The notes below the pieces were generated by a model. That model was not told where the DNA came from, did no database searches, and was given only the letters and a program-made list of their open reading frames with translations. A stretch of 49,757 nt of DNA. Origin: a virus. A program made the position numbers and the translations under genes. The stretch covers positions 1-49,757 of the IMG/VR virus record IMGVR_UViG_3300031616_000010; one strand, 5' to 3'. Shown here piece by piece: positions 1 to 49,757 of this stretch (position 1 is its first letter; each line of letters begins with the position of its first letter).

Positions 1-127
1 CGTATAGAAGCAATCAAAGGTTGGAGTTTCACATGTTTAATATTAAGTCTTGGACTGGCGTTGTTACTTCTTTGGTAACACATACGCTGGCATTCCTTCT
101 CGGAGCAGGTCTTATCTTCACGATGTT
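1..127. repeat. Terminal direct repeat, left copy
   Basis: These bases are repeated exactly at 49631-49757. The repeat runs to the very ends of the window and covers the endonuclease VII stop codon and the start of the small membrane protein gene. An exact end-to-end overlap shows that the molecule was assembled as a circle (circularly permuted or terminally redundant DNA). A length of 127 matches a common assembler k-mer setting, so its size is probably an assembly by-product and not the true packaging redundancy. Confidence 0.95.
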
Positions 128-206
128 AACCGCCGCTTTGACAAAGAGCTTTCTAGTCAAGACCGAAGTAGGTCAAGTATTGTGTGTACCTTATAAAGGC
201 GAATGA
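33..206 (+). CDS. Small single-pass membrane protein
   Basis: A 57-residue protein with one long hydrophobic segment at about residues 8-31 (VVTSLVTHTLAFLLGAGLIF) and a short polar C-terminus. The ATG at 33 is preferred over the in-frame TTG at 21 because a GGAG Shine-Dalgarno at 23-26 sits correctly before it. It starts 26 bases after the endonuclease VII stop on the closed circle, so it belongs to the end of the replication operon. Its stop overlaps the next start (ATGA). No family was recognised. A membrane or host-envelope role is inferred only from the hydrophobic helix. A truncated duplicate appears at 49663 because of the terminal repeat. Confidence 0.75.
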   Translation: MFNIKSWTGVVTSLVTHTLAFLLGAGLIFTMLTAALTKSFLVKTEVGQVLCVPYKGE

Positions 207-346
207 CTTACGAAGCCGTACTAGATCTATATACTCTAGAAGAAATACTTGAGATTAACGACGTCACTCCTGAAGAAGCTTTAGAGCATTTAGTTCATTC
301 ACGGTTGATTAAACTACCTGAACCACAAGAGTTGGAATTCGAATGA
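203..346 (+). CDS. Small acidic phage protein
   Basis: A 47-residue ORF (MTYEAVLDLYTLEEILEIND...) linked to its neighbours by ATGA overlaps at both ends: its ATG overlaps the upstream stop and its stop overlaps the downstream ATG. It is acidic and rich in Leu and Glu, and probably helical. Similar short proteins opening with a YEAVLDLYTLEEILE-like stretch occur in other phages, but I know of no established function. Overlap spacing on both sides and clean codons support expression. Confidence 0.7.
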   Translation: MTYEAVLDLYTLEEILEINDVTPEEALEHLVHSRLIKLPEPQELEFE

Positions 347-540
347 GAAACAGAAAACGAAAGAACACTTGGTTGATAACAGACAGTTATCCTGATATCG
401 AAACAGGATTTATCCTAACCGAGACATCGCGTTTCTATGGAACTCTCACTGAGGCTATGGAACAACACATTCAAAATGTAAATACATTCGATCTTAGATT
501 TCAAGCTTATTCCCCCGATGATCAAGCATCCACAAAATAG
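343..540 (+). CDS. Hypothetical protein
   Basis: A 65-residue protein that starts with an ATGA overlap on the preceding gene. The N-terminus is basic (MRNRKRKNTW) and a mixed alpha/beta body follows. It contains no recognised motif, membrane segment or cysteine pair. Its C-terminus overlaps the next ORF by 23 bases. Translational coupling with its neighbours is the main evidence that it is real. Confidence 0.6.
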   Translation: MRNRKRKNTWLITDSYPDIETGFILTETSRFYGTLTEAMEQHIQNVNTFDLRFQAYSPDDQASTK

Positions 541-673
541 ATACGAACGTCTTCGTATTAAAAAGGTTAAAGAATTTGGTAAGAAAGAAACCGCTCGCCT
601 CGAAAGGCTTGAGCGAGAAAGGCTCGAACATGAGTCTCTCGAAATCGAAATGGGTGGACAAGACCAAGTCTGA
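518..673 (+). CDS. Small charged helical protein
   Basis: A 51-residue ORF (MIKHPQNRYERLRIKKVKEF...) made almost entirely of Lys, Arg and Glu repeats with heptad-like Leu spacing (RLERLERERLEHESLE), which suggests a coiled coil. It overlaps the gene before it by 23 bases and the one after by 44. The high charge could suit nucleic-acid or protein binding, but no function can be assigned. Confidence 0.55.
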   Translation: MIKHPQNRYERLRIKKVKEFGKKETARLERLERERLEHESLEIEMGGQDQV

Positions 674-842
674 ACCCAAAGAAGCAAATCCGTGGCACGA
701 GACGACAATCTCTGAAGGATTGTTAGCTGACCTGCTAACCCCGTTCATTGCACCTAATCAACAGATCACTAGAGTTATCTTTGGTGATGTCGTTGACGGA
801 ATGATCCCACTGACATATGCAATCCAGAAAGAAGGGAGGTAA
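630..842 (+). CDS. Hypothetical protein
   Basis: A 70-residue protein beginning MSLSKSKWVDKTKSEP. The open frame extends upstream to 576, but the ATG at 630 follows a purine-rich GAGAAAGG stretch and gives a more protein-like N-terminus. The C-terminal half (GLLADLLTPFIAPNQQITRV) looks like a folded domain. No family was recognised. Its final codons carry the GGAGG that serves the next gene, so the two are probably coupled. Confidence 0.6.
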   Translation: MSLSKSKWVDKTKSEPKEANPWHETTISEGLLADLLTPFIAPNQQITRVIFGDVVDGMIPLTYAIQKEGR

Positions 843-847
843 GTCCT

Positions 848-1081
848 CTGGCTAGAAACTATGCCAAAGAGACCAAGTGGGAGAACTCTCCTGCACAAGT
901 CCAGCGACGCGAAGCGCGTAACAACGCCCGAGCTAAAGCTTTACGTGCAGGGAAGGTCCACAAAGGAGATATGAAAGAATTGGACCATGTCGGGTTTCAC
1001 CGAACTGGTTCTTTAGATCATGTTGCTGTCAAAGTCGTTTCAAGACATGCCAACAGAATACGTCAACCAAAGAGACATTAA
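848..1081 (+). CDS. HNH-like small protein with a CTG start
   Basis: A 77-residue reading frame that has no ATG, GTG or TTG at its head. It begins CTG-GCT-AGA-AAC (Met-Ala-Arg-Asn if CTG initiates), seven bases after a strong GGAGGT. The product (ARNYAKETKWENSPAQ...) matches a phage family I remember as starting MARNYxKE, with a basic middle (NNARAKALRAGKVHKGD) and a reduced HNH-like C-terminus: an Asp-His pair (LDHV), then VVSRHANR. The usual central Asn loop is shortened, so nuclease activity is doubtful. It may be a DNA- or RNA-binding derivative. The start codon is inferred from the Shine-Dalgarno position and the family N-terminus. Confidence 0.7.
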   Translation: MARNYAKETKWENSPAQVQRREARNNARAKALRAGKVHKGDMKELDHVGFHRTGSLDHVAVKVVSRHANRIRQPKRH

Positions 1082-1115
1082 CTTAGGATCTTTACGATCC
1101 CAAAAGGAGAAGATC

Positions 1116-1274
1116 ATGGATACCATGACGAATACTGGAATTGAGAAGGGCGAGCCCCAGTCCATCGACGAGCTGATGAAGCTTCTGGCTGAGAAGCCCG
1201 AAGGTGAAGCTTTCGCCGTAACCACCGATGACGAAGAGCCGACCGAAGGTACGGCCAACCCGTTGCCGATGTAA
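1116..1274 (+). CDS. Small acidic protein
   Basis: A 52-residue protein (MDTMTNTGIEKGEPQSIDEL...) with a very acidic second half. The ATG at 1116 has AAAGGAG upstream at good spacing; the longer open frame from 1020 overlaps the preceding gene and has no such signal. It is followed directly by a terminator hairpin at 1310. Its GC-rich codons differ from the AT-rich genes before it. Function unknown. Confidence 0.65.
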   Translation: MDTMTNTGIEKGEPQSIDELMKLLAEKPEGEAFAVTTDDEEPTEGTANPLPM

Positions 1275-1309
1275 CTAGCCGCCGTGTTCGAACGGCCAGA
1301 TAAGGGAGG

Positions 1310-1329
1310 GGAGAGATCCTCTCCTTTTT
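1310..1329 (+). terminator. Intrinsic terminator
   Basis: GGAGAG pairs with CTCTCC across a three-base ATC loop, followed by five T. It lies between the small acidic protein gene and the 251-residue protein gene, so the latter may be read from its own promoter or by read-through. Confidence 0.7.
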
Positions 1330-1344
1330 CTATTGGAGTAGACT

Positions 1345-2100
1345 ATGAAGATGCTGCCAATGACAAAACAAGAATGGTCTGAAATGAAGTTAACAACCAA
1401 AGACTTTAACAAAGCTAAACGAGCTTTAGAAGCTGCAAGTGTTCCTAGAAATGATTTCATCATCATGGATGACTTAGTACCTTCTAATCCTGATCCTAAG
1501 CTTCAGGAAAGGTGCCAGTACTGGTACAACTATCTTCAAGATCAATCCGGTGCTGCAAAAACAAAAGGGAATAATCCCATGGCCTACAATAACTCGCCTA
1601 CCACTGCCAACGTGTCGATGACTGTCGCCGCGACTGCCCCGAAGTCGGATACGCAGACTCAGCGTGAGTATCTTCTGTCCCGTCTCGATGGGTTGAAGTC
1701 TCGTTACGACAGCGTTCCTCCGAAGCTTTGCGTGACCTTGCGTGAGCTGTTCAATCTCGATGCTCCTGGCTTTCCTCGGAAGCCTCAGGACCTGATCGAC
1801 GCCATCACGAAGGGCAAGTTCACCCTCGATCAGAAGCGGATTGACAAGATCAACGCTCGTCAGGAAGAGTATGACGAAGACGAGAGTGGCTACGATGCTT
1901 GGGACGATGAGTTCGTTCTCGGCTTCTTCAAGTTCACCGATCTTCCCAAGGCTGATCGGAAGGGCTTCGATGCTGCCATCGCATCTTGGGAGTCTGCTGC
2001 GCAGGCTACTCGCGACACGATCATGACCGGCGATGCTGCTGCTGGTCTGGCTGCTCTCCAGGCTCTCGAAGCTTGGACTCCCACCGGCAAGCCGAACTGA
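1345..2100 (+). CDS. Hypothetical protein, possible dual start
   Basis: A 251-residue protein and the last gene of the plus block on the circle. ATG at 1345 follows ATTGGAGTAGACT. The first 78 residues use AT-rich codons. From an internal in-frame ATG at 1579 (MAYNNSPTTANVSM), preceded by AAAAGGGA, the sequence becomes GC-rich with strongly biased codons. This suggests either a fusion or a second product of 173 residues from the internal start. The C-terminal part has an acidic stretch (EEYDEDESGYDAWDD). No family was recognised. The codon bias suggests high expression of the C-terminal part. Confidence 0.75.
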   Translation: MKMLPMTKQEWSEMKLTTKDFNKAKRALEAASVPRNDFIIMDDLVPSNPDPKLQERCQYWYNYLQDQSGAAKTKGNNPMAYNNSPTTANVSMTVAATAPKSDTQTQREYLLSRLDGLKSRYDSVPPKLCVTLRELFNLDAPGFPRKPQDLIDAITKGKFTLDQKRIDKINARQEEYDEDESGYDAWDDEFVLGFFKFTDLPKADRKGFDAAIASWESAAQATRDTIMTGDAAAGLAALQALEAWTPTGKPN

Positions 2101-2183
2101 CTCAAGCGCTCGGGTGAGATAAGCGCACCTCAATAACTACAGCTCAGCTATTTCTACCAGTCCAGGGCTGAGACAAAACTAAA

Positions 2184-2220
2184 CCCCAGCAGAGCTTTCG
2201 GGCTCTCTGGGGTTTTTTCT
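2184..2220. terminator. Bidirectional terminator between convergent blocks
   Basis: CCCCAG pairs with CTGGGG and AGAGC with GCTCT, with one bulged C and a UUUCGG loop. TTTTTTCTTG follows on the plus strand. On the minus strand the stem is followed by TTTAGTTTTGT. It sits between the ends of the plus block (2100) and the minus block (2277), where both transcripts need to stop. The remainder of 2101-2276 shows no gene. Confidence 0.85.
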
Positions 2221-2276
2221 TGTCTGGACTATACGGTTAGCGACTCAATGAGTATGCCTGGCCGATCGTGATAGGA

Positions 2277-4232
2277 TTATTTATCCCAATCTTTTGGCCT
2301 AGGTTTCTTTAAAGCTCTTTCAGCATCTCTCCAATAATGTTCTTGTCCTCCACCTCCGATACGATCCCAAGAACCTTTGCCATTATCAGATTCAGCGAAC
2401 TTTCTTGCTAGCTGTTCTACATCACTTATTCCACCATATACAGGAAAGTCTTTCATATTATCATTAGCTGTACGTTGTCTAAAAGGAATTATAGATCTTT
2501 CAGAAGCTGAATATCCTGATCTGACATTATCTGCATTAATCTGAGAGAACCTAGGTCTATCTTCAGTCATCTGTGGAGGAGTATATTGTCTCCTAAAGTT
2601 TTCCATATTCATCCTAGCTTGGACATTCCTGGATTCTACTTCTCCCATCAGTCTTTGGTATTGTTCAAAAGCTTGTTCATGTACTTTATTGACAGCTATC
2701 TTAGCATCTAGGATCTTATTTAACTTTATATAACTGGGATTATCTGTCTTCTGGATGACTTTAGATAGTTCATTCTTTAACTCTTCAGGAGTTGTATTAA
2801 TTCTATCTAAGATTGATTCTTTAGCTTCAGAAGATAATCCAATCTTATCAAGATGCTTATCTATTTCTTGATTCAACATCTTATCTTGTTTTACAAACTC
2901 AGGAGACATAAACTCTTGTTTACTTCCGCCTCTAGCAAATCCTTCTATATCTTGAATAGCATGCTGTGTCTCATGAAGAAGAACTGATTTAGCCATCTCA
3001 GGATGAAGATTATCTGCTAGATACATCGTTCTATTACCTGGGGAATACATTCCATAATTAGAGGTCTTGTAAGGAAATGGTTCTACTTTTATACCACGTA
3101 ACTCTGGATATGCTTTAAAGAGTTCAGGATGATCTAATGTACGTTCTAGATCCAAAGGTTTCACCATCGAATCATATTTACCCAAGAGCATATCACTTAA
3201 GGAAGGTATTGAACGACGTTTAAGACTTACTGTTTCTAAGTCTTCAGTACCTCCTGTGCCAGTCCATCCACCTCCAGAAGTATCAGGCTTGCCTGGAGTT
3301 ATAGTCTTATCAAATGCAGAGTCTCTTAGCGTAGCTTTGTCATCCGGAATCTCCTGACGCCATCTACCTTCAGCTCCTTCGAAAGTGTGTGTTTTAACCC
3401 AGATATCATCTGAATGTAAAGCTTTAGCTTTCATCTCTTGAGCTTCATTCAGAGCAGCTCTATCAAATGTTTTAGATCGCACTCCCATGAAAGAACCTAG
3501 CGTACCGTCAGCCATCTTAGCAGCTACAGGCGCAGGTCCAGTTACCATCAATCCAGCTAGATCAGCAGCTTTCTCAATACCTTGAACTGAAGTAGGATCT
3601 ACTTTACCTCCGAAGACTTCGCCTGGAAGCTTGAATGCTTCCTTGGCATGAGAGAATAAACTCTCTACCCAATCATGATGAGGGACATCTGAGATATCTG
3701 GAGGAAGAAGTTTAGCATCAGGTTCTACTCTTTTGAAGTAATCTCTGAGTTCTCCCATCGAATGATGTTCTAGGTTGGTAGGCCCAGGAGTAAATGTATC
3801 TTTACCTTGTTCATCAGTACCCCAATGTCCACCTCTATTATCGCCACCATGGTACATACTTTCATCGCTGAAAGTCATGTGATTAGGTAGTTTATAAGTG
3901 TCTGGATAGTGCTGGCCAGGAAGCATTTCAACTCCAGGATTAGCCTTCTGCCAAGAGTCATAATCGTAGTCAGATTTAGCTATAGAGGGGTCGGCAGGTA
4001 GGGTAGTACCTGTTTCTGATTTAAACGCACCAGCGGGCTCCGTAGAGCCTCCTACAGGCATCGTAGAAGCAGTGGAGGACTGTGTTTTAGTAGTATTCTT
4101 AGGAGTCTGAACATTCTGATCTCTAGTACCTAAATCAGGTGTAGTATCAGGGTCAATGACGTTATTCTCTACACCAGCTTGGTGGTGTAAATCAGTGTCG
4201 TAGTAAGCTCCTAGTGAGGTACCGATTGCCAT
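2277..4232 (-). CDS. Virion-associated protein with HExxH metallopeptidase-like domain
   Basis: A 651-residue protein, last in the virion operon; its start shares one base with the stop of the gene before it. The N-terminal half is low in complexity (Thr, Pro, Asp rich). Around residues 380-440 it contains a short predicted beta region, then LLHETQHAIQDIEGFARGG, with H420, E421 and H424 in the HExxH arrangement typical of zinc metallopeptidases. The 'HE.QHAIQ..EGFA.GG' form is typical of peptidase-like domains in large polyvalent phage proteins, which are injected with the DNA. Position next to the internal virion proteins fits an ejected protein. Enzyme activity is inferred from the motif alone. 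Confidence 0.75.
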   Translation of the reverse strand: MAIGTSLGAYYDTDLHHQAGVENNVIDPDTTPDLGTRDQNVQTPKNTTKTQSSTASTMPVGGSTEPAGAFKSETGTTLPADPSIAKSDYDYDSWQKANPGVEMLPGQHYPDTYKLPNHMTFSDESMYHGGDNRGGHWGTDEQGKDTFTPGPTNLEHHSMGELRDYFKRVEPDAKLLPPDISDVPHHDWVESLFSHAKEAFKLPGEVFGGKVDPTSVQGIEKAADLAGLMVTGPAPVAAKMADGTLGSFMGVRSKTFDRAALNEAQEMKAKALHSDDIWVKTHTFEGAEGRWRQEIPDDKATLRDSAFDKTITPGKPDTSGGGWTGTGGTEDLETVSLKRRSIPSLSDMLLGKYDSMVKPLDLERTLDHPELFKAYPELRGIKVEPFPYKTSNYGMYSPGNRTMYLADNLHPEMAKSVLLHETQHAIQDIEGFARGGSKQEFMSPEFVKQDKMLNQEIDKHLDKIGLSSEAKESILDRINTTPEELKNELSKVIQKTDNPSYIKLNKILDAKIAVNKVHEQAFEQYQRLMGEVESRNVQARMNMENFRRQYTPPQMTEDRPRFSQINADNVRSGYSASERSIIPFRQRTANDNMKDFPVYGGISDVEQLARKFAESDNGKGSWDRIGGGGQEHYWRDAERALKKPRPKDWDK

Positions 4233-6433
4233 TAATGTGCCAGCAACAACTTGTTGATTTCTTCAGGAGTAGCTTCAGGTTTGACAGTTTTAATCAATGC
4301 CTTAGCCATCTCAGCGGAAGCACCAACCATAGTTTCACCTGGACGTAATCCTGCTGTCTGAAGTGTCTGCAGAATGTATTTATCTGTATTAGGCGCACCT
4401 TGAGGATTGTGTTCATAGACCTTACGAAGATGTTGTGTGCCTTCATTCATTCGATCTAGAACATCTAGCGTATCATTGACGTAACTCTTATACTCAGGTG
4501 TATGGAAGGCAGGATTAGGATTGATGACGTTGAACCTAGAGTCTCTTGTTATAGGTACATTCTTACTATCGACGAGACCAAACTGCTTAGTCGTATCGTC
4601 GTAAGACATATGGAACTTCAACTCAGGATTTTGGAATGTCTTATTTAGATTTTGAATATCAGTACGATAGAGTTTACCGAACTCAGTCTCTGTCCAATTC
4701 TGCATCATCTTGTAATTCTCAGGATGTGCTTTGGCTGTTTCAGCTACCGATTTAACAATACTATCTGAAGTCATAAGATTGAAACCACGATACTTACCCG
4801 GAACTATCTGATGCGTATTAGGGTCACGATATTCCATGTTCAGTTCATCTGTTAGACCTGGCTTAGCAAAAGCCCACTTCACCATGTTATCTTTGGCAAT
4901 AGCTGGCATATCCGGATTAGCCATCTGCTCAAGCCAACCAGTCATCTTGCCATAGTATTCAGGAGGAATATCTTTCTTGGTCTTGGCGTGCTGAACAGCA
5001 TCTACCATCGAACGTGAATGAATCTGTCCTTTTTCATCATAGACAGGAGCTACAGCTGCTAGAGCTTCTTGTTCGAATAATCCTGCAAATGGTTTATCAG
5101 CACCTTGTGCTACCATATTAGGAAGATAGAATTGAAATCCTTGTTCCCCTAAGATCCCTCGTGCCGTCATTAGTTGTCGTGAAGCTGCTCCCTTATCTTT
5201 AGAGATTAACCAATCACGCGTATCATCTTCTTTAATAGCCGCAGCTTGACGGAGAGCATAGAAAGCAGGACCAGTCTCTTTATCTGAAGCTAGTTTGATA
5301 TATGTATCTATCGGCGCTAATGCTGTATTAATAGCGTCTTCATAAGCTTTACCACCTACAATAGGAGCTGAACCAAGATTCTGTTGATGTGCTTGTTGGT
5401 AGATGTAATTTCTATAAGCAGTCAACTGCGGAATCAATGCCTGCATTTCAGTACTAGAATACTTACCAGGATTAGCTTGAGCATCTGAGAAAGTGTTCAA
5501 GACACTTCTGAAGTCTTTCATACCTGATAGATGGAGATTATCTTCGATGTGATGTGCTACAAGATCATTCAAATTCTTTGTAAGATTCTTATTCTCTGCA
5601 TCTATTTGTGTACCACGATCATCTTTACTCTCAGCTCTCTGCTGAGCTTGGATACCTAGGTTAGCCTTTAGTGTTGTAAAATCATTGATCTTCTTGAGCA
5701 TCGCAGCATCGCCTGGGTACTTAGGATCCTGTGTAGCTCTCTGGTTCATGAACGTCGCCATATTAGGCACACCTTCATGCATGCCCCAGATCATCTGTTG
5801 GCCTACGTCATCTTTGGATTTACCAAGCTGCATCATCTGACGATTGATATCAAGCATCAGATTCTGGTAGTAACTATTAGCTACAGGGAGACCACTAGCT
5901 TTGGAGATAGTATCATCGATGTACTCGCGATAACCGCTGCCGTATTGAGAGCGTAGTTGTTTGGCAATAGAGAGGACATTACCTGCGTACTGCGTGTCAT
6001 TGATCTTAGCACTGCCTGAAGCTTTAGCGAGAGATAGTTGTTGAATACGACTCAATCCTGCTTCCAGGCCTGCAGGGACTTCAGGAGCATCTTGCGAAGC
6101 ATCGAGTACTAGGCTGCCTGTCTGACCTGGTGTAGCCACACCTCCGCGTATTGGAGGAGCTATCTGTCCATTATCTAATTGGCTCTTAACCTTTTGCAGT
6201 CCTGCTGTAAACTGATCTCTTTCTTTATCAACTCTATCTTCGACAGTGTTCTGAATACCTCGTTTAATAGAAGTATCAACAGCACCAGCGACGTCTGTAA
6301 TCGTATCTCCAGCCATCTTAGTAAGCTGAGCACCAGAAGTATTGCCTTCAAGCTTAGGACCTTCTACAGATCTTGAATAGTTGAGATAATTAGGATCGTT
6401 AGGTTGTCCCGGAGATGGATCGAATGATGCCAA
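4232..6433 (-). CDS. Internal virion protein (ejection protein), 733 aa
   Basis: A long, mostly helical and polar protein (MASFDPSPGQPNDPNYLNYS...) encoded between two other large virion proteins. It starts with TTG: the frame has no ATG near the 1866-residue gene's stop, and AAAGGA lies nine bases upstream. The order after the tail nozzle (197-, 1866-, 733- and 651-residue proteins) parallels the internal core proteins of T7-like podoviruses, which form the channel for DNA ejection across the envelope. No catalytic motif was recognised. Assignment rests on position, length and composition. Confidence 0.65.
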   Translation of the reverse strand: MASFDPSPGQPNDPNYLNYSRSVEGPKLEGNTSGAQLTKMAGDTITDVAGAVDTSIKRGIQNTVEDRVDKERDQFTAGLQKVKSQLDNGQIAPPIRGGVATPGQTGSLVLDASQDAPEVPAGLEAGLSRIQQLSLAKASGSAKINDTQYAGNVLSIAKQLRSQYGSGYREYIDDTISKASGLPVANSYYQNLMLDINRQMMQLGKSKDDVGQQMIWGMHEGVPNMATFMNQRATQDPKYPGDAAMLKKINDFTTLKANLGIQAQQRAESKDDRGTQIDAENKNLTKNLNDLVAHHIEDNLHLSGMKDFRSVLNTFSDAQANPGKYSSTEMQALIPQLTAYRNYIYQQAHQQNLGSAPIVGGKAYEDAINTALAPIDTYIKLASDKETGPAFYALRQAAAIKEDDTRDWLISKDKGAASRQLMTARGILGEQGFQFYLPNMVAQGADKPFAGLFEQEALAAVAPVYDEKGQIHSRSMVDAVQHAKTKKDIPPEYYGKMTGWLEQMANPDMPAIAKDNMVKWAFAKPGLTDELNMEYRDPNTHQIVPGKYRGFNLMTSDSIVKSVAETAKAHPENYKMMQNWTETEFGKLYRTDIQNLNKTFQNPELKFHMSYDDTTKQFGLVDSKNVPITRDSRFNVINPNPAFHTPEYKSYVNDTLDVLDRMNEGTQHLRKVYEHNPQGAPNTDKYILQTLQTAGLRPGETMVGASAEMAKALIKTVKPEATPEEINKLLLAH

Positions 6434-6435
6434 AA

Positions 6436-9400
6436 CTATTGTCCTTTGTTCTTATTAATGTTCAATTGAGTTTTGAACTGTTCCTGACGTGTAGCCGGGA
6501 TATTACTTTGTGTTGTGAATGGCATTGGAATACCCATGATGTCTGATCTGGATCTCGGTACATTATCTGTAGCGAACTTATAATCACCTTGATCGATTAT
6601 AGACTCAAAGCCTTTAGCTGCCATTGAAAGAACACTTCCTTTGCGTTCAACAGGAAAACCTCCGATTTCGAGCAAACCATCACCGCGTTTAAAATGATCT
6701 TTAGCCGAGTCCCAGTTCTTATCTCTTTGATCTTGATAGTATCTACGGAATTCTTTAATACTCTCACGCATGATGTACTGCTGATATTCTTTATCAGATT
6801 TCATAATACCAGCTTTGATGTACTGATTGTCTTGCTGGGCTGGATTCAATCCAAAGACAGCCATGAAAGCTGCATTAGCTTTAGTGACGTCTCCTTCGTA
6901 TCCTTCGTTCTTGGACATCCACTTGCCAGTATTGACAGCAGCATATAGCTTCCAAGCCTGATTGACTGAAGACACTTCTTTGAAGAGATCAACGAAGTCA
7001 TCCAGTTTAAGCGGAAACTTCTTTTCTTTATTATCTCTGAATACATCTGCCATTGAATGGAAGAAGTTATTAGTTGAAGTCAATGTATTAAGCAGAGTAG
7101 AACCTGAAGCACCAGCTAGAAGTTGATACCAAGCGTGGTCTGACTTCATTGCATCTGTGAATTGTGTAAAGCCCGGTGAGCCGAAGCGAGCACCGATGTT
7201 ATAGTTATTACCTTTAGTCCAATCGCCTTTACCTGTGATGAAGGCAGCTGCCATAGCAGGCAGACCTTGATCGATAGCTGTGCTCAGCCAGTTGTCTCCC
7301 ATCGTATACCCGCGTTGCATCGCCTCACTCTTGATAGCATTCTGCATAGGTAGACCTGTAAGGCCTATCGCTGAAGGTGCACCGTATAAAAGTGAATAGA
7401 AAGTAATCAAGCGTGTACGTGCCATAGCTCGTTCGAAAGGAGTATCTCCTAGACGTTTGCCTAGGAAGAGTTCTGCCAGACGTAGTTGGTAGGTCAGGAA
7501 CTGACTTGTAAGACTGAAGACACCTTGATTGACAAAGCTATTGCTGGCTCTAGACATATTAGATGTCAGAAGATCAGCACGCTTCAGTATCTTACCTATA
7601 TCGGCTTGACCTAGAGCACCTGTAGGATTAGCTTCTCTGAATTCACGGAAGGCTGTATACCAAGCTCCTATGCGTGTTGAAGCCTCGCCTTTCTTGAAGA
7701 AGACTGTACCTGCGTTCAAGATAGACTTGAAATCATTGCCGACGAAATCTGTCTTAAGAGCGGTGTTGAGATTGCTGTACTCGCCTGCAACGTTCTCAAA
7801 CCCTGTTCGTTCGAGAGTTTCCATGGCTTCTTTAAACTCCCCAGGTCTCCAGCGACTTTGTCCAAAGACTGATAGTTTAGAAGCGTATCCATCTAAGGCT
7901 GCAAGCACTTCTGGATTATGGTTGAGACGGCTCCAGCCGTGTAAGAGAGCAGCATAAGTACCAGAAATCCCATGGAGAGGAGAAACAGAGAGTATCGTTG
8001 CATAGGTCTGTGCTTGGACGAGAAGCTGGGCGGGATTGAACAGTCCGAGTTTTTCATGAAATGTCATACTCCTAAGAAAGGTTACCGGATCCTTCAAGTG
8101 AGAAAGCATCCAATTAGGAGCGATCGTTATAGCTTTCTGAAGCAAGGTCCTATTAGCTTCAGGTCCGTATTTATTATAACTTGTATCTACAAGCCATTGT
8201 TTGGCTGTATGAATAGCAGTGTCCATCGTATTAGGAACACCAATGAATTGGTTGACTTTAAACCTATTGCTTAACAGATTTCTAACTACCTCTGGAGGCG
8301 TAGCTGCTGTGAACGCAGACTTATCTATACTTGACGTGAACACCCAATTAGGAGCACTCCTAGCAAGTTTAAGACGAACAGGTTCAAGGAAAGGTTCAGC
8401 TTCCCGAAGCCAGTGTTCGACTGCGTATATCTTATAATCATCCATGAAAGCAGAGTTAACTATCCTATTCAAAGACTTATTCATAGTCGTAATAGGATCA
8501 ACCATCTTACCTGATGGAGCATACTTATAGACAGGATTACCTTGGCTACCTACATCTTCCCAGTGAGTTATACCAGAACTCTCACGTTCTGTATTATAAG
8601 CGACTTGGAATTGTTTGTTTAATGAACCTGACTTACCGCTGTCTTTAAATGCAGAACCATACTTCGTATGCATGCGCTGAGCATCCATATCGATAACTGA
8701 TCTGCCTTTAGGTACGACTACGAAAGGTTCTTCTAGAGAGAACTGCGGAGGTAATTGTTTACCTCCTGCATCTCTGCCAGGTTTAAACATATCCAGAAGA
8801 GTATGCGGTTCAATAGGCATGGTACGTCTGATGAAGTCTTTAGCTTCATCGATCTTACCAAGCTTAACTAGCGCTTGGACTTCATGGAGTTTATCTGCAA
8901 TATCACTGCCCATAGCTCGATTGAGCAAGGGCATAAACGTTTTGTCACCTGTGTAAACAGACTTGTATCTTCCTTTGACTCCAGCCATGTTCTCATACTG
9001 ATGATACATATCTGCTTGTTTAAGGAAGTTATCGTAGTCGTGTTCGAAGTGACCACCACCCCGTCTATTGACGTGATTGAATTCAATAGGTTTAGATACA
9101 GCTCTATCCGTCAAAACATAACGTACATGATCATTACCAGCTACATCAGAGAAACCACGAAGAGGTTTATACTCAGGAGCATATAGCTCAATGACTGACA
9201 TACGTCCTTCTTCAACAGCTTTGCGTAGTTCATCGATACGAGAGACTGGAATACTAGCGCCACCGAGGTTGACAAGTCTTTCCTGACCTTGACGATTACC
9301 CATGATCATCATGACATCGTCACCACCAGGAAACTTCTTCAGTCTACGACCATCGAAGAACTCGGAGGATATAGGTTGGCCTTTAGCATCTCGTGTAGAC

Positions 9401-12036
9401 AGACTGAACTGTTCAACACCTAGGCGTGCACGATTACGGAACTCCGCTATCTCACGCAGCATTCTATCGCCTTCTACCATTCTGGTGAAAGCGAAGTAAG
9501 CTTGATGTTCGGCGAAGGAAGGAAGTCTATCGAAGTTAGTCAAGTAATGATTAGTCAACTCACCTGGAGTAGAAAAGAAATATCCAGGTTGTCCTGTTAC
9601 ACGATCCTTGGCATCTCTTGCGTACTCAAGAGTACGTGAGAATTCATTGAAAGATTTGTGTGTAGCTCCAGTTACCTTGTTATAAATCGATACCGGTTTA
9701 GCTTTCCAATACGGTATTGTCTGACCCGTGACAGGATCTTGACGTATTGTACCTGAGGCTATCTGACGAATATAATTAGCTTCTTGGTAGGCCCATTCTT
9801 TAAAAAGAGATTGTGTATACGTGCCTATGCTTCGTTGAATGCTTTCATTTAAAGACAATGTATCTTCTGAAGAACGTAGTCTCCACAGAGCGGCATTAAA
9901 CATAGCTCCTAAGCCACGTTGTGAATTAGTTGAGACAGCTTCAGGTATGAGATTACCATTGGCATCTCTGATCATAAGATCTCGGACTGCCCGGTCAGTC
10001 TCTACGAGAGGACGTCTAGTTACAATCTTAAAGCCTACTCCATGTTGTTCAACAGTAGTAGCTCCACGAGAGATAACCGCTGCTTTATTAGCTTTCAGTG
10101 CTTGCATCTCTTGAGCCATCTGGCTGACACGAAGAGCATCAGACTTCATCATGGCATTGACTGCAGCACGATCATTCTCTGAAATATCTTTACTGGCTTT
10201 TAAGCGGTCTCTGGTTGCTTTCGTCTCGACCTTGGTTTTGTCGATTTCCGCTTGTAGACTTGCAACACGATTGTAAGTTTCATCACTCTTAAGACGAAGA
10301 TCAACTTCGTCGATATTCTTTTGAAATTTCTTTTTGAAGTCCGAAAGACCTTCATATTGTTCCTTAGCTTTAGCACGGTCTGCTTCCGCAAGCTTGTTGT
10401 CGTTCATACGAAGCCGGTTGGCCTCGATGCCGTCTTCTGCAGCGTTCATGTTCTTCTGCAGCGAGGTCCGCTGATCTAAAAGCTTCTGAACTCTTGCGTT
10501 AGTAATTGGTCCATTGCCTTCAATGACACGGACATCATCCATACCATGTAGTAAAGCGAAGTTCTCCGCAGTCTTAGGATTAGAAAACAACGTACCATCG
10601 AAGTTACCGAAGGTTACTTCATGCCAATACGTATTGCTCTTAGGTTCATAGAGAGGATTAGAGATGTCTAGGATAGCATTACGTATACCAGGATAGTAAT
10701 CTGCAGCAGCATCTTTTAAAATATTCAATCCATTCTTGACTGCCAAAGGCATAGGAATACGATTGATGCGTACAGCATCAGTCAGCTTCTGAATGAAAGA
10801 TTTACCTGAAGCTTCGTATGCATCTTGTATACGACGTGTTTGTTCACCAGAGAGATTACCTACATCCGTAGATATCTTATCTTTATCTTGGTTCATAAAG
10901 GTAAGAAGAGGTTCTTTGGATAATTCAATAGGATTACGTTTACCATCTAGATCACCGAGGACGATACGCTGCATCTTCTCAGATGCGGCAGTATTCATAT
11001 CTCCGAGGACTTCTGCTTTGGCAGCAGTACTTCCTTCAACTGCAGCAGCTTTCTCGACTAACTGTCGAGCAGCCATACGCGCAGTATTAGCTAGATGTAT
11101 ATTCTTGGCTAGATTAAGGCCAGTCTTACCAACAGCTGCATAATCAAATGGAGAGAGAACAGAGAAAGCATTATCTAATATACGATCAGAACTAGGAACA
11201 CCTTCAAGATATTCAGCAAACTTCACAGCTAACTGAGGATCGTCTTTAGCTATAGAATCTACAATAGCTTTAGCTTGTCTGAAGGATTCTTCCATAGGAA
11301 GACCATAGACATGATCTGCTTGCTCTTGCATATTAGTGCCGAGTAACAGACCTCCGCTAAATGTACCTACATCAGGAGTATTACCACGCATCTTGTATTC
11401 GACGTATGGTTGAAACATACTCTTCACAGTATCAGCTAAGTAGCCTGGCCAACTCTGCTTGGATACAGTCTCTTCAGCATTCTCACGAAGCTTACGGTAG
11501 AATTCCATCCTAGCTGTGAGTTCAGAACTCTTATCAAGAGTGCTGGCGTACTGATCCGGAATATCGTCTGGAGCCTTCTCAAGCATACTCTTGGATAAAG
11601 CAGCAGCTTCTGGGATAGACTGAACGAATTGTTTAGCATACTGAGTTTCAGTTACGCTATCTGGATCGACTTGTTTGTTATTAGGATTGAAAGGATCGAG
11701 AACACGCGCGACTTCATTCTCATCAAGAGGTCCGCCTTTGACAGTAGACAACCTTGTGAGTTCTTGCAGCTTAGCTTGTGACTTCTGAACATTGAGATTA
11801 CTCGCAGCGATCTTACGCATATTGTCTTCACGACCTGCTTGGATCTCTGATTTAATCTCTTCCGTAGTCTTGTCTAAATGCTGACCAATACCTTGCTGTG
11901 TCTTGATAGCACGTACTTGAGCTACATCATCGGGAAGGGAAATAGGAGCTTGTACAGGAGCGGCTAGTGAAACTCCAGTATCCTGAGGTTGTTCAGGAGC
12001 AGCTAGAGAAACGCCAGTGTCTTCAATAGGTTCCAT
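6436..12036 (-). CDS. Giant internal virion protein, 1866 aa
   Basis: The largest gene in the genome. The N-terminus repeats a short DTGVSLAAPxQ unit twice, and a long helical Lys/Glu-rich region lies at about residues 520-680. A segment near residue 465 (TYWHEVTFGNFDGTLFSNP) resembles phage polyvalent-protein domains. The C-terminal third has hydrophobic helices (for example LITFYSLLYGAPSAIGLTGL). Proteins of this size and position in podoviruses are ejected into the cell with the DNA. No transglycosylase or RNA polymerase motif could be identified, so it should not be called a virion RNA polymerase. It is translationally close to both neighbours (1-base overlap before, 2-base gap after). 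Confidence 0.7.
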   Translation of the reverse strand: MEPIEDTGVSLAAPEQPQDTGVSLAAPVQAPISLPDDVAQVRAIKTQQGIGQHLDKTTEEIKSEIQAGREDNMRKIAASNLNVQKSQAKLQELTRLSTVKGGPLDENEVARVLDPFNPNNKQVDPDSVTETQYAKQFVQSIPEAAALSKSMLEKAPDDIPDQYASTLDKSSELTARMEFYRKLRENAEETVSKQSWPGYLADTVKSMFQPYVEYKMRGNTPDVGTFSGGLLLGTNMQEQADHVYGLPMEESFRQAKAIVDSIAKDDPQLAVKFAEYLEGVPSSDRILDNAFSVLSPFDYAAVGKTGLNLAKNIHLANTARMAARQLVEKAAAVEGSTAAKAEVLGDMNTAASEKMQRIVLGDLDGKRNPIELSKEPLLTFMNQDKDKISTDVGNLSGEQTRRIQDAYEASGKSFIQKLTDAVRINRIPMPLAVKNGLNILKDAAADYYPGIRNAILDISNPLYEPKSNTYWHEVTFGNFDGTLFSNPKTAENFALLHGMDDVRVIEGNGPITNARVQKLLDQRTSLQKNMNAAEDGIEANRLRMNDNKLAEADRAKAKEQYEGLSDFKKKFQKNIDEVDLRLKSDETYNRVASLQAEIDKTKVETKATRDRLKASKDISENDRAAVNAMMKSDALRVSQMAQEMQALKANKAAVISRGATTVEQHGVGFKIVTRRPLVETDRAVRDLMIRDANGNLIPEAVSTNSQRGLGAMFNAALWRLRSSEDTLSLNESIQRSIGTYTQSLFKEWAYQEANYIRQIASGTIRQDPVTGQTIPYWKAKPVSIYNKVTGATHKSFNEFSRTLEYARDAKDRVTGQPGYFFSTPGELTNHYLTNFDRLPSFAEHQAYFAFTRMVEGDRMLREIAEFRNRARLGVEQFSLSTRDAKGQPISSEFFDGRRLKKFPGGDDVMMIMGNRQGQERLVNLGGASIPVSRIDELRKAVEEGRMSVIELYAPEYKPLRGFSDVAGNDHVRYVLTDRAVSKPIEFNHVNRRGGGHFEHDYDNFLKQADMYHQYENMAGVKGRYKSVYTGDKTFMPLLNRAMGSDIADKLHEVQALVKLGKIDEAKDFIRRTMPIEPHTLLDMFKPGRDAGGKQLPPQFSLEEPFVVVPKGRSVIDMDAQRMHTKYGSAFKDSGKSGSLNKQFQVAYNTERESSGITHWEDVGSQGNPVYKYAPSGKMVDPITTMNKSLNRIVNSAFMDDYKIYAVEHWLREAEPFLEPVRLKLARSAPNWVFTSSIDKSAFTAATPPEVVRNLLSNRFKVNQFIGVPNTMDTAIHTAKQWLVDTSYNKYGPEANRTLLQKAITIAPNWMLSHLKDPVTFLRSMTFHEKLGLFNPAQLLVQAQTYATILSVSPLHGISGTYAALLHGWSRLNHNPEVLAALDGYASKLSVFGQSRWRPGEFKEAMETLERTGFENVAGEYSNLNTALKTDFVGNDFKSILNAGTVFFKKGEASTRIGAWYTAFREFREANPTGALGQADIGKILKRADLLTSNMSRASNSFVNQGVFSLTSQFLTYQLRLAELFLGKRLGDTPFERAMARTRLITFYSLLYGAPSAIGLTGLPMQNAIKSEAMQRGYTMGDNWLSTAIDQGLPAMAAAFITGKGDWTKGNNYNIGARFGSPGFTQFTDAMKSDHAWYQLLAGASGSTLLNTLTSTNNFFHSMADVFRDNKEKKFPLKLDDFVDLFKEVSSVNQAWKLYAAVNTGKWMSKNEGYEGDVTKANAAFMAVFGLNPAQQDNQYIKAGIMKSDKEYQQYIMRESIKEFRRYYQDQRDKNWDSAKDHFKRGDGLLEIGGFPVERKGSVLSMAAKGFESIIDQGDYKFATDNVPRSRSDIMGIPMPFTTQSNIPATRQEQFKTQLNINKNKGQ

Positions 12037-12626
12037 TAAGTTCTACCAAATCCACCTGAGAGTGAACCTCCACTGAAGAGGTTTGACATTTGACCGAAGC
12101 CACTGTAAGCAGCTCCGCCTATGTTCGCGATAGTTCCTGAAGATTGAAGTAATGATCCTCCGAGACTTTGCCAAGCTTGATCTTGCGCTTGCTGTCCTTG
12201 GAAATTAGCTTTAAGAGTAGACTCTTGAGCATTGATACCAGTTACCTGGTTATTCAATCCAAAGATATTTCTACCTACTTCTAAGTTTTGATTGACACCT
12301 GAGGCATTAAACAATCCTTGAGAGACAGTAGATCCTTGACCTCCTGCGTATCCAGAACCGAATTGAGCGCCTTGGTTAGTCGCTGCAGCTAGTCCCATCG
12401 ATTGTGCCTGTTGTGTGCGTCTGAATGTTTCAAGATTTTGTCTTCGTGCAGACAGTTCCATAGCTTGTCGACGTTGTTCATTGACTTGCTTTTCTAAACC
12501 AAACTTCTGTTGTTCGTATTGATTATTCTGTTGAGCATACTGAGATGTATGGTCCGCTTGGGAAGCGCCTCCGAAGAGCTTAATCCCTAAACCAATAGCA
12601 GAGATACCGAGACTAACTGGATCCAT
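12036..12626 (-). CDS. Internal virion protein, gp14-like
   Basis: A 196-residue protein (MDPVSLGISAIGLGIKLFGG...) with a glycine-rich hydrophobic N-terminus, then a Gln-rich helical centre (QQNNQYEQQKFGLEKQVNEQ) and a Gly/Ser-rich tail. This pattern and its place directly after the tail nozzle gene fit the small internal virion protein of podoviruses (T7 gp14 type), which inserts into the outer membrane during DNA ejection. The ATG at 12626 overlaps the nozzle stop as TGATG, a junction used repeatedly in this operon; a TTG one codon upstream is the alternative. Confidence 0.65.
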   Translation of the reverse strand: MDPVSLGISAIGLGIKLFGGASQADHTSQYAQQNNQYEQQKFGLEKQVNEQRRQAMELSARRQNLETFRRTQQAQSMGLAAATNQGAQFGSGYAGGQGSTVSQGLFNASGVNQNLEVGRNIFGLNNQVTGINAQESTLKANFQGQQAQDQAWQSLGGSLLQSSGTIANIGGAAYSGFGQMSNLFSGGSLSGGFGRT

Positions 12627-15004
12627 CAAACACCTGTATTCACATTTTCATAAGCAGACCATCCTATGATATCGAAAGGATGTCCCGACTTAGATGAAAA
12701 CTTTAATTGTAAAACCAAACCTCTACCTCTAATCTTATGTCGTCTAGCAATGACTCCGAAGTTAGGAGTCCAACTATTTATTAATTGTTTTACAGACCAT
12801 CTTCCAGAATCTCCTGTTGTAGCATAATCCCACAATCCTTGGATATTGTATGCAGAATTATCATCTGATCTGGAATAGACGTATATGTAAGGTATCTGAA
12901 AACGATGCTGTCCTTGACCGTGAAGTTTATAACCTGTGACGAAGAAACTCTCATAATCTACAGGCGTTCCTGTGGATTTCCAATCTAATAGATCAGGATC
13001 CGATTCAGCTGCAAATGTGAACAAATAACTGCCCAAACCATTCGGCTTAGATACAATGTACTTAATAATAGAATCAGGTACACCTGCTCCTCCTACACTG
13101 TTTATGTAGATTATTCCATTGATATTAGGATTAGGAGTAGATGGATCTAATGAATAAGGAAAGAATGCTTTATTGGAAACATTGAAATTTAAGATACGAT
13201 CATAAGCATATCTATCGGTAACACTGAACTCATTAGTTGATTTGTAAATCCACTGGACTGTATAATCAATTGGATTGTATGCTCCCTTGGCATACTTCTT
13301 ACTCTGGAGAGGAATGTTATTATAGAAGCTTAAGATGGTTCCAACTGTAAGTGGATTAACTTCCAGAGGATTGACGTGCAAGGGATTTCCTTGAAGACCT
13401 CCACCTTGCTTAGCAGGTTCTACTGAATAGATACCTTCTTCATTCCAGAACATAGGAAGTCCGTTGATATCTACAAAAGAAGTACTTGAGATACTTCTCA
13501 CAGCAGAGAGCTTAACAATCGTATAATCGTTAGCTGTGAAACCAATTCCTTGACTGCCTGTGATATACCATACACCGTTTGTAGCAAAGACAAGAAGAGC
13601 ATTTTGAATAGGAAAGAGCTTATAGATGCTGCCACTTCCTTGGATCTTAATTACACCGCCATCTGTCGGAAGAAGACTGAACAACGTTTCTGAAGTAGGA
13701 TCGTTTGTTTGATAACACTTTCCAAAGTCTTCTGTAGACTCGACGACTTTAGAGAAGTAAATGTTCTCTGTCCAAGTATAGTAAGATACATCACCGGTAG
13801 CTTGTTGCTGTGCATCTACACCTGTATACCAAACTCTACCTTGAAACCAACAACCAGTTTTGGGTCTTGATGACGTGACTACAGGAGTAATCGAAGCCAC
13901 ACTTGAAATCAAACCTCGATCCTGATTAAAAGCATTTAAGATGAAATGACCTTTAGGAGCAGCACCTGCATTCCAAGTCGTATTAGAAAGAGTTGTAGCC
14001 GGATCGAAGACATTAGATGCGTTCTTATAGTACCACCACACGTCGGCGTTACTAGGATACACACCTGTGGCCGATAGCCATGTATTTATGTAGCCTGTAT
14101 TGAATGGGGCAATGTGCCAACCATTATCAGTAAATCCTATGAAAGGACCATACGTAGAGGTGACATTAACAATTAAAGCACCTGTTCCTGTAGTATAACC
14201 AGTAACAACACCGCTCATAACAATTGTATCGGCTGGATAAAAAACTCCACCAATAGTTGCAGAGTGCGCATCAGCTATATTGACTTGATCTCCAACCGAA
14301 ACTGGAAGTCCTGTAGAAATTGCAAAAGTATGTAAACCATTACCTGCTGTTATCGAAGTGATTGAAGTAGAGAACCACTGGGATCCTTTTTTCCAACCTT
14401 GGTTGATAAGATTGTAAAGATGTTCATTAGATAATCCAGCAGGACGTACATCAACTGCTGTTGTTTCTACAATACCTGCAAAATCTCTTGTTTGAAGAGA
14501 AACTGCAACAGCTGTGACGACATTTGCTGAATATGTACAAAAGAAAGGATCACAGTTTTGATGGTAGACTATAAGATAACCATTACCTGAAGCATACTGG
14601 CATTCCTTAGATATATCTAGAGTGCCTCCTAAAGCTAGAAAGCTTGCGATATTAACCTTAGACACAAGAACCTGCCCAGATAATGGGGCTGTTACAGTAG
14701 CGGCAGATGCAAGGTAGAAGTATAAAAAAGTCCCGACTTGTTGAACAACAATTTGAGTCAGTCCATCTCCGCCTGCATTATCCCATTTAAATGAAGAAAC
14801 AGCTGCGTTTGTTCTGTCGAGTGAAATCAACGTAAAATTCTCTTCGTAGTCTATACCCTCTCGACGAAGGACATCTCCAACTAAAGTATACGTACTGTTG
14901 TCAGTATCAGTTGCTGCATTCTCTGGAAAATTAAACCCAGTGAATTCAGTAATCAAACCTTTAGTAAAATTGTTTTCTACATTAGATACGACTTGAGTTG
15001 CCAT
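12626..15004 (-). CDS. Tail nozzle / tail tubular protein B-like
   Basis: A 792-residue beta-rich protein starting MATQVVSNVENNFTKGLITE and continuing with a motif common in podovirus nozzle proteins (FPENAATDTDNSTY, then GDVLRREGIDYE). It would form the distal end of the short tail. It lies two genes after the adaptor-like protein and just before the internal virion proteins, as in T7-like order. The ATG at 15004 shares its A with the stop of the previous gene. The length agrees with T7 gp12 (about 790 residues), although sequence similarity is only at the level of composition and N-terminal pattern. Confidence 0.75.
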   Translation of the reverse strand: MATQVVSNVENNFTKGLITEFTGFNFPENAATDTDNSTYTLVGDVLRREGIDYEENFTLISLDRTNAAVSSFKWDNAGGDGLTQIVVQQVGTFLYFYLASAATVTAPLSGQVLVSKVNIASFLALGGTLDISKECQYASGNGYLIVYHQNCDPFFCTYSANVVTAVAVSLQTRDFAGIVETTAVDVRPAGLSNEHLYNLINQGWKKGSQWFSTSITSITAGNGLHTFAISTGLPVSVGDQVNIADAHSATIGGVFYPADTIVMSGVVTGYTTGTGALIVNVTSTYGPFIGFTDNGWHIAPFNTGYINTWLSATGVYPSNADVWWYYKNASNVFDPATTLSNTTWNAGAAPKGHFILNAFNQDRGLISSVASITPVVTSSRPKTGCWFQGRVWYTGVDAQQQATGDVSYYTWTENIYFSKVVESTEDFGKCYQTNDPTSETLFSLLPTDGGVIKIQGSGSIYKLFPIQNALLVFATNGVWYITGSQGIGFTANDYTIVKLSAVRSISSTSFVDINGLPMFWNEEGIYSVEPAKQGGGLQGNPLHVNPLEVNPLTVGTILSFYNNIPLQSKKYAKGAYNPIDYTVQWIYKSTNEFSVTDRYAYDRILNFNVSNKAFFPYSLDPSTPNPNINGIIYINSVGGAGVPDSIIKYIVSKPNGLGSYLFTFAAESDPDLLDWKSTGTPVDYESFFVTGYKLHGQGQHRFQIPYIYVYSRSDDNSAYNIQGLWDYATTGDSGRWSVKQLINSWTPNFGVIARRHKIRGRGLVLQLKFSSKSGHPFDIIGWSAYENVNTGV

Positions 15005-15276
15005 CAATCTTTAACTTCTACTATCTTAATATTCTTAGATTTGAGATATATCTCTGCATGTTCTTTAGCTAGTTTGAAACTTGTAAATCTAGCTTTTAGC
15101 GTTGGAGGAACTACACCATGTTCATATCTAAACGTCCATATAAGTGTAGCAGGGTCCATGACCAGATGGAGATTATTCTTACCTTCAAAGACTTGTGGAT
15201 CTATTAAACCAACATTCTTATTCTTAGGATCATATCTTTCAAGAACTAAGATACGATCTGTATTTCTTAGCGCCAT
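15004..15276 (-). CDS. Small protein between tail adaptor and nozzle
   Basis: A 90-residue protein (MALRNTDRILVLERYDPKNK...) overlapping the tail adaptor gene by 10 bases and ending in TGATG with the nozzle gene. It is basic with a mixed fold and has no membrane segment or cysteine motif. Its place between two tail proteins suggests a minor tail or assembly role. Nothing in the sequence identifies it further. Confidence 0.6.
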   Translation of the reverse strand: MALRNTDRILVLERYDPKNKNVGLIDPQVFEGKNNLHLVMDPATLIWTFRYEHGVVPPTLKARFTSFKLAKEHAEIYLKSKNIKIVEVKD

Positions 15277-16064
15277 CTAAAGAAAGGACCTCGATTACGG
15301 TAAGCGGAAACACGTCCGTAGTTAGGAAGTTGATCGAAGTAACTCGGTTTATTATCGATAGATTTATCTCTCTGCAAAGAACTCCATTGACGTTTAGCTT
15401 CTTGTTCTGCTTTCACGTGTGGAGTTTGCTTCAATTCGAAGTAAGCTAATGACTTAGCTTCATTAAGAAGAAGAGGAACTTGTTCTTCATCTATGTTTGG
15501 AATGAAAGAATCTTCCATCAACCATATAGGTGCGGCTGAACCAAAACACTCCGTCTTACTAGCTTGTAAAGTCGAGTCTAATGTTTGATCAAAAGAATCA
15601 AAGATTACATAGAAATCACTAATGATTGTGCAGAATTGTGGTGTTTTATCATCTCTGTAATTGAATAGAAATGTCTTGGAATCTGTAGTGAAGTTGAGGA
15701 CATCTACATTCGCATCAGCAGTGTTATACCCATTGACATAATCTACGAACTGTTGAATAGGAAGAATAGTCACATACTTATACATCAATGTTTGAGATGA
15801 AGCATCGAAGTACTTCAACCATTCAATAGATCTAATACCTTCTGGAACTAACATCAGGTTGGGTTGAATAACACTCCCTGAACTTTCAAGTTGAAACAAC
15901 TTCTTCTGTTCAGGTAAACCTGCTCTTGCAATAATATTAAAGAACGTAGTACGTACAATCTCAGCTACCTGAAGACTTTCAGATGAGTCCGAGATACTAT
16001 TGACTTCATCAGAAGATAAGGCAGAGAGAATGTTTTGTGTATAATCTAAGAGTGTTAGTTTCAT
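15267..16064 (-). CDS. Tail adaptor / tail tubular protein A-like
   Basis: A 265-residue protein. The N-terminus (MKLTLLDYTQNILSALSSDEVNSI) and the pattern of helical start, 'EGIRSIEWLKYFD' centre and late basic segment resemble the gatekeeper/adaptor proteins that join the portal to the tail nozzle in podoviruses (T7 gp11 type). It overlaps its upstream neighbour by four bases. The residues 'LLLNEAKSLAYFELKQ' near the C-terminus form the helix commonly seen in this family. Assigned from position plus these patterns. Confidence 0.65.
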   Translation of the reverse strand: MKLTLLDYTQNILSALSSDEVNSISDSSESLQVAEIVRTTFFNIIARAGLPEQKKLFQLESSGSVIQPNLMLVPEGIRSIEWLKYFDASSQTLMYKYVTILPIQQFVDYVNGYNTADANVDVLNFTTDSKTFLFNYRDDKTPQFCTIISDFYVIFDSFDQTLDSTLQASKTECFGSAAPIWLMEDSFIPNIDEEQVPLLLNEAKSLAYFELKQTPHVKAEQEAKRQWSSLQRDKSIDNKPSYFDQLPNYGRVSAYRNRGPFFRWR

Positions 16065-16429
16065 CTACGTTTCCAAGCATTGATACCGATATTACCAAGC
16101 AAGAATGTAATCACAGCATAAGGCATATAAGCTACTGAGTCCGGATATTTTTCAACAATGTATACCCACTCAGGATTATGATGGACTACAATAGTATCCC
16201 AACCAATAATACCCATCCAAGCTACCACAGGAAGACAAAGAGCATCTCGAAGAAAACGTAAGATGATGTCGTCGTTAGTATCGTGGATAATCTGCGCAGA
16301 TACCTTAGCTTCTTCAGTATCTTGGACACGCATACCTAGTTGAGTATCTTTAAACTTGCTATAGATACCTGAGACTGTGTTGAACAATCCCTGAAGAATA
16401 GGTCCAAGCAGAGGTATCCATCCAAGCAT
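16061..16429 (-). CDS. Membrane protein, probable holin component
   Basis: A 122-residue protein with an N-terminal hydrophobic helix (LGWIPLLGPILQGLFNTVSG), a charged middle (TEEAKVSAQIIHDTNDD), two further hydrophobic segments (LCLPVVAWMGIIGW and AVITFLLGNIGINAW) and a basic end. Three membrane segments and its place two genes after the endolysin fit a holin of the three-helix phage type. A membrane scaffold role cannot be excluded. It is coupled by overlaps to both neighbours. Confidence 0.6.
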   Translation of the reverse strand: MLGWIPLLGPILQGLFNTVSGIYSKFKDTQLGMRVQDTEEAKVSAQIIHDTNDDIILRFLRDALCLPVVAWMGIIGWDTIVVHHNPEWVYIVEKYPDSVAYMPYAVITFLLGNIGINAWKRR

Positions 16430-16671
16430 TAGGCTGTCTCACGTCCATGAGCAACCCAGGTGATTATACCGAGGATACCAAGAGAGACGGTCACTGAATG
16501 TGGAACCTGCATCTTATCCATAAAGCCTTGAAGAGTAGGATCAGTCACCCAACCATAAAGACCTGCAAGAGATCCTTGAACAGCTGAGAAAGCTACTGTA
16601 GCCCAAGCGACAACTTGTGTCCAAGACTTATACCAGACATTCTGAGCCCAAGTTTTAATTGTATTTAACAT
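16429..16671 (-). CDS. Probable holin, two membrane segments
   Basis: An 80-residue protein directly after the endolysin gene with no gap. It has two hydrophobic stretches (VVAWATVAFSAVQGSLAGLY and VTVSLGILGIITWVAHG) around a short polar loop. Its small size, two helices and endolysin neighbour are typical of class II holins, which open the inner membrane at lysis. The sequence itself does not distinguish this from other small phage membrane proteins. Confidence 0.6.
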   Translation of the reverse strand: MLNTIKTWAQNVWYKSWTQVVAWATVAFSAVQGSLAGLYGWVTDPTLQGFMDKMQVPHSVTVSLGILGIITWVAHGRETA

Positions 16672-17325
16672 TTATTTTCCTTTGTTGACGAAGTAGTGGA
16701 CCAGCATTCCTACGCCAATTGCGAGGGCACTTACTGCCATTACTGAGAGATATGGATGAGAAGTAATATGGCTCCAGAATGTCGGATGTGTAGAAGCTGC
16801 GACAGTACCTGTAGCAACAACAGTTCCGATAATAGGTCCTGAAGTATTGTTCTTTTTAGCTAATTGAAGACTGTAATCGTTCACTCTAGAAACACGAGCC
16901 ATCCAACCGGCATCATACTTCTTGTCTTTCGGACGATCGATTTCTAACTGTTTCAAAAAAGCTCTACGTTCATCATTGATAGCCTTGATAAGATCTGGCC
17001 CTGAAAGAGAATTGAACTTAGCTAGCGCTTTACGTGGACGTCCCAAACCACTATTAACACCATAGTCAAAGCAAGTATAATCAACCCCAGATTTAAGTGT
17101 GTCACAATTTAATGCATCCCAGTACTTAGATTTGTAAATAGTCTTAGCTTGATCTACCGTCATATTTTTGACATCAAGCGGAGTTCCGTTTTTATTAATA
17201 TATAATCGATAATCTTTAATAGTGATTCCAAAGTTCGTTGCACCTCCACTATCTGAAGGATCATTTGTATAACCTCCTTCATCTTTAAGAAGACGTGTTA
17301 GACAATCATTATAGTTATTCTTCAT
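16672..17325 (-). CDS. Endolysin, GH108 family, with C-terminal membrane anchor
   Basis: A 217-residue protein. Residues 14-34 hold the GH108 N-acetylmuramidase signature DEGGYTNDPSDSGGATNFGI, with E16 as the expected catalytic glutamate. The rest of the enzyme domain follows to about residue 155 (KYWDALNCD, FDYGVNSG). Unlike most soluble members, it ends in a second part with a strong hydrophobic helix at about 192-212 (YLSVMAVSALAIGVGMLVHY) and a basic tip. The role is cleavage of peptidoglycan at lysis. The C-terminal anchor could hold it in the membrane until release. It sits between the esterase and the holin-like genes. Confidence 0.85.
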   Translation of the reverse strand: MKNNYNDCLTRLLKDEGGYTNDPSDSGGATNFGITIKDYRLYINKNGTPLDVKNMTVDQAKTIYKSKYWDALNCDTLKSGVDYTCFDYGVNSGLGRPRKALAKFNSLSGPDLIKAINDERRAFLKQLEIDRPKDKKYDAGWMARVSRVNDYSLQLAKKNNTSGPIIGTVVATGTVAASTHPTFWSHITSHPYLSVMAVSALAIGVGMLVHYFVNKGK

Positions 17326-18182
17326 ACACCTAAACCTGTTTTAATTTTAGTTAACCAATCATTTGCGATTACATCACGTCCAGTGGCATTTGGATGAACT
17401 CTCATACTTCCTGGGCCTGCTATCTCTGCATAACGGTAAGTAGCGCCTACGAAGTTATCACTATTAGCTCCAGCTTTAAAACCAGTACCATTAGCTACCA
17501 AAGCAGCGATGGCTCCTTGGATAGTAGAACTGGAAACATCATAAGCCCAAGTACTGTTTGCCATAAACCATGGACCAGTGAAACCGAAGTTTCTAGCTAC
17601 AGACATACTTTGATTTCTGTATAATTGATAAGTAGCTGAACTCGTTCCGTTTATACCATCACTTTCACCTATATGTGTAAGAATGGCAGTGACTTGAGAA
17701 GGATAATATCCTAATTTATTCAGAGTATTAAAGGCTAACGGTAAACGATGTCCAAAACCTCCTGCAGGAGATTGATCGAAGACAGTAGTACCTCCAACAC
17801 TTACATTGCAGAATATTACACGATCATAAGAACCGGCACTGATAAGAAGATCGCCAACCTGACCCCACATCGAACCATAACCACTATTCCAACCGACATA
17901 GCCATTGATGGTGAAAGTAGGACCAAGCATAGGTTCTACAAGACGATAGAGATTGTTATCAGCCATTACACCTACTTGGTGTACATTCAAAGATTGGACA
18001 TTGTAAAGACCTTGACAATGATCACCTGCTACAGATTGTCCTTCACAGATGAAGATAGCCGTACGTTGTCCTGCTACTAGAGCAGGAGATACTTGAGTCA
18101 GTCCTGTTAAAACATTATATCCACCTGATGCAAGATTAGAAAAAGCATATAAATTAGGAGGAGCTGTTGCTGGATTTAACAT
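17322..18182 (-). CDS. SGNH-type carbohydrate esterase, likely tail-associated
   Basis: A 286-residue protein with SGNH hydrolase blocks: IFICEGQSVAGDH near residues 43-55 (nucleophile Ser in GQS), a central THIGESDG block and MRVHPNATG near the end, with the His expected in the catalytic dyad. This pattern matches sialate O-acetylesterase-like enzymes that phages use to deacetylate host surface sugars. It lies between the fibre genes and the endolysin. ATG at 18182 shares its A with the fibre stop (TGATG), the same junction as at 19489; a GTG six bases upstream is the alternative start. Substrate unknown. Confidence 0.7.
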   Translation of the reverse strand: MLNPATAPPNLYAFSNLASGGYNVLTGLTQVSPALVAGQRTAIFICEGQSVAGDHCQGLYNVQSLNVHQVGVMADNNLYRLVEPMLGPTFTINGYVGWNSGYGSMWGQVGDLLISAGSYDRVIFCNVSVGGTTVFDQSPAGGFGHRLPLAFNTLNKLGYYPSQVTAILTHIGESDGINGTSSATYQLYRNQSMSVARNFGFTGPWFMANSTWAYDVSSSTIQGAIAALVANGTGFKAGANSDNFVGATYRYAEIAGPGSMRVHPNATGRDVIANDWLTKIKTGLGV

Positions 18183-19489
18183 CAGCACATAATCTCAGCA
18201 AGAGACAATGAACCTCCACCATTAGTATCGCACCAGAAAACTGTTGCAGCTGTTCCAGCATTCTTGACACGTACTGTATAAGTATGTGGTCCTAAACTCC
18301 CTGGAAAGTCTCCGCCTTCGAAATGAACCATAGAAACATTTGAAGAATTAGCAGGGGCAGTTCCATAAGCTCCTATAAATTGTGGTGAAACATTAACACC
18401 TCCTCTGGCAAAATTTCCATAGATAGCAGAGCCTGTTATGTTAATCGTTGTACTCATAGAGAAAGACCAGGATACTGAATTGGCTGCACTTGTAAGAGTC
18501 ATACCTCCGGTAAGATTGGTATCAACAAGAGTTGTACTTGCAGTAGAACCACCAGATCCCGCCGCAAAGGTGTTGGTAAAAGACTGAACAATCTCACCAG
18601 GTCGACGAACACCTATACTGTAAGTTTGAATTTTAGTTGGAAGAGCATTCCAAGTCCCAGCTGTAGTTAAACCATTAGCCCATTCAAGATAACCTAGGAT
18701 ACGTATAGCTTTTGTAGAAATACCTGTAGGTGTATAAAAGATACCTGAAGAGTCCGCAGCTCCTATTCCACCTTCAGAAGAACTTGAATACAAAATATCT
18801 TCATTCAAAGAGAAGATTTGTGTAGAGGATCTACAATTAATGGCCCCTAGACGAACAGTTCCTGCATCATTAAAAGCAACTACCCAAATACGAAAGGCAG
18901 TGGCATTTGCAGTACCTAGAGTTGAGCCTGAAGAAATTACGAGAGAAGTAGGAGATGTCAAAACTATCGGCGAAAAAGCACCTGAAGTTATTGTCGAGTC
19001 TCTGAAAGAAATAGTAGCGGGATTACTTGTAGAAGGATCTGTTGTACCATCTTGAATTTTAAGAGAGATGGTCAGAGCATTAGAAGATACTGAAGCTCCT
19101 AAGGCGCAGTGTTCTAATGTACTGGCGTTAGAGAACAACGTTGGTAAAGAATTCCAATTAGTCTGATAATCGACGTTGCTTGTTTTGGTCAACACTTGAC
19201 CAGTTGTGCCCCCGACGGGAACACCTTGGATAGTTATAGTACCGCCACCGTTCAAAAGATTAACATCTGATAATCGAACAGGTTCAAGTAAACTTGCCGG
19301 AGCAGGAAGATTGATAATGTGATTACTATTCATGTCTAGGTTTGCTAGCATTTGATTAGGCTGCAAGCCGTTTAGAGACAGTGTATTATCTAAAGCATTT
19401 TGTATAATCGCATTATTACCGTTAACAGTGCTTACTGCTGTAGTATTATCTATAAAACTAGACACGTTATTTAACGTAATCTTTGACAT
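18182..19489 (-). CDS. Tail fibre protein 2
   Basis: A 435-residue beta- and Ser/Thr-rich protein. Start ATG at 19489 has AAGGA upstream and shares a base with the stop of fibre 1. The open frame runs 21 codons further upstream, but that part only mirrors fibre 1 coding sequence. The first 115 residues are clearly related to those of fibre 1: both contain LDMNSN.IINLP.PA, PVRL.D and VGGTTGQVL.KTSN. The C-terminal parts differ completely, which suggests duplication of the virion-binding domain with separate receptor-binding ends. Confidence 0.75.
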   Translation of the reverse strand: MSKITLNNVSSFIDNTTAVSTVNGNNAIIQNALDNTLSLNGLQPNQMLANLDMNSNHIINLPAPASLLEPVRLSDVNLLNGGGTITIQGVPVGGTTGQVLTKTSNVDYQTNWNSLPTLFSNASTLEHCALGASVSSNALTISLKIQDGTTDPSTSNPATISFRDSTITSGAFSPIVLTSPTSLVISSGSTLGTANATAFRIWVVAFNDAGTVRLGAINCRSSTQIFSLNEDILYSSSSEGGIGAADSSGIFYTPTGISTKAIRILGYLEWANGLTTAGTWNALPTKIQTYSIGVRRPGEIVQSFTNTFAAGSGGSTASTTLVDTNLTGGMTLTSAANSVSWSFSMSTTINITGSAIYGNFARGGVNVSPQFIGAYGTAPANSSNVSMVHFEGGDFPGSLGPHTYTVRVKNAGTAATVFWCDTNGGGSLSLAEIMC

Positions 19490-20799
19490 CAACGAATCCT
19501 TCTTGCACGTAAATAACCATGAGCAGTCAACGTACTGACTGTAAATTGACACAGAACTACTATGAATATAGTAGTCGTTGTACTTAGACTTGTTCTAAAT
19601 AAAGGAACATGTTCACAAGCGACACCTGATCCTGGGACATAACCCCAAAGACTTTGACAATATTTACCAATAGTGCCGTCAAATGTAGCTGATGTAGCAG
19701 ATGAACCTGCAGCTGTAAAAACAAGATTAGTTGTAGCAGCTGATGTAAAATAAACAGTTCCTGAAATATCCCAATCACCAGCTGTTAAAGATATACTAGT
19801 GACATTCGCTGCGACATTCGTTGACAACGATATGGCAGAACCTGCTGCAAGTGTTGCGGATATATGTTCACCGACATTGCCTGTAGTAGTACTATCGTTT
19901 GTAGTTGTGCCTATGATTCCACCTGTAGTAGGTGTGAAAGCTAGAGATGTGGTTATAACTGGAGTGATGATGGAAGGTGAAGAAAAACTTCCAGAAGAAA
20001 CTGTTGGAGTATTAATCGTCGGGGAAGTTAACGTCTTATTGGTTAATGTATCTGTAGTAGCTCGGCCTATAAGAGTATCTGTACTCGTAGGAAGCGTCAA
20101 AGTCCCTGTATTGACTATACTAGATATTACAGGAGTTGTTAACGTCTTATTAGTAAGAGTATCCGTAGTAGTTCTGCCTACGTACGTATCCGTACCTTGA
20201 AAGGTTAGTGTTGTTCCATCAGTACCGTTTAGAGTCAGATTATTATTGACCGCAAGAGCTTTGCCATCTGTACCAGATAACGTAAGACTATTATTAGCCG
20301 TCAACGTCTTTCCATCTAGAATGGTTAATGTTGAGCCTGTTGCAGGTGTAGTAAGGACTACTTTATTCACATTAGTGAAAGCAGGCGTAAGTGAAGTAGC
20401 GATAGTAGTCGGAGTAGTTCCCGTAAGAACTATATTATTTCCGGCATTGAGTTCTGCAGACTCTGAAGTCCATGCTACTGCATAATTAGTATTGCTTGTC
20501 TTAGCGAGTACTTGACCTGTAGTACCTCCTACAGGAAGACTGCTGACTGTACCTCCACCGGTAACAGTAGATAAATCCTGTAAACGCACTGGCGAATTAG
20601 CCGTAGCAGGATTGGGCAGATTTATGATTTGATTACTATTCATATCAAGAGAAGCACTCATCGTGTTAGGAGAAGTACCATCTCGAGATAAAGTATTTTC
20701 AATAGCAGTTGTTAACACTGCATTATTATTTTTCAAAGCATTAACCGCAGTCGTTTCATTCTGCAGATTAACGAGATCGGTTAACGTAACTTTTGTCAT
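19489..20799 (-). CDS. Tail fibre protein 1
   Basis: A 436-residue fibre-like protein. An N-terminal domain of about 115 residues is shared with fibre 2. The middle contains tandem phage-fibre repeats of the form TDTLTNKTLT(T/S)P, seen at least twice, and related LTLNGTDG units. The C-terminal 140 residues form a distinct beta-rich tip ending in YLRARRIR. It is likely involved in host recognition, with the N-terminus attaching to the tail. It is preceded by a strong terminator hairpin, so it may also be transcribed from an internal promoter or by read-through. Confidence 0.75.
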   Translation of the reverse strand: MTKVTLTDLVNLQNETTAVNALKNNNAVLTTAIENTLSRDGTSPNTMSASLDMNSNQIINLPNPATANSPVRLQDLSTVTGGGTVSSLPVGGTTGQVLAKTSNTNYAVAWTSESAELNAGNNIVLTGTTPTTIATSLTPAFTNVNKVVLTTPATGSTLTILDGKTLTANNSLTLSGTDGKALAVNNNLTLNGTDGTTLTFQGTDTYVGRTTTDTLTNKTLTTPVISSIVNTGTLTLPTSTDTLIGRATTDTLTNKTLTSPTINTPTVSSGSFSSPSIITPVITTSLAFTPTTGGIIGTTTNDSTTTGNVGEHISATLAAGSAISLSTNVAANVTSISLTAGDWDISGTVYFTSAATTNLVFTAAGSSATSATFDGTIGKYCQSLWGYVPGSGVACEHVPLFRTSLSTTTTIFIVVLCQFTVSTLTAHGYLRARRIR

Positions 20800-20809
20800 T
20801 TGTTTCCTT

Positions 20810-20830
20810 AAGAAAGGGGCCGAAGCCCCT
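20810..20830 (-). terminator. Intrinsic terminator with UUCG loop
   Basis: Read on the minus strand, AGGGGC-TTCG-GCCCCT is followed by TTCTT. It stands between the 145-residue virion protein gene and fibre 1. It would lower fibre expression relative to capsid genes, as is common for late operons. Confidence 0.75.
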
Positions 20831-20836
20831 ATCTAA

Positions 20837-21274
20837 TTAGCTGATTCTTTTGAGGACGACATTAACGCAAGCGTTAAGCAGACCTGTAACAGTACCAGCA
20901 AAGATTAAGTTAATTCTACTACCTGCAGTAAGCGTTGTAGGAGAAGCGATAATAGTACCATTGACGGTAGTATTAGCTGTTCCTGACAAAGACATTGTGC
21001 CTGTTAGTTGATTTGTTCCGGAAGCAACAGCTTGGGTACCTGTAGCGACTTCAACTTGAAGTGTACCACTTGTACTCGTAGTGCCGAAAGTTACCGAAAC
21101 AGCCGCGACTTGATATGTACCGCTGAGGGTATCGTTGACGAAAATCGGATGGCTGACTGCATAAGTTGCAGCAGCTACTTGATTTTGAATATCGACAACG
21201 TACTCGTAAGCAGGAACAAAAACCCCTGCTCCAACTTTGATATCATTTCCAGTAAGATCTAGAGTAACACTCAT
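20837..21274 (-). CDS. Virion protein, possible head fibre or decoration
   Basis: A 145-residue Thr/Val/Ala-rich beta protein (MSVTLDLTGNDIKVGAGVFV...). No helix-forming or membrane segment is seen. It lies between the capsid-side genes and the fibres and is bounded by UUCG hairpins on both sides, so its mRNA may be a stable, abundant segment. This suits a highly expressed decoration or head-fibre protein, but the assignment is by context only. Confidence 0.5.
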   Translation of the reverse strand: MSVTLDLTGNDIKVGAGVFVPAYEYVVDIQNQVAAATYAVSHPIFVNDTLSGTYQVAAVSVTFGTTSTSGTLQVEVATGTQAVASGTNQLTGTMSLSGTANTTVNGTIIASPTTLTAGSRINLIFAGTVTGLLNACVNVVLKRIS

Positions 21275-21294
21275 TTGTTATCCTTTCTGATTAT

Positions 21295-21312
21295 GGAGCC
21301 CCGAAGGGCTCC
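21295..21312 (-). other. UUCG-capped hairpin between capsid-side genes
   Basis: On the minus strand GGAGCCC-TTCG-GGGCTCC forms a seven-pair stem with a stable tetraloop. No T-run follows, so it is more likely an mRNA-stabilising or processing hairpin, or a weak attenuator, than a full terminator. Confidence 0.6.
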
Positions 21313-21320
21313 TAAATCAT

Positions 21321-21890
21321 TTACTGGGTGATCGCAACATCCAGAGCATGGTAGTAAACACGAAGGCGCATTTTGCCTGCAGTGTAAGTACCAGCCGCTG
21401 TGACAGTGAGATAGTAAGAGTTGACCAAGTCAGGGGCAACAGGTGTTTGAACCGCAGGTGCAGTGCCAATCAAACCACCGGCCTTTGCAGTGCCTGTGAT
21501 ATAAGTGACAGCATTACCGGCAGCAGCGAACGTAGCTGTTACTTCGGCATTGATGAACGCTGTACCATAGTTCGTTGGAACTGTAGCACGATCGCTATCA
21601 ACGAGACCGAAACTGAATGTAGTACCACCTGTAAGGGCAGTTTCACAAACAGCTTCTACCTTTTCGACGAAGAGCTGACCTGTAGCAAGGACGGGGTAAA
21701 ACAAGACATCGGAGACGATGAGTGTATTACCAGACGTAACCTGGGTAAGATCAACCACACCTTCGATAACACGATTGGAACCAAACGCAACATAATCGCC
21801 CCAAGGGGAAGTAGCTGTTTTGGCTGTGTTAAATTTAAGGTAAAGGCCTGAGTTAGTTTTGAAGGAGTTAGTATTGGTGATAATAGCCAT
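21321..21890 (-). CDS. Virion protein directly downstream of the major capsid protein
   Basis: A 189-residue beta-rich protein (MAIITNTNSFKTNSGLYLKF...) ending RVYYHALDVAITQ. It follows the major capsid gene by ten bases and shares its codon style, which indicates similar high expression. Proteins in this place are often capsid decoration or stabilisation proteins. The sequence has no signature that proves this. Confidence 0.5.
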   Translation of the reverse strand: MAIITNTNSFKTNSGLYLKFNTAKTATSPWGDYVAFGSNRVIEGVVDLTQVTSGNTLIVSDVLFYPVLATGQLFVEKVEAVCETALTGGTTFSFGLVDSDRATVPTNYGTAFINAEVTATFAAAGNAVTYITGTAKAGGLIGTAPAVQTPVAPDLVNSYYLTVTAAGTYTAGKMRLRVYYHALDVAITQ

Positions 21891-21900
21891 TTATACCTCC

Positions 21901-22863
21901 TTACGCCGGAACCGCAGACTTCGAAGTCAACACTGTGCAGAAATTCTGTTCACGGAAGAAACCGAGACCGAATTCGCAAATGGTGACATAATCCCACTGT
22001 TGCAGGTCCATATCGAACTTGCTTTGAACAGTAGGCATCTGCCGCCACGCACCAACCCAAGGCAACGTATCGCCGGGGGTAGCATCGAAGAAGAAGTTTG
22101 CAACGCCTGTAGTACCAGACGAAATCGAGTTAATCGTTTCGTTGGCCACTGTCGGCAGGAAGTTTGACTCGTAGACGTCAAATCCGTAGACATTGAAGCG
22201 ATACTTGAAGCCAGACGTCAAACCACTATGAGTGATGTCTGTCCAAGAACCCACAGGCGACATCAGGTTAGTGACGTTAGCTTGCGTTTCAAGAGTGAAG
22301 GCGGTTGAGGGATCCACAATCGCGACAAGATTTCGCATAGGAACATTAGCTTTTGTGAGAGCATAACGAGCTTTAGAGAAGTCCGTAAACGAGATGGCGG
22401 GGGTTGTACCGGAAGCTACCCAGCGATGGGAAGCACCGTTAATTGTATTTAATGAGCTTGCAGTTTGACCAGCATTGCCGACAGCAAACACACGTGTTTC
22501 ATAGTATTCCATGATTGCACGGTGTTGACGGACGGGGAAGAGTGCAAGAATCTGTGGCGAAAGCCAAGAATCTCGCTTAAACTTCTCAGTCATTGAGTTC
22601 GCCGAATAGACATAATCAGTGAAGTTAAAGGTAAACGTACCTGTATCCATCTGCTGATATTTAAGGGCCTGGCCTTCATTGAAGGTTGCTACCTCAGATT
22701 CACCAACAATCGGGAGATTGAAGTTGAAACCGTCGGGGAAATCATTGAGAGTGCGGACAAACGACATGGCATTTAAATCAGCGAGAAGGAGCGAAGTAAT
22801 ATCCGAAGAAAATACTTGCGTCCTAATCATATTCTGATTCGTGGCGTCCATAAACGAAGCCAT
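21901..22863 (-). CDS. Major capsid protein
   Basis: A 320-residue protein starting MASFMDATNQNMIRTQVFSS. It follows the scaffold gene and is GC-richer with biased codons, as expected for the most abundant virion protein. Features typical of podovirus HK97-fold capsid proteins include the N-terminal helix, the FPDGFNFNLPIVGE strand region, the AIMEYYETRVFAVG spine-helix-like segment and an LVAIVDPSTAF strand. The order portal, scaffold, capsid supports the call. No protease gene was seen beside it. Confidence 0.85.
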   Translation of the reverse strand: MASFMDATNQNMIRTQVFSSDITSLLLADLNAMSFVRTLNDFPDGFNFNLPIVGESEVATFNEGQALKYQQMDTGTFTFNFTDYVYSANSMTEKFKRDSWLSPQILALFPVRQHRAIMEYYETRVFAVGNAGQTASSLNTINGASHRWVASGTTPAISFTDFSKARYALTKANVPMRNLVAIVDPSTAFTLETQANVTNLMSPVGSWTDITHSGLTSGFKYRFNVYGFDVYESNFLPTVANETINSISSGTTGVANFFFDATPGDTLPWVGAWRQMPTVQSKFDMDLQQWDYVTICEFGLGFFREQNFCTVLTSKSAVPA

Positions 22864-22887
22864 GAGGTCTCCTAGTAATGATTAGTG

Positions 22888-23694
22888 TTAATAGAAAGCC
22901 CTCTGATCTTGAGAATTGTACCTCTTCAGAAAATCTGGGTGGTCCATATCTTTCAATCGTTGGACTGATGTTCTTTCGCTGAAATATTCTTTAGGATTAT
23001 CTCTACGAAGTTTCTCGTAGTAGACTGCGTCACGAATATCCACACTTGGTTTGAAGCTGTCACTTCTGGTGTTCGACATCGGAGGATTTGAATACGGCTG
23101 TTGCGGTTGATTTAACCCGAGAGCGTTGATAGCTACTTCGGGAGATTTCTTAGCAAGAAGCTGTATGTCTTCAGCAGTTAATCCTAGTGAATTCATTTTA
23201 TCCCTGAGGATAGATTTAGCACTTTCGCCAAACCTTTCCCGGAGACGGGACTCGACCACAGCGAGATTGTCGGTAGCTTTCTTAGAATCTTCATACTCTT
23301 TGAGAGTAGCGAGAGTTCTTTGAGAAACCATATCTTCAATCTTTTTTAGGTCGATTTGGGGCTGTTTATTGTCGCCAGCATCGGTGTTCGCTGGATCTGG
23401 TCTACGGCTCTCTATTCTGGTCAAGAGTTCCTGTAGTTTAGCCTCTGTTGTGGCAGAATCAGTCATATTCAGCTGTGCTTCTTTCGATTTTAGAAAGTCT
23501 TCTCGAAGTTGGTCATTGTTCTGAAGTTGCAAAGCAAGGGCTTTATCTGCGTGGTATTTTCCCTTAGCAATAGCTTGATGCATTTCATCATCAGATTGAT
23601 ATTTACTACGGTCGAACTTACCACCTGGTTTGGTGAGTTCCTTAAGAAAGTCTAAATTGTTGTCGTCGTCATCTTGAAATAGGCTGTCAGCCAT
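22888..23694 (-). CDS. Scaffolding protein
   Basis: A 268-residue, strongly charged, helical protein (MADSLFQDDDDNNLDFLKEL...) with long Glu/Lys/Gln-rich stretches and a basic, Tyr-containing C-terminus. It lies between portal and major capsid genes, the standard place for the podovirus scaffold. Absence of Cys and a coiled-coil-like centre fit an internal assembly scaffold that binds capsid through its C-terminus. Confidence 0.8.
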   Translation of the reverse strand: MADSLFQDDDDNNLDFLKELTKPGGKFDRSKYQSDDEMHQAIAKGKYHADKALALQLQNNDQLREDFLKSKEAQLNMTDSATTEAKLQELLTRIESRRPDPANTDAGDNKQPQIDLKKIEDMVSQRTLATLKEYEDSKKATDNLAVVESRLRERFGESAKSILRDKMNSLGLTAEDIQLLAKKSPEVAINALGLNQPQQPYSNPPMSNTRSDSFKPSVDIRDAVYYEKLRRDNPKEYFSERTSVQRLKDMDHPDFLKRYNSQDQRAFY

Positions 23695-23953
23695 TGGTTT
23701 CCTTTGGGTCTAGGGTAAGTAACGTTTGTATTCGGCGAAGACAACGGCGGTAGCCGTTATTGTCTGCCTGTTTAGAGGCCCATGAAGGGCTGTCGTATGC
23801 TTCTGGAGACAGTTCTTTTCCATCTAATTCCAGTTCCATATCTTTGGTAATAACTAGAAGACGATCAATGACGCCTCTAGATGAGAGTAAATACTTAGCG
23901 AAACGATCTTTTTCTTCTTTGTCTCGAAGATGACTAGTCCACTTTGGTTGCAT
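23687..23953 (-). CDS. Small protein between portal and scaffold
   Basis: An 88-residue charged helical protein (MQPKWTSHLRDKEEKDRFAK...) overlapping the scaffold gene by eight bases. The C-terminal part (NNGYRRCLRRIQTLLTL) is basic and helical. Small ORFs at this place occur in several T7-like phages without a known role. An assembly function is inferred only from position. Confidence 0.6.
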   Translation of the reverse strand: MQPKWTSHLRDKEEKDRFAKYLLSSRGVIDRLLVITKDMELELDGKELSPEAYDSPSWASKQADNNGYRRCLRRIQTLLTLDPKETNG

Positions 23954-23998
23954 ACTTAACCCAAAGTTCGCATAAGATCTTAATTGTTATAAAACCAA

Positions 23999-25861
23999 TC
24001 ATTGAGTACCTAATGTTCCTGCTGGTGTGGCTGACATAGGCGGATTACGCTGAAGTCCCATCGCTGGAGCTCCGTGTTGCTGTTGCATAGACATGTCGTG
24101 ATCATCTCCAAGACCTGTAGCTGTACCCATTTCTTGATGTAGTTGTTCTTGTAGCGCCTGTGCCTGACGTTGAGCATCTGCTTGTTCAGAGATGTTGACG
24201 TAAGGCGAGACGATATCGTAATCTTCTAAGCCGAAGACTTCTGAGTACATGTTGGCCATCTTGACACTTGAGAAGTGAGGAGATACAAACTGCCATCCAG
24301 GACTGTTAAACAATCCACCGAGGTTCTGTACCATCTCTGCTTGTTCAGCAAAGTGTCTGGCACCGCGAACAACGATTTTACCCGTGCCGGTGATGTCAGC
24401 GACAGACAGTTGCTGAAACTGTTGTGTCCCAAATTCATCATCAAAGACGGGAATGGTGATTGTTGAAGTCATGTTCCTTCGAGCCATCTCAAGCATAGCG
24501 TTAAGCATAGGCTCTAGGATGAACTCTTCGAATTGGTTTATCTTCTGTTGGAAAATCCGGGAAGCTGCACTTTCCAACCTCTGAACTTCGTATTTAGTCT
24601 TCTCGCCAGGAGACCTAAATCCCATAGCTTCCTTTGGAGCGCCTGCCATCTCCTCCATCAGATTCATCAGCATCTGTATGTCTTCTACAAGTGCTTGAAT
24701 AGTAATCTGAGGTTGAAGGAGTTCGACGTCACCGTCTTCAGAAGTGAATATCTTTGCTCCAGGTTCCCAATTAAAGTCTTCGACGAAGCCCTTGATCTTC
24801 TGGACTGGGAAGGTAGACAAATCCATAAGATCTGCTTTAAGGTTCTCGAGATGATCGAGACGATATTGCATGCCTATTAGATTCTCAAGAGGTCCCATAC
24901 CCCACAAATTGTCGACACGTCTAAGCCATGCGGCTTGGAATATAGGAGGATAACCGAAGAAAGAAGGATTGGGTTGATTGTTCATAATCTTATGACGATC
25001 AACGAAAGTGATTATTCTATTCTTTTCAAAGATGTCGTGTTCGGCGTTGTACCAGTCTCCGTAGAATGTAACGACTTCAACTGTGTTCGAAAGAAGATAT
25101 TGCTGAAAGCTCCCAAATCCGTCCATTTGGTAGATGGCGTCGCGCTCGACCCAATCTCCGTAGAGACCTCGGGCGCGCATTCTGATTTCTTTGAGGTAGT
25201 CATAAAGATTTTGGAACGCCTCTCTATTTTCATCATTAGAATTAGCTTCGAGATAGTCCTTGAGTTCGCCCATACTCATGATGGTGCGATAGAACTTAGG
25301 TGAAGACGTCCATTCATCAGCTGTAGGATTGACAACGATATCTAGAGGAGACACGCGTTTCCATATAGGACCTACATAACCGACTTGGGTCTTGTCCTTT
25401 TGATTGACGCGTTGGTCTAACCATGCAGGCATTGCAATAGCATTACCTTTGTGGACATAGTCCTCAAGACTGCGATACATACCTTGCTTAAACGAAGGAT
25501 GCCTCATCATGTACTTGGCGAAGTTAGATATAGTCTTCCGTGTCTGGACTGAGTCATCAGACTGATCACCACCGACGTAAAAGACGTATTTGTCTTTAGG
25601 AGCCAGGGTGAGAATGTAATTAGAAAGAAGATTATTGCTTATCTGACAAAGCTTCGGAATAGTTGTCTTGTTTTTCCAAGGAAGTGTTGCGTTAGAAGTT
25701 CCAGTCGTATCTGTCGCATAGACGTAACGATTGACTTCCTCCATCAGCTTCTTCCAAGGCATACGCCAGTTATTCCAGTCAAGATACATTCTAGCCATTT
25801 CAGAGGCTAGACGATCTGGTGTGATAACATCTCCAACGAGTTCAAGAGTCTTCCCGGTCAA
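23999..25861 (-). CDS. Portal (head-tail connector) protein
   Basis: A 620-residue protein overlapping the terminase gene by four bases (ATGA type). It shows the portal pattern of T7-like podoviruses: WRMPWKKLMEEVNRYVYATD at the N-terminus, then APKDKYVFYVGG, the VSPLDIVVNPTADEW wing region, GMGPLENLIGMQYRLDHLEN and PGEKTKYEVQRLE before the stem-crown helices. The C-terminus is Gln/Met-rich and probably disordered. It forms the dodecameric ring through which DNA enters and leaves the head. Confidence 0.9.
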   Translation of the reverse strand: MTGKTLELVGDVITPDRLASEMARMYLDWNNWRMPWKKLMEEVNRYVYATDTTGTSNATLPWKNKTTIPKLCQISNNLLSNYILTLAPKDKYVFYVGGDQSDDSVQTRKTISNFAKYMMRHPSFKQGMYRSLEDYVHKGNAIAMPAWLDQRVNQKDKTQVGYVGPIWKRVSPLDIVVNPTADEWTSSPKFYRTIMSMGELKDYLEANSNDENREAFQNLYDYLKEIRMRARGLYGDWVERDAIYQMDGFGSFQQYLLSNTVEVVTFYGDWYNAEHDIFEKNRIITFVDRHKIMNNQPNPSFFGYPPIFQAAWLRRVDNLWGMGPLENLIGMQYRLDHLENLKADLMDLSTFPVQKIKGFVEDFNWEPGAKIFTSEDGDVELLQPQITIQALVEDIQMLMNLMEEMAGAPKEAMGFRSPGEKTKYEVQRLESAASRIFQQKINQFEEFILEPMLNAMLEMARRNMTSTITIPVFDDEFGTQQFQQLSVADITGTGKIVVRGARHFAEQAEMVQNLGGLFNSPGWQFVSPHFSSVKMANMYSEVFGLEDYDIVSPYVNISEQADAQRQAQALQEQLHQEMGTATGLGDDHDMSMQQQHGAPAMGLQRNPPMSATPAGTLGTQ

Positions 25862-27441
25862 GCTACGCCACCAAATCTAGAGTTATATTGAAATGCATGA
25901 GTCTTTTCTTTTTGTATCCTGTATAAGTTCAATGGTGCAACTGCGAAATCTATGGCTGCAGCGAGAGCATCTTTGACGTCATCGTGCGCAGGGTTTGTGA
26001 AGACAAGTTCTTCTTCGAGGATTTGACAGTTACCTCCAGTGTAGTGCCAGATTTGTCTGTTCTGATACTTAGGCTCGAGTACGGCGAGGATTCTTTCTTC
26101 TTTAACGCCTTGCCAACGAACTGGACGGAATTCATCGACAGAGAGAGAAAGGCCATACTTCCTGATATAATTTTCCTGAAAGTCTCTAATGAGAGCAACT
26201 TGAGCAACGTTTACCTCCGCTCTGATCTTTCTGAAGCCCCACTTCTCATAAAGCTTGATAATACGCTTGAAATATTCAGAGGGTGTATCTGACCTGAAAC
26301 GATCTATATCTAGGACGTAGTAATTACCTTTGCCATCTACGCCTACGATGACAATGGCTGTGTAGTCTGACTTCTTGCCTACAGAGAAGGCGAAGTCTAC
26401 CGCTGCAACGACGTTAAGAGGCTCACGTTGGTAATACCAGGTGTAGTCTCTTCGGGAGATGTGGTCTTGGTTGTAGTATTGGAAGTAGTCTCGTTTGATT
26501 GGCGTGGAGTCGACGTCGTTCGGATCGTTGTAGTATTGCGCCCTGAATTGGACCATGTTGCTAGAGTACTGCGCTCTCTTGACCGCCAAGACTTGGGGGT
26601 CGAAGCCGTAGTATCTTCCATCAGGAGCTTTGCTTCGAGGCCAGATGAACTCACCTGTGCCATCGCCGACGTTCTCGACGGGCCATTCCCGATAATCGAA
26701 GAGAGGCCTAGTATTGATTGGATTGCCCAAGGGATCATAATCAGATATCTCCATATTTAACAATGTAGAATATAAATCATTAGGATGATATCGGGTACCT
26801 ACAATCCATTCTCTAGCGCCAGTACTTTCTACCGAAGAAAGGTGGTTATACTGTTGTAGAGTCTTTTCGCGTCCTTGTTCAGTGTTAGCGTTAGTGTAGA
26901 CAACGACATCGTCCATGACGCATATGTCAGCATGCATACCAACAATATTCGTAGTAAGACCAGCGGTAAAAATAGAAGGATCTCGAATATATGCTTCGCG
27001 ACGTAATGGATGATCGACTGAGATTTCTCGTTCGGTCCACTTTTCACGTTTAGCCTCTTCTTTGAAGACCATATCAGGCCAATATTGGCGATAGACGTCT
27101 GAAGTCATGATGTCTTTCATAAACTTCAATTGTTTAGTAGCTAGGTTACTTGTAGAAGAAATATACAGAATACGCTGTGTAGGGTCTCTTGTAAGCTCCA
27201 GAACAACCATGAGGGCTACGATAGCAGACTTCATGTGATCTCTAGGGAGAAGAAGCAAGAGATGTCTACTCGCTTCTGAAGAATCCCACCACCGCAGAAT
27301 CTCTCGGTGGATGTTTCCTAGCCAGCGCTTAGGCTGTACAAGACGGATGAACTCCACAGGATCGCTTAACGCGAGCTTGCGGCGGTCATCTTTAACCTGT
27401 TCTACTTCAGTCTTGGGTGGTCGCCCGCGCTTAAGTGCCAT
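25858..27441 (-). CDS. Terminase large subunit
   Basis: A 527-residue DNA-packaging motor. The ATPase has the Walker A variant LLLLPRDHMKSAI (R67, K71, S72), typical of T7-like terminases, and Walker B ICVMDDVV (D177, D178). The nuclease domain begins VAAVDFAFSVGKKSDY (D349) and includes the late acidic DDVKDALAAAIDFA. A basic N-terminus (KRGRPPK) precedes the ATPase. No obvious small terminase is encoded next to it; the small proteins upstream are membrane-associated or very short, so TerS may be divergent or elsewhere. Confidence 0.92.
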   Translation of the reverse strand: MALKRGRPPKTEVEQVKDDRRKLALSDPVEFIRLVQPKRWLGNIHREILRWWDSSEASRHLLLLLPRDHMKSAIVALMVVLELTRDPTQRILYISSTSNLATKQLKFMKDIMTSDVYRQYWPDMVFKEEAKREKWTEREISVDHPLRREAYIRDPSIFTAGLTTNIVGMHADICVMDDVVVYTNANTEQGREKTLQQYNHLSSVESTGAREWIVGTRYHPNDLYSTLLNMEISDYDPLGNPINTRPLFDYREWPVENVGDGTGEFIWPRSKAPDGRYYGFDPQVLAVKRAQYSSNMVQFRAQYYNDPNDVDSTPIKRDYFQYYNQDHISRRDYTWYYQREPLNVVAAVDFAFSVGKKSDYTAIVIVGVDGKGNYYVLDIDRFRSDTPSEYFKRIIKLYEKWGFRKIRAEVNVAQVALIRDFQENYIRKYGLSLSVDEFRPVRWQGVKEERILAVLEPKYQNRQIWHYTGGNCQILEEELVFTNPAHDDVKDALAAAIDFAVAPLNLYRIQKEKTHAFQYNSRFGGVA

Positions 27442-27444
27442 GTA

Positions 27445-28641
27445 TTACTGCTGGTAACCCCAACTGTTGACATCAACTGCTGTAGCCGAGGCATTAGCAG
27501 CTGCTGTGACTGTGATTGCTGTATTGACAGCACTTCCACCTATGGCAGGTACGAAGTTTATGTTTAATGTTCCGGGAAGAGTCAATTGATAGACTTGAGA
27601 ACCACCTGCTAGACCTGCTACCGTAATCACAGTAGCTGTTGTTCCTGTTCCTGATACAGCAAACCCATTGATGAAGGTAGTCTTAGCTGCGACTGCAGCG
27701 AGAGTACCTACGACTGCGCCTGTAGTACCTGTAGCATTACCTCCGACATTAACGATCGGGGCTTGAGCTACGACTACTGGAAGATCAGTAATACCTGGAG
27801 AAGATCCTGCAGGTTTGACTGTTACGCGTCGGAAAGGATAGACACCGTCTGTGATGTAGTTAGATTGAGCTGTCAATGAAACCCAACAAGCAGCGGTGAA
27901 GAAGTTGGTAGCTGCCGAAGGAGCACTCAATCCTGTAACTACCATATACGACACAGCTTGTGTGTTGACGTTAGGTCCGTTAGCACCATTCATCTGGACG
28001 TTGACAAAGTTATTCGAAGCAACACCGTCTATAGCCCAGGCCAATTCATCTCCACGTTGGAAGATGTAGTATGTATGCGTAACACCATCTGTAGGTTGTT
28101 TATTGAGACCTGTACTCGATAGATCGGCAATCTGTGTACGTGTACTGCCTGCATAAGTCGCAGCATACATCTTACCGCCAGGTTGGATCTCGAAGACAAT
28201 GCCTTCAGAGATTGGATTGGCTGCAGTAGGTACTGACTGAGGAGTCATCAAACCCCAAGCCATGTACGTATTGGTTGCAATCGGAAGAGTAATCTTCACA
28301 GCCATACCGACTTCGACAAAGCCTGGTTCGGCTACAGGGAAAGTTGGTTTAGAAGAAATATAAGAATACGTACTAGCGACTGTACCTCCAAGGAGTGTCA
28401 TCTGACCTGGACTGACTACAGCTGCTGTAGCGCCTGTACCTGAGAATACAGGAGTATTCCAGAGGTTAGTCGTATCCAAAGAGACATCGAAGGTGTCGTG
28501 AAAGAGATTGGTAGGTGTAGGGGTGACTGAGATTTCTCCAAAGGGAGAAACATTAACCAGTGTATTGGATCCATCTGTAAGCGTCATGTAGTCGCTTCCA
28601 TCAGGTGCTTGTAAAGCATTTAGAAATTGTTTATTTGCCAC
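27445..28641 (-). CDS. Lectin-like virion surface protein
   Basis: A 398-residue protein. Residues about 45-265 look like a concanavalin-type beta sandwich (FHDTFDVSLDTTNLWNT start, long strands, YIFQRGDELAWAIDGV). The last 120 residues form a separate Gly/Ala/Thr-rich beta domain. Lying just before the terminase gene, three bases away, it may be a capsid-bound or tail-bound sugar-binding protein. No catalytic residues were recognised. Confidence 0.5.
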   Translation of the reverse strand: MANKQFLNALQAPDGSDYMTLTDGSNTLVNVSPFGEISVTPTPTNLFHDTFDVSLDTTNLWNTPVFSGTGATAAVVSPGQMTLLGGTVASTYSYISSKPTFPVAEPGFVEVGMAVKITLPIATNTYMAWGLMTPQSVPTAANPISEGIVFEIQPGGKMYAATYAGSTRTQIADLSSTGLNKQPTDGVTHTYYIFQRGDELAWAIDGVASNNFVNVQMNGANGPNVNTQAVSYMVVTGLSAPSAATNFFTAACWVSLTAQSNYITDGVYPFRRVTVKPAGSSPGITDLPVVVAQAPIVNVGGNATGTTGAVVGTLAAVAAKTTFINGFAVSGTGTTATVITVAGLAGGSQVYQLTLPGTLNINFVPAIGGSAVNTAITVTAAANASATAVDVNSWGYQQ

Positions 28642-28906
28642 GTCGGATATTTCCTATTCTAGCTAATGCTACTGAAATTGTTTCGAATCGATGAAGATTT
28701 TCTTCATGTCGGACTTGATCTTTGGTTTCATGTTCTTTTAACCAAATCTGTGTAGTCCCTGTTACGTGTTTAAGATCTTCCCGTAGATTAGAAAAACTAG
28801 ACAATAGCCATTTGAGGAAGAGTGTTTGGATAGAAATCAATGAAGTGATTACAGCTCCGACTATAGGACCTGTACCAGGTTGTGTCAATTGTTCAAATAA
28901 CGTCAT
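28631..28906 (-). CDS. Small membrane-anchored coiled-coil protein
   Basis: A 91-residue protein with one hydrophobic helix at about residues 13-36 (GPIVGAVITSLISIQTLFLK) followed by a charged helical region (NLREDLKHVTGTTQIWLKEH). It overlaps both neighbours. The design (N-terminal anchor, then a periplasmic or cytoplasmic coiled coil) could suit an i-spanin or holin-related lysis protein, but it is far from the endolysin gene, so this is uncertain. Confidence 0.6.
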   Translation of the reverse strand: MTLFEQLTQPGTGPIVGAVITSLISIQTLFLKWLLSSFSNLREDLKHVTGTTQIWLKEHETKDQVRHEENLHRFETISVALARIGNIRRGK

Positions 28907-29072
28907 TGGAGGTAGGCTTGATGATATTTGATTCAGGTTCTTTCAAAGATAGACCTATAAGCTTCATACTATGATCTAATAGAATCCCCTGCAAGAGTAG
29001 ACATTGAGGAAGGGTTAACCTCTCAATAGCCTGCTTCATAGGAGCTGGTAGGTTTATCTTTTCCTGTTTCAC
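28893..29072 (-). CDS. Small helical protein, GTG start
   Basis: A 59-residue ORF (MKQEKINLPAPMKQAIERLT...) starting with GTG and overlapping the next gene by 14 bases. A Leu-rich helix (LPQCLLLQGILLDHSMKLIG) lies in the centre. The Shine-Dalgarno (AAAGG) is weak and about ten bases from the start. No family was recognised; it fills an otherwise empty gap in the operon. Confidence 0.55.
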   Translation of the reverse strand: MKQEKINLPAPMKQAIERLTLPQCLLLQGILLDHSMKLIGLSLKEPESNIIKPTSNDVI

Positions 29073-29075
29073 AGT

Positions 29076-29186
29076 CTAGTAACCTTTGACTTTCTTATCG
29101 CGTTTCTTATCCTTCTTAGAACCTTCCTTGATTCCAAGTTTCTTATCTCGGGCCATATCGGCCTTCTTGGCAATAGACATAGCCAT
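29076..29186 (-). CDS. Very small lysine-rich protein
   Basis: A 36-residue ORF (MAMSIAKKADMARDKKLGIK...) of which over a third is Lys or Arg. A perfect GAGGAG lies seven bases before the ATG, and its start overlaps the stop of the gene before it (TAATG). Such basic micro-proteins near the head genes may bind nucleic acid. Function unknown. Confidence 0.6.
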   Translation of the reverse strand: MAMSIAKKADMARDKKLGIKEGSKKDKKRDKKVKGY

Positions 29187-29317
29187 TAGCTACTCCTCGT
29201 TACTGGTGATTTCTTGTGTTTACTGTTATAGATCTTGGCAGCAGAAGTCTTAGCCTGCTTCACGCTATAGCCCTTCTTGATGAAGGCATCCCGGATTGCT
29301 TCATACTGAGCGGGCAT
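29186..29317 (-). CDS. Small basic phage protein
   Basis: A 43-residue ORF (MPAQYEAIRDAFIKKGYSVK...) that is first in the minus block. Its form, MPxxYExIRDxFIKKGxSxKxAKxxAAKIYN, matches a widespread family of short phage proteins with a predicted helix-turn-helix-like helical hairpin and unknown function. It overlaps the next gene through TAATG. The AGGA upstream is weak. Confidence 0.65.
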   Translation of the reverse strand: MPAQYEAIRDAFIKKGYSVKQAKTSAAKIYNSKHKKSPVTRSS

Positions 29318-29460
29318 ACTTAAAGATCCTGTATAGAAGGATTAAGATATATACAAAAGGATTAGGAAGACCTACCATAAGATACCTATAGGATACGTTG
29401 TTCATAGAGAAGACATAATAAATATACTACAGACTAACAGAACTGATACAGTTATTATAA
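29318..29460. promoter_or_regulatory. AT-rich divergent intergenic region
   Basis: The space between the two divergent blocks holds no ORF. It is strongly AT-rich with short palindromes such as GATACCTATAGGATAC (29389 area). Promoters for the minus block must lie here or within it, but no convincing -35/-10 pair for that strand can be chosen by eye. Confidence 0.5.
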
Positions 29461-29496
29461 ATACCTATTGACTATAAGATCTTATAGGTATATGTT
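29461..29496 (+). promoter_or_regulatory. Sigma70-like promoter with overlapping operator-like palindrome
   Basis: TTGACT at 29468-29473 and TATGTT at 29491-29496 are separated by exactly 17 bases. An outer inverted repeat, ATACCTAT (29461-29468) with ATAGGTAT (29484-29491), encloses an inner palindrome ATAAGATCTTAT (29474-29485), so a regulator bound here would cover the promoter. It would drive the first plus-strand genes from 29542. Confidence 0.6.
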
Positions 29497-29541
29497 AGAC
29501 GTGCATAATATTACAGTAAGTTACAGGAGTTGTCAAGTAAA

Positions 29542-29745
29542 ATGATGTATCGGAATATGGGGCCTAAGAAATTAGAGAAACAACTGAGAATTTTGAAAGA
29601 GTGGAAAGATATGAAAGAACTCTTACCAGAAGGGTTTAGAGATAGATACCTTACGGATGGAAAGCTGAGTACTTTGGATACAAAAAGTGAGTATGAGCGA
29701 GGTTTTATTGATTGTTGGAATATAATGACCAACCATTGCCCGTAG
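29542..29745 (+). CDS. Hypothetical early protein
   Basis: A 67-residue charged protein (MMYRNMGPKKLEKQLRILKE...) ending CWNIMTNHCP, the first gene after the divergent promoter. AGGAG lies 12 bases before ATG 29542; the upstream TTG at 29530 is directly against that Shine-Dalgarno and less likely. Mostly helical. No family was recognised. The first product of an early phage operon is often a host take-over protein, but that is only an expectation here. Confidence 0.65.
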   Translation: MMYRNMGPKKLEKQLRILKEWKDMKELLPEGFRDRYLTDGKLSTLDTKSEYERGFIDCWNIMTNHCP

Positions 29746-29762
29746 ATAGGCCCTAGGATTCA

Positions 29763-29810
29763 ATTAGAAGCTCACTGGTGCGTTTAAATACACCCCCAGG
29801 TAGGGTGGTA
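29763..29810. repeat. Long-range inverted repeat, copy 1
   Basis: Bases 29763-29784 (ATTAGAAGCTCACTGGTGCG plus TT) are the exact reverse complement of 41616-41637. After a nine-base unlike spacer, both copies continue CCCC-N-GGTAGGGT-NN-TA in register, giving 48 related bases. Both copies are intergenic. This copy lies in a 122-base gap that also allows CACCC/GGGTG pairing. Confidence 0.85.
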
Positions 29811-29867
29811 GCTTGTTGAGACAAATCGATCTCCTGGGGCTTCCTAGAGGCTCGGGTAAGGAAATAG

Positions 29868-29954
29868 ATGATTGAAGATATATTTATAGGAATTGGATTT
29901 GTATTGTCTGTGGTAATGATCGTGTTATTTATTACAGTAGGAAGACGATGTTAG
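29868..29954 (+). CDS. 28-residue membrane peptide
   Basis: A tiny ORF (MIEDIFIGIGFVLSVVMIVL...) that is almost entirely one hydrophobic helix with a basic end (VGRRC). AAGGAAAT lies at good distance before the ATG. The stop overlaps the next gene. It is likely an early membrane micro-protein. No family can be recognised at this length. Confidence 0.5.
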   Translation: MIEDIFIGIGFVLSVVMIVLFITVGRRC

Positions 29955-30058
29955 GATTCTGTGAATGGTGTGGACTGTTACGACAGATAGTCCAATACAA
30001 GGGTAAATGGTTATGCAAGTCTTGCAAGAGTAAGATTAATAAAACAGAGGAAGAATAA
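29948..30058 (+). CDS. Mini zinc-ribbon protein
   Basis: A 36-residue protein with two CxxC pairs: CEWC near the start and CKSC near the end, about 18 residues apart, the spacing of a small zinc ribbon. AGGAAG precedes the ATG and the gene overlaps the membrane peptide gene before it. A nucleic-acid or host-protein binding role is inferred from the fold only. Confidence 0.6.
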   Translation: MLGFCEWCGLLRQIVQYKGKWLCKSCKSKINKTEEE

Positions 30059-30086
30059 AATTTTTTGTACATATCTAAAATCTGTC

Positions 30087-30105
30087 GAGATATTTATTGC
30101 GTGTA
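30087..30105 (+). repeat. Direct repeat, partner at 30171-30189
   Basis: GAGATATTTATTGCGTGTA here and GAGATATTTATTTCATGTA at 30171-30189 match at 17 of 19 bases and flank the hairpin-terminator RNA. They may be paired promoter or binding elements, one before the small RNA and one after it. Confidence 0.65.
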
Positions 30106-30168
30106 GGTAGAAGCAGTGTGAACTTATGTGAAGCGATCGTGCTTTCCCCTTTCTGCCTACATTTTTCT
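30102..30168 (+). ncRNA. Short hairpin RNA with built-in terminator
   Basis: TGTAGGTAGAA (30102-30112) pairs with TTCTGCCTACA (30151-30161) in an 11-pair stem with one G-U, followed by TTTTTCT. Inside, AGCA pairs with TGCT around a 24-base loop containing GAAGCGATCG. It may be a terminator for the early micro-gene transcript or a small RNA of about 65 bases. The direct repeats on both sides favour a defined transcription unit. Confidence 0.55.
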
Positions 30169-30189
30169 CCGAGATATTTATTTCATGTA

Positions 30190-30563
30190 CTTCATGCGCG
30201 CTTAAGGGTACCCCCGTACCCCCTTGGAGGGGTTGCGAATGACTCGCATTAGCGTTTCTACATGCGAATGGGAGGCATGTGCAGAGGCTAAGACTTCGAT
30301 AGCGCGACGCCTCACCTATAGGTACCTAATAGAATTCTATTAGTTAGTTATGTATTCTAATACATTAGGTACATAAGGTATTCTATATAGGTATTGTACG
30401 GTATTCATTAGGAATACATAAGCAATATCAATGGGATAACGTATATCTTATAGATATCAATAGCTTAAGGCGTTTTCTAAAAACTGCTTAACCCATTGAT
30501 ATCGTTGAACAATCACCCTGTTGCAAGTCGTTCGCAAGGTGTCACTCCTGACTAATCACTAAT
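30190..30563. promoter_or_regulatory. Palindrome-rich control region without genes
   Basis: No convincing ORF lies here. It contains GGGTAC-CCCC-GTACCC (30206-30221), an overlapping ACCCC/GGGGT stem, the perfect 18-base palindrome CTAATAGAATTCTATTAG (30326-30343) flanked by ACCTATAGGT and TAATACATTAGGTAC, and GTATTC-ATTAG-GAATAC near 30400. The AT-rich part resembles an origin or a cluster of regulator sites. Confidence 0.5.
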
Positions 30564-30618
30564 CCGTGATCGATTATCACGCAACCGTGATTGCGGTAGG
30601 CCGAAAATATGTTATGCT
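30564..30618 (+). promoter_or_regulatory. TTGCG-type promoter with three CGTGAT operator half-sites
   Basis: TTGCGG (30591-30596) and TATGCT (30613-30618) are 16 bases apart. CCGTGAT (30564-30570), its inverse ATCACG (30576-30581) and a second CCGTGAT (30585-30591) form one inverted and one direct arrangement that runs into the -35 box, as expected for a repressor site. It drives the 345-residue protein gene. Confidence 0.6.
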
Positions 30619-30626
30619 GCTCTCAA

Positions 30627-30765
30627 GGTCGTTCGCGACCGACTAGGCCCACGGCGAGTTGACTGACCGGATAGCCGGGAGGTTCAATAGCACGGGACAC
30701 CCTAGGCGCAACCAATACCCGGCAATCATGCGCGGGATGGTGCGAAGCTATTCCAACGGAGAATT
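30627..30765 (+). ncRNA. Structured 5' leader of the 345-aa gene
   Basis: The promoter starts transcription about 140 bases before the gene. The leader holds GGTCG-TTCG-CGACC (30627-30640), a CTAGG/CCTAG pair (30643 with 30702) around a CCGG-ATA-GCCGG stem, and a second arm CGC(A)ACC/GGTGCG enclosing CCCG/CGGG before GGAGAATTACT and the ATG. It is a compact multi-branched fold, unusual for a phage leader. No known riboswitch was recognised. Confidence 0.5.
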
Positions 30766-30768
30766 ACT

Positions 30769-31806
30769 ATGACTGAAGTAAACTCAATCTCTGCTATTCG
30801 TGGTCATGCGCAGGCACTGAAGTTTGTTGCGGTCGGAGGTGCTGAACTATCCGACATGCTGGCGTCGATTGCCACCCGCAAGGAAGGCGAACGACGTGGC
30901 CCGATTGAAGTGGCGTTGTTTCTCGTTACTCATTTCGTCGACGACGAAGGCGTCCACTCTATCCCGGTTCCCGGCAGCAAGAAAGAAACGGCTGGTAACA
31001 GCCCATACGATAAGTACTCGACAACCGTCAAGACTACCGACGGTACCAAGCAAGTACCCGGTTCATGGTACACTGATGTAGTCAAGAACACGGCGGAAGC
31101 TAAGGCAATCTATGAACGCCTTGAGCTATGCGGCGGAGGCGAAGGATCGCCCCAAGATATCAACGATATGTCGCCCGGTGAAAGGGCGATGGAAAAGAAA
31201 AGGCTTGGTGATCGTATCCGGGACATGCGTGCTGCTCTCGTTCGAGGTGCCGGCTTGTTCCTGCATGCTGATGAAATCAGCGCGCTCAATCCTGCGGCCA
31301 TCAAGGTCAAGATGCCTTGGAAGTCGGTAGACGGTAAGCGCAACATCTACGCGAATACGATCCGGTTGCAGGATCCGACCGGGGAATTCGAGGATGAAAT
31401 CTTTACCGTCTCTGAATTCCTGCGCTTGGACTTGAGCAAGCTGGTCGGACCGAAGGCGGTGCAGACAATCAAGACGGTGGCCGCAACCAAGGCGCGGGCA
31501 CCTAAGACCGACAAGACGAAGGGCAAGGGGAAGAACGATATCGTGGTACCAACCACGGTTGAGGGATTGCTCAATCTCTTCAACATCGGGGGCACTGCCA
31601 TCGATACCGAGACGGAGCAAGGCAATAAGTTGAATGCCGCACTGATGGCGGCATGCGCAACACCGGGCGCAAAGGGTGACGATGTAGTCGAGAGCATCGG
31701 CGACTTCGCCTTGGCTATCGACGCGATATGGTCAACCATCGACAAACGATATAACTCCATCAAGCAAGCCAAGGCTGCGAAGCTGAACGTCAAGACTGCG
31801 GCCTAA
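30769..31806 (+). CDS. GC-rich, probably abundant early protein of unknown function
   Basis: A 345-residue protein (MTEVNSISAIRGHAQALKFV...) with its own promoter, operator-like repeats and structured leader. GC-rich biased codons contrast with the AT-rich virion genes and suggest high expression or a different origin. The first 200 residues look like a folded mixed domain; about 235-255 is a Lys-rich linker (KARAPKTDKTKGKGKND); a helical C-terminal domain follows (TVEGLLNLFNIGG to the end). No known motif was recognised. The basic linker and promoter position would suit a DNA-binding or regulatory protein, but this is inference. Confidence 0.8.
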   Translation: MTEVNSISAIRGHAQALKFVAVGGAELSDMLASIATRKEGERRGPIEVALFLVTHFVDDEGVHSIPVPGSKKETAGNSPYDKYSTTVKTTDGTKQVPGSWYTDVVKNTAEAKAIYERLELCGGGEGSPQDINDMSPGERAMEKKRLGDRIRDMRAALVRGAGLFLHADEISALNPAAIKVKMPWKSVDGKRNIYANTIRLQDPTGEFEDEIFTVSEFLRLDLSKLVGPKAVQTIKTVAATKARAPKTDKTKGKGKNDIVVPTTVEGLLNLFNIGGTAIDTETEQGNKLNAALMAACATPGAKGDDVVESIGDFALAIDAIWSTIDKRYNSIKQAKAAKLNVKTAA

Positions 31807-31878
31807 TCTGGATTGTAAGCTAGGGCGGGGCACGTTGCCCCGTCATGGCGTGCAATACCGCACGATTAGGGGAACGTA

Positions 31879-32052
31879 ATGCAGTTTGTTTCTTATACCA
31901 TCTATCCTTCGCATGTTGACCCTGCCCCTAACAGAGGCAGACGGCCGGACATGGTAGGCATGACAATCAAGCCATTGCCTAGCATATCTAAGTCGGAGTT
32001 GCTGGCACTGATACGGGAACTAGAAGAGATAGCCGACAAGATGGAACACTGA
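31879..32052 (+). CDS. Small protein with helical C-terminus
   Basis: A 57-residue ORF (MQFVSYTIYPSHVDPAPNRG...) followed directly by a strong terminator, so it closes the operon of the 345-residue protein. A GGGGAACGTA stretch precedes the ATG. The gap before it (31807-31878) holds a perfect GGGGCA-CGT-TGCCCC hairpin. Residues 38-57 form an acidic leucine-rich helix. No family was recognised. Confidence 0.65.
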   Translation: MQFVSYTIYPSHVDPAPNRGRRPDMVGMTIKPLPSISKSELLALIRELEEIADKMEH

Positions 32053-32056
32053 CAAC

Positions 32057-32093
32057 AGCCCCGGCCATCGCAAGGTGTCCGGGGCTTTTCTTT
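32057..32093 (+). terminator. Intrinsic terminator
   Basis: AGCCCCGG (32057-32064) pairs with CCGGGGCT (32079-32086) and is followed by TTTTCTTTG. It ends the transcription unit of the 345- and 57-residue proteins. Confidence 0.85.
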
Positions 32094-32097
32094 GTCT

Positions 32098-32275
32098 GCG
32101 TCATGGTGCGTTGCCGTTATGTTCTATTCGCATGTGCACATCACGTGTGTTGCACCGCAGCATAGATGCATGCACATGCATGCTGCACTGCACCATACGC
32201 CTCGTATGATAGGTCGCGACGATAGCGCGCGGCAGAGCCGCGACGCGTGACGTCCATTCGTATGAATGGACTAGC
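32098..32275. ncRNA. GC-rich structured non-coding region
   Basis: Between the terminator and the next promoter, 32094-32363 has no supported gene. GCGT(C)ATGGTGC (32098-32109) pairs with GCACCATACGC (32190-32200), enclosing ATGTGCACAT and repeated TGCATGC stretches. Then GTCGCG/CGCGAC (32213-32218 with 32239-32244) competes with CGCGGC-AGA-GCCGCG (32228-32242), and GTCCATTC/GAATGGAC forms an eight-pair hairpin (32252-32271). It may be an RNA or a DNA site such as an origin; no promoter for it was found. Confidence 0.5.
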
Positions 32276-32363
32276 GCACGGCATAGCACACACCAGCCGA
32301 CAGCAACATCCATCATCTACACAGTGATTTCTTGAGCTGCATCATGCAAGGCAGTGCCTACAG

Positions 32364-32391
32364 TTGCGGTAAGTTCTAGGCATGCTAGACT
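32364..32391 (+). promoter_or_regulatory. TTGCG-type promoter
   Basis: TTGCGG (32364-32369), 16 bases, then TAGACT (32386-32391), with ATGC before the -10 box (extended -10). It closely resembles the promoter at 35190 and would drive the small-gene cluster from 32437. Confidence 0.65.
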
Positions 32392-32436
32392 TAGGATACT
32401 GGAGATAGATCTTCAGCAGATGGAAGGGGAATGAAT

Positions 32437-32667
32437 ATGGTCTCTTGTTTACACAAGTACAGGCAGAACGGGCATCCAAGTGTAGGTGCACTGATGGACA
32501 CCATTCCAGATGATGGTTGTCTATTGGTGTTCAATGCCCATCACAGGAGCTGGCGAACCAAAGCCTCAGAGCTTGGTTTGTTTACTGTGTTCAAGTGGAG
32601 CAGTGCCGTCGTCGGTCGTGACTCGACTGCGACGTGCGATTTGTACATCACATGGAGGGAAGAATGA
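32437..32667 (+). CDS. Hypothetical early protein
   Basis: A 76-residue protein (MVSCLHKYRQNGHPSVGALM...). ATG 32437 is chosen over 32431 because GAAGGGGA sits directly against the earlier codon but six bases before the later one. It has several His and Cys residues without a clear finger. It is first in a run of tightly packed small genes, overlapping the next through ATGA. Function unknown. Confidence 0.65.
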   Translation: MVSCLHKYRQNGHPSVGALMDTIPDDGCLLVFNAHHRSWRTKASELGLFTVFKWSSAVVGRDSTATCDLYITWREE

Positions 32668-32930
32668 ACATCAGATTGCAAGGCGAACGGCTCACCGAAC
32701 ATGACGGTGTCAAGTTCAAGAAGACGTTCATTTGTGTTGCCGAAGGCAGCACGCTTCGTGAATTGCGTGACTTCGAGGAGATTCATCTGAAGTCTACCCA
32801 AGGTAACGTCCTTGGCGTCTGCTGTGCGTGTGGCTTCTATGCCGAAGTATACCCGCACTTCGAAGAAGAAGAACATGCCCGTTGGGAAATCCACCCCCGT
32901 CGTTGCAACGTCTTGTACGTTCCTGAATAG
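32664..32930 (+). CDS. Hypothetical early protein with Cys cluster
   Basis: An 88-residue protein (MNIRLQGERLTEHDGVKFKK...) with GGAGGGA before its ATG and a start overlapping the upstream stop. It contains VCCACGF at about residues 53-59, and the acidic and His-containing segment EEEEHARWEIHPRRC follows, which might complete a metal site. No family was recognised. Confidence 0.65.
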   Translation: MNIRLQGERLTEHDGVKFKKTFICVAEGSTLRELRDFEEIHLKSTQGNVLGVCCACGFYAEVYPHFEEEEHARWEIHPRRCNVLYVPE

Positions 32931-32939
32931 GAGGCTGCG

Positions 32940-33155
32940 ATGTACTATCGAATCAGACCACCGGAGAAGTTTGTTGGGCGTGCACTGAAGCAATGGTATC
33001 GTCGCCTCTGTTCAGGAGGATTACCCATCGATTGGCGAGATCATCCTGCTTTGTGGGTTAGAGCGGATCATTTACAATCAGCTATCTATACCCTTCATTT
33101 ATCGGAGGGATACTGGCCTCCGTGTACATTATCTTTGAAGACTTACCGACCGTAA
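32940..33155 (+). CDS. Small protein with the G-x-x-LK-x-WYR motif
   Basis: A 71-residue basic protein with a perfect AGGAGG before the ATG. Residues 7-36 (PPEKFVGRALKQWYRRLCSG, then LPIDWRDHP) closely match residues about 326-355 of the 534-residue protein at 36489 (PPANLHGKPLKAWYRNISG, then LPKNWAERP). It therefore appears to be a free-standing copy of that domain. Function unknown; the shared WYR and LPxxW positions suggest a common ligand or partner. Confidence 0.7.
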   Translation: MYYRIRPPEKFVGRALKQWYRRLCSGGLPIDWRDHPALWVRADHLQSAIYTLHLSEGYWPPCTLSLKTYRP

Positions 33156-33169
33156 GATAAATACGGTTG

Positions 33170-33290
33170 CGTCACGTTCACGTTTTGAGTGGACGGGGTT
33201 GCTAGGACCTCCTATAACCTAGTTCCTGATCAGGACTGTAAACTGATAAGTCTTATGTCATCGACGCGTGAACGACCCTTAGCTGAGGGG
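33170..33290 (+). ncRNA. Structured leader before a small-gene group
   Basis: The 180-base gap 33156-33335 holds CGTTCACG (about 33176) able to pair with CGTGAACG (about 33267). It encloses CTAGG-ACCTCCTATA-ACCTAG, the CCTGATCAGG palindrome and TGATAAGTCTTATGTCA, followed by a CCCTTAGCTGAGGGG hairpin. It ends before GGAGG and the next ATG. It may be a leader with regulatory structure; no known class was recognised. Confidence 0.4.
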
Positions 33291-33335
33291 AAAGCGTGGG
33301 CATGACCGAGCATACGTCTATCAACGGAGGATAAC

Positions 33336-33542
33336 ATGCATGAATATTCTTTGACTGTTCTTCAGTGCCATGAACATGGCTGGCATTTCTTGTGGGCTGA
33401 TGGATACAAACACGTATCCGAAGATACCACAGGCTTCGATACCTACGCCGGTGCACACGCTGCAGCGCTAGCATGGGCTATCTGCCATGGCCCTAAAGAG
33501 CTGAAAGCTGAGCTGACTTGCTATAAAGGGAAATTCCTATGA
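33336..33542 (+). CDS. Hypothetical early protein
   Basis: A 68-residue protein (MHEYSLTVLQCHEHGWHFLW...) with GGAGG seven bases before its ATG. It is aromatic- and His-rich at the N-terminus, with a helical segment (AGAHAAALAWAICHG) after it. It overlaps the next start. It is compact and likely folded, but I recognise no family. Confidence 0.65.
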   Translation: MHEYSLTVLQCHEHGWHFLWADGYKHVSEDTTGFDTYAGAHAAALAWAICHGPKELKAELTCYKGKFL

Positions 33543-33700
33543 GATATCACGTCTGGGTTATCGTCCCCGGCAATGACGGGTATACATACGTCTGCACCTG
33601 CACAGGTGACTTCGGAGAGATCGTCACAGCATGTCAAGTGCTGTTCCCTGAAATGACTTCAGTAGCAGTGGAGGCAGCAGATGACGAAGCGATATCGTGA
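33539..33700 (+). CDS. Hypothetical small protein
   Basis: A 53-residue ORF (MRYHVWVIVPGNDGYTYVCT...) linked to the preceding gene by an ATGA overlap. It has predicted beta strands, a CTC pair and an acidic C-terminus. Its last codons include the GGAGG used by the next gene. No function was recognised. Confidence 0.6.
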   Translation: MRYHVWVIVPGNDGYTYVCTCTGDFGEIVTACQVLFPEMTSVAVEAADDEAIS

Positions 33701-33989
33701 ACGTGCACGCTTGCACTCCATCTCCGAGATACTGAACAGGCCTAATTGTCTGCATTGGTATCTCGCCAAGCTGAAAGGCATTCAGCTGAACGATGACAAC
33801 CAGCGCGTAGCTAAGGCTAAGCGTGGCCGTGCTCATCAATTGTTACTGCGTCGTGTGTATCAGACTGGTGAGTACTGGTTGCTCACTGATCCATACGAAC
33901 GTTCGCAGGCTGAGTCATACTTCACAATCATGGAGAGTTCAGATGATTTCTGTATTCGTCGATGGGGCGAACCTGTACTCCACGTCTAA
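33681..33989 (+). CDS. Basic hypothetical protein
   Basis: A 102-residue basic, helical protein (MTKRYRERARLHSISEILNR...) with a good GGAGG upstream. It overlaps the small gene before it by 20 bases and the NYN gene after it by 47, so the three are probably coupled. The N-terminal two thirds are rich in Arg, Lys and Leu, compatible with RNA or DNA binding. No family was recognised. Confidence 0.6.
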   Translation: MTKRYRERARLHSISEILNRPNCLHWYLAKLKGIQLNDDNQRVAKAKRGRAHQLLLRRVYQTGEYWLLTDPYERSQAESYFTIMESSDDFCIRRWGEPVLHV

Positions 33990-34476
33990 GGCTCTTGGCC
34001 TTGAGATAGACTTCAAGACTGTGAAGGAGATCTTCGGCAAAGATCTTCTCCGTATCAATTACTATACTGCTATTCTTCCTGACGGACAGTATAGCTCCAT
34101 CAAGCCGATGTTAGACTGGATGGAGTACAACGGGTATACTATCGTCAAGAAGGATGCCAAGGAGTTCTTTGATTCGGCGACGGGGAGACGCAAGGTGAAG
34201 GGGAACATGGACATCGAGATGGCCGTTGATGCCCGTGAAGCTGCCAGTCACTGCAAAGATATCTGGCTATTCACTGGTGATGGTGATTTCACGTATCTGG
34301 TTCAGTCGTTGAAGCGTCTAGGTGCAAAGGTTACGGTTGTATCATCCATCAAGACACAGCCTTCGATGATTGCAGATGAACTCCGTCGTGCATGTGATGT
34401 CTTCATGGAACTCGAAGACTTCCTCGCACTACAACGTCCTATGACTATCGTTAAGGAGAAATCTCGATGGTCATGA
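33943..34476 (+). CDS. NYN-domain (LabA/DUF88-like) putative ribonuclease
   Basis: A 177-residue protein with the PIN-like NYN pattern: VFVDGANLY (D7) at the first strand, KVKGNMDIEMAVDARE (D90, D96) in the centre, LFTGDGDFTYLV (D113, D115) and DELRRACDVFMEL before the C-terminus. These conserved acidic residues form the metal site of NYN RNases. GGAGAG precedes the ATG at 33943; the open frame extends back to 33823, but that part only overlaps the gene before. The tail ends KEKSRWS, similar to the C-terminus of the 534-residue protein. Likely an RNase; target unknown. Confidence 0.85.
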   Translation: MISVFVDGANLYSTSKALGLEIDFKTVKEIFGKDLLRINYYTAILPDGQYSSIKPMLDWMEYNGYTIVKKDAKEFFDSATGRRKVKGNMDIEMAVDAREAASHCKDIWLFTGDGDFTYLVQSLKRLGAKVTVVSSIKTQPSMIADELRRACDVFMELEDFLALQRPMTIVKEKSRWS

Positions 34477-34664
34477 AAGATATCCGTGTCGGTCAGACAT
34501 TGTGGACTATCGAGAAGAAGAACGGTATCATCGATGGTATCGACTATCGAGACAAGACTGTCTTTGTCAATCACTATGACAACGGCAGAGGTGAATACGA
34601 CTTCGATGATCTCCTAGGTAACTGGGATGATCGTCTCAACCAATGGGTTATCAGCCCGCTTTAG
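34467..34664 (+). CDS. Small protein with SH3-like pattern
   Basis: A 65-residue protein (MVMKDIRVGQTLWTIEKKNG...) rich in short beta strands with IDGIDYRDKTVFVNHYDNG, which suggests a small beta-barrel. It overlaps the NYN gene by ten bases and has AAGGAG before the ATG. No specific family was recognised. Confidence 0.6.
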   Translation: MVMKDIRVGQTLWTIEKKNGIIDGIDYRDKTVFVNHYDNGRGEYDFDDLLGNWDDRLNQWVISPL

Positions 34665-34675
34665 GAGTCTTTATC

Positions 34676-34858
34676 ATGACTGACGTAACAGCAGAAGACA
34701 TCAGACTGGCACTCGAAGCACGTGAGACTATCAAGCTCATGCATTGGGAGGAAGGCAGGAAACGTACATGTAAGTACTGCAATCCGAAGTTGACATTTGT
34801 TACACGAAAAGAATTCAGAATCCATCACGTCGTCAAGCATACGACGAAGGTTCGTTAG
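34676..34858 (+). CDS. C2H2-type zinc finger protein
   Basis: A 60-residue protein. The ATG at 34676 follows TTAGGAG; the earlier in-frame ATG at 34643 lies in the gene before and lacks this. Its C-terminus has CKYCNPKLTFVTRKEFRIHH and then VVKH, a C-x2-C and H-x3/4-H pattern with the hydrophobic spacing of a classical finger. The N-terminal half is an acidic helix. It probably binds nucleic acid or protein. Confidence 0.65.
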   Translation: MTDVTAEDIRLALEARETIKLMHWEEGRKRTCKYCNPKLTFVTRKEFRIHHVVKHTTKVR

Positions 34859-34867
34859 GGGCTTATC

Positions 34868-35161
34868 ATGAGAGACTACAATGAACAATCTGATGACGCT
34901 TTCGGAGTATCTAATCATGCTCCTTGCTGTGCTTCTCTCTCTCGGAGTGCTAGCACAGCACATCAAGGAACGCGACAAACCCAACAAGCGCAGGTAGTAC
35001 CGCGTACCATCGAGGGTGCGCAGTTCCTCGATGGTGTTAGTATTCTCCTGCTATTGGCCGGAGGGTTTGTGGTTTATGCGTGCTGTCTGGCCTGGCGTGA
35101 CAGGTGCAATCACCTGTTTGACAACGATGACGATCCAGTCTCTGGAGACGACGTGTGGTGA
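34868..35161 (+). CDS. Single-pass membrane protein, overlapping a nested ORF
   Basis: A 97-residue frame. The first 45 residues are Ser/Gln/Ala-rich and look unstructured. Residues about 46-97 contain a hydrophobic helix (FLDGVSILLLLAGGFVVYAC), a short basic turn and a very acidic tail (NDDDPVSGDDVW). There is no start codon near the membrane part, so the first ATG is used even though its GGGG signal is weak. The N-terminal part overlaps the 38-residue ORF at 34881 in another frame; one or both may be expressed. Confidence 0.5.
   Translation: MRDYNEQSDDAFGVSNHAPCCASLSRSASTAHQGTRQTQQAQVVPRTIEGAQFLDGVSILLLLAGGFVVYACCLAWRDRCNHLFDNDDDPVSGDDVW
34881..34997 (+). CDS. Nested 38-residue membrane peptide
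   Basis: An ORF inside the beginning of the preceding one (MNNLMTLSEYLIMLLAVLLS..., ending HIKERDKPNKRR), with a clear hydrophobic helix and a basic end. It looks more protein-like than the overlapping frame at the same place. The GAGAC before it is only a weak ribosome site. The layout, with two membrane proteins in overlapping frames, recalls nested spanin genes, but no lipobox is seen. Confidence 0.4.
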   Translation: MNNLMTLSEYLIMLLAVLLSLGVLAQHIKERDKPNKRR

Positions 35162-35189
35162 TCTACACCATCCAATACAGTTCCTGTAG

Positions 35190-35217
35190 TTGCGCTAGTT
35201 CTTATCTATGCTAGACT
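35190..35217 (+). promoter_or_regulatory. TTGCG-type promoter
   Basis: TTGCGC (35190-35195), 16 bases, TAGACT (35212-35217), with TATGC before the -10 box. It shares AGTTGCG and ATGCTAGACT with the promoter at 32364. It stands 105 bases before the 185-residue gene. The leader between is A-rich and purine-rich without clear structure. Confidence 0.65.
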
Positions 35218-35322
35218 GTGTATAGTGAAAGAACAAAGAAAACAAGTGGAGAAAAAAGAAAGGAATACCGTACAGTGTAAAAAACACCGTGTCAAGAGGG
35301 AAAATGCAGAAAGGAGAAGAAT

Positions 35323-35880
35323 ATGGGAAGACTTCATCCTAACGTATTGAAGGTACGCAAGCAGAAGCGTCAAGGCAGGCGTGCTTGGTTCAAGGATTAC
35401 GGGGGAGCGGTACATGTACCTAGAAGTGTGGGCAAATCTGACATTCCTGATGACGCACAGGCGTTATTCAATTACCGTGATCGTGGTAATACTACAGCGT
35501 TCGATCCGTTTCTTAACGCCATCTTCCCGGGGGTGAAGTCTACGAGTGTTGAACGTAAGTTCGCACTGACACGGGCAGATGAAGAGAAGCTAATCGACCG
35601 ACTGTCGCAGGATGACTTCTGCGATTTCGTAACTCTGAAGGATACACCGAAGCTTCAGACGAGGCTGACGTATATCTTCAATCGCAAGAAGACTCGTTTC
35701 TTCTTCGTCGAAGTATGGTATGCCGAAGAAGCAAGCTTCCTCCGTATCTCGAAAGAATATGGAGAACGCGATAATCAGATATTTAATTTCAGTCATTTCA
35801 ATACAGGTTTCATTCGCTGGGTGGAAGTTCTTCCAATCACCAGCCTAGAGCTCGTCCTCCCGAGACGAGACGGTAGGTAA
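35323..35880 (+). CDS. Basic hypothetical protein
   Basis: A 185-residue protein (MGRLHPNVLKVRKQKRQGRR...) with AAAGGAG before the ATG and its own promoter and terminator, so it forms a single-gene unit. The N-terminus is strongly basic and the rest is mixed alpha/beta with RKKTRFFFVEVWY in the centre. No family was recognised. Separate control suggests a regulatory or take-over role, which is inference. Confidence 0.7.
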   Translation: MGRLHPNVLKVRKQKRQGRRAWFKDYGGAVHVPRSVGKSDIPDDAQALFNYRDRGNTTAFDPFLNAIFPGVKSTSVERKFALTRADEEKLIDRLSQDDFCDFVTLKDTPKLQTRLTYIFNRKKTRFFFVEVWYAEEASFLRISKEYGERDNQIFNFSHFNTGFIRWVEVLPITSLELVLPRRDGR

Positions 35881-35899
35881 CTTCCCCAACCTACCGATT

Positions 35900-35948
35900 G
35901 GCCCCTTCCCTTGCAGCATACGATGCAGGACGAAGGGGCCTTTTGTTT
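35900..35948 (+). terminator. Intrinsic terminator
   Basis: GGCCCCTTC (35900-35908) pairs with GAAGGGGCC (35932-35940), with an inner TGCA...TGCA, followed by TTTTGTTT. It ends the 185-residue gene unit. The open frame of the next gene runs through it, which supports a later start for that gene. Confidence 0.85.
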
Positions 35949-35966
35949 ATCACCAAGGAGGAGGCT

Positions 35967-36485
35967 ATGCGATGGAATGAACTGCCTAGTATGCTTGGAA
36001 ATCTCTACGGCACATTCGCCGAGTGGAGCTTCAGGAATGAAGTCGAACTCGACGTCGTCGTAGTAGTCACCGTCATCGGGATCATAGCTCTCCTATACAA
36101 GGAACAGCGTGTGAAGCGACGGCGACTTCACCGACTGTTCTGGGGAATGCTTATGAAACGAAAGGATCGTGAGAAGTTCCAGTTGATGCGGTTCGAAGAC
36201 AGTATCGTCGATGCGGCTATGGAAATGGTGCACACCGGCGACATGACTGAAGCTCAGGAACGGGCTTGGTTTATTTTCTTCAGTGAGAAGCTGGGAATGA
36301 TGGGGCTGAGGCCGCAGAAGAACGTCAAGCGTTCAATCTCTGAACGTCTGAAGTTCAAACAACGCTTCGGTTTATTACCTGTACATATTCCCGGCGGACC
36401 ACCAGAAGTCACCGTCGACGAAACGTACCAACCCAAGGAGAAGAAGGGCCTAGCCCTTTCGAAGTTCCTCTCGCCTAAATGGTGA
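35967..36485 (+). CDS. Membrane-anchored hypothetical protein
   Basis: A 172-residue protein (MRWNELPSMLGNLYGTFAEW...) with one membrane helix at about residues 28-44 (LDVVVVVTVIGIIALLY), then a basic cytoplasmic-type region (KRRRLHRLFWGMLMKRKDRE) and a helical domain. AAGGAGGAGG lies just before ATG 35967; the frame upstream passes through a terminator and is not used. No family was recognised. Confidence 0.65.
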   Translation: MRWNELPSMLGNLYGTFAEWSFRNEVELDVVVVVTVIGIIALLYKEQRVKRRRLHRLFWGMLMKRKDREKFQLMRFEDSIVDAAMEMVHTGDMTEAQERAWFIFFSEKLGMMGLRPQKNVKRSISERLKFKQRFGLLPVHIPGGPPEVTVDETYQPKEKKGLALSKFLSPKW

Positions 36486-36488
36486 GGC

Positions 36489-38093
36489 ATGGGCAACAAT
36501 CGTCCACGTTCTCGCTGCGACGTCTGCGGCAGATGGACTAATGATCTGCTACTTCATCGGAGAGTTACCGGTCATGTCCCGGTAAGACAATTGTCTGAGT
36601 CTAAATACGTCAACCATCTCAAAACGGAGAAGAAGATGTCTTACCACAAACCAGCCTATTCGAGTTCAAACGTCCAGGTGAAGCCCGGCTTCACAGTTCC
36701 GGAGACACTCCTGCACAAACTCGTCACCGAGAATCGAACAGCGATCAGCATCGTCGTTCGAACGAAGGCAGCGATCGATATCGAGAAGCACAAGATCGAG
36801 CACGACGTCGCCGGCACCATCAAGTTCATGAAGCAGGTCGAGAGCAACACCAAGAACTTCTCTCGGATGTACTGCTTCCATTCCTTTCCTGCCGAGTACG
36901 ACGACGAGGCCGAGCTTCAGCCTTTCGTCCTGCTCCGAGACAGCAAGAAGAATCCTCTCGCTGTCGTCGCCATCGAAGGCGACTTTCCCAAGTACGTTGA
37001 TACTTCGGCCGACGGTTTCTCCGAAGCTTACAAGCTCATGGATACTTGGCTTGGCGACAAAGTCGTCGACATGTACAAGCTCATCGGAAACAATCCGCAG
37101 AAGATTTATGAATACCTCCGCGCTGAGCAGTTCGCCAAGGACTTCAACGAACAAGTCGGACATCGCGGTTCACTGTCTTTCATGCTTAACATCGGCGAGC
37201 AATTCGCCCAGGAGAAGAACGATGCCGGCGTCAGCGGCGATTGGGGTCAGGCCTCGTTCGCCTACGGGTATACCGAGCCGGTCATTCAGGCAGCTACGCC
37301 TGCTGTGGTCGAGAAGGTGGAAGCTCCCGTTGTTCCGCCGGTGAAGAAGTCGCGGTGGGCTGACGACGACGAACCAGTCAAGGAGGTCACACCCCCGAAG
37401 GTTCCCGAGAAGGCTCCTGAAACTCCGGTCGAGAAGGTGGCTGCTGAACTTCCGAAGCAGCGTACCTTCACGCCGCCTGCCAACTTGCACGGCAAGCCGT
37501 TGAAGGCTTGGTACCGCAACATCTCCGGCGATCTCCCGAAGAACTGGGCTGAACGTCCTGATGTCGTGCTCGAAGCTACGACGCCAAAGGCCAGCGTACC
37601 CAAGACCGATACCGCTGTCGCTGACGCCATGAAGGCGGCACAGGCGCAGAAGAACGACAAGGAGATCGTCGCCAACAGTATGCCAATCGTCTCCGGCGAT
37701 AAGCAGAAGGCTGCCAACGAGTTCGTCAAGAAGTACATCGGCGATGGATCTGCGATCATCAAGGATCCTGTCGCTTCGGCTGCTATGGAAAGCAAACTTC
37801 CAGTGTTCGCCGAACTCATGGCTGGCTCCGGTATGAAGAACTTGAACGACCTCCAGAAGTGGACGTCGGCATTCAAGTTCATCTTTGTCAAGCAGCATCC
37901 TGAACTCGCTGCCCTGGCGCTGATCCAACTCGTCAACCGCGTCCGTGATCTCGAACTCTCCGGCGATAAGACGTTGGGGGAGCTGACGAACACGGAAGCA
38001 CCGATCGTTACGACACCTCCGGTCGAGGAACCTTTGATTCCCTCGCCGGTTGAGCCAGTCGTCGAGCCCAAGAAGGTCTCGCGCTGGGCATGA
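36489..38093 (+). CDS. Modular 534-aa protein: zinc finger, main domain, SRWA tails
   Basis: An N-terminal finger-like part (CDVCGRWTNDLLLHRRVTGH), then an in-frame second start at 36636 (MSYHKPAYSSSN) preceded by ACGGAGAAGAAG. A structured region runs to about residue 260, followed by a Pro/Val/Glu linker with KKSRWADDDE, the WYR motif domain (about 326-355) shared with the 71-residue protein, an Ala-rich helical domain and a second Pro-rich tail ending KKVSRWA. From 36636 the codons become GC-rich and biased. Two products of 534 and 485 residues are possible. Function unknown; SRW tails may be docking motifs. Confidence 0.75.
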   Translation: MGNNRPRSRCDVCGRWTNDLLLHRRVTGHVPVRQLSESKYVNHLKTEKKMSYHKPAYSSSNVQVKPGFTVPETLLHKLVTENRTAISIVVRTKAAIDIEKHKIEHDVAGTIKFMKQVESNTKNFSRMYCFHSFPAEYDDEAELQPFVLLRDSKKNPLAVVAIEGDFPKYVDTSADGFSEAYKLMDTWLGDKVVDMYKLIGNNPQKIYEYLRAEQFAKDFNEQVGHRGSLSFMLNIGEQFAQEKNDAGVSGDWGQASFAYGYTEPVIQAATPAVVEKVEAPVVPPVKKSRWADDDEPVKEVTPPKVPEKAPETPVEKVAAELPKQRTFTPPANLHGKPLKAWYRNISGDLPKNWAERPDVVLEATTPKASVPKTDTAVADAMKAAQAQKNDKEIVANSMPIVSGDKQKAANEFVKKYIGDGSAIIKDPVASAAMESKLPVFAELMAGSGMKNLNDLQKWTSAFKFIFVKQHPELAALALIQLVNRVRDLELSGDKTLGELTNTEAPIVTTPPVEEPLIPSPVEPVVEPKKVSRWA

Positions 38094-38180
38094 ACAACGC
38101 CTAGTCTATGTCCCGTTACTAGGTATTGTGGATGGAGATCAGGAGCCGCCCTCCTGGTCTCCACTTCAATGGAGGAATTC

Positions 38181-38873
38181 ATGCTCACGAATACGATACG
38201 GAAGATCGTGCCTACCTTCGGATATACTGTGCCTACTCGTGAGGAATTCCTTGCAGAGTTGGCCAAAACGAAGTATACTCCGGATATCTCCAAGATCGAA
38301 GAATACGCTTGGATGCCTGTGTTCGTCTGCGACGAACTCAAGAAGAACCACCTGAAGCACAACCTGCTCGGTGATGAACTCCATTACGCTGGACCCGCGT
38401 TCACACGGATGACGTTTCGTCTGTGGGAGAAACGCTCTGATCCTACCGCTTCCCCAATCCCAATGAAGGCGCAGAAAGAAGAGAACGGTTTCGTTCGCTA
38501 CTTCCCTCCGCCGGCTAGAATCAAGGGAGAGGTCTGGATTATTAGGCCTCAGCAGTTTTTAGTGCTTGACACGTACAAGCAGAATACGGTAGAATTCCGC
38601 CGTAAACGTGTCGAGGTTCTCCTACCTCATCGGCCTCTGGTGTGGCTGAAGGATCCTTACAAAGATCCTGAGAATACATTATCAGGCTATCGCCCACCGA
38701 TTAAGCTCGGTGATGAACTTGTCTACATCTTCAAACCTTGGATGTACATCGGGCGGTCCAGTTTCTGGGATCCGCATCTGACTGCATTCGACTATGAAGC
38801 TGGTAGTCTTTTCAAATCAGATCGTGAATGGTGTCAGCAGTTCTACCACGTCCGTCGACCGGGCAAGAAATAA
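38181..38873 (+). CDS. Gamma-glutamylcyclotransferase-like fold protein, catalytic Glu missing
   Basis: A 230-residue protein. ATG 38181 is preceded by GGAGG, which lies inside the earlier candidate start at 38169. The centre follows the GGCT/AIG2-like pattern: PVFVCDELKKNHLKHNLLGD in place of the YGxLxxG loop, GPAFTRM, then KGEVWIIRPQQFLVLD, TYKQNTVEFRRKRVEVLL. The family normally has LDxxE with a catalytic Glu; here the residue is Lys. It is therefore probably not a cyclotransferase and may bind a ligand or protein. It overlaps the primase gene by 46 bases. Confidence 0.6.
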   Translation: MLTNTIRKIVPTFGYTVPTREEFLAELAKTKYTPDISKIEEYAWMPVFVCDELKKNHLKHNLLGDELHYAGPAFTRMTFRLWEKRSDPTASPIPMKAQKEENGFVRYFPPPARIKGEVWIIRPQQFLVLDTYKQNTVEFRRKRVEVLLPHRPLVWLKDPYKDPENTLSGYRPPIKLGDELVYIFKPWMYIGRSSFWDPHLTAFDYEAGSLFKSDREWCQQFYHVRRPGKK

Positions 38874-40414
38874 TCGAACAACATATCCCTTGCGAAAGTT
38901 GTGGCTCATCAGATGCCAAGTGTGTGTACGCTGATGGCCACAGTTATTGTTTTTCATGCAAACATTATTCTAAGTCTAAGGAGTTAAATATCATTGCCAA
39001 CACAGAGAGCTTTACTTATGAGTATTTACCGTGGCGAGGGGTATCCAAAGAAACATTTGCCTTCTTTGACGTCAAGACTAAGATTGATGCTGAAGGTGCT
39101 CCTGTATCCATTGGTTTTAAGTATCCTAATCTTTCGTATAAAGTTCGTTCGTTACGTGAGAAAGCATTTCATTCGATAGGCGATATCTCCAAAGCAGGTT
39201 TATTTGGGCGTAACAAGTTCGGCCCTGGCAGTCACAAGTATGTGACGATAACTGAAGGAGAGTTGGATGCTCTATCCCTTTATCAAGTACTCCGCAGCCC
39301 TGTTGTTAGCGTGCGAAGCAGCAGTTCTGCTAAGCTGGACTGTACAAACGATCGATCCTGGCTTGCGTCGTTTGAACGAGTGTACCTCTGCTTTGACGGC
39401 GATGGCCCAGGCAGAGAAGCGGCTGCTGAAGTCGCTAAGCTCTTCGATTTCAACAAGGTTTACCACGTCAAGTTCCCCGGAGGCGACCGAAAAGACGCCA
39501 ACGATTACGTCCGTGCCGGAGAGTCAGACGCCTTAAGGAATATCTGGTCGAACGCTAGGAGGTATCAGCCTGACAATATCAAGAGTGATCTTGAAACTTT
39601 CAGGCAGATACTTTCAGCGAAGCCTGTTTATGGTATTGAGTACCCTTGGCCTGCTTTGACAGCAGCCACTTATGGTATACGAACCAAAGAGAGTGTACTG
39701 ATTACAGCTCTCGAAGGTGTAGGTAAGACAGAGGTCTGCCATGCGATTGAACATGTTCTCCTCAAGAAGACCGAAAGCAACGTCGGTGCTATCTACATTG
39801 AAGAACCTGAGAAAAGGCATCTCGAAGCTCTCGCTGGACTTGAACTCAGGCAACCTGTACATCTACCTGATCGCCTTGCTACAGATGACCAAGTCTTTGA
39901 GGCATTTCGAAAGGTTGTTGGGAAGGACGACAGACTATATCTGTATAGCCATTTTGGCTCAGACGATCCGGATGTTATTCTCGACACTATCCGATTTCTC
40001 GTGGCTGCTCGTTCTTGTCGGTATATTATTCTGGATCATATCTCTATGGTTGTTAGCGGCCTTAAATCGCGCGATGCAACCCAAGCCCTCGACTACCTCT
40101 CGACGCGCCTCCAAATGATGTTGATGGAGTTAGACTTCGCGTTAATTCTTGTGTCTCATGTCAATGATGAACTCCTCACCCGAGGAAGCAGGAACATATC
40201 GAAGGTAGGGAATACTTGGATCCATCTTTCGAGAGACCTAAAGGCCTCGGATGACAGGTTGGTTCGAACGACAAACGTCTCCTTGTTCAAGAATAGGTTT
40301 GCTTGGAAGACTGGTCCGATTTGTGATCTGATCTTCGATCCCGAGACATACACACTCAGCGAGGCGGCAAATGACAACGCATCAGATAGCCGAGCTTCGA
40401 CGCTGGCGGCGTGA
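38828..40414 (+). CDS. Primase-helicase, T7 gp4-like
   Basis: A 528-residue fusion. Zinc site C22/C25...C41/C44 (CESC and CFSC), TOPRIM motifs EGELDA (143-148) and FDGDGPGRE (189-197), then a RecA-type helicase with P-loop ALEGVGKT (294-301), Walker B YIILDHISMVV (D403) and the LVSHVNDE motif (H444). This is the order of the T7 gp4 bifunctional enzyme that unwinds DNA and makes primers at the fork. The start overlaps the preceding gene and has a weak ribosome site, so coupling is likely. Confidence 0.92.
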   Translation: MVSAVLPRPSTGQEIIEQHIPCESCGSSDAKCVYADGHSYCFSCKHYSKSKELNIIANTESFTYEYLPWRGVSKETFAFFDVKTKIDAEGAPVSIGFKYPNLSYKVRSLREKAFHSIGDISKAGLFGRNKFGPGSHKYVTITEGELDALSLYQVLRSPVVSVRSSSSAKLDCTNDRSWLASFERVYLCFDGDGPGREAAAEVAKLFDFNKVYHVKFPGGDRKDANDYVRAGESDALRNIWSNARRYQPDNIKSDLETFRQILSAKPVYGIEYPWPALTAATYGIRTKESVLITALEGVGKTEVCHAIEHVLLKKTESNVGAIYIEEPEKRHLEALAGLELRQPVHLPDRLATDDQVFEAFRKVVGKDDRLYLYSHFGSDDPDVILDTIRFLVAARSCRYIILDHISMVVSGLKSRDATQALDYLSTRLQMMLMELDFALILVSHVNDELLTRGSRNISKVGNTWIHLSRDLKASDDRLVRTTNVSLFKNRFAWKTGPICDLIFDPETYTLSEAANDNASDSRASTLAA

Positions 40415-40598
40415 GAAAACTTATATCACAGGGTATGTCTACCATGATCCCAATGACATTTGGGAAGATGGTGAGTTTACTGATTTCAATTTATCAGATC
40501 ATCCGAGCTATAACATCTCCGATAATGGTTCTTTCTATATCCTCGTCATCGATAAGACACAGATATTCAAACTCGCGAAAGACGAGGAAGTGAAATGA
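40371..40598 (+). CDS. Hypothetical protein between helicase and UDG
   Basis: A 75-residue protein (MTTHQIAELRRWRREKTYIT...) overlapping the primase-helicase end by 44 bases and the uracil glycosylase start by four. A GAGG lies before the ATG. It has a basic N-terminus, then an acidic and aromatic body with an ILVIDKTQIFKLAKD strand at the end. No family was recognised; coupling suggests a replication accessory role. Confidence 0.6.
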   Translation: MTTHQIAELRRWRREKTYITGYVYHDPNDIWEDGEFTDFNLSDHPSYNISDNGSFYILVIDKTQIFKLAKDEEVK

Positions 40599-41323
40599 AA
40601 ATCAAAGGCTGGGACTTATCCTTCTTCTCCTCTGGCGAATGGCAGGTATGCGATGAACGTCTCAAAGACATTGAGAAGATTAATCGTCCTCTTGGGGCTG
40701 GATATCCGGGTTACTCGCCTGGCAGGGACAAACTCTTTGCGGCTCTACGAGCTATACCGGCGGGAGAAGTCCGTTGCTGCATTATTGGGCAAGATCCCTA
40801 CCCCTCACCCAGGTATGCGACAGGGTTTGCATTTTCCGTACCTGTCGATATCCCCACCGAGGAATGGCCTCCTACACTTAAAACCTTTCTATCCGAGTAT
40901 TCCTCTGACCTCGGACTCCCTAGTCCACATCACGGTAACCTCGAAGAATGGAGTTCACGAGGCGTACTTCTGTGGAACGCCATCCCAAGTTGCAGCGCAG
41001 GTCAGTCGCTATCTCACGACTGGCGAGACGATTCTTGGGGATATCTCACACGGGAAATAGTAACCATCCTTGCCAAGAGAGGAATAACCTTTGCGTTACT
41101 TGGACAAGTGGCACGTCGTAGTCTTAACCTTATCAGTCCTGCTAACAATGCTATCGTTGTCACGTCCCACCCTTCGCCACGAGGGTCTATGGCCAGTAGA
41201 ACACCGTTCATCGGTAGCAGGATCTTTAGCACGATAAACGATAGACTCAACGATCTAGCTCTTGAGCCTATTGACTGGAGGCTTCATGAACAAGAACCTC
41301 AAGGAAGTACTCGTAAGAGTTGA
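40595..41323 (+). CDS. ung: Uracil-DNA glycosylase, family 1-like
   Basis: A 242-residue enzyme with the water-activating motif CCIIGQDPYPSP (D67), GVLLWNAIPSC (N128) and the minor-groove loop TSHPSPRGS (H192). Family 1 normally has GQDPYH and HPSPLS, so both motifs are slightly altered (P for H, RG for LS). It removes uracil from DNA. In a phage it would repair its own genome or process host DNA. Placement between helicase and polymerase genes fits the replication operon. It starts with an ATGA overlap. Confidence 0.9.
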   Translation: MKIKGWDLSFFSSGEWQVCDERLKDIEKINRPLGAGYPGYSPGRDKLFAALRAIPAGEVRCCIIGQDPYPSPRYATGFAFSVPVDIPTEEWPPTLKTFLSEYSSDLGLPSPHHGNLEEWSSRGVLLWNAIPSCSAGQSLSHDWRDDSWGYLTREIVTILAKRGITFALLGQVARRSLNLISPANNAIVVTSHPSPRGSMASRTPFIGSRIFSTINDRLNDLALEPIDWRLHEQEPQGSTRKS

Positions 41324-41495
41324 ATACCACGGGCAAGTGTGGTATATCGTCAAAGAATTAACAATGGGACAAACCCATGAAGACCCCAACAGTAGCCTTT
41401 GGGAAAGCAACGGAAGCCCTTTCCAAACTTCTCGAAGGCAAAACTCCCAAAGAAGTAGCTCACGAAGTCGGATTAGTCAGACAAAGAATGACTGA
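41286..41495 (+). CDS. Small protein overlapping UDG and the next gene
   Basis: A 69-residue ORF with GGAGGCTTC before the ATG. Residues 1-30 (MNKNLKEVLVRVEYHGQVWY...) look like genuine protein. The rest (Ser/Arg/Gln-rich) lies over the next gene in another frame and is less convincing. Either the overlap is real or the frame was altered near 41375. No family was recognised. Confidence 0.5.
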   Translation: MNKNLKEVLVRVEYHGQVWYIVKELTMGQTHEDPNSSLWESNGSPFQTSRRQNSQRSSSRSRISQTKND

Positions 41496-41559
41496 TGTCA
41501 AGAAGATGTTCCCCCTCTTCTTAGGCCTGACAAACGAGTACGATAAAGACGATAATTAA
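41377..41559 (+). CDS. Small putative helix-turn-helix protein
   Basis: A 60-residue helical protein (MKTPTVAFGKATEALSKLLE...). Residues about 22-43 (KTPKEVAHEVGLVRQRMTDV) have the length and Ala/Gly/Val spacing of a helix-turn-helix, as in small phage regulators. GGGAC lies before its ATG. It ends just before the intergenic inverted repeat at 41590. Regulatory role inferred only. Confidence 0.55.
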   Translation: MKTPTVAFGKATEALSKLLEGKTPKEVAHEVGLVRQRMTDVKKMFPLFLGLTNEYDKDDN

Positions 41560-41589
41560 GTATATTTTAACTATAGACCCTTTCCCCGG

Positions 41590-41637
41590 TAGTACCCTAC
41601 CAGGGGTATGTAAATAACGCACCAGTGAGCTTCTAAT
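41590..41637. repeat. Long-range inverted repeat, copy 2
   Basis: Reverse-complement partner of 29763-29810; 22 bases (41616-41637) match exactly and the CCCC-N-GGTAGGGT part matches in register. Here the second part can also fold locally as CCCC(G)GTAG-TACC-CTAC(CA)GGGG. It sits in a 114-base gap with no other gene. Confidence 0.85.
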
Positions 41638-41673
41638 GGCTCTACAGCACCCTTTTAAATCAGGTGGTGAGGC

Positions 41674-42090
41674 ATGAATGAGCAAGTCTTTGAAGCCGAG
41701 GATAACATCATTGACCTCGAGGAACGGCGCAGGATACGCCAAGCTACTGGCGGAGGCAGGCCTCCTGAAGGCGGAAGCAACTGGCTTACCGACCTACCAA
41801 ACGGCACTCGCTTCCTTGCAAAGGAAACAGGAAGACCTGGATCAGAACTCGACGACTTCGTCATCACGACGCCGCCAACCTCTCTAGAAGCGGTATTGCT
41901 AGCAAGGAATATTAAAGGCAGAGATGGTGTCTTTGAATGGCACGATCCACAATTGTTCGTAAAGAACTGGAAATTAAAGTGTATACTGGAGGTTGTTAAA
42001 TTCGATGGTGGTGATCAATCAATACAGTCAGAACGACTGGTTGGCCATGAAGATGCTGAAGAGCAGTCTGGCCTACATGAAGACAAATAA
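41674..42090 (+). CDS. Hypothetical protein
   Basis: A 138-residue acidic protein (MNEQVFEAEDNIIDLEERRR...) with GGTGAGGC before the ATG. The first 20 residues form an acidic helix. A Gly/Pro-rich linker (ATGGGRPPEGGS) follows, then a mixed domain with DGVFEWHDPQLFVKNWKLKC. Its end overlaps the following ORF. No family was recognised. Confidence 0.65.
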   Translation: MNEQVFEAEDNIIDLEERRRIRQATGGGRPPEGGSNWLTDLPNGTRFLAKETGRPGSELDDFVITTPPTSLEAVLLARNIKGRDGVFEWHDPQLFVKNWKLKCILEVVKFDGGDQSIQSERLVGHEDAEEQSGLHEDK

Positions 42091-42214
42091 CGACGGCGGT
42101 GTCTTCGACATCGCGTTGACGAAACAACGGTCTGTACTTCGTCACTTCATGCGTCACGAAGACTACCGTACAGAGCTTCCCGATGTGGAAGATGCAGTCG
42201 CTGTGGCTGCATAA
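42005..42214 (+). CDS. Small hypothetical protein
   Basis: A 69-residue protein (MVVINQYSQNDWLAMKMLKS...). ATG 42005 has GGAGG 12 bases upstream, slightly far; ATG 42047 is an alternative. Helical, ending in an Ala/Val-rich acidic tail (DVEDAVAVAA). It overlaps the gene before it by 86 bases with the first choice. No family was recognised. Confidence 0.5.
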   Translation: MVVINQYSQNDWLAMKMLKSSLAYMKTNNDGGVFDIALTKQRSVLRHFMRHEDYRTELPDVEDAVAVAA

Positions 42215-42226
42215 ATGGAGAACGAT

Positions 42227-42412
42227 ATGTCCAACGAGACTGTGCGATTGAGGACTCTCGAAACCGAGAAGGCAATTCCGCGGAAGAAGTTGTACCTGCC
42301 GGTGGCAGGCATCGTCGTCTTCGGTGTCCTGCTGTTCTGGACGGGCACTCACATCGCCGGTGGCTGTACCGACACGCTGCAGGATGTCATTTCATTCTGC
42401 CCACTCAAGTAA
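42227..42412 (+). CDS. Single-pass membrane protein
   Basis: A 61-residue protein (MSNETVRLRTLETEKAIPRK...) with one membrane helix (LPVAGIVVFGVLLFWTGTHI) and a short Cys-containing outer tail. ATG 42227 is preferred because GGAGA stands six bases before it and within the earlier ATG at 42215. A hairpin follows the stop. Role unknown. Confidence 0.65.
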   Translation: MSNETVRLRTLETEKAIPRKKLYLPVAGIVVFGVLLFWTGTHIAGGCTDTLQDVISFCPLK

Positions 42413-42418
42413 GACTTT

Positions 42419-42456
42419 GGCCCCGGAACCCGTACACGGTGAGAATTACCGGGGCC
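42419..42456 (+). other. Strong hairpin after a membrane protein gene
   Basis: GGCCCCGG (42419-42426) pairs with CCGGGGCC (42449-42456) around an inner CCGT-ACA-CGG. The following ATTAATTCATT has no T-run, so this may be a processing or attenuation hairpin rather than a full terminator. Confidence 0.6.
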
Positions 42457-42480
42457 ATTAATTCATTAAGGATGAAAGCC

Positions 42481-42603
42481 ATGAACAGAATAGATACGCT
42501 GTTGGCAATCACTACCATCTTTTTAGGGTTGTATCTTTACGTGAACTATGTTAATCTCGTTTGTGTCCCTCAAATGCATTATTGCGTAGTGAGTTTTAGA
42601 TGA
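42481..42603 (+). CDS. 40-residue membrane peptide
   Basis: A short ORF (MNRIDTLLAITTIFLGLYLY...) that is nearly all membrane helix, then a short loop with Cys and His. AAGGATGAAAGCC lies before the ATG. Its stop overlaps the next start. This is one of several tiny membrane proteins around the polymerase gene. Confidence 0.55.
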   Translation: MNRIDTLLAITTIFLGLYLYVNYVNLVCVPQMHYCVVSFR

Positions 42604-42707
42604 CGGATAGACAAGTAGCTTTCTTAGGTAGGAGTATTTTCTACGGATTTCTGATACAAAGTTTTACAATATGGTTTAGTTTTATAACGGTTATGTCTCA
42701 TCATTAA
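42600..42707 (+). CDS. 35-residue membrane peptide
   Basis: An ORF (MTDRQVAFLGRSIFYGFLIQ...) with a central hydrophobic, aromatic-rich helix and an end MSHH. The start overlaps the previous stop and it ends three bases before the DNA polymerase start. Expressed if coupling works; function unknown. Confidence 0.5.
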   Translation: MTDRQVAFLGRSIFYGFLIQSFTIWFSFITVMSHH

Positions 42708-42710
42708 ACC

Positions 42711-44657
42711 ATGAGAATAGTTCTTGACGTAGAAGCTAATGGACTGAAACCTACCAAGATCTGGGTCGTAGTTTGCAAAGACATCGACACAGGTGAGTAT
42801 CATATATTTAGAAAGATTACAGATGATTTGGATGAAGCTAAGAAGTTCGCACAATTCCTTACTGGCGTGGATTTGGTTATTGGCCACAATTTTCTCGGCT
42901 ATGACTTGGGTGTTATCAGAAGACTTGCAGACCCAGAGGCATTTCGCAATTTACAGTCTGTTGTGCTATCTTGTATCGATACATTACTCGTCTCAAAGCT
43001 CGTCGATTACCCTCGCGAGCACCATTCCGTCGAAGACTACGGGATAGAGTTTGGACTACAGAAGGGTGACTTCTCTGATTGGAGTAAGTACTCCCAAGAG
43101 ATGGAAGACTACTGTATCCGTGACGTAGATATTACCGAGAAGATATACAGGAAGTACGAGAAGTATATCAATAAACCTGAGCACAAGAAGAGCATATCTT
43201 TAGTTCATAAGTTTCAGATCATTGTTAATGACATTGAAGACCGTGGCTTTATGCTGGATACCACGAAAGTGTCCACTTTGCTGGCTAAAGTCACGGCTTC
43301 TTTAGCAGACTATGACAAAGATATCTTAGAGGCATTCCCTCCTAGATTGAAGATGATCAGGGAGGTTACTCCGAAGGAGACGAAGTATGGTACTATCTCT
43401 CTTTCTTCCATTCCTAAAAGTATGCGCGAAGATATTGCTGACCTTACTGTCGGCGCTCCTTACTGTTATTGTCATTGGGTTGACTTTAATCCTAGCAGCC
43501 ATCGGCAGATTGTTAGCGTACTTAGCGAAGCTGGTTGGCAGCCTGTAGACAAAACCCAGAGTCACGTCGACAAGGAAAGACAGTATAACAAACTTTCAAG
43601 ACCTCGGAAGAGATCTTCGGCGCTTGCGCTAGAGATTAATTCATTGTATACTGATCTTCAGAAGCTGAGAGAGACTGGTTGGAAAGTAAACGAAAACAAT
43701 CTCGCGACACTTCCAACTAACGCTCCCGCTCCTGCCCGCACACTAGCTAAGCGCATCCTGTATGAAGCCCGTAGACGAACACTGACTGAATGGAATAATC
43801 TAGTTCGCGAAGACGGTAGAGTTCATGGCAAGTTCCAAAGCATAGGAACTTGGACCCACAGGATGTCGCATCAAAATCCTAACATGGCTAACATAGCCAA
43901 TGAATTTGATACACAAAAGAGAATAAAGCTTCTTGGCAAAGAACTTCGTCAGTGCTGGATCATACCAAAAGATCGCTTACTAGTTGGAGTCGATGCTGAA
44001 GGTATTCAGCTTAGGATATTTGCACATTACATTAACGAACCAGCATTTACACAGGAGTTGGTAAATGGTGACCCCCACACCCTCAACCAATCCATTCTTG
44101 GCAACGTCTGTAAATCCAGAGACGCAGCCAAACGATACATCTATGCCCTACTCCTTGGTGCAGGACAAGGCAAGTTACGTCAAATTCTCGATTGCTCGGA
44201 GGAGGCTGGCAACGCGGCTTACGAGAGATTACTTTCTCGATATCCCGGCTTCGCAAGACTCAAGTCCGAGGTCATACCTGCTGACGCGAAACGCGGATGG
44301 TTCACTGGACTTGACGGCCGTAGAGTTAGGATTCCCGGAGATACCTCTGGAGAAAGGCGACACCTCGCTATGTCGGGCTATCTCCAAAACGGAGAAGCTG
44401 TGATCATGGAGACTGTTGCTGTAGAAAGTGTTCTTCAGATAGAAGATTTAGATAGCTTCTTCGTCAACATCATTCACGATGAAGTCCAGATGGAGACGCC
44501 GAACGACTTCAAGATAGCTCTGCGTTGCGCAGAGATTGTAGCTCAAGAGATTAAGAACGCAGGAGTATCCTTGAAATTGAATTGTCCATTAGCAGGAAGT
44601 TTTAAGAGTAAGCATGGTGATTACACCATCGGAAGAAATTGGTACCAAACACATTAG
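42711..44657 (+). CDS. Family A DNA polymerase with 3'-5' exonuclease, T7-like
   Basis: A 648-residue replicative polymerase. Exonuclease motifs: DVEANGL (Exo I), GHNFLGYD (Exo II) and YCIRDVD (Exo III). Polymerase motifs: A is VGVDAEGIQLR (D428), where Ser-Gly is changed to Glu-Gly; B is RDAAKRYIYALLLGAG with K474 and Tyr 478 at the nucleotide-selecting place, but Leu 482 where T7 and E. coli Pol I have Tyr before Gly; C is IIHDEVQ (D590, E591). No thioredoxin-binding loop could be judged by eye. It should copy the phage genome together with the primase-helicase. Confidence 0.92.
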   Translation: MRIVLDVEANGLKPTKIWVVVCKDIDTGEYHIFRKITDDLDEAKKFAQFLTGVDLVIGHNFLGYDLGVIRRLADPEAFRNLQSVVLSCIDTLLVSKLVDYPREHHSVEDYGIEFGLQKGDFSDWSKYSQEMEDYCIRDVDITEKIYRKYEKYINKPEHKKSISLVHKFQIIVNDIEDRGFMLDTTKVSTLLAKVTASLADYDKDILEAFPPRLKMIREVTPKETKYGTISLSSIPKSMREDIADLTVGAPYCYCHWVDFNPSSHRQIVSVLSEAGWQPVDKTQSHVDKERQYNKLSRPRKRSSALALEINSLYTDLQKLRETGWKVNENNLATLPTNAPAPARTLAKRILYEARRRTLTEWNNLVREDGRVHGKFQSIGTWTHRMSHQNPNMANIANEFDTQKRIKLLGKELRQCWIIPKDRLLVGVDAEGIQLRIFAHYINEPAFTQELVNGDPHTLNQSILGNVCKSRDAAKRYIYALLLGAGQGKLRQILDCSEEAGNAAYERLLSRYPGFARLKSEVIPADAKRGWFTGLDGRRVRIPGDTSGERRHLAMSGYLQNGEAVIMETVAVESVLQIEDLDSFFVNIIHDEVQMETPNDFKIALRCAEIVAQEIKNAGVSLKLNCPLAGSFKSKHGDYTIGRNWYQTH

Positions 44658-44666
44658 GAGTTTAAG

Positions 44667-44822
44667 ATGGACTACAGAATAACAAGCTTTATGGAAGACT
44701 TGGCAATGACATCTTTCTTTATACTTGCCACAAGTTTCGCAATTACATTATCCGTAATCATTCCCCCTGGCGGAGCCCTTGTGCTTAGAGCAATCATGTT
44801 TGGTTTTAATACTTTTAATTAA
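44667..44822 (+). CDS. 51-residue membrane protein
   Basis: An ORF (MDYRITSFMEDLAMTSFFIL...) with TAGGAG before the ATG, ten bases after the polymerase stop. Two hydrophobic stretches (SFFILATSFAITLSVIIP and GALVLRAIMFGFN) are separated by a Pro-Gly turn. No family was recognised. Confidence 0.55.
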   Translation: MDYRITSFMEDLAMTSFFILATSFAITLSVIIPPGGALVLRAIMFGFNTFN

Positions 44823-44834
44823 AGGATTTTGAAA

Positions 44835-45005
44835 ATGGTTTCATATGACGTAGGATTTACAGGTAAGCTCCAGGAGTGGGGTAACGTCGAGCTTGAAGCA
44901 GACAATGCCGAGCAAGCAGAAGAGTTCGCTCACGAACAGATACTCGATCTGTATCCTGAGTACATAGATGTTGAGATCGAGTTCATTAAGGAATTGAAGA
45001 AGTAA
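44835..45005 (+). CDS. Small acidic protein
   Basis: A 56-residue very acidic protein (MVSYDVGFTGKLQEWGNVEL...) with AAAGGA before its ATG. The alternation of a beta start and a long Glu-rich helix resembles small phage proteins placed next to SSB genes. Its stop shares a base with the next ATG (TAATG), so it is coupled to the ssDNA-binding protein. Confidence 0.65.
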   Translation: MVSYDVGFTGKLQEWGNVELEADNAEQAEEFAHEQILDLYPEYIDVEIEFIKELKK

Positions 45006-45514
45006 TGGCTGTGCCAGTTAATGTTAAGAGCAGACCTGAAGAGGCTGTTTATTTAAAAGGAATTTGTAAGTGGGTTAAACACCTACAACCAGACTTCAAG
45101 TTTGAGCTAGATGGCAAATGGAGTATGGTGTTGTATCTAGAAGGAGAAGAGCTTGACAAAGCCAGAGAGCTGCAAGCTACCGGAATTAAAAACACCATCA
45201 AGAAAGACGACGATGGTTGGTATATCACCCTCAGTCGAAAGTGTTCTTTCGACATGCGAGGAAAGAAAGTCGGTCGTGAACCACCTCGTGTCTTCACTGT
45301 CGAAGGTGAGAAAGAAGTTCCCGTTACAGTCATGGTTGGCAACGGTAGTACAGGGACTGCGAAGTGTATCCTCTGGGGTAGCAAGAATTTTCCAGGCAAG
45401 AACCTCAGGTGGGAAGCTTTGAGAATTGATAATTTAGTACCTTACAACCAAGATAGTTATGAAGACGGTGGTGAGAAGACTGCAGATATGAAGTCTATCG
45501 AACCACTATTCTAA
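45005..45514 (+). CDS. Putative single-stranded DNA-binding protein (gp2.5-like)
   Basis: A 169-residue protein between the polymerase and exonuclease genes. The middle is beta-rich with aromatic and basic residues (FKFELDGKWSMVLYLEGEEL, KCILWGSKNFPGKNLRWEAL), consistent with an OB fold. The C-terminus ends in Phe after an acidic stretch (EDGGEKTADMK, then SIEPLF), as in T7 gp2.5-type proteins, where the terminal aromatic residue contacts polymerase. The stop codon itself lies in the first hairpin of the giant non-coding region. Confidence 0.7.
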   Translation: MAVPVNVKSRPEEAVYLKGICKWVKHLQPDFKFELDGKWSMVLYLEGEELDKARELQATGIKNTIKKDDDGWYITLSRKCSFDMRGKKVGREPPRVFTVEGEKEVPVTVMVGNGSTGTAKCILWGSKNFPGKNLRWEALRIDNLVPYNQDSYEDGGEKTADMKSIEPLF

Positions 45515-47680
45515 AGGGGCTGGACTTAAAGCATAACGTATGGATTAGTCAACCATAGGCCCTTAGCAGATCCACATAAGATGTAGCTGAGTGTACACTC
45601 GAAGCTACAGCCTAGATACAGGTTCGGTAGTGGAGTATCCAGCGTGTCTCGCCGCTGCTGCAACGCGAGACTTCAATTCGAACACTGTGGGTGTCATGAA
45701 CTCACAGGGAGTGGCTGAATAAGGCTTAGTCGAGCCTAAAGCACTGCGGGCGTGAAACGCCATCTAGAGTAGGATAACGCAGGTTGGTGGATTATAAAAA
45801 TCAGACGAACCACCATGGAAGGTTGATTACCTTCCCTCCAACACGTATTCAGGACGTGCTAAGGATCCCGTAAGGTGTACCGGCTCTGAAAACACCACAT
45901 ACATGGCCTCCGATCTTTTCATTTGCACATTTGCCAAACCTAATAAGGTAGAAGCTGTGGACAGCGACCGGGCTGAAGCGTAATCGTAGCGCTGACGATC
46001 CTTCAGGAAGATCAATGTGCATAAGCAAGGTCCAAACTTGCTAGGCCCGTCTCCTCGACGGAGGCTAAAACAGAGGCAAGCTCTATTCCTCTACGCGTAA
46101 GCTCAATGCATGTTGCTAGGCAACAACGTAAAAACTGCCGCTGATCCAGGTGCGCCGGTGAGAGTCCGGATATCTACATTGGTGGAGAGGTAAGATACCC
46201 TGGTGATGGAAGCTGAGGCTGGAGCAAGAGCACCGGGTATAGCCCGGATATTCAAATATGAGAGTGTGTAAGGTTGTGCGCTGAGATGTGGACTCGGTGG
46301 GCACTGACCTCCTTAGGAGGAACCTGAAAACCAGAGCGCGAGTCCTTGGCTAGACAGAATGAAATGCCATATATCCTGACGGTGGATGATCGTCAAAGCT
46401 TGTCAAGCAAAGAAACAATCCTCTTGTTGTCGCCATCTCATTGACTGCAGTTCGAGTCTGCTGTAAACCTAGGTAGGTAAGCATTGAGAAAGAAACAAGC
46501 GTCCCAGAAAGCCGAGCAAGTTGAGGTTCGATGCCTCTAGAGCTTGGGTAGCAGATGGCTAGGTAAGTAACGGACGTAGTAGATTGAAGGTAGTTTCGGA
46601 GAGAAGCAGCAGGATATTATAAGATCGTGCTAAGAGCCTAGTATCCTAGAACGGCTCAGAGAGAAATCTCAACCGGGATGGCGCTCTCAGCGCCTAGAAC
46701 CCATCAGAGGCTAACTGCCTCAAGGGCTTTGATGATGGACCGTATACATGAGCCCTGGAATAAGTCCCTAACTCAAGACACGCCTTGAAGCGTTGAGAGG
46801 CTGTTTGCCAGCTGTATAGGTCGGAGGCGATAATACAGCATCCGTACATCGTAAGGAGGCAAACCTGTAGGATGAGTACGTCCATACCCCCGGTGCCGTG
46901 GTGAACGGTGCTTACACTTGAGCGGGTACATCCGGAGAATTGAGCAACCCTCTATGGATAAGGCTAGTAAGCAACGGCCGTCAACCGTAGCGCTTGCATC
47001 GACTGATCGGCATGCCGTGAATGGAGAGTGTAAAATCTCTGAGCCTGAGTGCTCCACGATCAGGGGAAGGAAGTTAGAGCAACCGTGTTGGAGGAACTGG
47101 CAAGGCTTCAGTGCCTAGCAAAGACCAGCCGGTAGAGACAGCGCTCACATCCAACCAAAGCATACCAAGTCTTCAGTCTAACGCGTTCGTAGATGTACGA
47201 CGGTTAGGGACTATCGAAGACGCTGACGACGGTTGGGAATTTCGAAGGTTCCTGTAAACGCCTGGACGGCTCAACTGGTAAGTACATACCAGCTATAGAC
47301 CAAAGTCGGTGACTGACACCCTTATCTTCAACCAGCAGTACGGAGGTGCTCATGAAGAACAACCAGTTTCACTCTTATTCTCAGCCGCCTTAATCTCCGT
47401 TGGGCGGATGACCTCACCGTAGGTGAGTTAGGGTGGTGTAAAATCCACCCTATTAATTCAGTTAGTCTCGCAGCTCGAAAAGGAGCCCCACCTTGTATAG
47501 ACTTGTGCCGGACACAAAACCGGGTAATTCAAGTTGGGAAACCGTGGGAGGTTGCAGGAAGTTCTCTGCCGAGACTATTAATTGATTGAAAGTGCAGATG
47601 AGAAACGGCACTAACCGTACCAGCCGATCGTTGAGCCGCACAAGTGGCGGGGGAGTACGGACTGCACTTTCCTTAAATCC
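45515..47680 (+). ncRNA. Giant structured non-coding RNA candidate, about 2.2 kb
   Basis: No ORF of believable composition occurs on either strand over about 2,170 bases, in a genome where genes otherwise overlap. On the plus strand perfect hairpins follow one another: CTAA(A)GGG/CCCTTAG (45511-45566), TGTAGCT with inner GAGTG/CACTC (45582-45609), GTCTCGC/GCGAGAC (45646-45671), an eight-pair CTGTGGGT/ACTCACAG (45685-45707), GGAAGG/CCTTCC (45817-45835), CCGGG/CCCGG (46233-46247), CCTCC-TTA-GGAGG (46308-46320), GGCGCT-CTC-AGCGCC (46680-46694), GAGGC/GCCTC (46707-46721), GCTGTAT/ATACAGC (46811-46839), CTGGTA/TACCAG (47275-47292), CTCACC-GTA-GGTGAG (47413-47427) and GGGTGG/CCACCC (47431-47450). 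A ten-pair helix GAAAGTGCAG/CTGCACTTTC (47588-47597 with 47662-47671) closes the 3' end. Not a tRNA array or recognisable intron. It resembles the ornate large phage RNAs (GOLLD, ROOL) in kind but is longer, and I cannot match it to them. Confidence 0.75.
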
Positions 47681-47702
47681 TTTCAAAGAAGAGGAGATCT
47701 TC

Positions 47703-47999
47703 ATGTATCCATGGAGCCAACCCCCAACCTCTGGAGTAATATACATCCCGACACCAACTCCAGCACCATCTGCATCAGGTGGATTTGATATTGATGCGAT
47801 TACGCGTCAGATCGCAGGACTCGAAGCTCTGAAGAAGTTGATGAAAGAGGAGAAGAAGGACGACAAGAAGGATGACAAAGATAAGAAGAAAGAACTGTCT
47901 GTCCCTTCTGTTATGCTTCTGATGATCCTGCTCTCGCCCATCACTGGGCCAATCATGTCGAGGTTCTTCCAATGGGGACTCGCAGGCCTACCGCACTAG
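47703..47999 (+). CDS. Small proline-rich membrane protein
   Basis: A 98-residue protein with GAGGAGATC before the ATG, directly after the structured RNA. It has a Pro/Thr/Ser-rich start (IYIPTPTPAPSASGG), a charged helix, a Lys/Asp run (KEEKKDDKKDDKDKKKE) and a C-terminal membrane helix (SVMLLMILLSPITGPIMSRF). The start in the longer open frame at 47586 lies inside the RNA helix and is not used. No family was recognised. Confidence 0.65.
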   Translation: MYPWSQPPTSGVIYIPTPTPAPSASGGFDIDAITRQIAGLEALKKLMKEEKKDDKKDDKDKKKELSVPSVMLLMILLSPITGPIMSRFFQWGLAGLPH

Positions 48000-48124
48000 A
48001 ACCTCAGCCAGTTACGGCTGAGAAGATCCTTTCCACAGAATTTCCAAGATTGAAGAAAATTGAAAACGATCCAGACTTTAATACCGGACGTCAAGACCTT
48101 CCTGTTAACACACGAAGAACTTGA
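47972..48124 (+). CDS. Doubtful 50-residue ORF bridging to the exonuclease
   Basis: An ORF (MGTRRPTALEPQPVTAEKIL...) in another frame that overlaps the end of the membrane protein gene and the first 65 bases of the exonuclease frame. Its composition looks protein-like (FPRLKKIENDPDFNTG) and GAGG stands before its ATG. It fills the gap 48000-48059, which is otherwise empty. If real, the exonuclease would be coupled to it. Kept at low confidence because of the two overlaps. Confidence 0.35.
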   Translation: MGTRRPTALEPQPVTAEKILSTEFPRLKKIENDPDFNTGRQDLPVNTRRT

Positions 48125-48908
48125 AATCCCGATAACCGTCCGCTACGGTGAGCGCAGAGATCCTCCGTCCCTGCGCTTATCGAAGATGGGAGAGATATGT
48201 CCCAGACATTTGTGGTATAGTATTCACCATCCTGAATTAGCTGAGCCTTTACCGGCTGAAGCTATCTTCAAGTTTTCTTTTGGACATACCATCGAAGCTC
48301 AAGCTATCGCATTGGCTAAAGCTGCTGGTCATGAAGTCACGGGAGAGCAAGATGAACTGGTCGTTGATGGTATCAAAGGTCATAGAGATTGCGTACTTGA
48401 TGGCTGCATCGTTGACGTTAAGTCTTGTTCTAGCCGTATGTTTGAGAAGTTTGAAAAGAAATCCATTGCATATGATGATCCTTTTGGCTATCTGGCTCAA
48501 CTGGACGGGTATATGGTGGGATCAATTGACGATCCTCTTGTCCGAACCAAGGATAGAGGATATATCTGGGCCATAGATAAGACATTAGGAAAGATGGTGA
48601 TCTATGAACACAAACTCCGCCATTCGCTTATCCTTGAGAGAATTCGATCTGCTAAATCAATCGTTGCTCTGCCAGTCCAACCCGCTTGTACGTGTGAAGT
48701 GGTCGCCGACGGAAAAAGCGGAAATAGGAAGCTTGGTGCGAAAGCTAGCTATTCAGCGTTCAAGCATTGCTGCTTCCCACACCTCAGAACCTTTCTTTAT
48801 TCTGACGGACCACACTTCCTGACTCATGTAGCGAGGCTGCCCGATGTCCCAGAACTCCAAAGACCGTCTCGACTACACGTTCCTTTATCCTTATCGTCGC
48901 ATTCGTGA
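48060..48908 (+). CDS. PD-(D/E)XK exonuclease
   Basis: A 282-residue nuclease, TTG start at 48060 two codons after an in-frame stop; the ribosome site is weak. It contains LRLSKMGEICPRHLWYSIHH, typical of phage exonucleases related to Cas4/RecB, then FGHTIEAQ (E79), GHRD (D110) and VDVKS (D119, K121), the metal and catalytic residues of the fold. C-terminal CTCE and HCC residues may form a metal cluster, though spacing is not standard. It probably degrades host DNA or processes phage DNA ends in replication and recombination. Confidence 0.85.
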   Translation: MKTIQTLIPDVKTFLLTHEELEIPITVRYGERRDPPSLRLSKMGEICPRHLWYSIHHPELAEPLPAEAIFKFSFGHTIEAQAIALAKAAGHEVTGEQDELVVDGIKGHRDCVLDGCIVDVKSCSSRMFEKFEKKSIAYDDPFGYLAQLDGYMVGSIDDPLVRTKDRGYIWAIDKTLGKMVIYEHKLRHSLILERIRSAKSIVALPVQPACTCEVVADGKSGNRKLGAKASYSAFKHCCFPHLRTFLYSDGPHFLTHVARLPDVPELQRPSRLHVPLSLSSHS

Positions 48909-49071
48909 CGATGGAAAACTGGACTGTTTTTTAGATACAACTGTACCTTTCAGCGAAACTAGTTATCCTGTGTGGGACAGAGAACGTCTCCCAGATAATT
49001 GGGAAGACCTTGGCTTCATTCCTTGGCCTATAACAATAGACAGGCCTATAAAACCAAGACCGAACTTCTAA
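48844..49071 (+). CDS. Hypothetical protein
   Basis: A 75-residue protein (MSQNSKDRLDYTFLYPYRRI...) overlapping the exonuclease gene by 65 bases. GAGG stands before the ATG. It is aromatic- and proline-rich (PVWDRERLPDNWEDLGFIPW) and probably compact. Its codon pattern is better than the overlapped end of the exonuclease frame. No family was recognised. Confidence 0.6.
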   Translation: MSQNSKDRLDYTFLYPYRRIRDDGKLDCFLDTTVPFSETSYPVWDRERLPDNWEDLGFIPWPITIDRPIKPRPNF

Positions 49072-49102
49072 CTTGACAAACCAATAGATTAAGGATATGA
49101 TT

Positions 49103-49288
49103 ATGAGTATGGGTGAAAACAGATATACCGAATTACAAGCAGAACTCGACGCAAACTACAAATATATTGCAGAGCTAGAAAGAGCTAACTCTTCTATGCT
49201 ACGCTTGATCCAGGCCAATGATCAGAAGCAGGCACTGATGGAAGCATCCCCTGAATTTGCAGAAGCAATGAATAAGATTAGTGAATAA
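49103..49288 (+). CDS. Small coiled-coil protein
   Basis: A 61-residue protein (MSMGENRYTELQAELDANYK...) that is helical throughout, with Leu/Ala at heptad positions (ELQAELDANYKYIAELERAN). ATG 49103 is preferred since AAGGAT is against ATG 49097 but seven bases from this one. Its end overlaps the endonuclease VII start by eight bases. Confidence 0.65.
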   Translation: MSMGENRYTELQAELDANYKYIAELERANSSMLRLIQANDQKQALMEASPEFAEAMNKISE

Positions 49289-49637
49289 AAGAGAGTATCA
49301 TCTCTTACGTAAGTACGGGATTACGGAGGAACAATATGATCAGCTATACCGGGAACAAAGCGGTTGTTGCGCTGTTTGTAAAAGACCTTCTTCAGAATTT
49401 AAGTCACGGTTGTGCGTGGATCATGAACATTCAATCGGAGGCCAAGTCCGAGGACTGCTGTGTCTCTATTGTAATCGATTCTTGGTCGGAAAGCATCGTA
49501 AGGGCCGTGGCAGCGAACTACTCCGGAGCGCTTACGAATATCTATCGCGAGAATACACTGGGTGGGTAGTACCACCTAAACGAAAGAAGAAGAGATGTCG
49601 CAAGCGACGCAAGAGGTTGACAAAGTCAACCGTATAG
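49281..49637 (+). CDS. Recombination endonuclease VII-like nuclease
   Basis: A 118-residue protein with a GTG start coupled to the coiled-coil gene. It carries the EndoVII HNH pattern: CCAVC (zinc pair), then LCVDHEHSIGGQVRGLLC, LYCNR, with D47, H48 and the second zinc pair C61/C64. The C-terminus is a strongly basic tail (KRKKKRCRKRRKRLTK). The family cleaves Holliday junctions and branched DNA before packaging. The gene runs into the terminal repeat, and on the circle it is followed by the membrane protein at 33. Confidence 0.9.
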   Translation: MNKREYHLLRKYGITEEQYDQLYREQSGCCAVCKRPSSEFKSRLCVDHEHSIGGQVRGLLCLYCNRFLVGKHRKGRGSELLRSAYEYLSREYTGWVVPPKRKKKRCRKRRKRLTKSTV

Positions 49638-49757
49638 AAGCAATCAAAGGTTGGAGTTTCACATGTTTAATATTAAGTCTTGGACTGGCGTTGTTACTTC
49701 TTTGGTAACACATACGCTGGCATTCCTTCTCGGAGCAGGTCTTATCTTCACGATGTT
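49631..49757. repeat. Terminal direct repeat, right copy
   Basis: An exact copy of bases 1-127. It includes the last seven bases of the endonuclease VII gene and the beginning of the small membrane protein gene, so coordinates 49631-49757 and 1-127 are the same place on the circular genome. Confidence 0.95.
49663..49757 (+). CDS. Small membrane protein, repeated 5' part cut by window end
   Basis: The first 95 bases of the gene that is complete at 33-206, present because of the terminal repeat. It is not a second gene. Confidence 0.9.
   Translation, partial: MFNIKSWTGVVTSLVTHTLAFLLGAGLIFTM

Follow-up and report, generated by a model that had tools for sequence, protein, structure and literature searches.

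A plus-strand structured RNA island with a Pro-Pro-stop micro-ORF and a downstream membrane-protein gene in uncultured podovirus-like phages

Results

The interval between the two border genes

The window, by which we mean the whole stretch of 49,757 nucleotides that was analysed, is a viral contig of 49.8 kb. Its terminase shares 54.6% identity with the terminase of Celeribacter phage P12053L and is also close to Cobavirinae terminases such as those of CRP-4 and SIO1. The segment under study, 45515–47680 (hereafter the island), had been delimited correctly in an earlier note, as the preceding gene stops at 45514 and the next real gene begins at 47703 (Table 1). A homologue of the preceding gene is found at the same place in most relatives. 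It has no PHROG or Pfam match, and the name "SSB" that it had been given therefore reflects its position only. Elsewhere in the same phage, an NYN-domain (PIN-like RNase) protein is encoded at 33823–34476 (Pfam PF01936, E 4e-29), a possible candidate for an RNA-processing partner.

Table 1. Features in and around the island, in window coordinates
Feature	Coordinates	Strand	Basis or description
5' border gene ("SSB" of the earlier note)	45005–45514	+	ORF, 169 codons
manA-like RNA domain (RF01745), GGGAGUGGCUGAAUAA core	45687–45844	+	full model 1–192 aligned, 33.4 bits, E 2.6e-6
T-loop hairpin, loop TTCGAGT (46451–46457), imperfect outer helix CTCATTG/CATTGAG	46436–46486	+	sequence
Conserved domain R1, T-loop hairpin GAGG-TTCGATG-CCTC	46498–46590	+	covariance model, 11 loci
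Hairpin with loop UAGUAUCCUAGAAC, loop-E-like AGUA/GAA	46634–46657	+	recurs in relatives
Shine-Dalgarno sequence GGAGGT of the micro-ORF	47342–47347	+	sequence; such sites precede the micro-ORFs of relatives
Micro-ORF MKNNQFHSYSQPP-stop, ending Pro-Pro-stop, 14 codons (stop included)	47352–47393	+	counterparts in relatives
Two stable hairpins 3' of the micro-ORF (47413–47427 and 47430–47451)	47413–47451	+	perfect stems
3' element: ten-pair outer helix, inner CCGUAC/GUACGG, interior strongly conserved	47588–47671	+	two relatives
Small protein, 98 aa, one C-terminal transmembrane segment	47703–47999	+	ATG at 47703
Cas4-domain exonuclease, 3' border gene	48060–48908	+	phrog_1990, E 4e-25

No ORF of at least 100 aa lies within the island, whose longest stop-free stretch (113 codons) resembles that of shuffled sequences (121 ± 26). 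The statement of the earlier note that there is no plausible ORF holds for ORFs of this size but not for the conserved micro-ORF of Table 1. Of 167 indels that separate close relatives, only 36 have a length divisible by three, which together with the stop-free length rules out a coding region other than the micro-ORF. Perfect hairpins, defined by a stem of at least 5 pairs and a loop of 3–8, number 20 against 9.6 ± 2.9 in shuffles, and none of 300 shuffles got to 20; the "more than a dozen" reported before was borne out, at twice the chance level. The folding energy of the window copy alone is mildly unusual overall (mean z about -1), with a z of -3.0 in its second kilobase, and the strong evidence for structure comes from the relatives. 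Among these, a folding z below -2 was obtained for 46% of island windows vs 20% of coding windows (shuffle test, five groups), a modest contrast.

Distribution among relatives

Starting from the Cas4 protein and an alignment of it, scans collected about 80 further viral contigs, and the interval between the two border genes could be examined in 75 loci, the window included. The interval is usually 1.5–4.2 kb long and mostly lacks ORFs of 100 codons. A counterpart of the island is present in about 70 related viral contigs, all from uncultured podovirus-like phages, with a structured-RNA block of 1–2.5 kb. Leaving out the last 500 bases, 48 of the 75 islands were joined in one blastn network; the DNA similarity is patchy, and the islands share very little sequence identity and differ in their modules. 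As the relatives share ancestry, the locus counts given below are not independent. In the most distant loci, L091 and L093, the interval shrinks to 0.2–0.7 kb, with neither an island nor the membrane-protein gene. The preceding gene abuts the Cas4 gene directly or nearly in CRP-4, CRP-13, phage T5S1 and Sinorhizobium phage phiM6, and a gap of about 0.4 kb separates the two in SIO1; the island is thus an addition peculiar to this clade of uncultured phages. None of its three parts (RNA, micro-ORF and membrane-protein gene) is present in the cultured relatives (cobaviruses, e.g. CRP-4), which carry no Pro-Pro-stop micro-ORF before the Cas4 gene, and a nucleotide search of cultured phages with the island returned no match.

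Covariation and T-loop hairpins

To describe the conserved domain R1, a covariance model was built from five phages and searched against 0.97 Mb. It matched eleven loci, every one in an island and on the plus strand, the weakest being L084 (E 1.6). Compensatory change on both sides was seen in 14 of the 18 pairs of the alignment, and 96.3% of its cells are paired, as compared with 74.5% after shuffling and 33–47% after sliding; all measures beat all 500 shuffles, in an alignment that leans towards structure because it was fitted to the model. A model-free test was also applied to six groups of close relatives, in which covarying antiparallel stems of at least 6 pairs were counted against a parallel-strand control. 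This gave 23 vs 1 for spans below 150 nt, 5 vs 0 for 150–500 nt and 4 vs 4 beyond 500 nt. One 7-pair helix, ACGATCT/GGATCGT, has 4 compensatory pairs in five phages; it extends over about 290 columns and, by alignment position, encloses R1 and neighbouring T-arm modules. Covarying helices thus reach about 300 nt and pairing beyond 500 nt is no commoner than in the control, so the single RNA of 2.2 kb that the earlier note had considered is only one possibility, and the island may comprise several RNAs.

Hairpins in which at least 5 pairs close a tRNA T-loop (TTCRANN) occur 92 times on the plus strand of the islands and 4 times on the minus strand, against 2.1 in shuffles, a 44-fold enrichment confined to the plus strand. 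With the covariation, this enrichment identifies the region as a plus-strand structured RNA, as had been proposed; neither stems broken without compensation nor a long protein frame was found among the relatives. The T-loop hairpin at 46436 has a counterpart in L067 with the same arrangement and a different, fully paired outer helix (CCGTTTTG/CAGGACGG). Further downstream, the loop UAGUAUCCUAGAAC recurs on different stems in L078, L043, L085 and L020; loop-E-like hairpins show no overall enrichment, and only the exact AGUAUCCUAGAA loop recurs.

Permuted tRNA-like modules

In 14 loci a short linker, in many cases closed by a hairpin, connects a T-arm to a downstream D-arm like that of tRNA-Leu (GGYGNAAUUGGUANACGC). 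Such modules were found 14 times in islands and once outside, and the minus strand of the loci had none. Sequence upstream of the T-arm pairs with sequence downstream of the D-arm, and the paired bases differ from phage to phage (permutation among loci, p = 5e-5). The module is a circularly permuted tRNA fold in which the opening lies at the anticodon stem and the acceptor end is closed. When an outer helix was sought around every T-arm, a score of at least 20 was reached in 10.6% vs 4.9% of cases, and since this excess is mild we claim the outer helix only for T-arms with a D-arm. A second module, consisting of a hairpin with the loop GUG(C/A)AA or a near variant plus a T-arm, was found 18 times in islands with a few looser matches, and elsewhere not at all on the plus strand and once on the minus strand. 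The window itself contains no recognised permuted module, only T-loop hairpins, R1 and the manA-like domain.

YrlA is a bacterial Y RNA that includes a tRNA-like domain (PMC8394870). Its Rfam model (RF02553) independently matched the permuted-module sites at model positions of about 30–81 (E 5e-6 to 0.2), all below its cut-off (best 29.4 of 69 bits). The modules share with YrlA a T-arm, a short closed acceptor-like stem, a D-arm and the opening at the anticodon position; unlike YrlA, most of the island matches cover the tRNA-like part only, and the Ro60/Rsr (TROVE) gene is absent from 31 of these genomes. An array of tRNA genes was rejected as an explanation, ARAGORN finding none in the window or in 60 loci; the best Rfam tRNA match inside an island reached 27.2 bits vs a cut-off of 29 (L049). 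tRNA genes above the Rfam cut-off do occur in the records behind L024, L026, L027, L041, L049, L052, L074, L075, L078 and L080 and, where mapped, sit outside the island. A tRNA-like stretch of another kind lies around 3200–3300 of L024 (L002:2203–2293), with a perfect seven-pair acceptor stem, a D-arm, a T-arm, an encoded CCA and an anticodon loop of about 25 nt; it is reported by neither ARAGORN nor the Rfam tRNA model. A tmRNA was likewise rejected, there being no Rfam tmRNA match and the micro-ORF having, unlike a resume ORF, its own start codon and ribosome-binding site.

A manA-like domain and a 3' element

At curated thresholds Rfam gave nothing in the window or in 9 loci, and a relaxed search gave a chance-level match in L058. 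When 45400–47800 was compared by cmscan with 4227 families at E of at most 5, manA was the only match, and GOLLD, ROOL, OLE and group I and II introns were not found. The earlier remark that the region could not be mapped to GOLLD or ROOL thus agrees with the covariance models. No Rfam family fits the whole, but the manA-like domain maps the island in part to a known RNA.

This domain contains the conserved manA core GGGAGUGRCUGAAUAA exactly, and a second copy lies at the same place in L011 (4220–4393; 53 bits, E 1.3e-14), both copies scoring below the curated cut-off of 55.2 bits. manA RNAs occur in cyanophages and marine metagenomes (PMC2864571; PMC9964418). Both the window copy and that of L011 retain the GGGAGUG..GAAUAA core and the overall fold; unlike manA, each is a single domain within a larger island, and the phage is not a cyanophage. 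The window copy follows the 45005–45514 gene and lies far upstream of the membrane-protein gene, which is not the context of manA (presumed 5' UTRs of mannose, nucleotide and photosynthesis genes). The manA consensus can itself be read as a tRNA, with 5' GGGaG pairing with 3' CuCCC right after the hairpin in T-arm position, and both copies fit this reading.

The ten-pair helix reported near the 3' end of the segment (47588–47597 with 47662–47671) has kept its pairing despite a completely changed sequence in two other phages: the outer helices of L024:3113–3196 and L036:823–909 are wholly different yet paired. This 3' element was found in only 3 phages. In L036 it is located away from the island, so it probably forms a unit of its own, either a separate RNA or a cis element of the next gene. 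The element is about 80 nt long, occupies different genome places in the three phages and may form a pseudoknot (CGGC/GCCG with CCGUAC/GUACGG).

The Pro-Pro-stop micro-ORF

A micro-ORF of 9–33 codons with a ribosome-binding site and a Pro-Pro-stop end is present in the 3' part of the island in 72 of 75 loci. Of the three exceptions, L063 is positive under another scan rule, the contig of L090 begins inside the interval and L093 has no island; the outgroup loci L094–L099 have no such micro-ORF. Arg or Gln precedes Pro-Pro in 60 of the 72 loci, and TAA serves as the stop codon in 69. CCT encodes the last Pro in 61 of 72, although it accounts for only 39% of the Pro codons in the Cas4 genes. At the first Pro codon CCT and CCA are about equal, and the CCT bias of the last one may reflect decoding or an RNA-level CCUUAA signal. 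The motif was first noticed by eye and then counted; under the other scan rule, the islands had 73 distinct Pro-Pro ends on their plus strand and none on their minus strand, as compared with 9 outside the islands, a strand contrast far beyond what selection by eye could give. As the C-terminal codons vary synonymously in close relatives (QQKPRPP, GQIKQPP, QLGQPP), the peptide is very probably translated. The whole micro-ORF has a pN/pS of 0.65, weakly below 1, so that constraint is clear only at its end. The label "non-coding" in the earlier note is too simple, since this probably translated micro-ORF and a membrane-protein gene are parts of one conserved cassette. In the 75 nt after the micro-ORF, a folding z below -2 was obtained in 56% of loci. 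Pairing of the micro-ORF end, CCNCCUUAA, with the downstream ribosome-binding site was considered and rejected as a general feature, CCA being frequent at the first Pro codon.

The downstream membrane-protein gene

Under a strict rule, the next gene after the micro-ORF encodes a small membrane protein in 64 of 72 loci, at a median gap of 64 nt; in the window the distance is 309 nt, with the 3' element in between. The protein has 70–120 residues in the relatives, with a Lys/Glu-rich middle, one C-terminal membrane segment and often a start rich in Pro, Tyr and Trp, and the window copy has the same Pro/Tyr/Trp-rich start and Lys/Glu-rich middle. The net charge before the membrane segment is positive in 67 of 69 proteins. 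No Pfam or PHROG match was obtained.

Discussion

Comparison of the sequences shows a three-part cassette, namely a structured RNA with T-loop and tRNA-like domains, an (Arg/Gln)-Pro-Pro-stop micro-ORF and a membrane protein, in which the structure, the strand, the micro-ORF with its end conserved at the protein level and the downstream gene recur among relatives. What the earlier note singled out is real and unusual, and its identification as RNA was correct; the note had overlooked both the micro-ORF and the gene for the membrane protein. As a set, the cassette matches no known family or system in Rfam, Pfam, PHROG or the open-access literature, and priority is claimed provisionally.

We tentatively favour a function of this cassette that joins RNA, ribosome and membrane. 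The three parts would be transcribed as one unit, and the tRNA-like domains, acting in cis, would favour the binding or loading of ribosomes; in other systems, translation in vitro rose 2- to 6.3-fold when tRNA-like elements stood in cis ahead of a Shine-Dalgarno site, and the tRNA-like yjdF aptamer/riboswitch bound ribosomes (PMC9142559). The ribosome would then translate the micro-ORF and halt at Pro-Pro-stop, where release is proposed to be slow, a C-terminal Pro-Pro being known to hinder peptide release and to induce tmRNA tagging (PMC3985003). Finally, the membrane protein, which is small, rich in Lys and tail-anchored and would be translated from that transcript too, would bind the RNA and hold it with its parked ribosome at the membrane, with a possible benefit to the phage.

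The last step is modelled on OapA, which is encoded directly downstream of OLE RNA, binds OLE and takes it to the membrane (PMC12265935). Like OLE (about 600 nt, in bacteria), the island is an ornate RNA directly upstream of a membrane-protein gene, and the putative cytoplasmic side of the protein is positively charged as in OapA, so that a pairing of the OLE type is suggested here by gene order and charge. Unlike OLE, the island lies in a phage and not in a Bacillota genome and gives no sequence or covariance match with it; OapA has four predicted membrane helices (PMC12265935) vs one here, and the literature consulted here describes no such micro-ORF for OLE.

The strongest rival is a purely cis-acting, giant regulatory leader, in which the RNA and an arrest micro-ORF would work in the manner of TnaC or SecM and a parked ribosome, coupled to the post-stop hairpin, would set the expression of the membrane protein and of distal replication genes, namely those for the Cas4 exonuclease and an endonuclease. 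The fixed order of micro-ORF, hairpin, ribosome-binding site and membrane-protein gene, with its short median gap, is what such a leader would have. Arrest peptides are known upstream of membrane and secretion genes (SecM, MifM; PMC3985003), the downstream gene there encoding a membrane or translocation-related protein as here, and a cis-regulatory role has been proposed for manA RNAs (PMC2864571). The resemblance to TnaC, SecM and tmRNA-prone C-terminal Pro-Pro lies in a short, probably translated peptide with proline at or near the stop, and its identification as an arrest peptide, which we infer, rests on the Pro-Pro-stop signature; unlike in TnaC and SecM, only (R/Q)PP-stop is conserved, and at the end of a long structured RNA. 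Against a leader, 1–2.5 kb of structured RNA far exceeds any leader's need, most of the RNA is modular and well upstream, and by inspection no alternative pairing of the micro-ORF end with the downstream ribosome-binding site is valid in all groups. We consider this explanation unlikely.

Distinctly unlikely, in our view, is a cluster of independent small RNAs, made as one transcript and then separated by processing, which might act as tRNA decoys for modification enzymes, nucleases or host defences. Module combinations do differ (the manA-like domain only in the window and L011, R1 in 11 loci, YrlA-like modules in 14), the 3' element can stand outside the island, and long-range pairing stays at the control level. 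Independent RNAs would leave unexplained the covarying helix of about 290 nt that encloses several modules in five phages, and all modules share one location and one orientation and run up to the same micro-ORF.

The phage origin, the size and the ornate structure recall GOLLD and ROOL, which form nanocages (PMC12286853), and if one RNA, the island would be longer than GOLLD, ROOL or OLE. An RNA-only cage or multimer of this kind, to which the micro-ORF would be an accessory, is nevertheless highly improbable: no GOLLD, ROOL or OLE model matches at a relaxed threshold, the very low identity between islands and their variable modules are unlike a fixed cage subunit, and the near-universal, probably translated micro-ORF would be left unexplained. 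The island also departs from GOLLD and ROOL in having tRNA-like pieces built in rather than tRNA islands nearby, in its conserved micro-ORF and in being more variable between relatives. Still more improbable is a translation trap, in which bulk translation of the micro-ORF would tie up host ribosomes, tmRNA or prolyl-tRNA in the way of toxic lambda minigenes (which inhibit host protein synthesis, as cited in PMC8012679) and the RNA would only stabilise or present the micro-ORF, for although the near-constant Pro-Pro-stop ends (72 of 75 loci), the strong ribosome-binding sites and C-terminal Pro-Pro as a favourable tmRNA tagging site (PMC3985003) suit it, a trap needs neither 1–2.5 kb of structured RNA nor a membrane protein.

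Taken to its full extent, the favoured reading of the cassette would define a new class of phage ribonucleoprotein, in which an RNA of 1–2.5 kb with tRNA mimics would capture a ribosome through programmed arrest on the micro-ORF that it carries, and a tail-anchored protein encoded alongside would tether it to the membrane, yielding membrane-bound RNA-ribosome particles during replication; we regard this extension as rather doubtful. If the favoured reading is right, a large RNA would serve phages as more than a cage or a regulator: it would be a scaffold on which ribosomes are parked, probably at the membrane, and the permuted tRNA-like modules and the manA-like domain would tie two unexplained RNA classes to translation. 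Through the conserved Pro-Pro-stop micro-ORF, standard ribosome assays can address directly what a large ornate RNA does, a handle that has been missing for GOLLD and ROOL.
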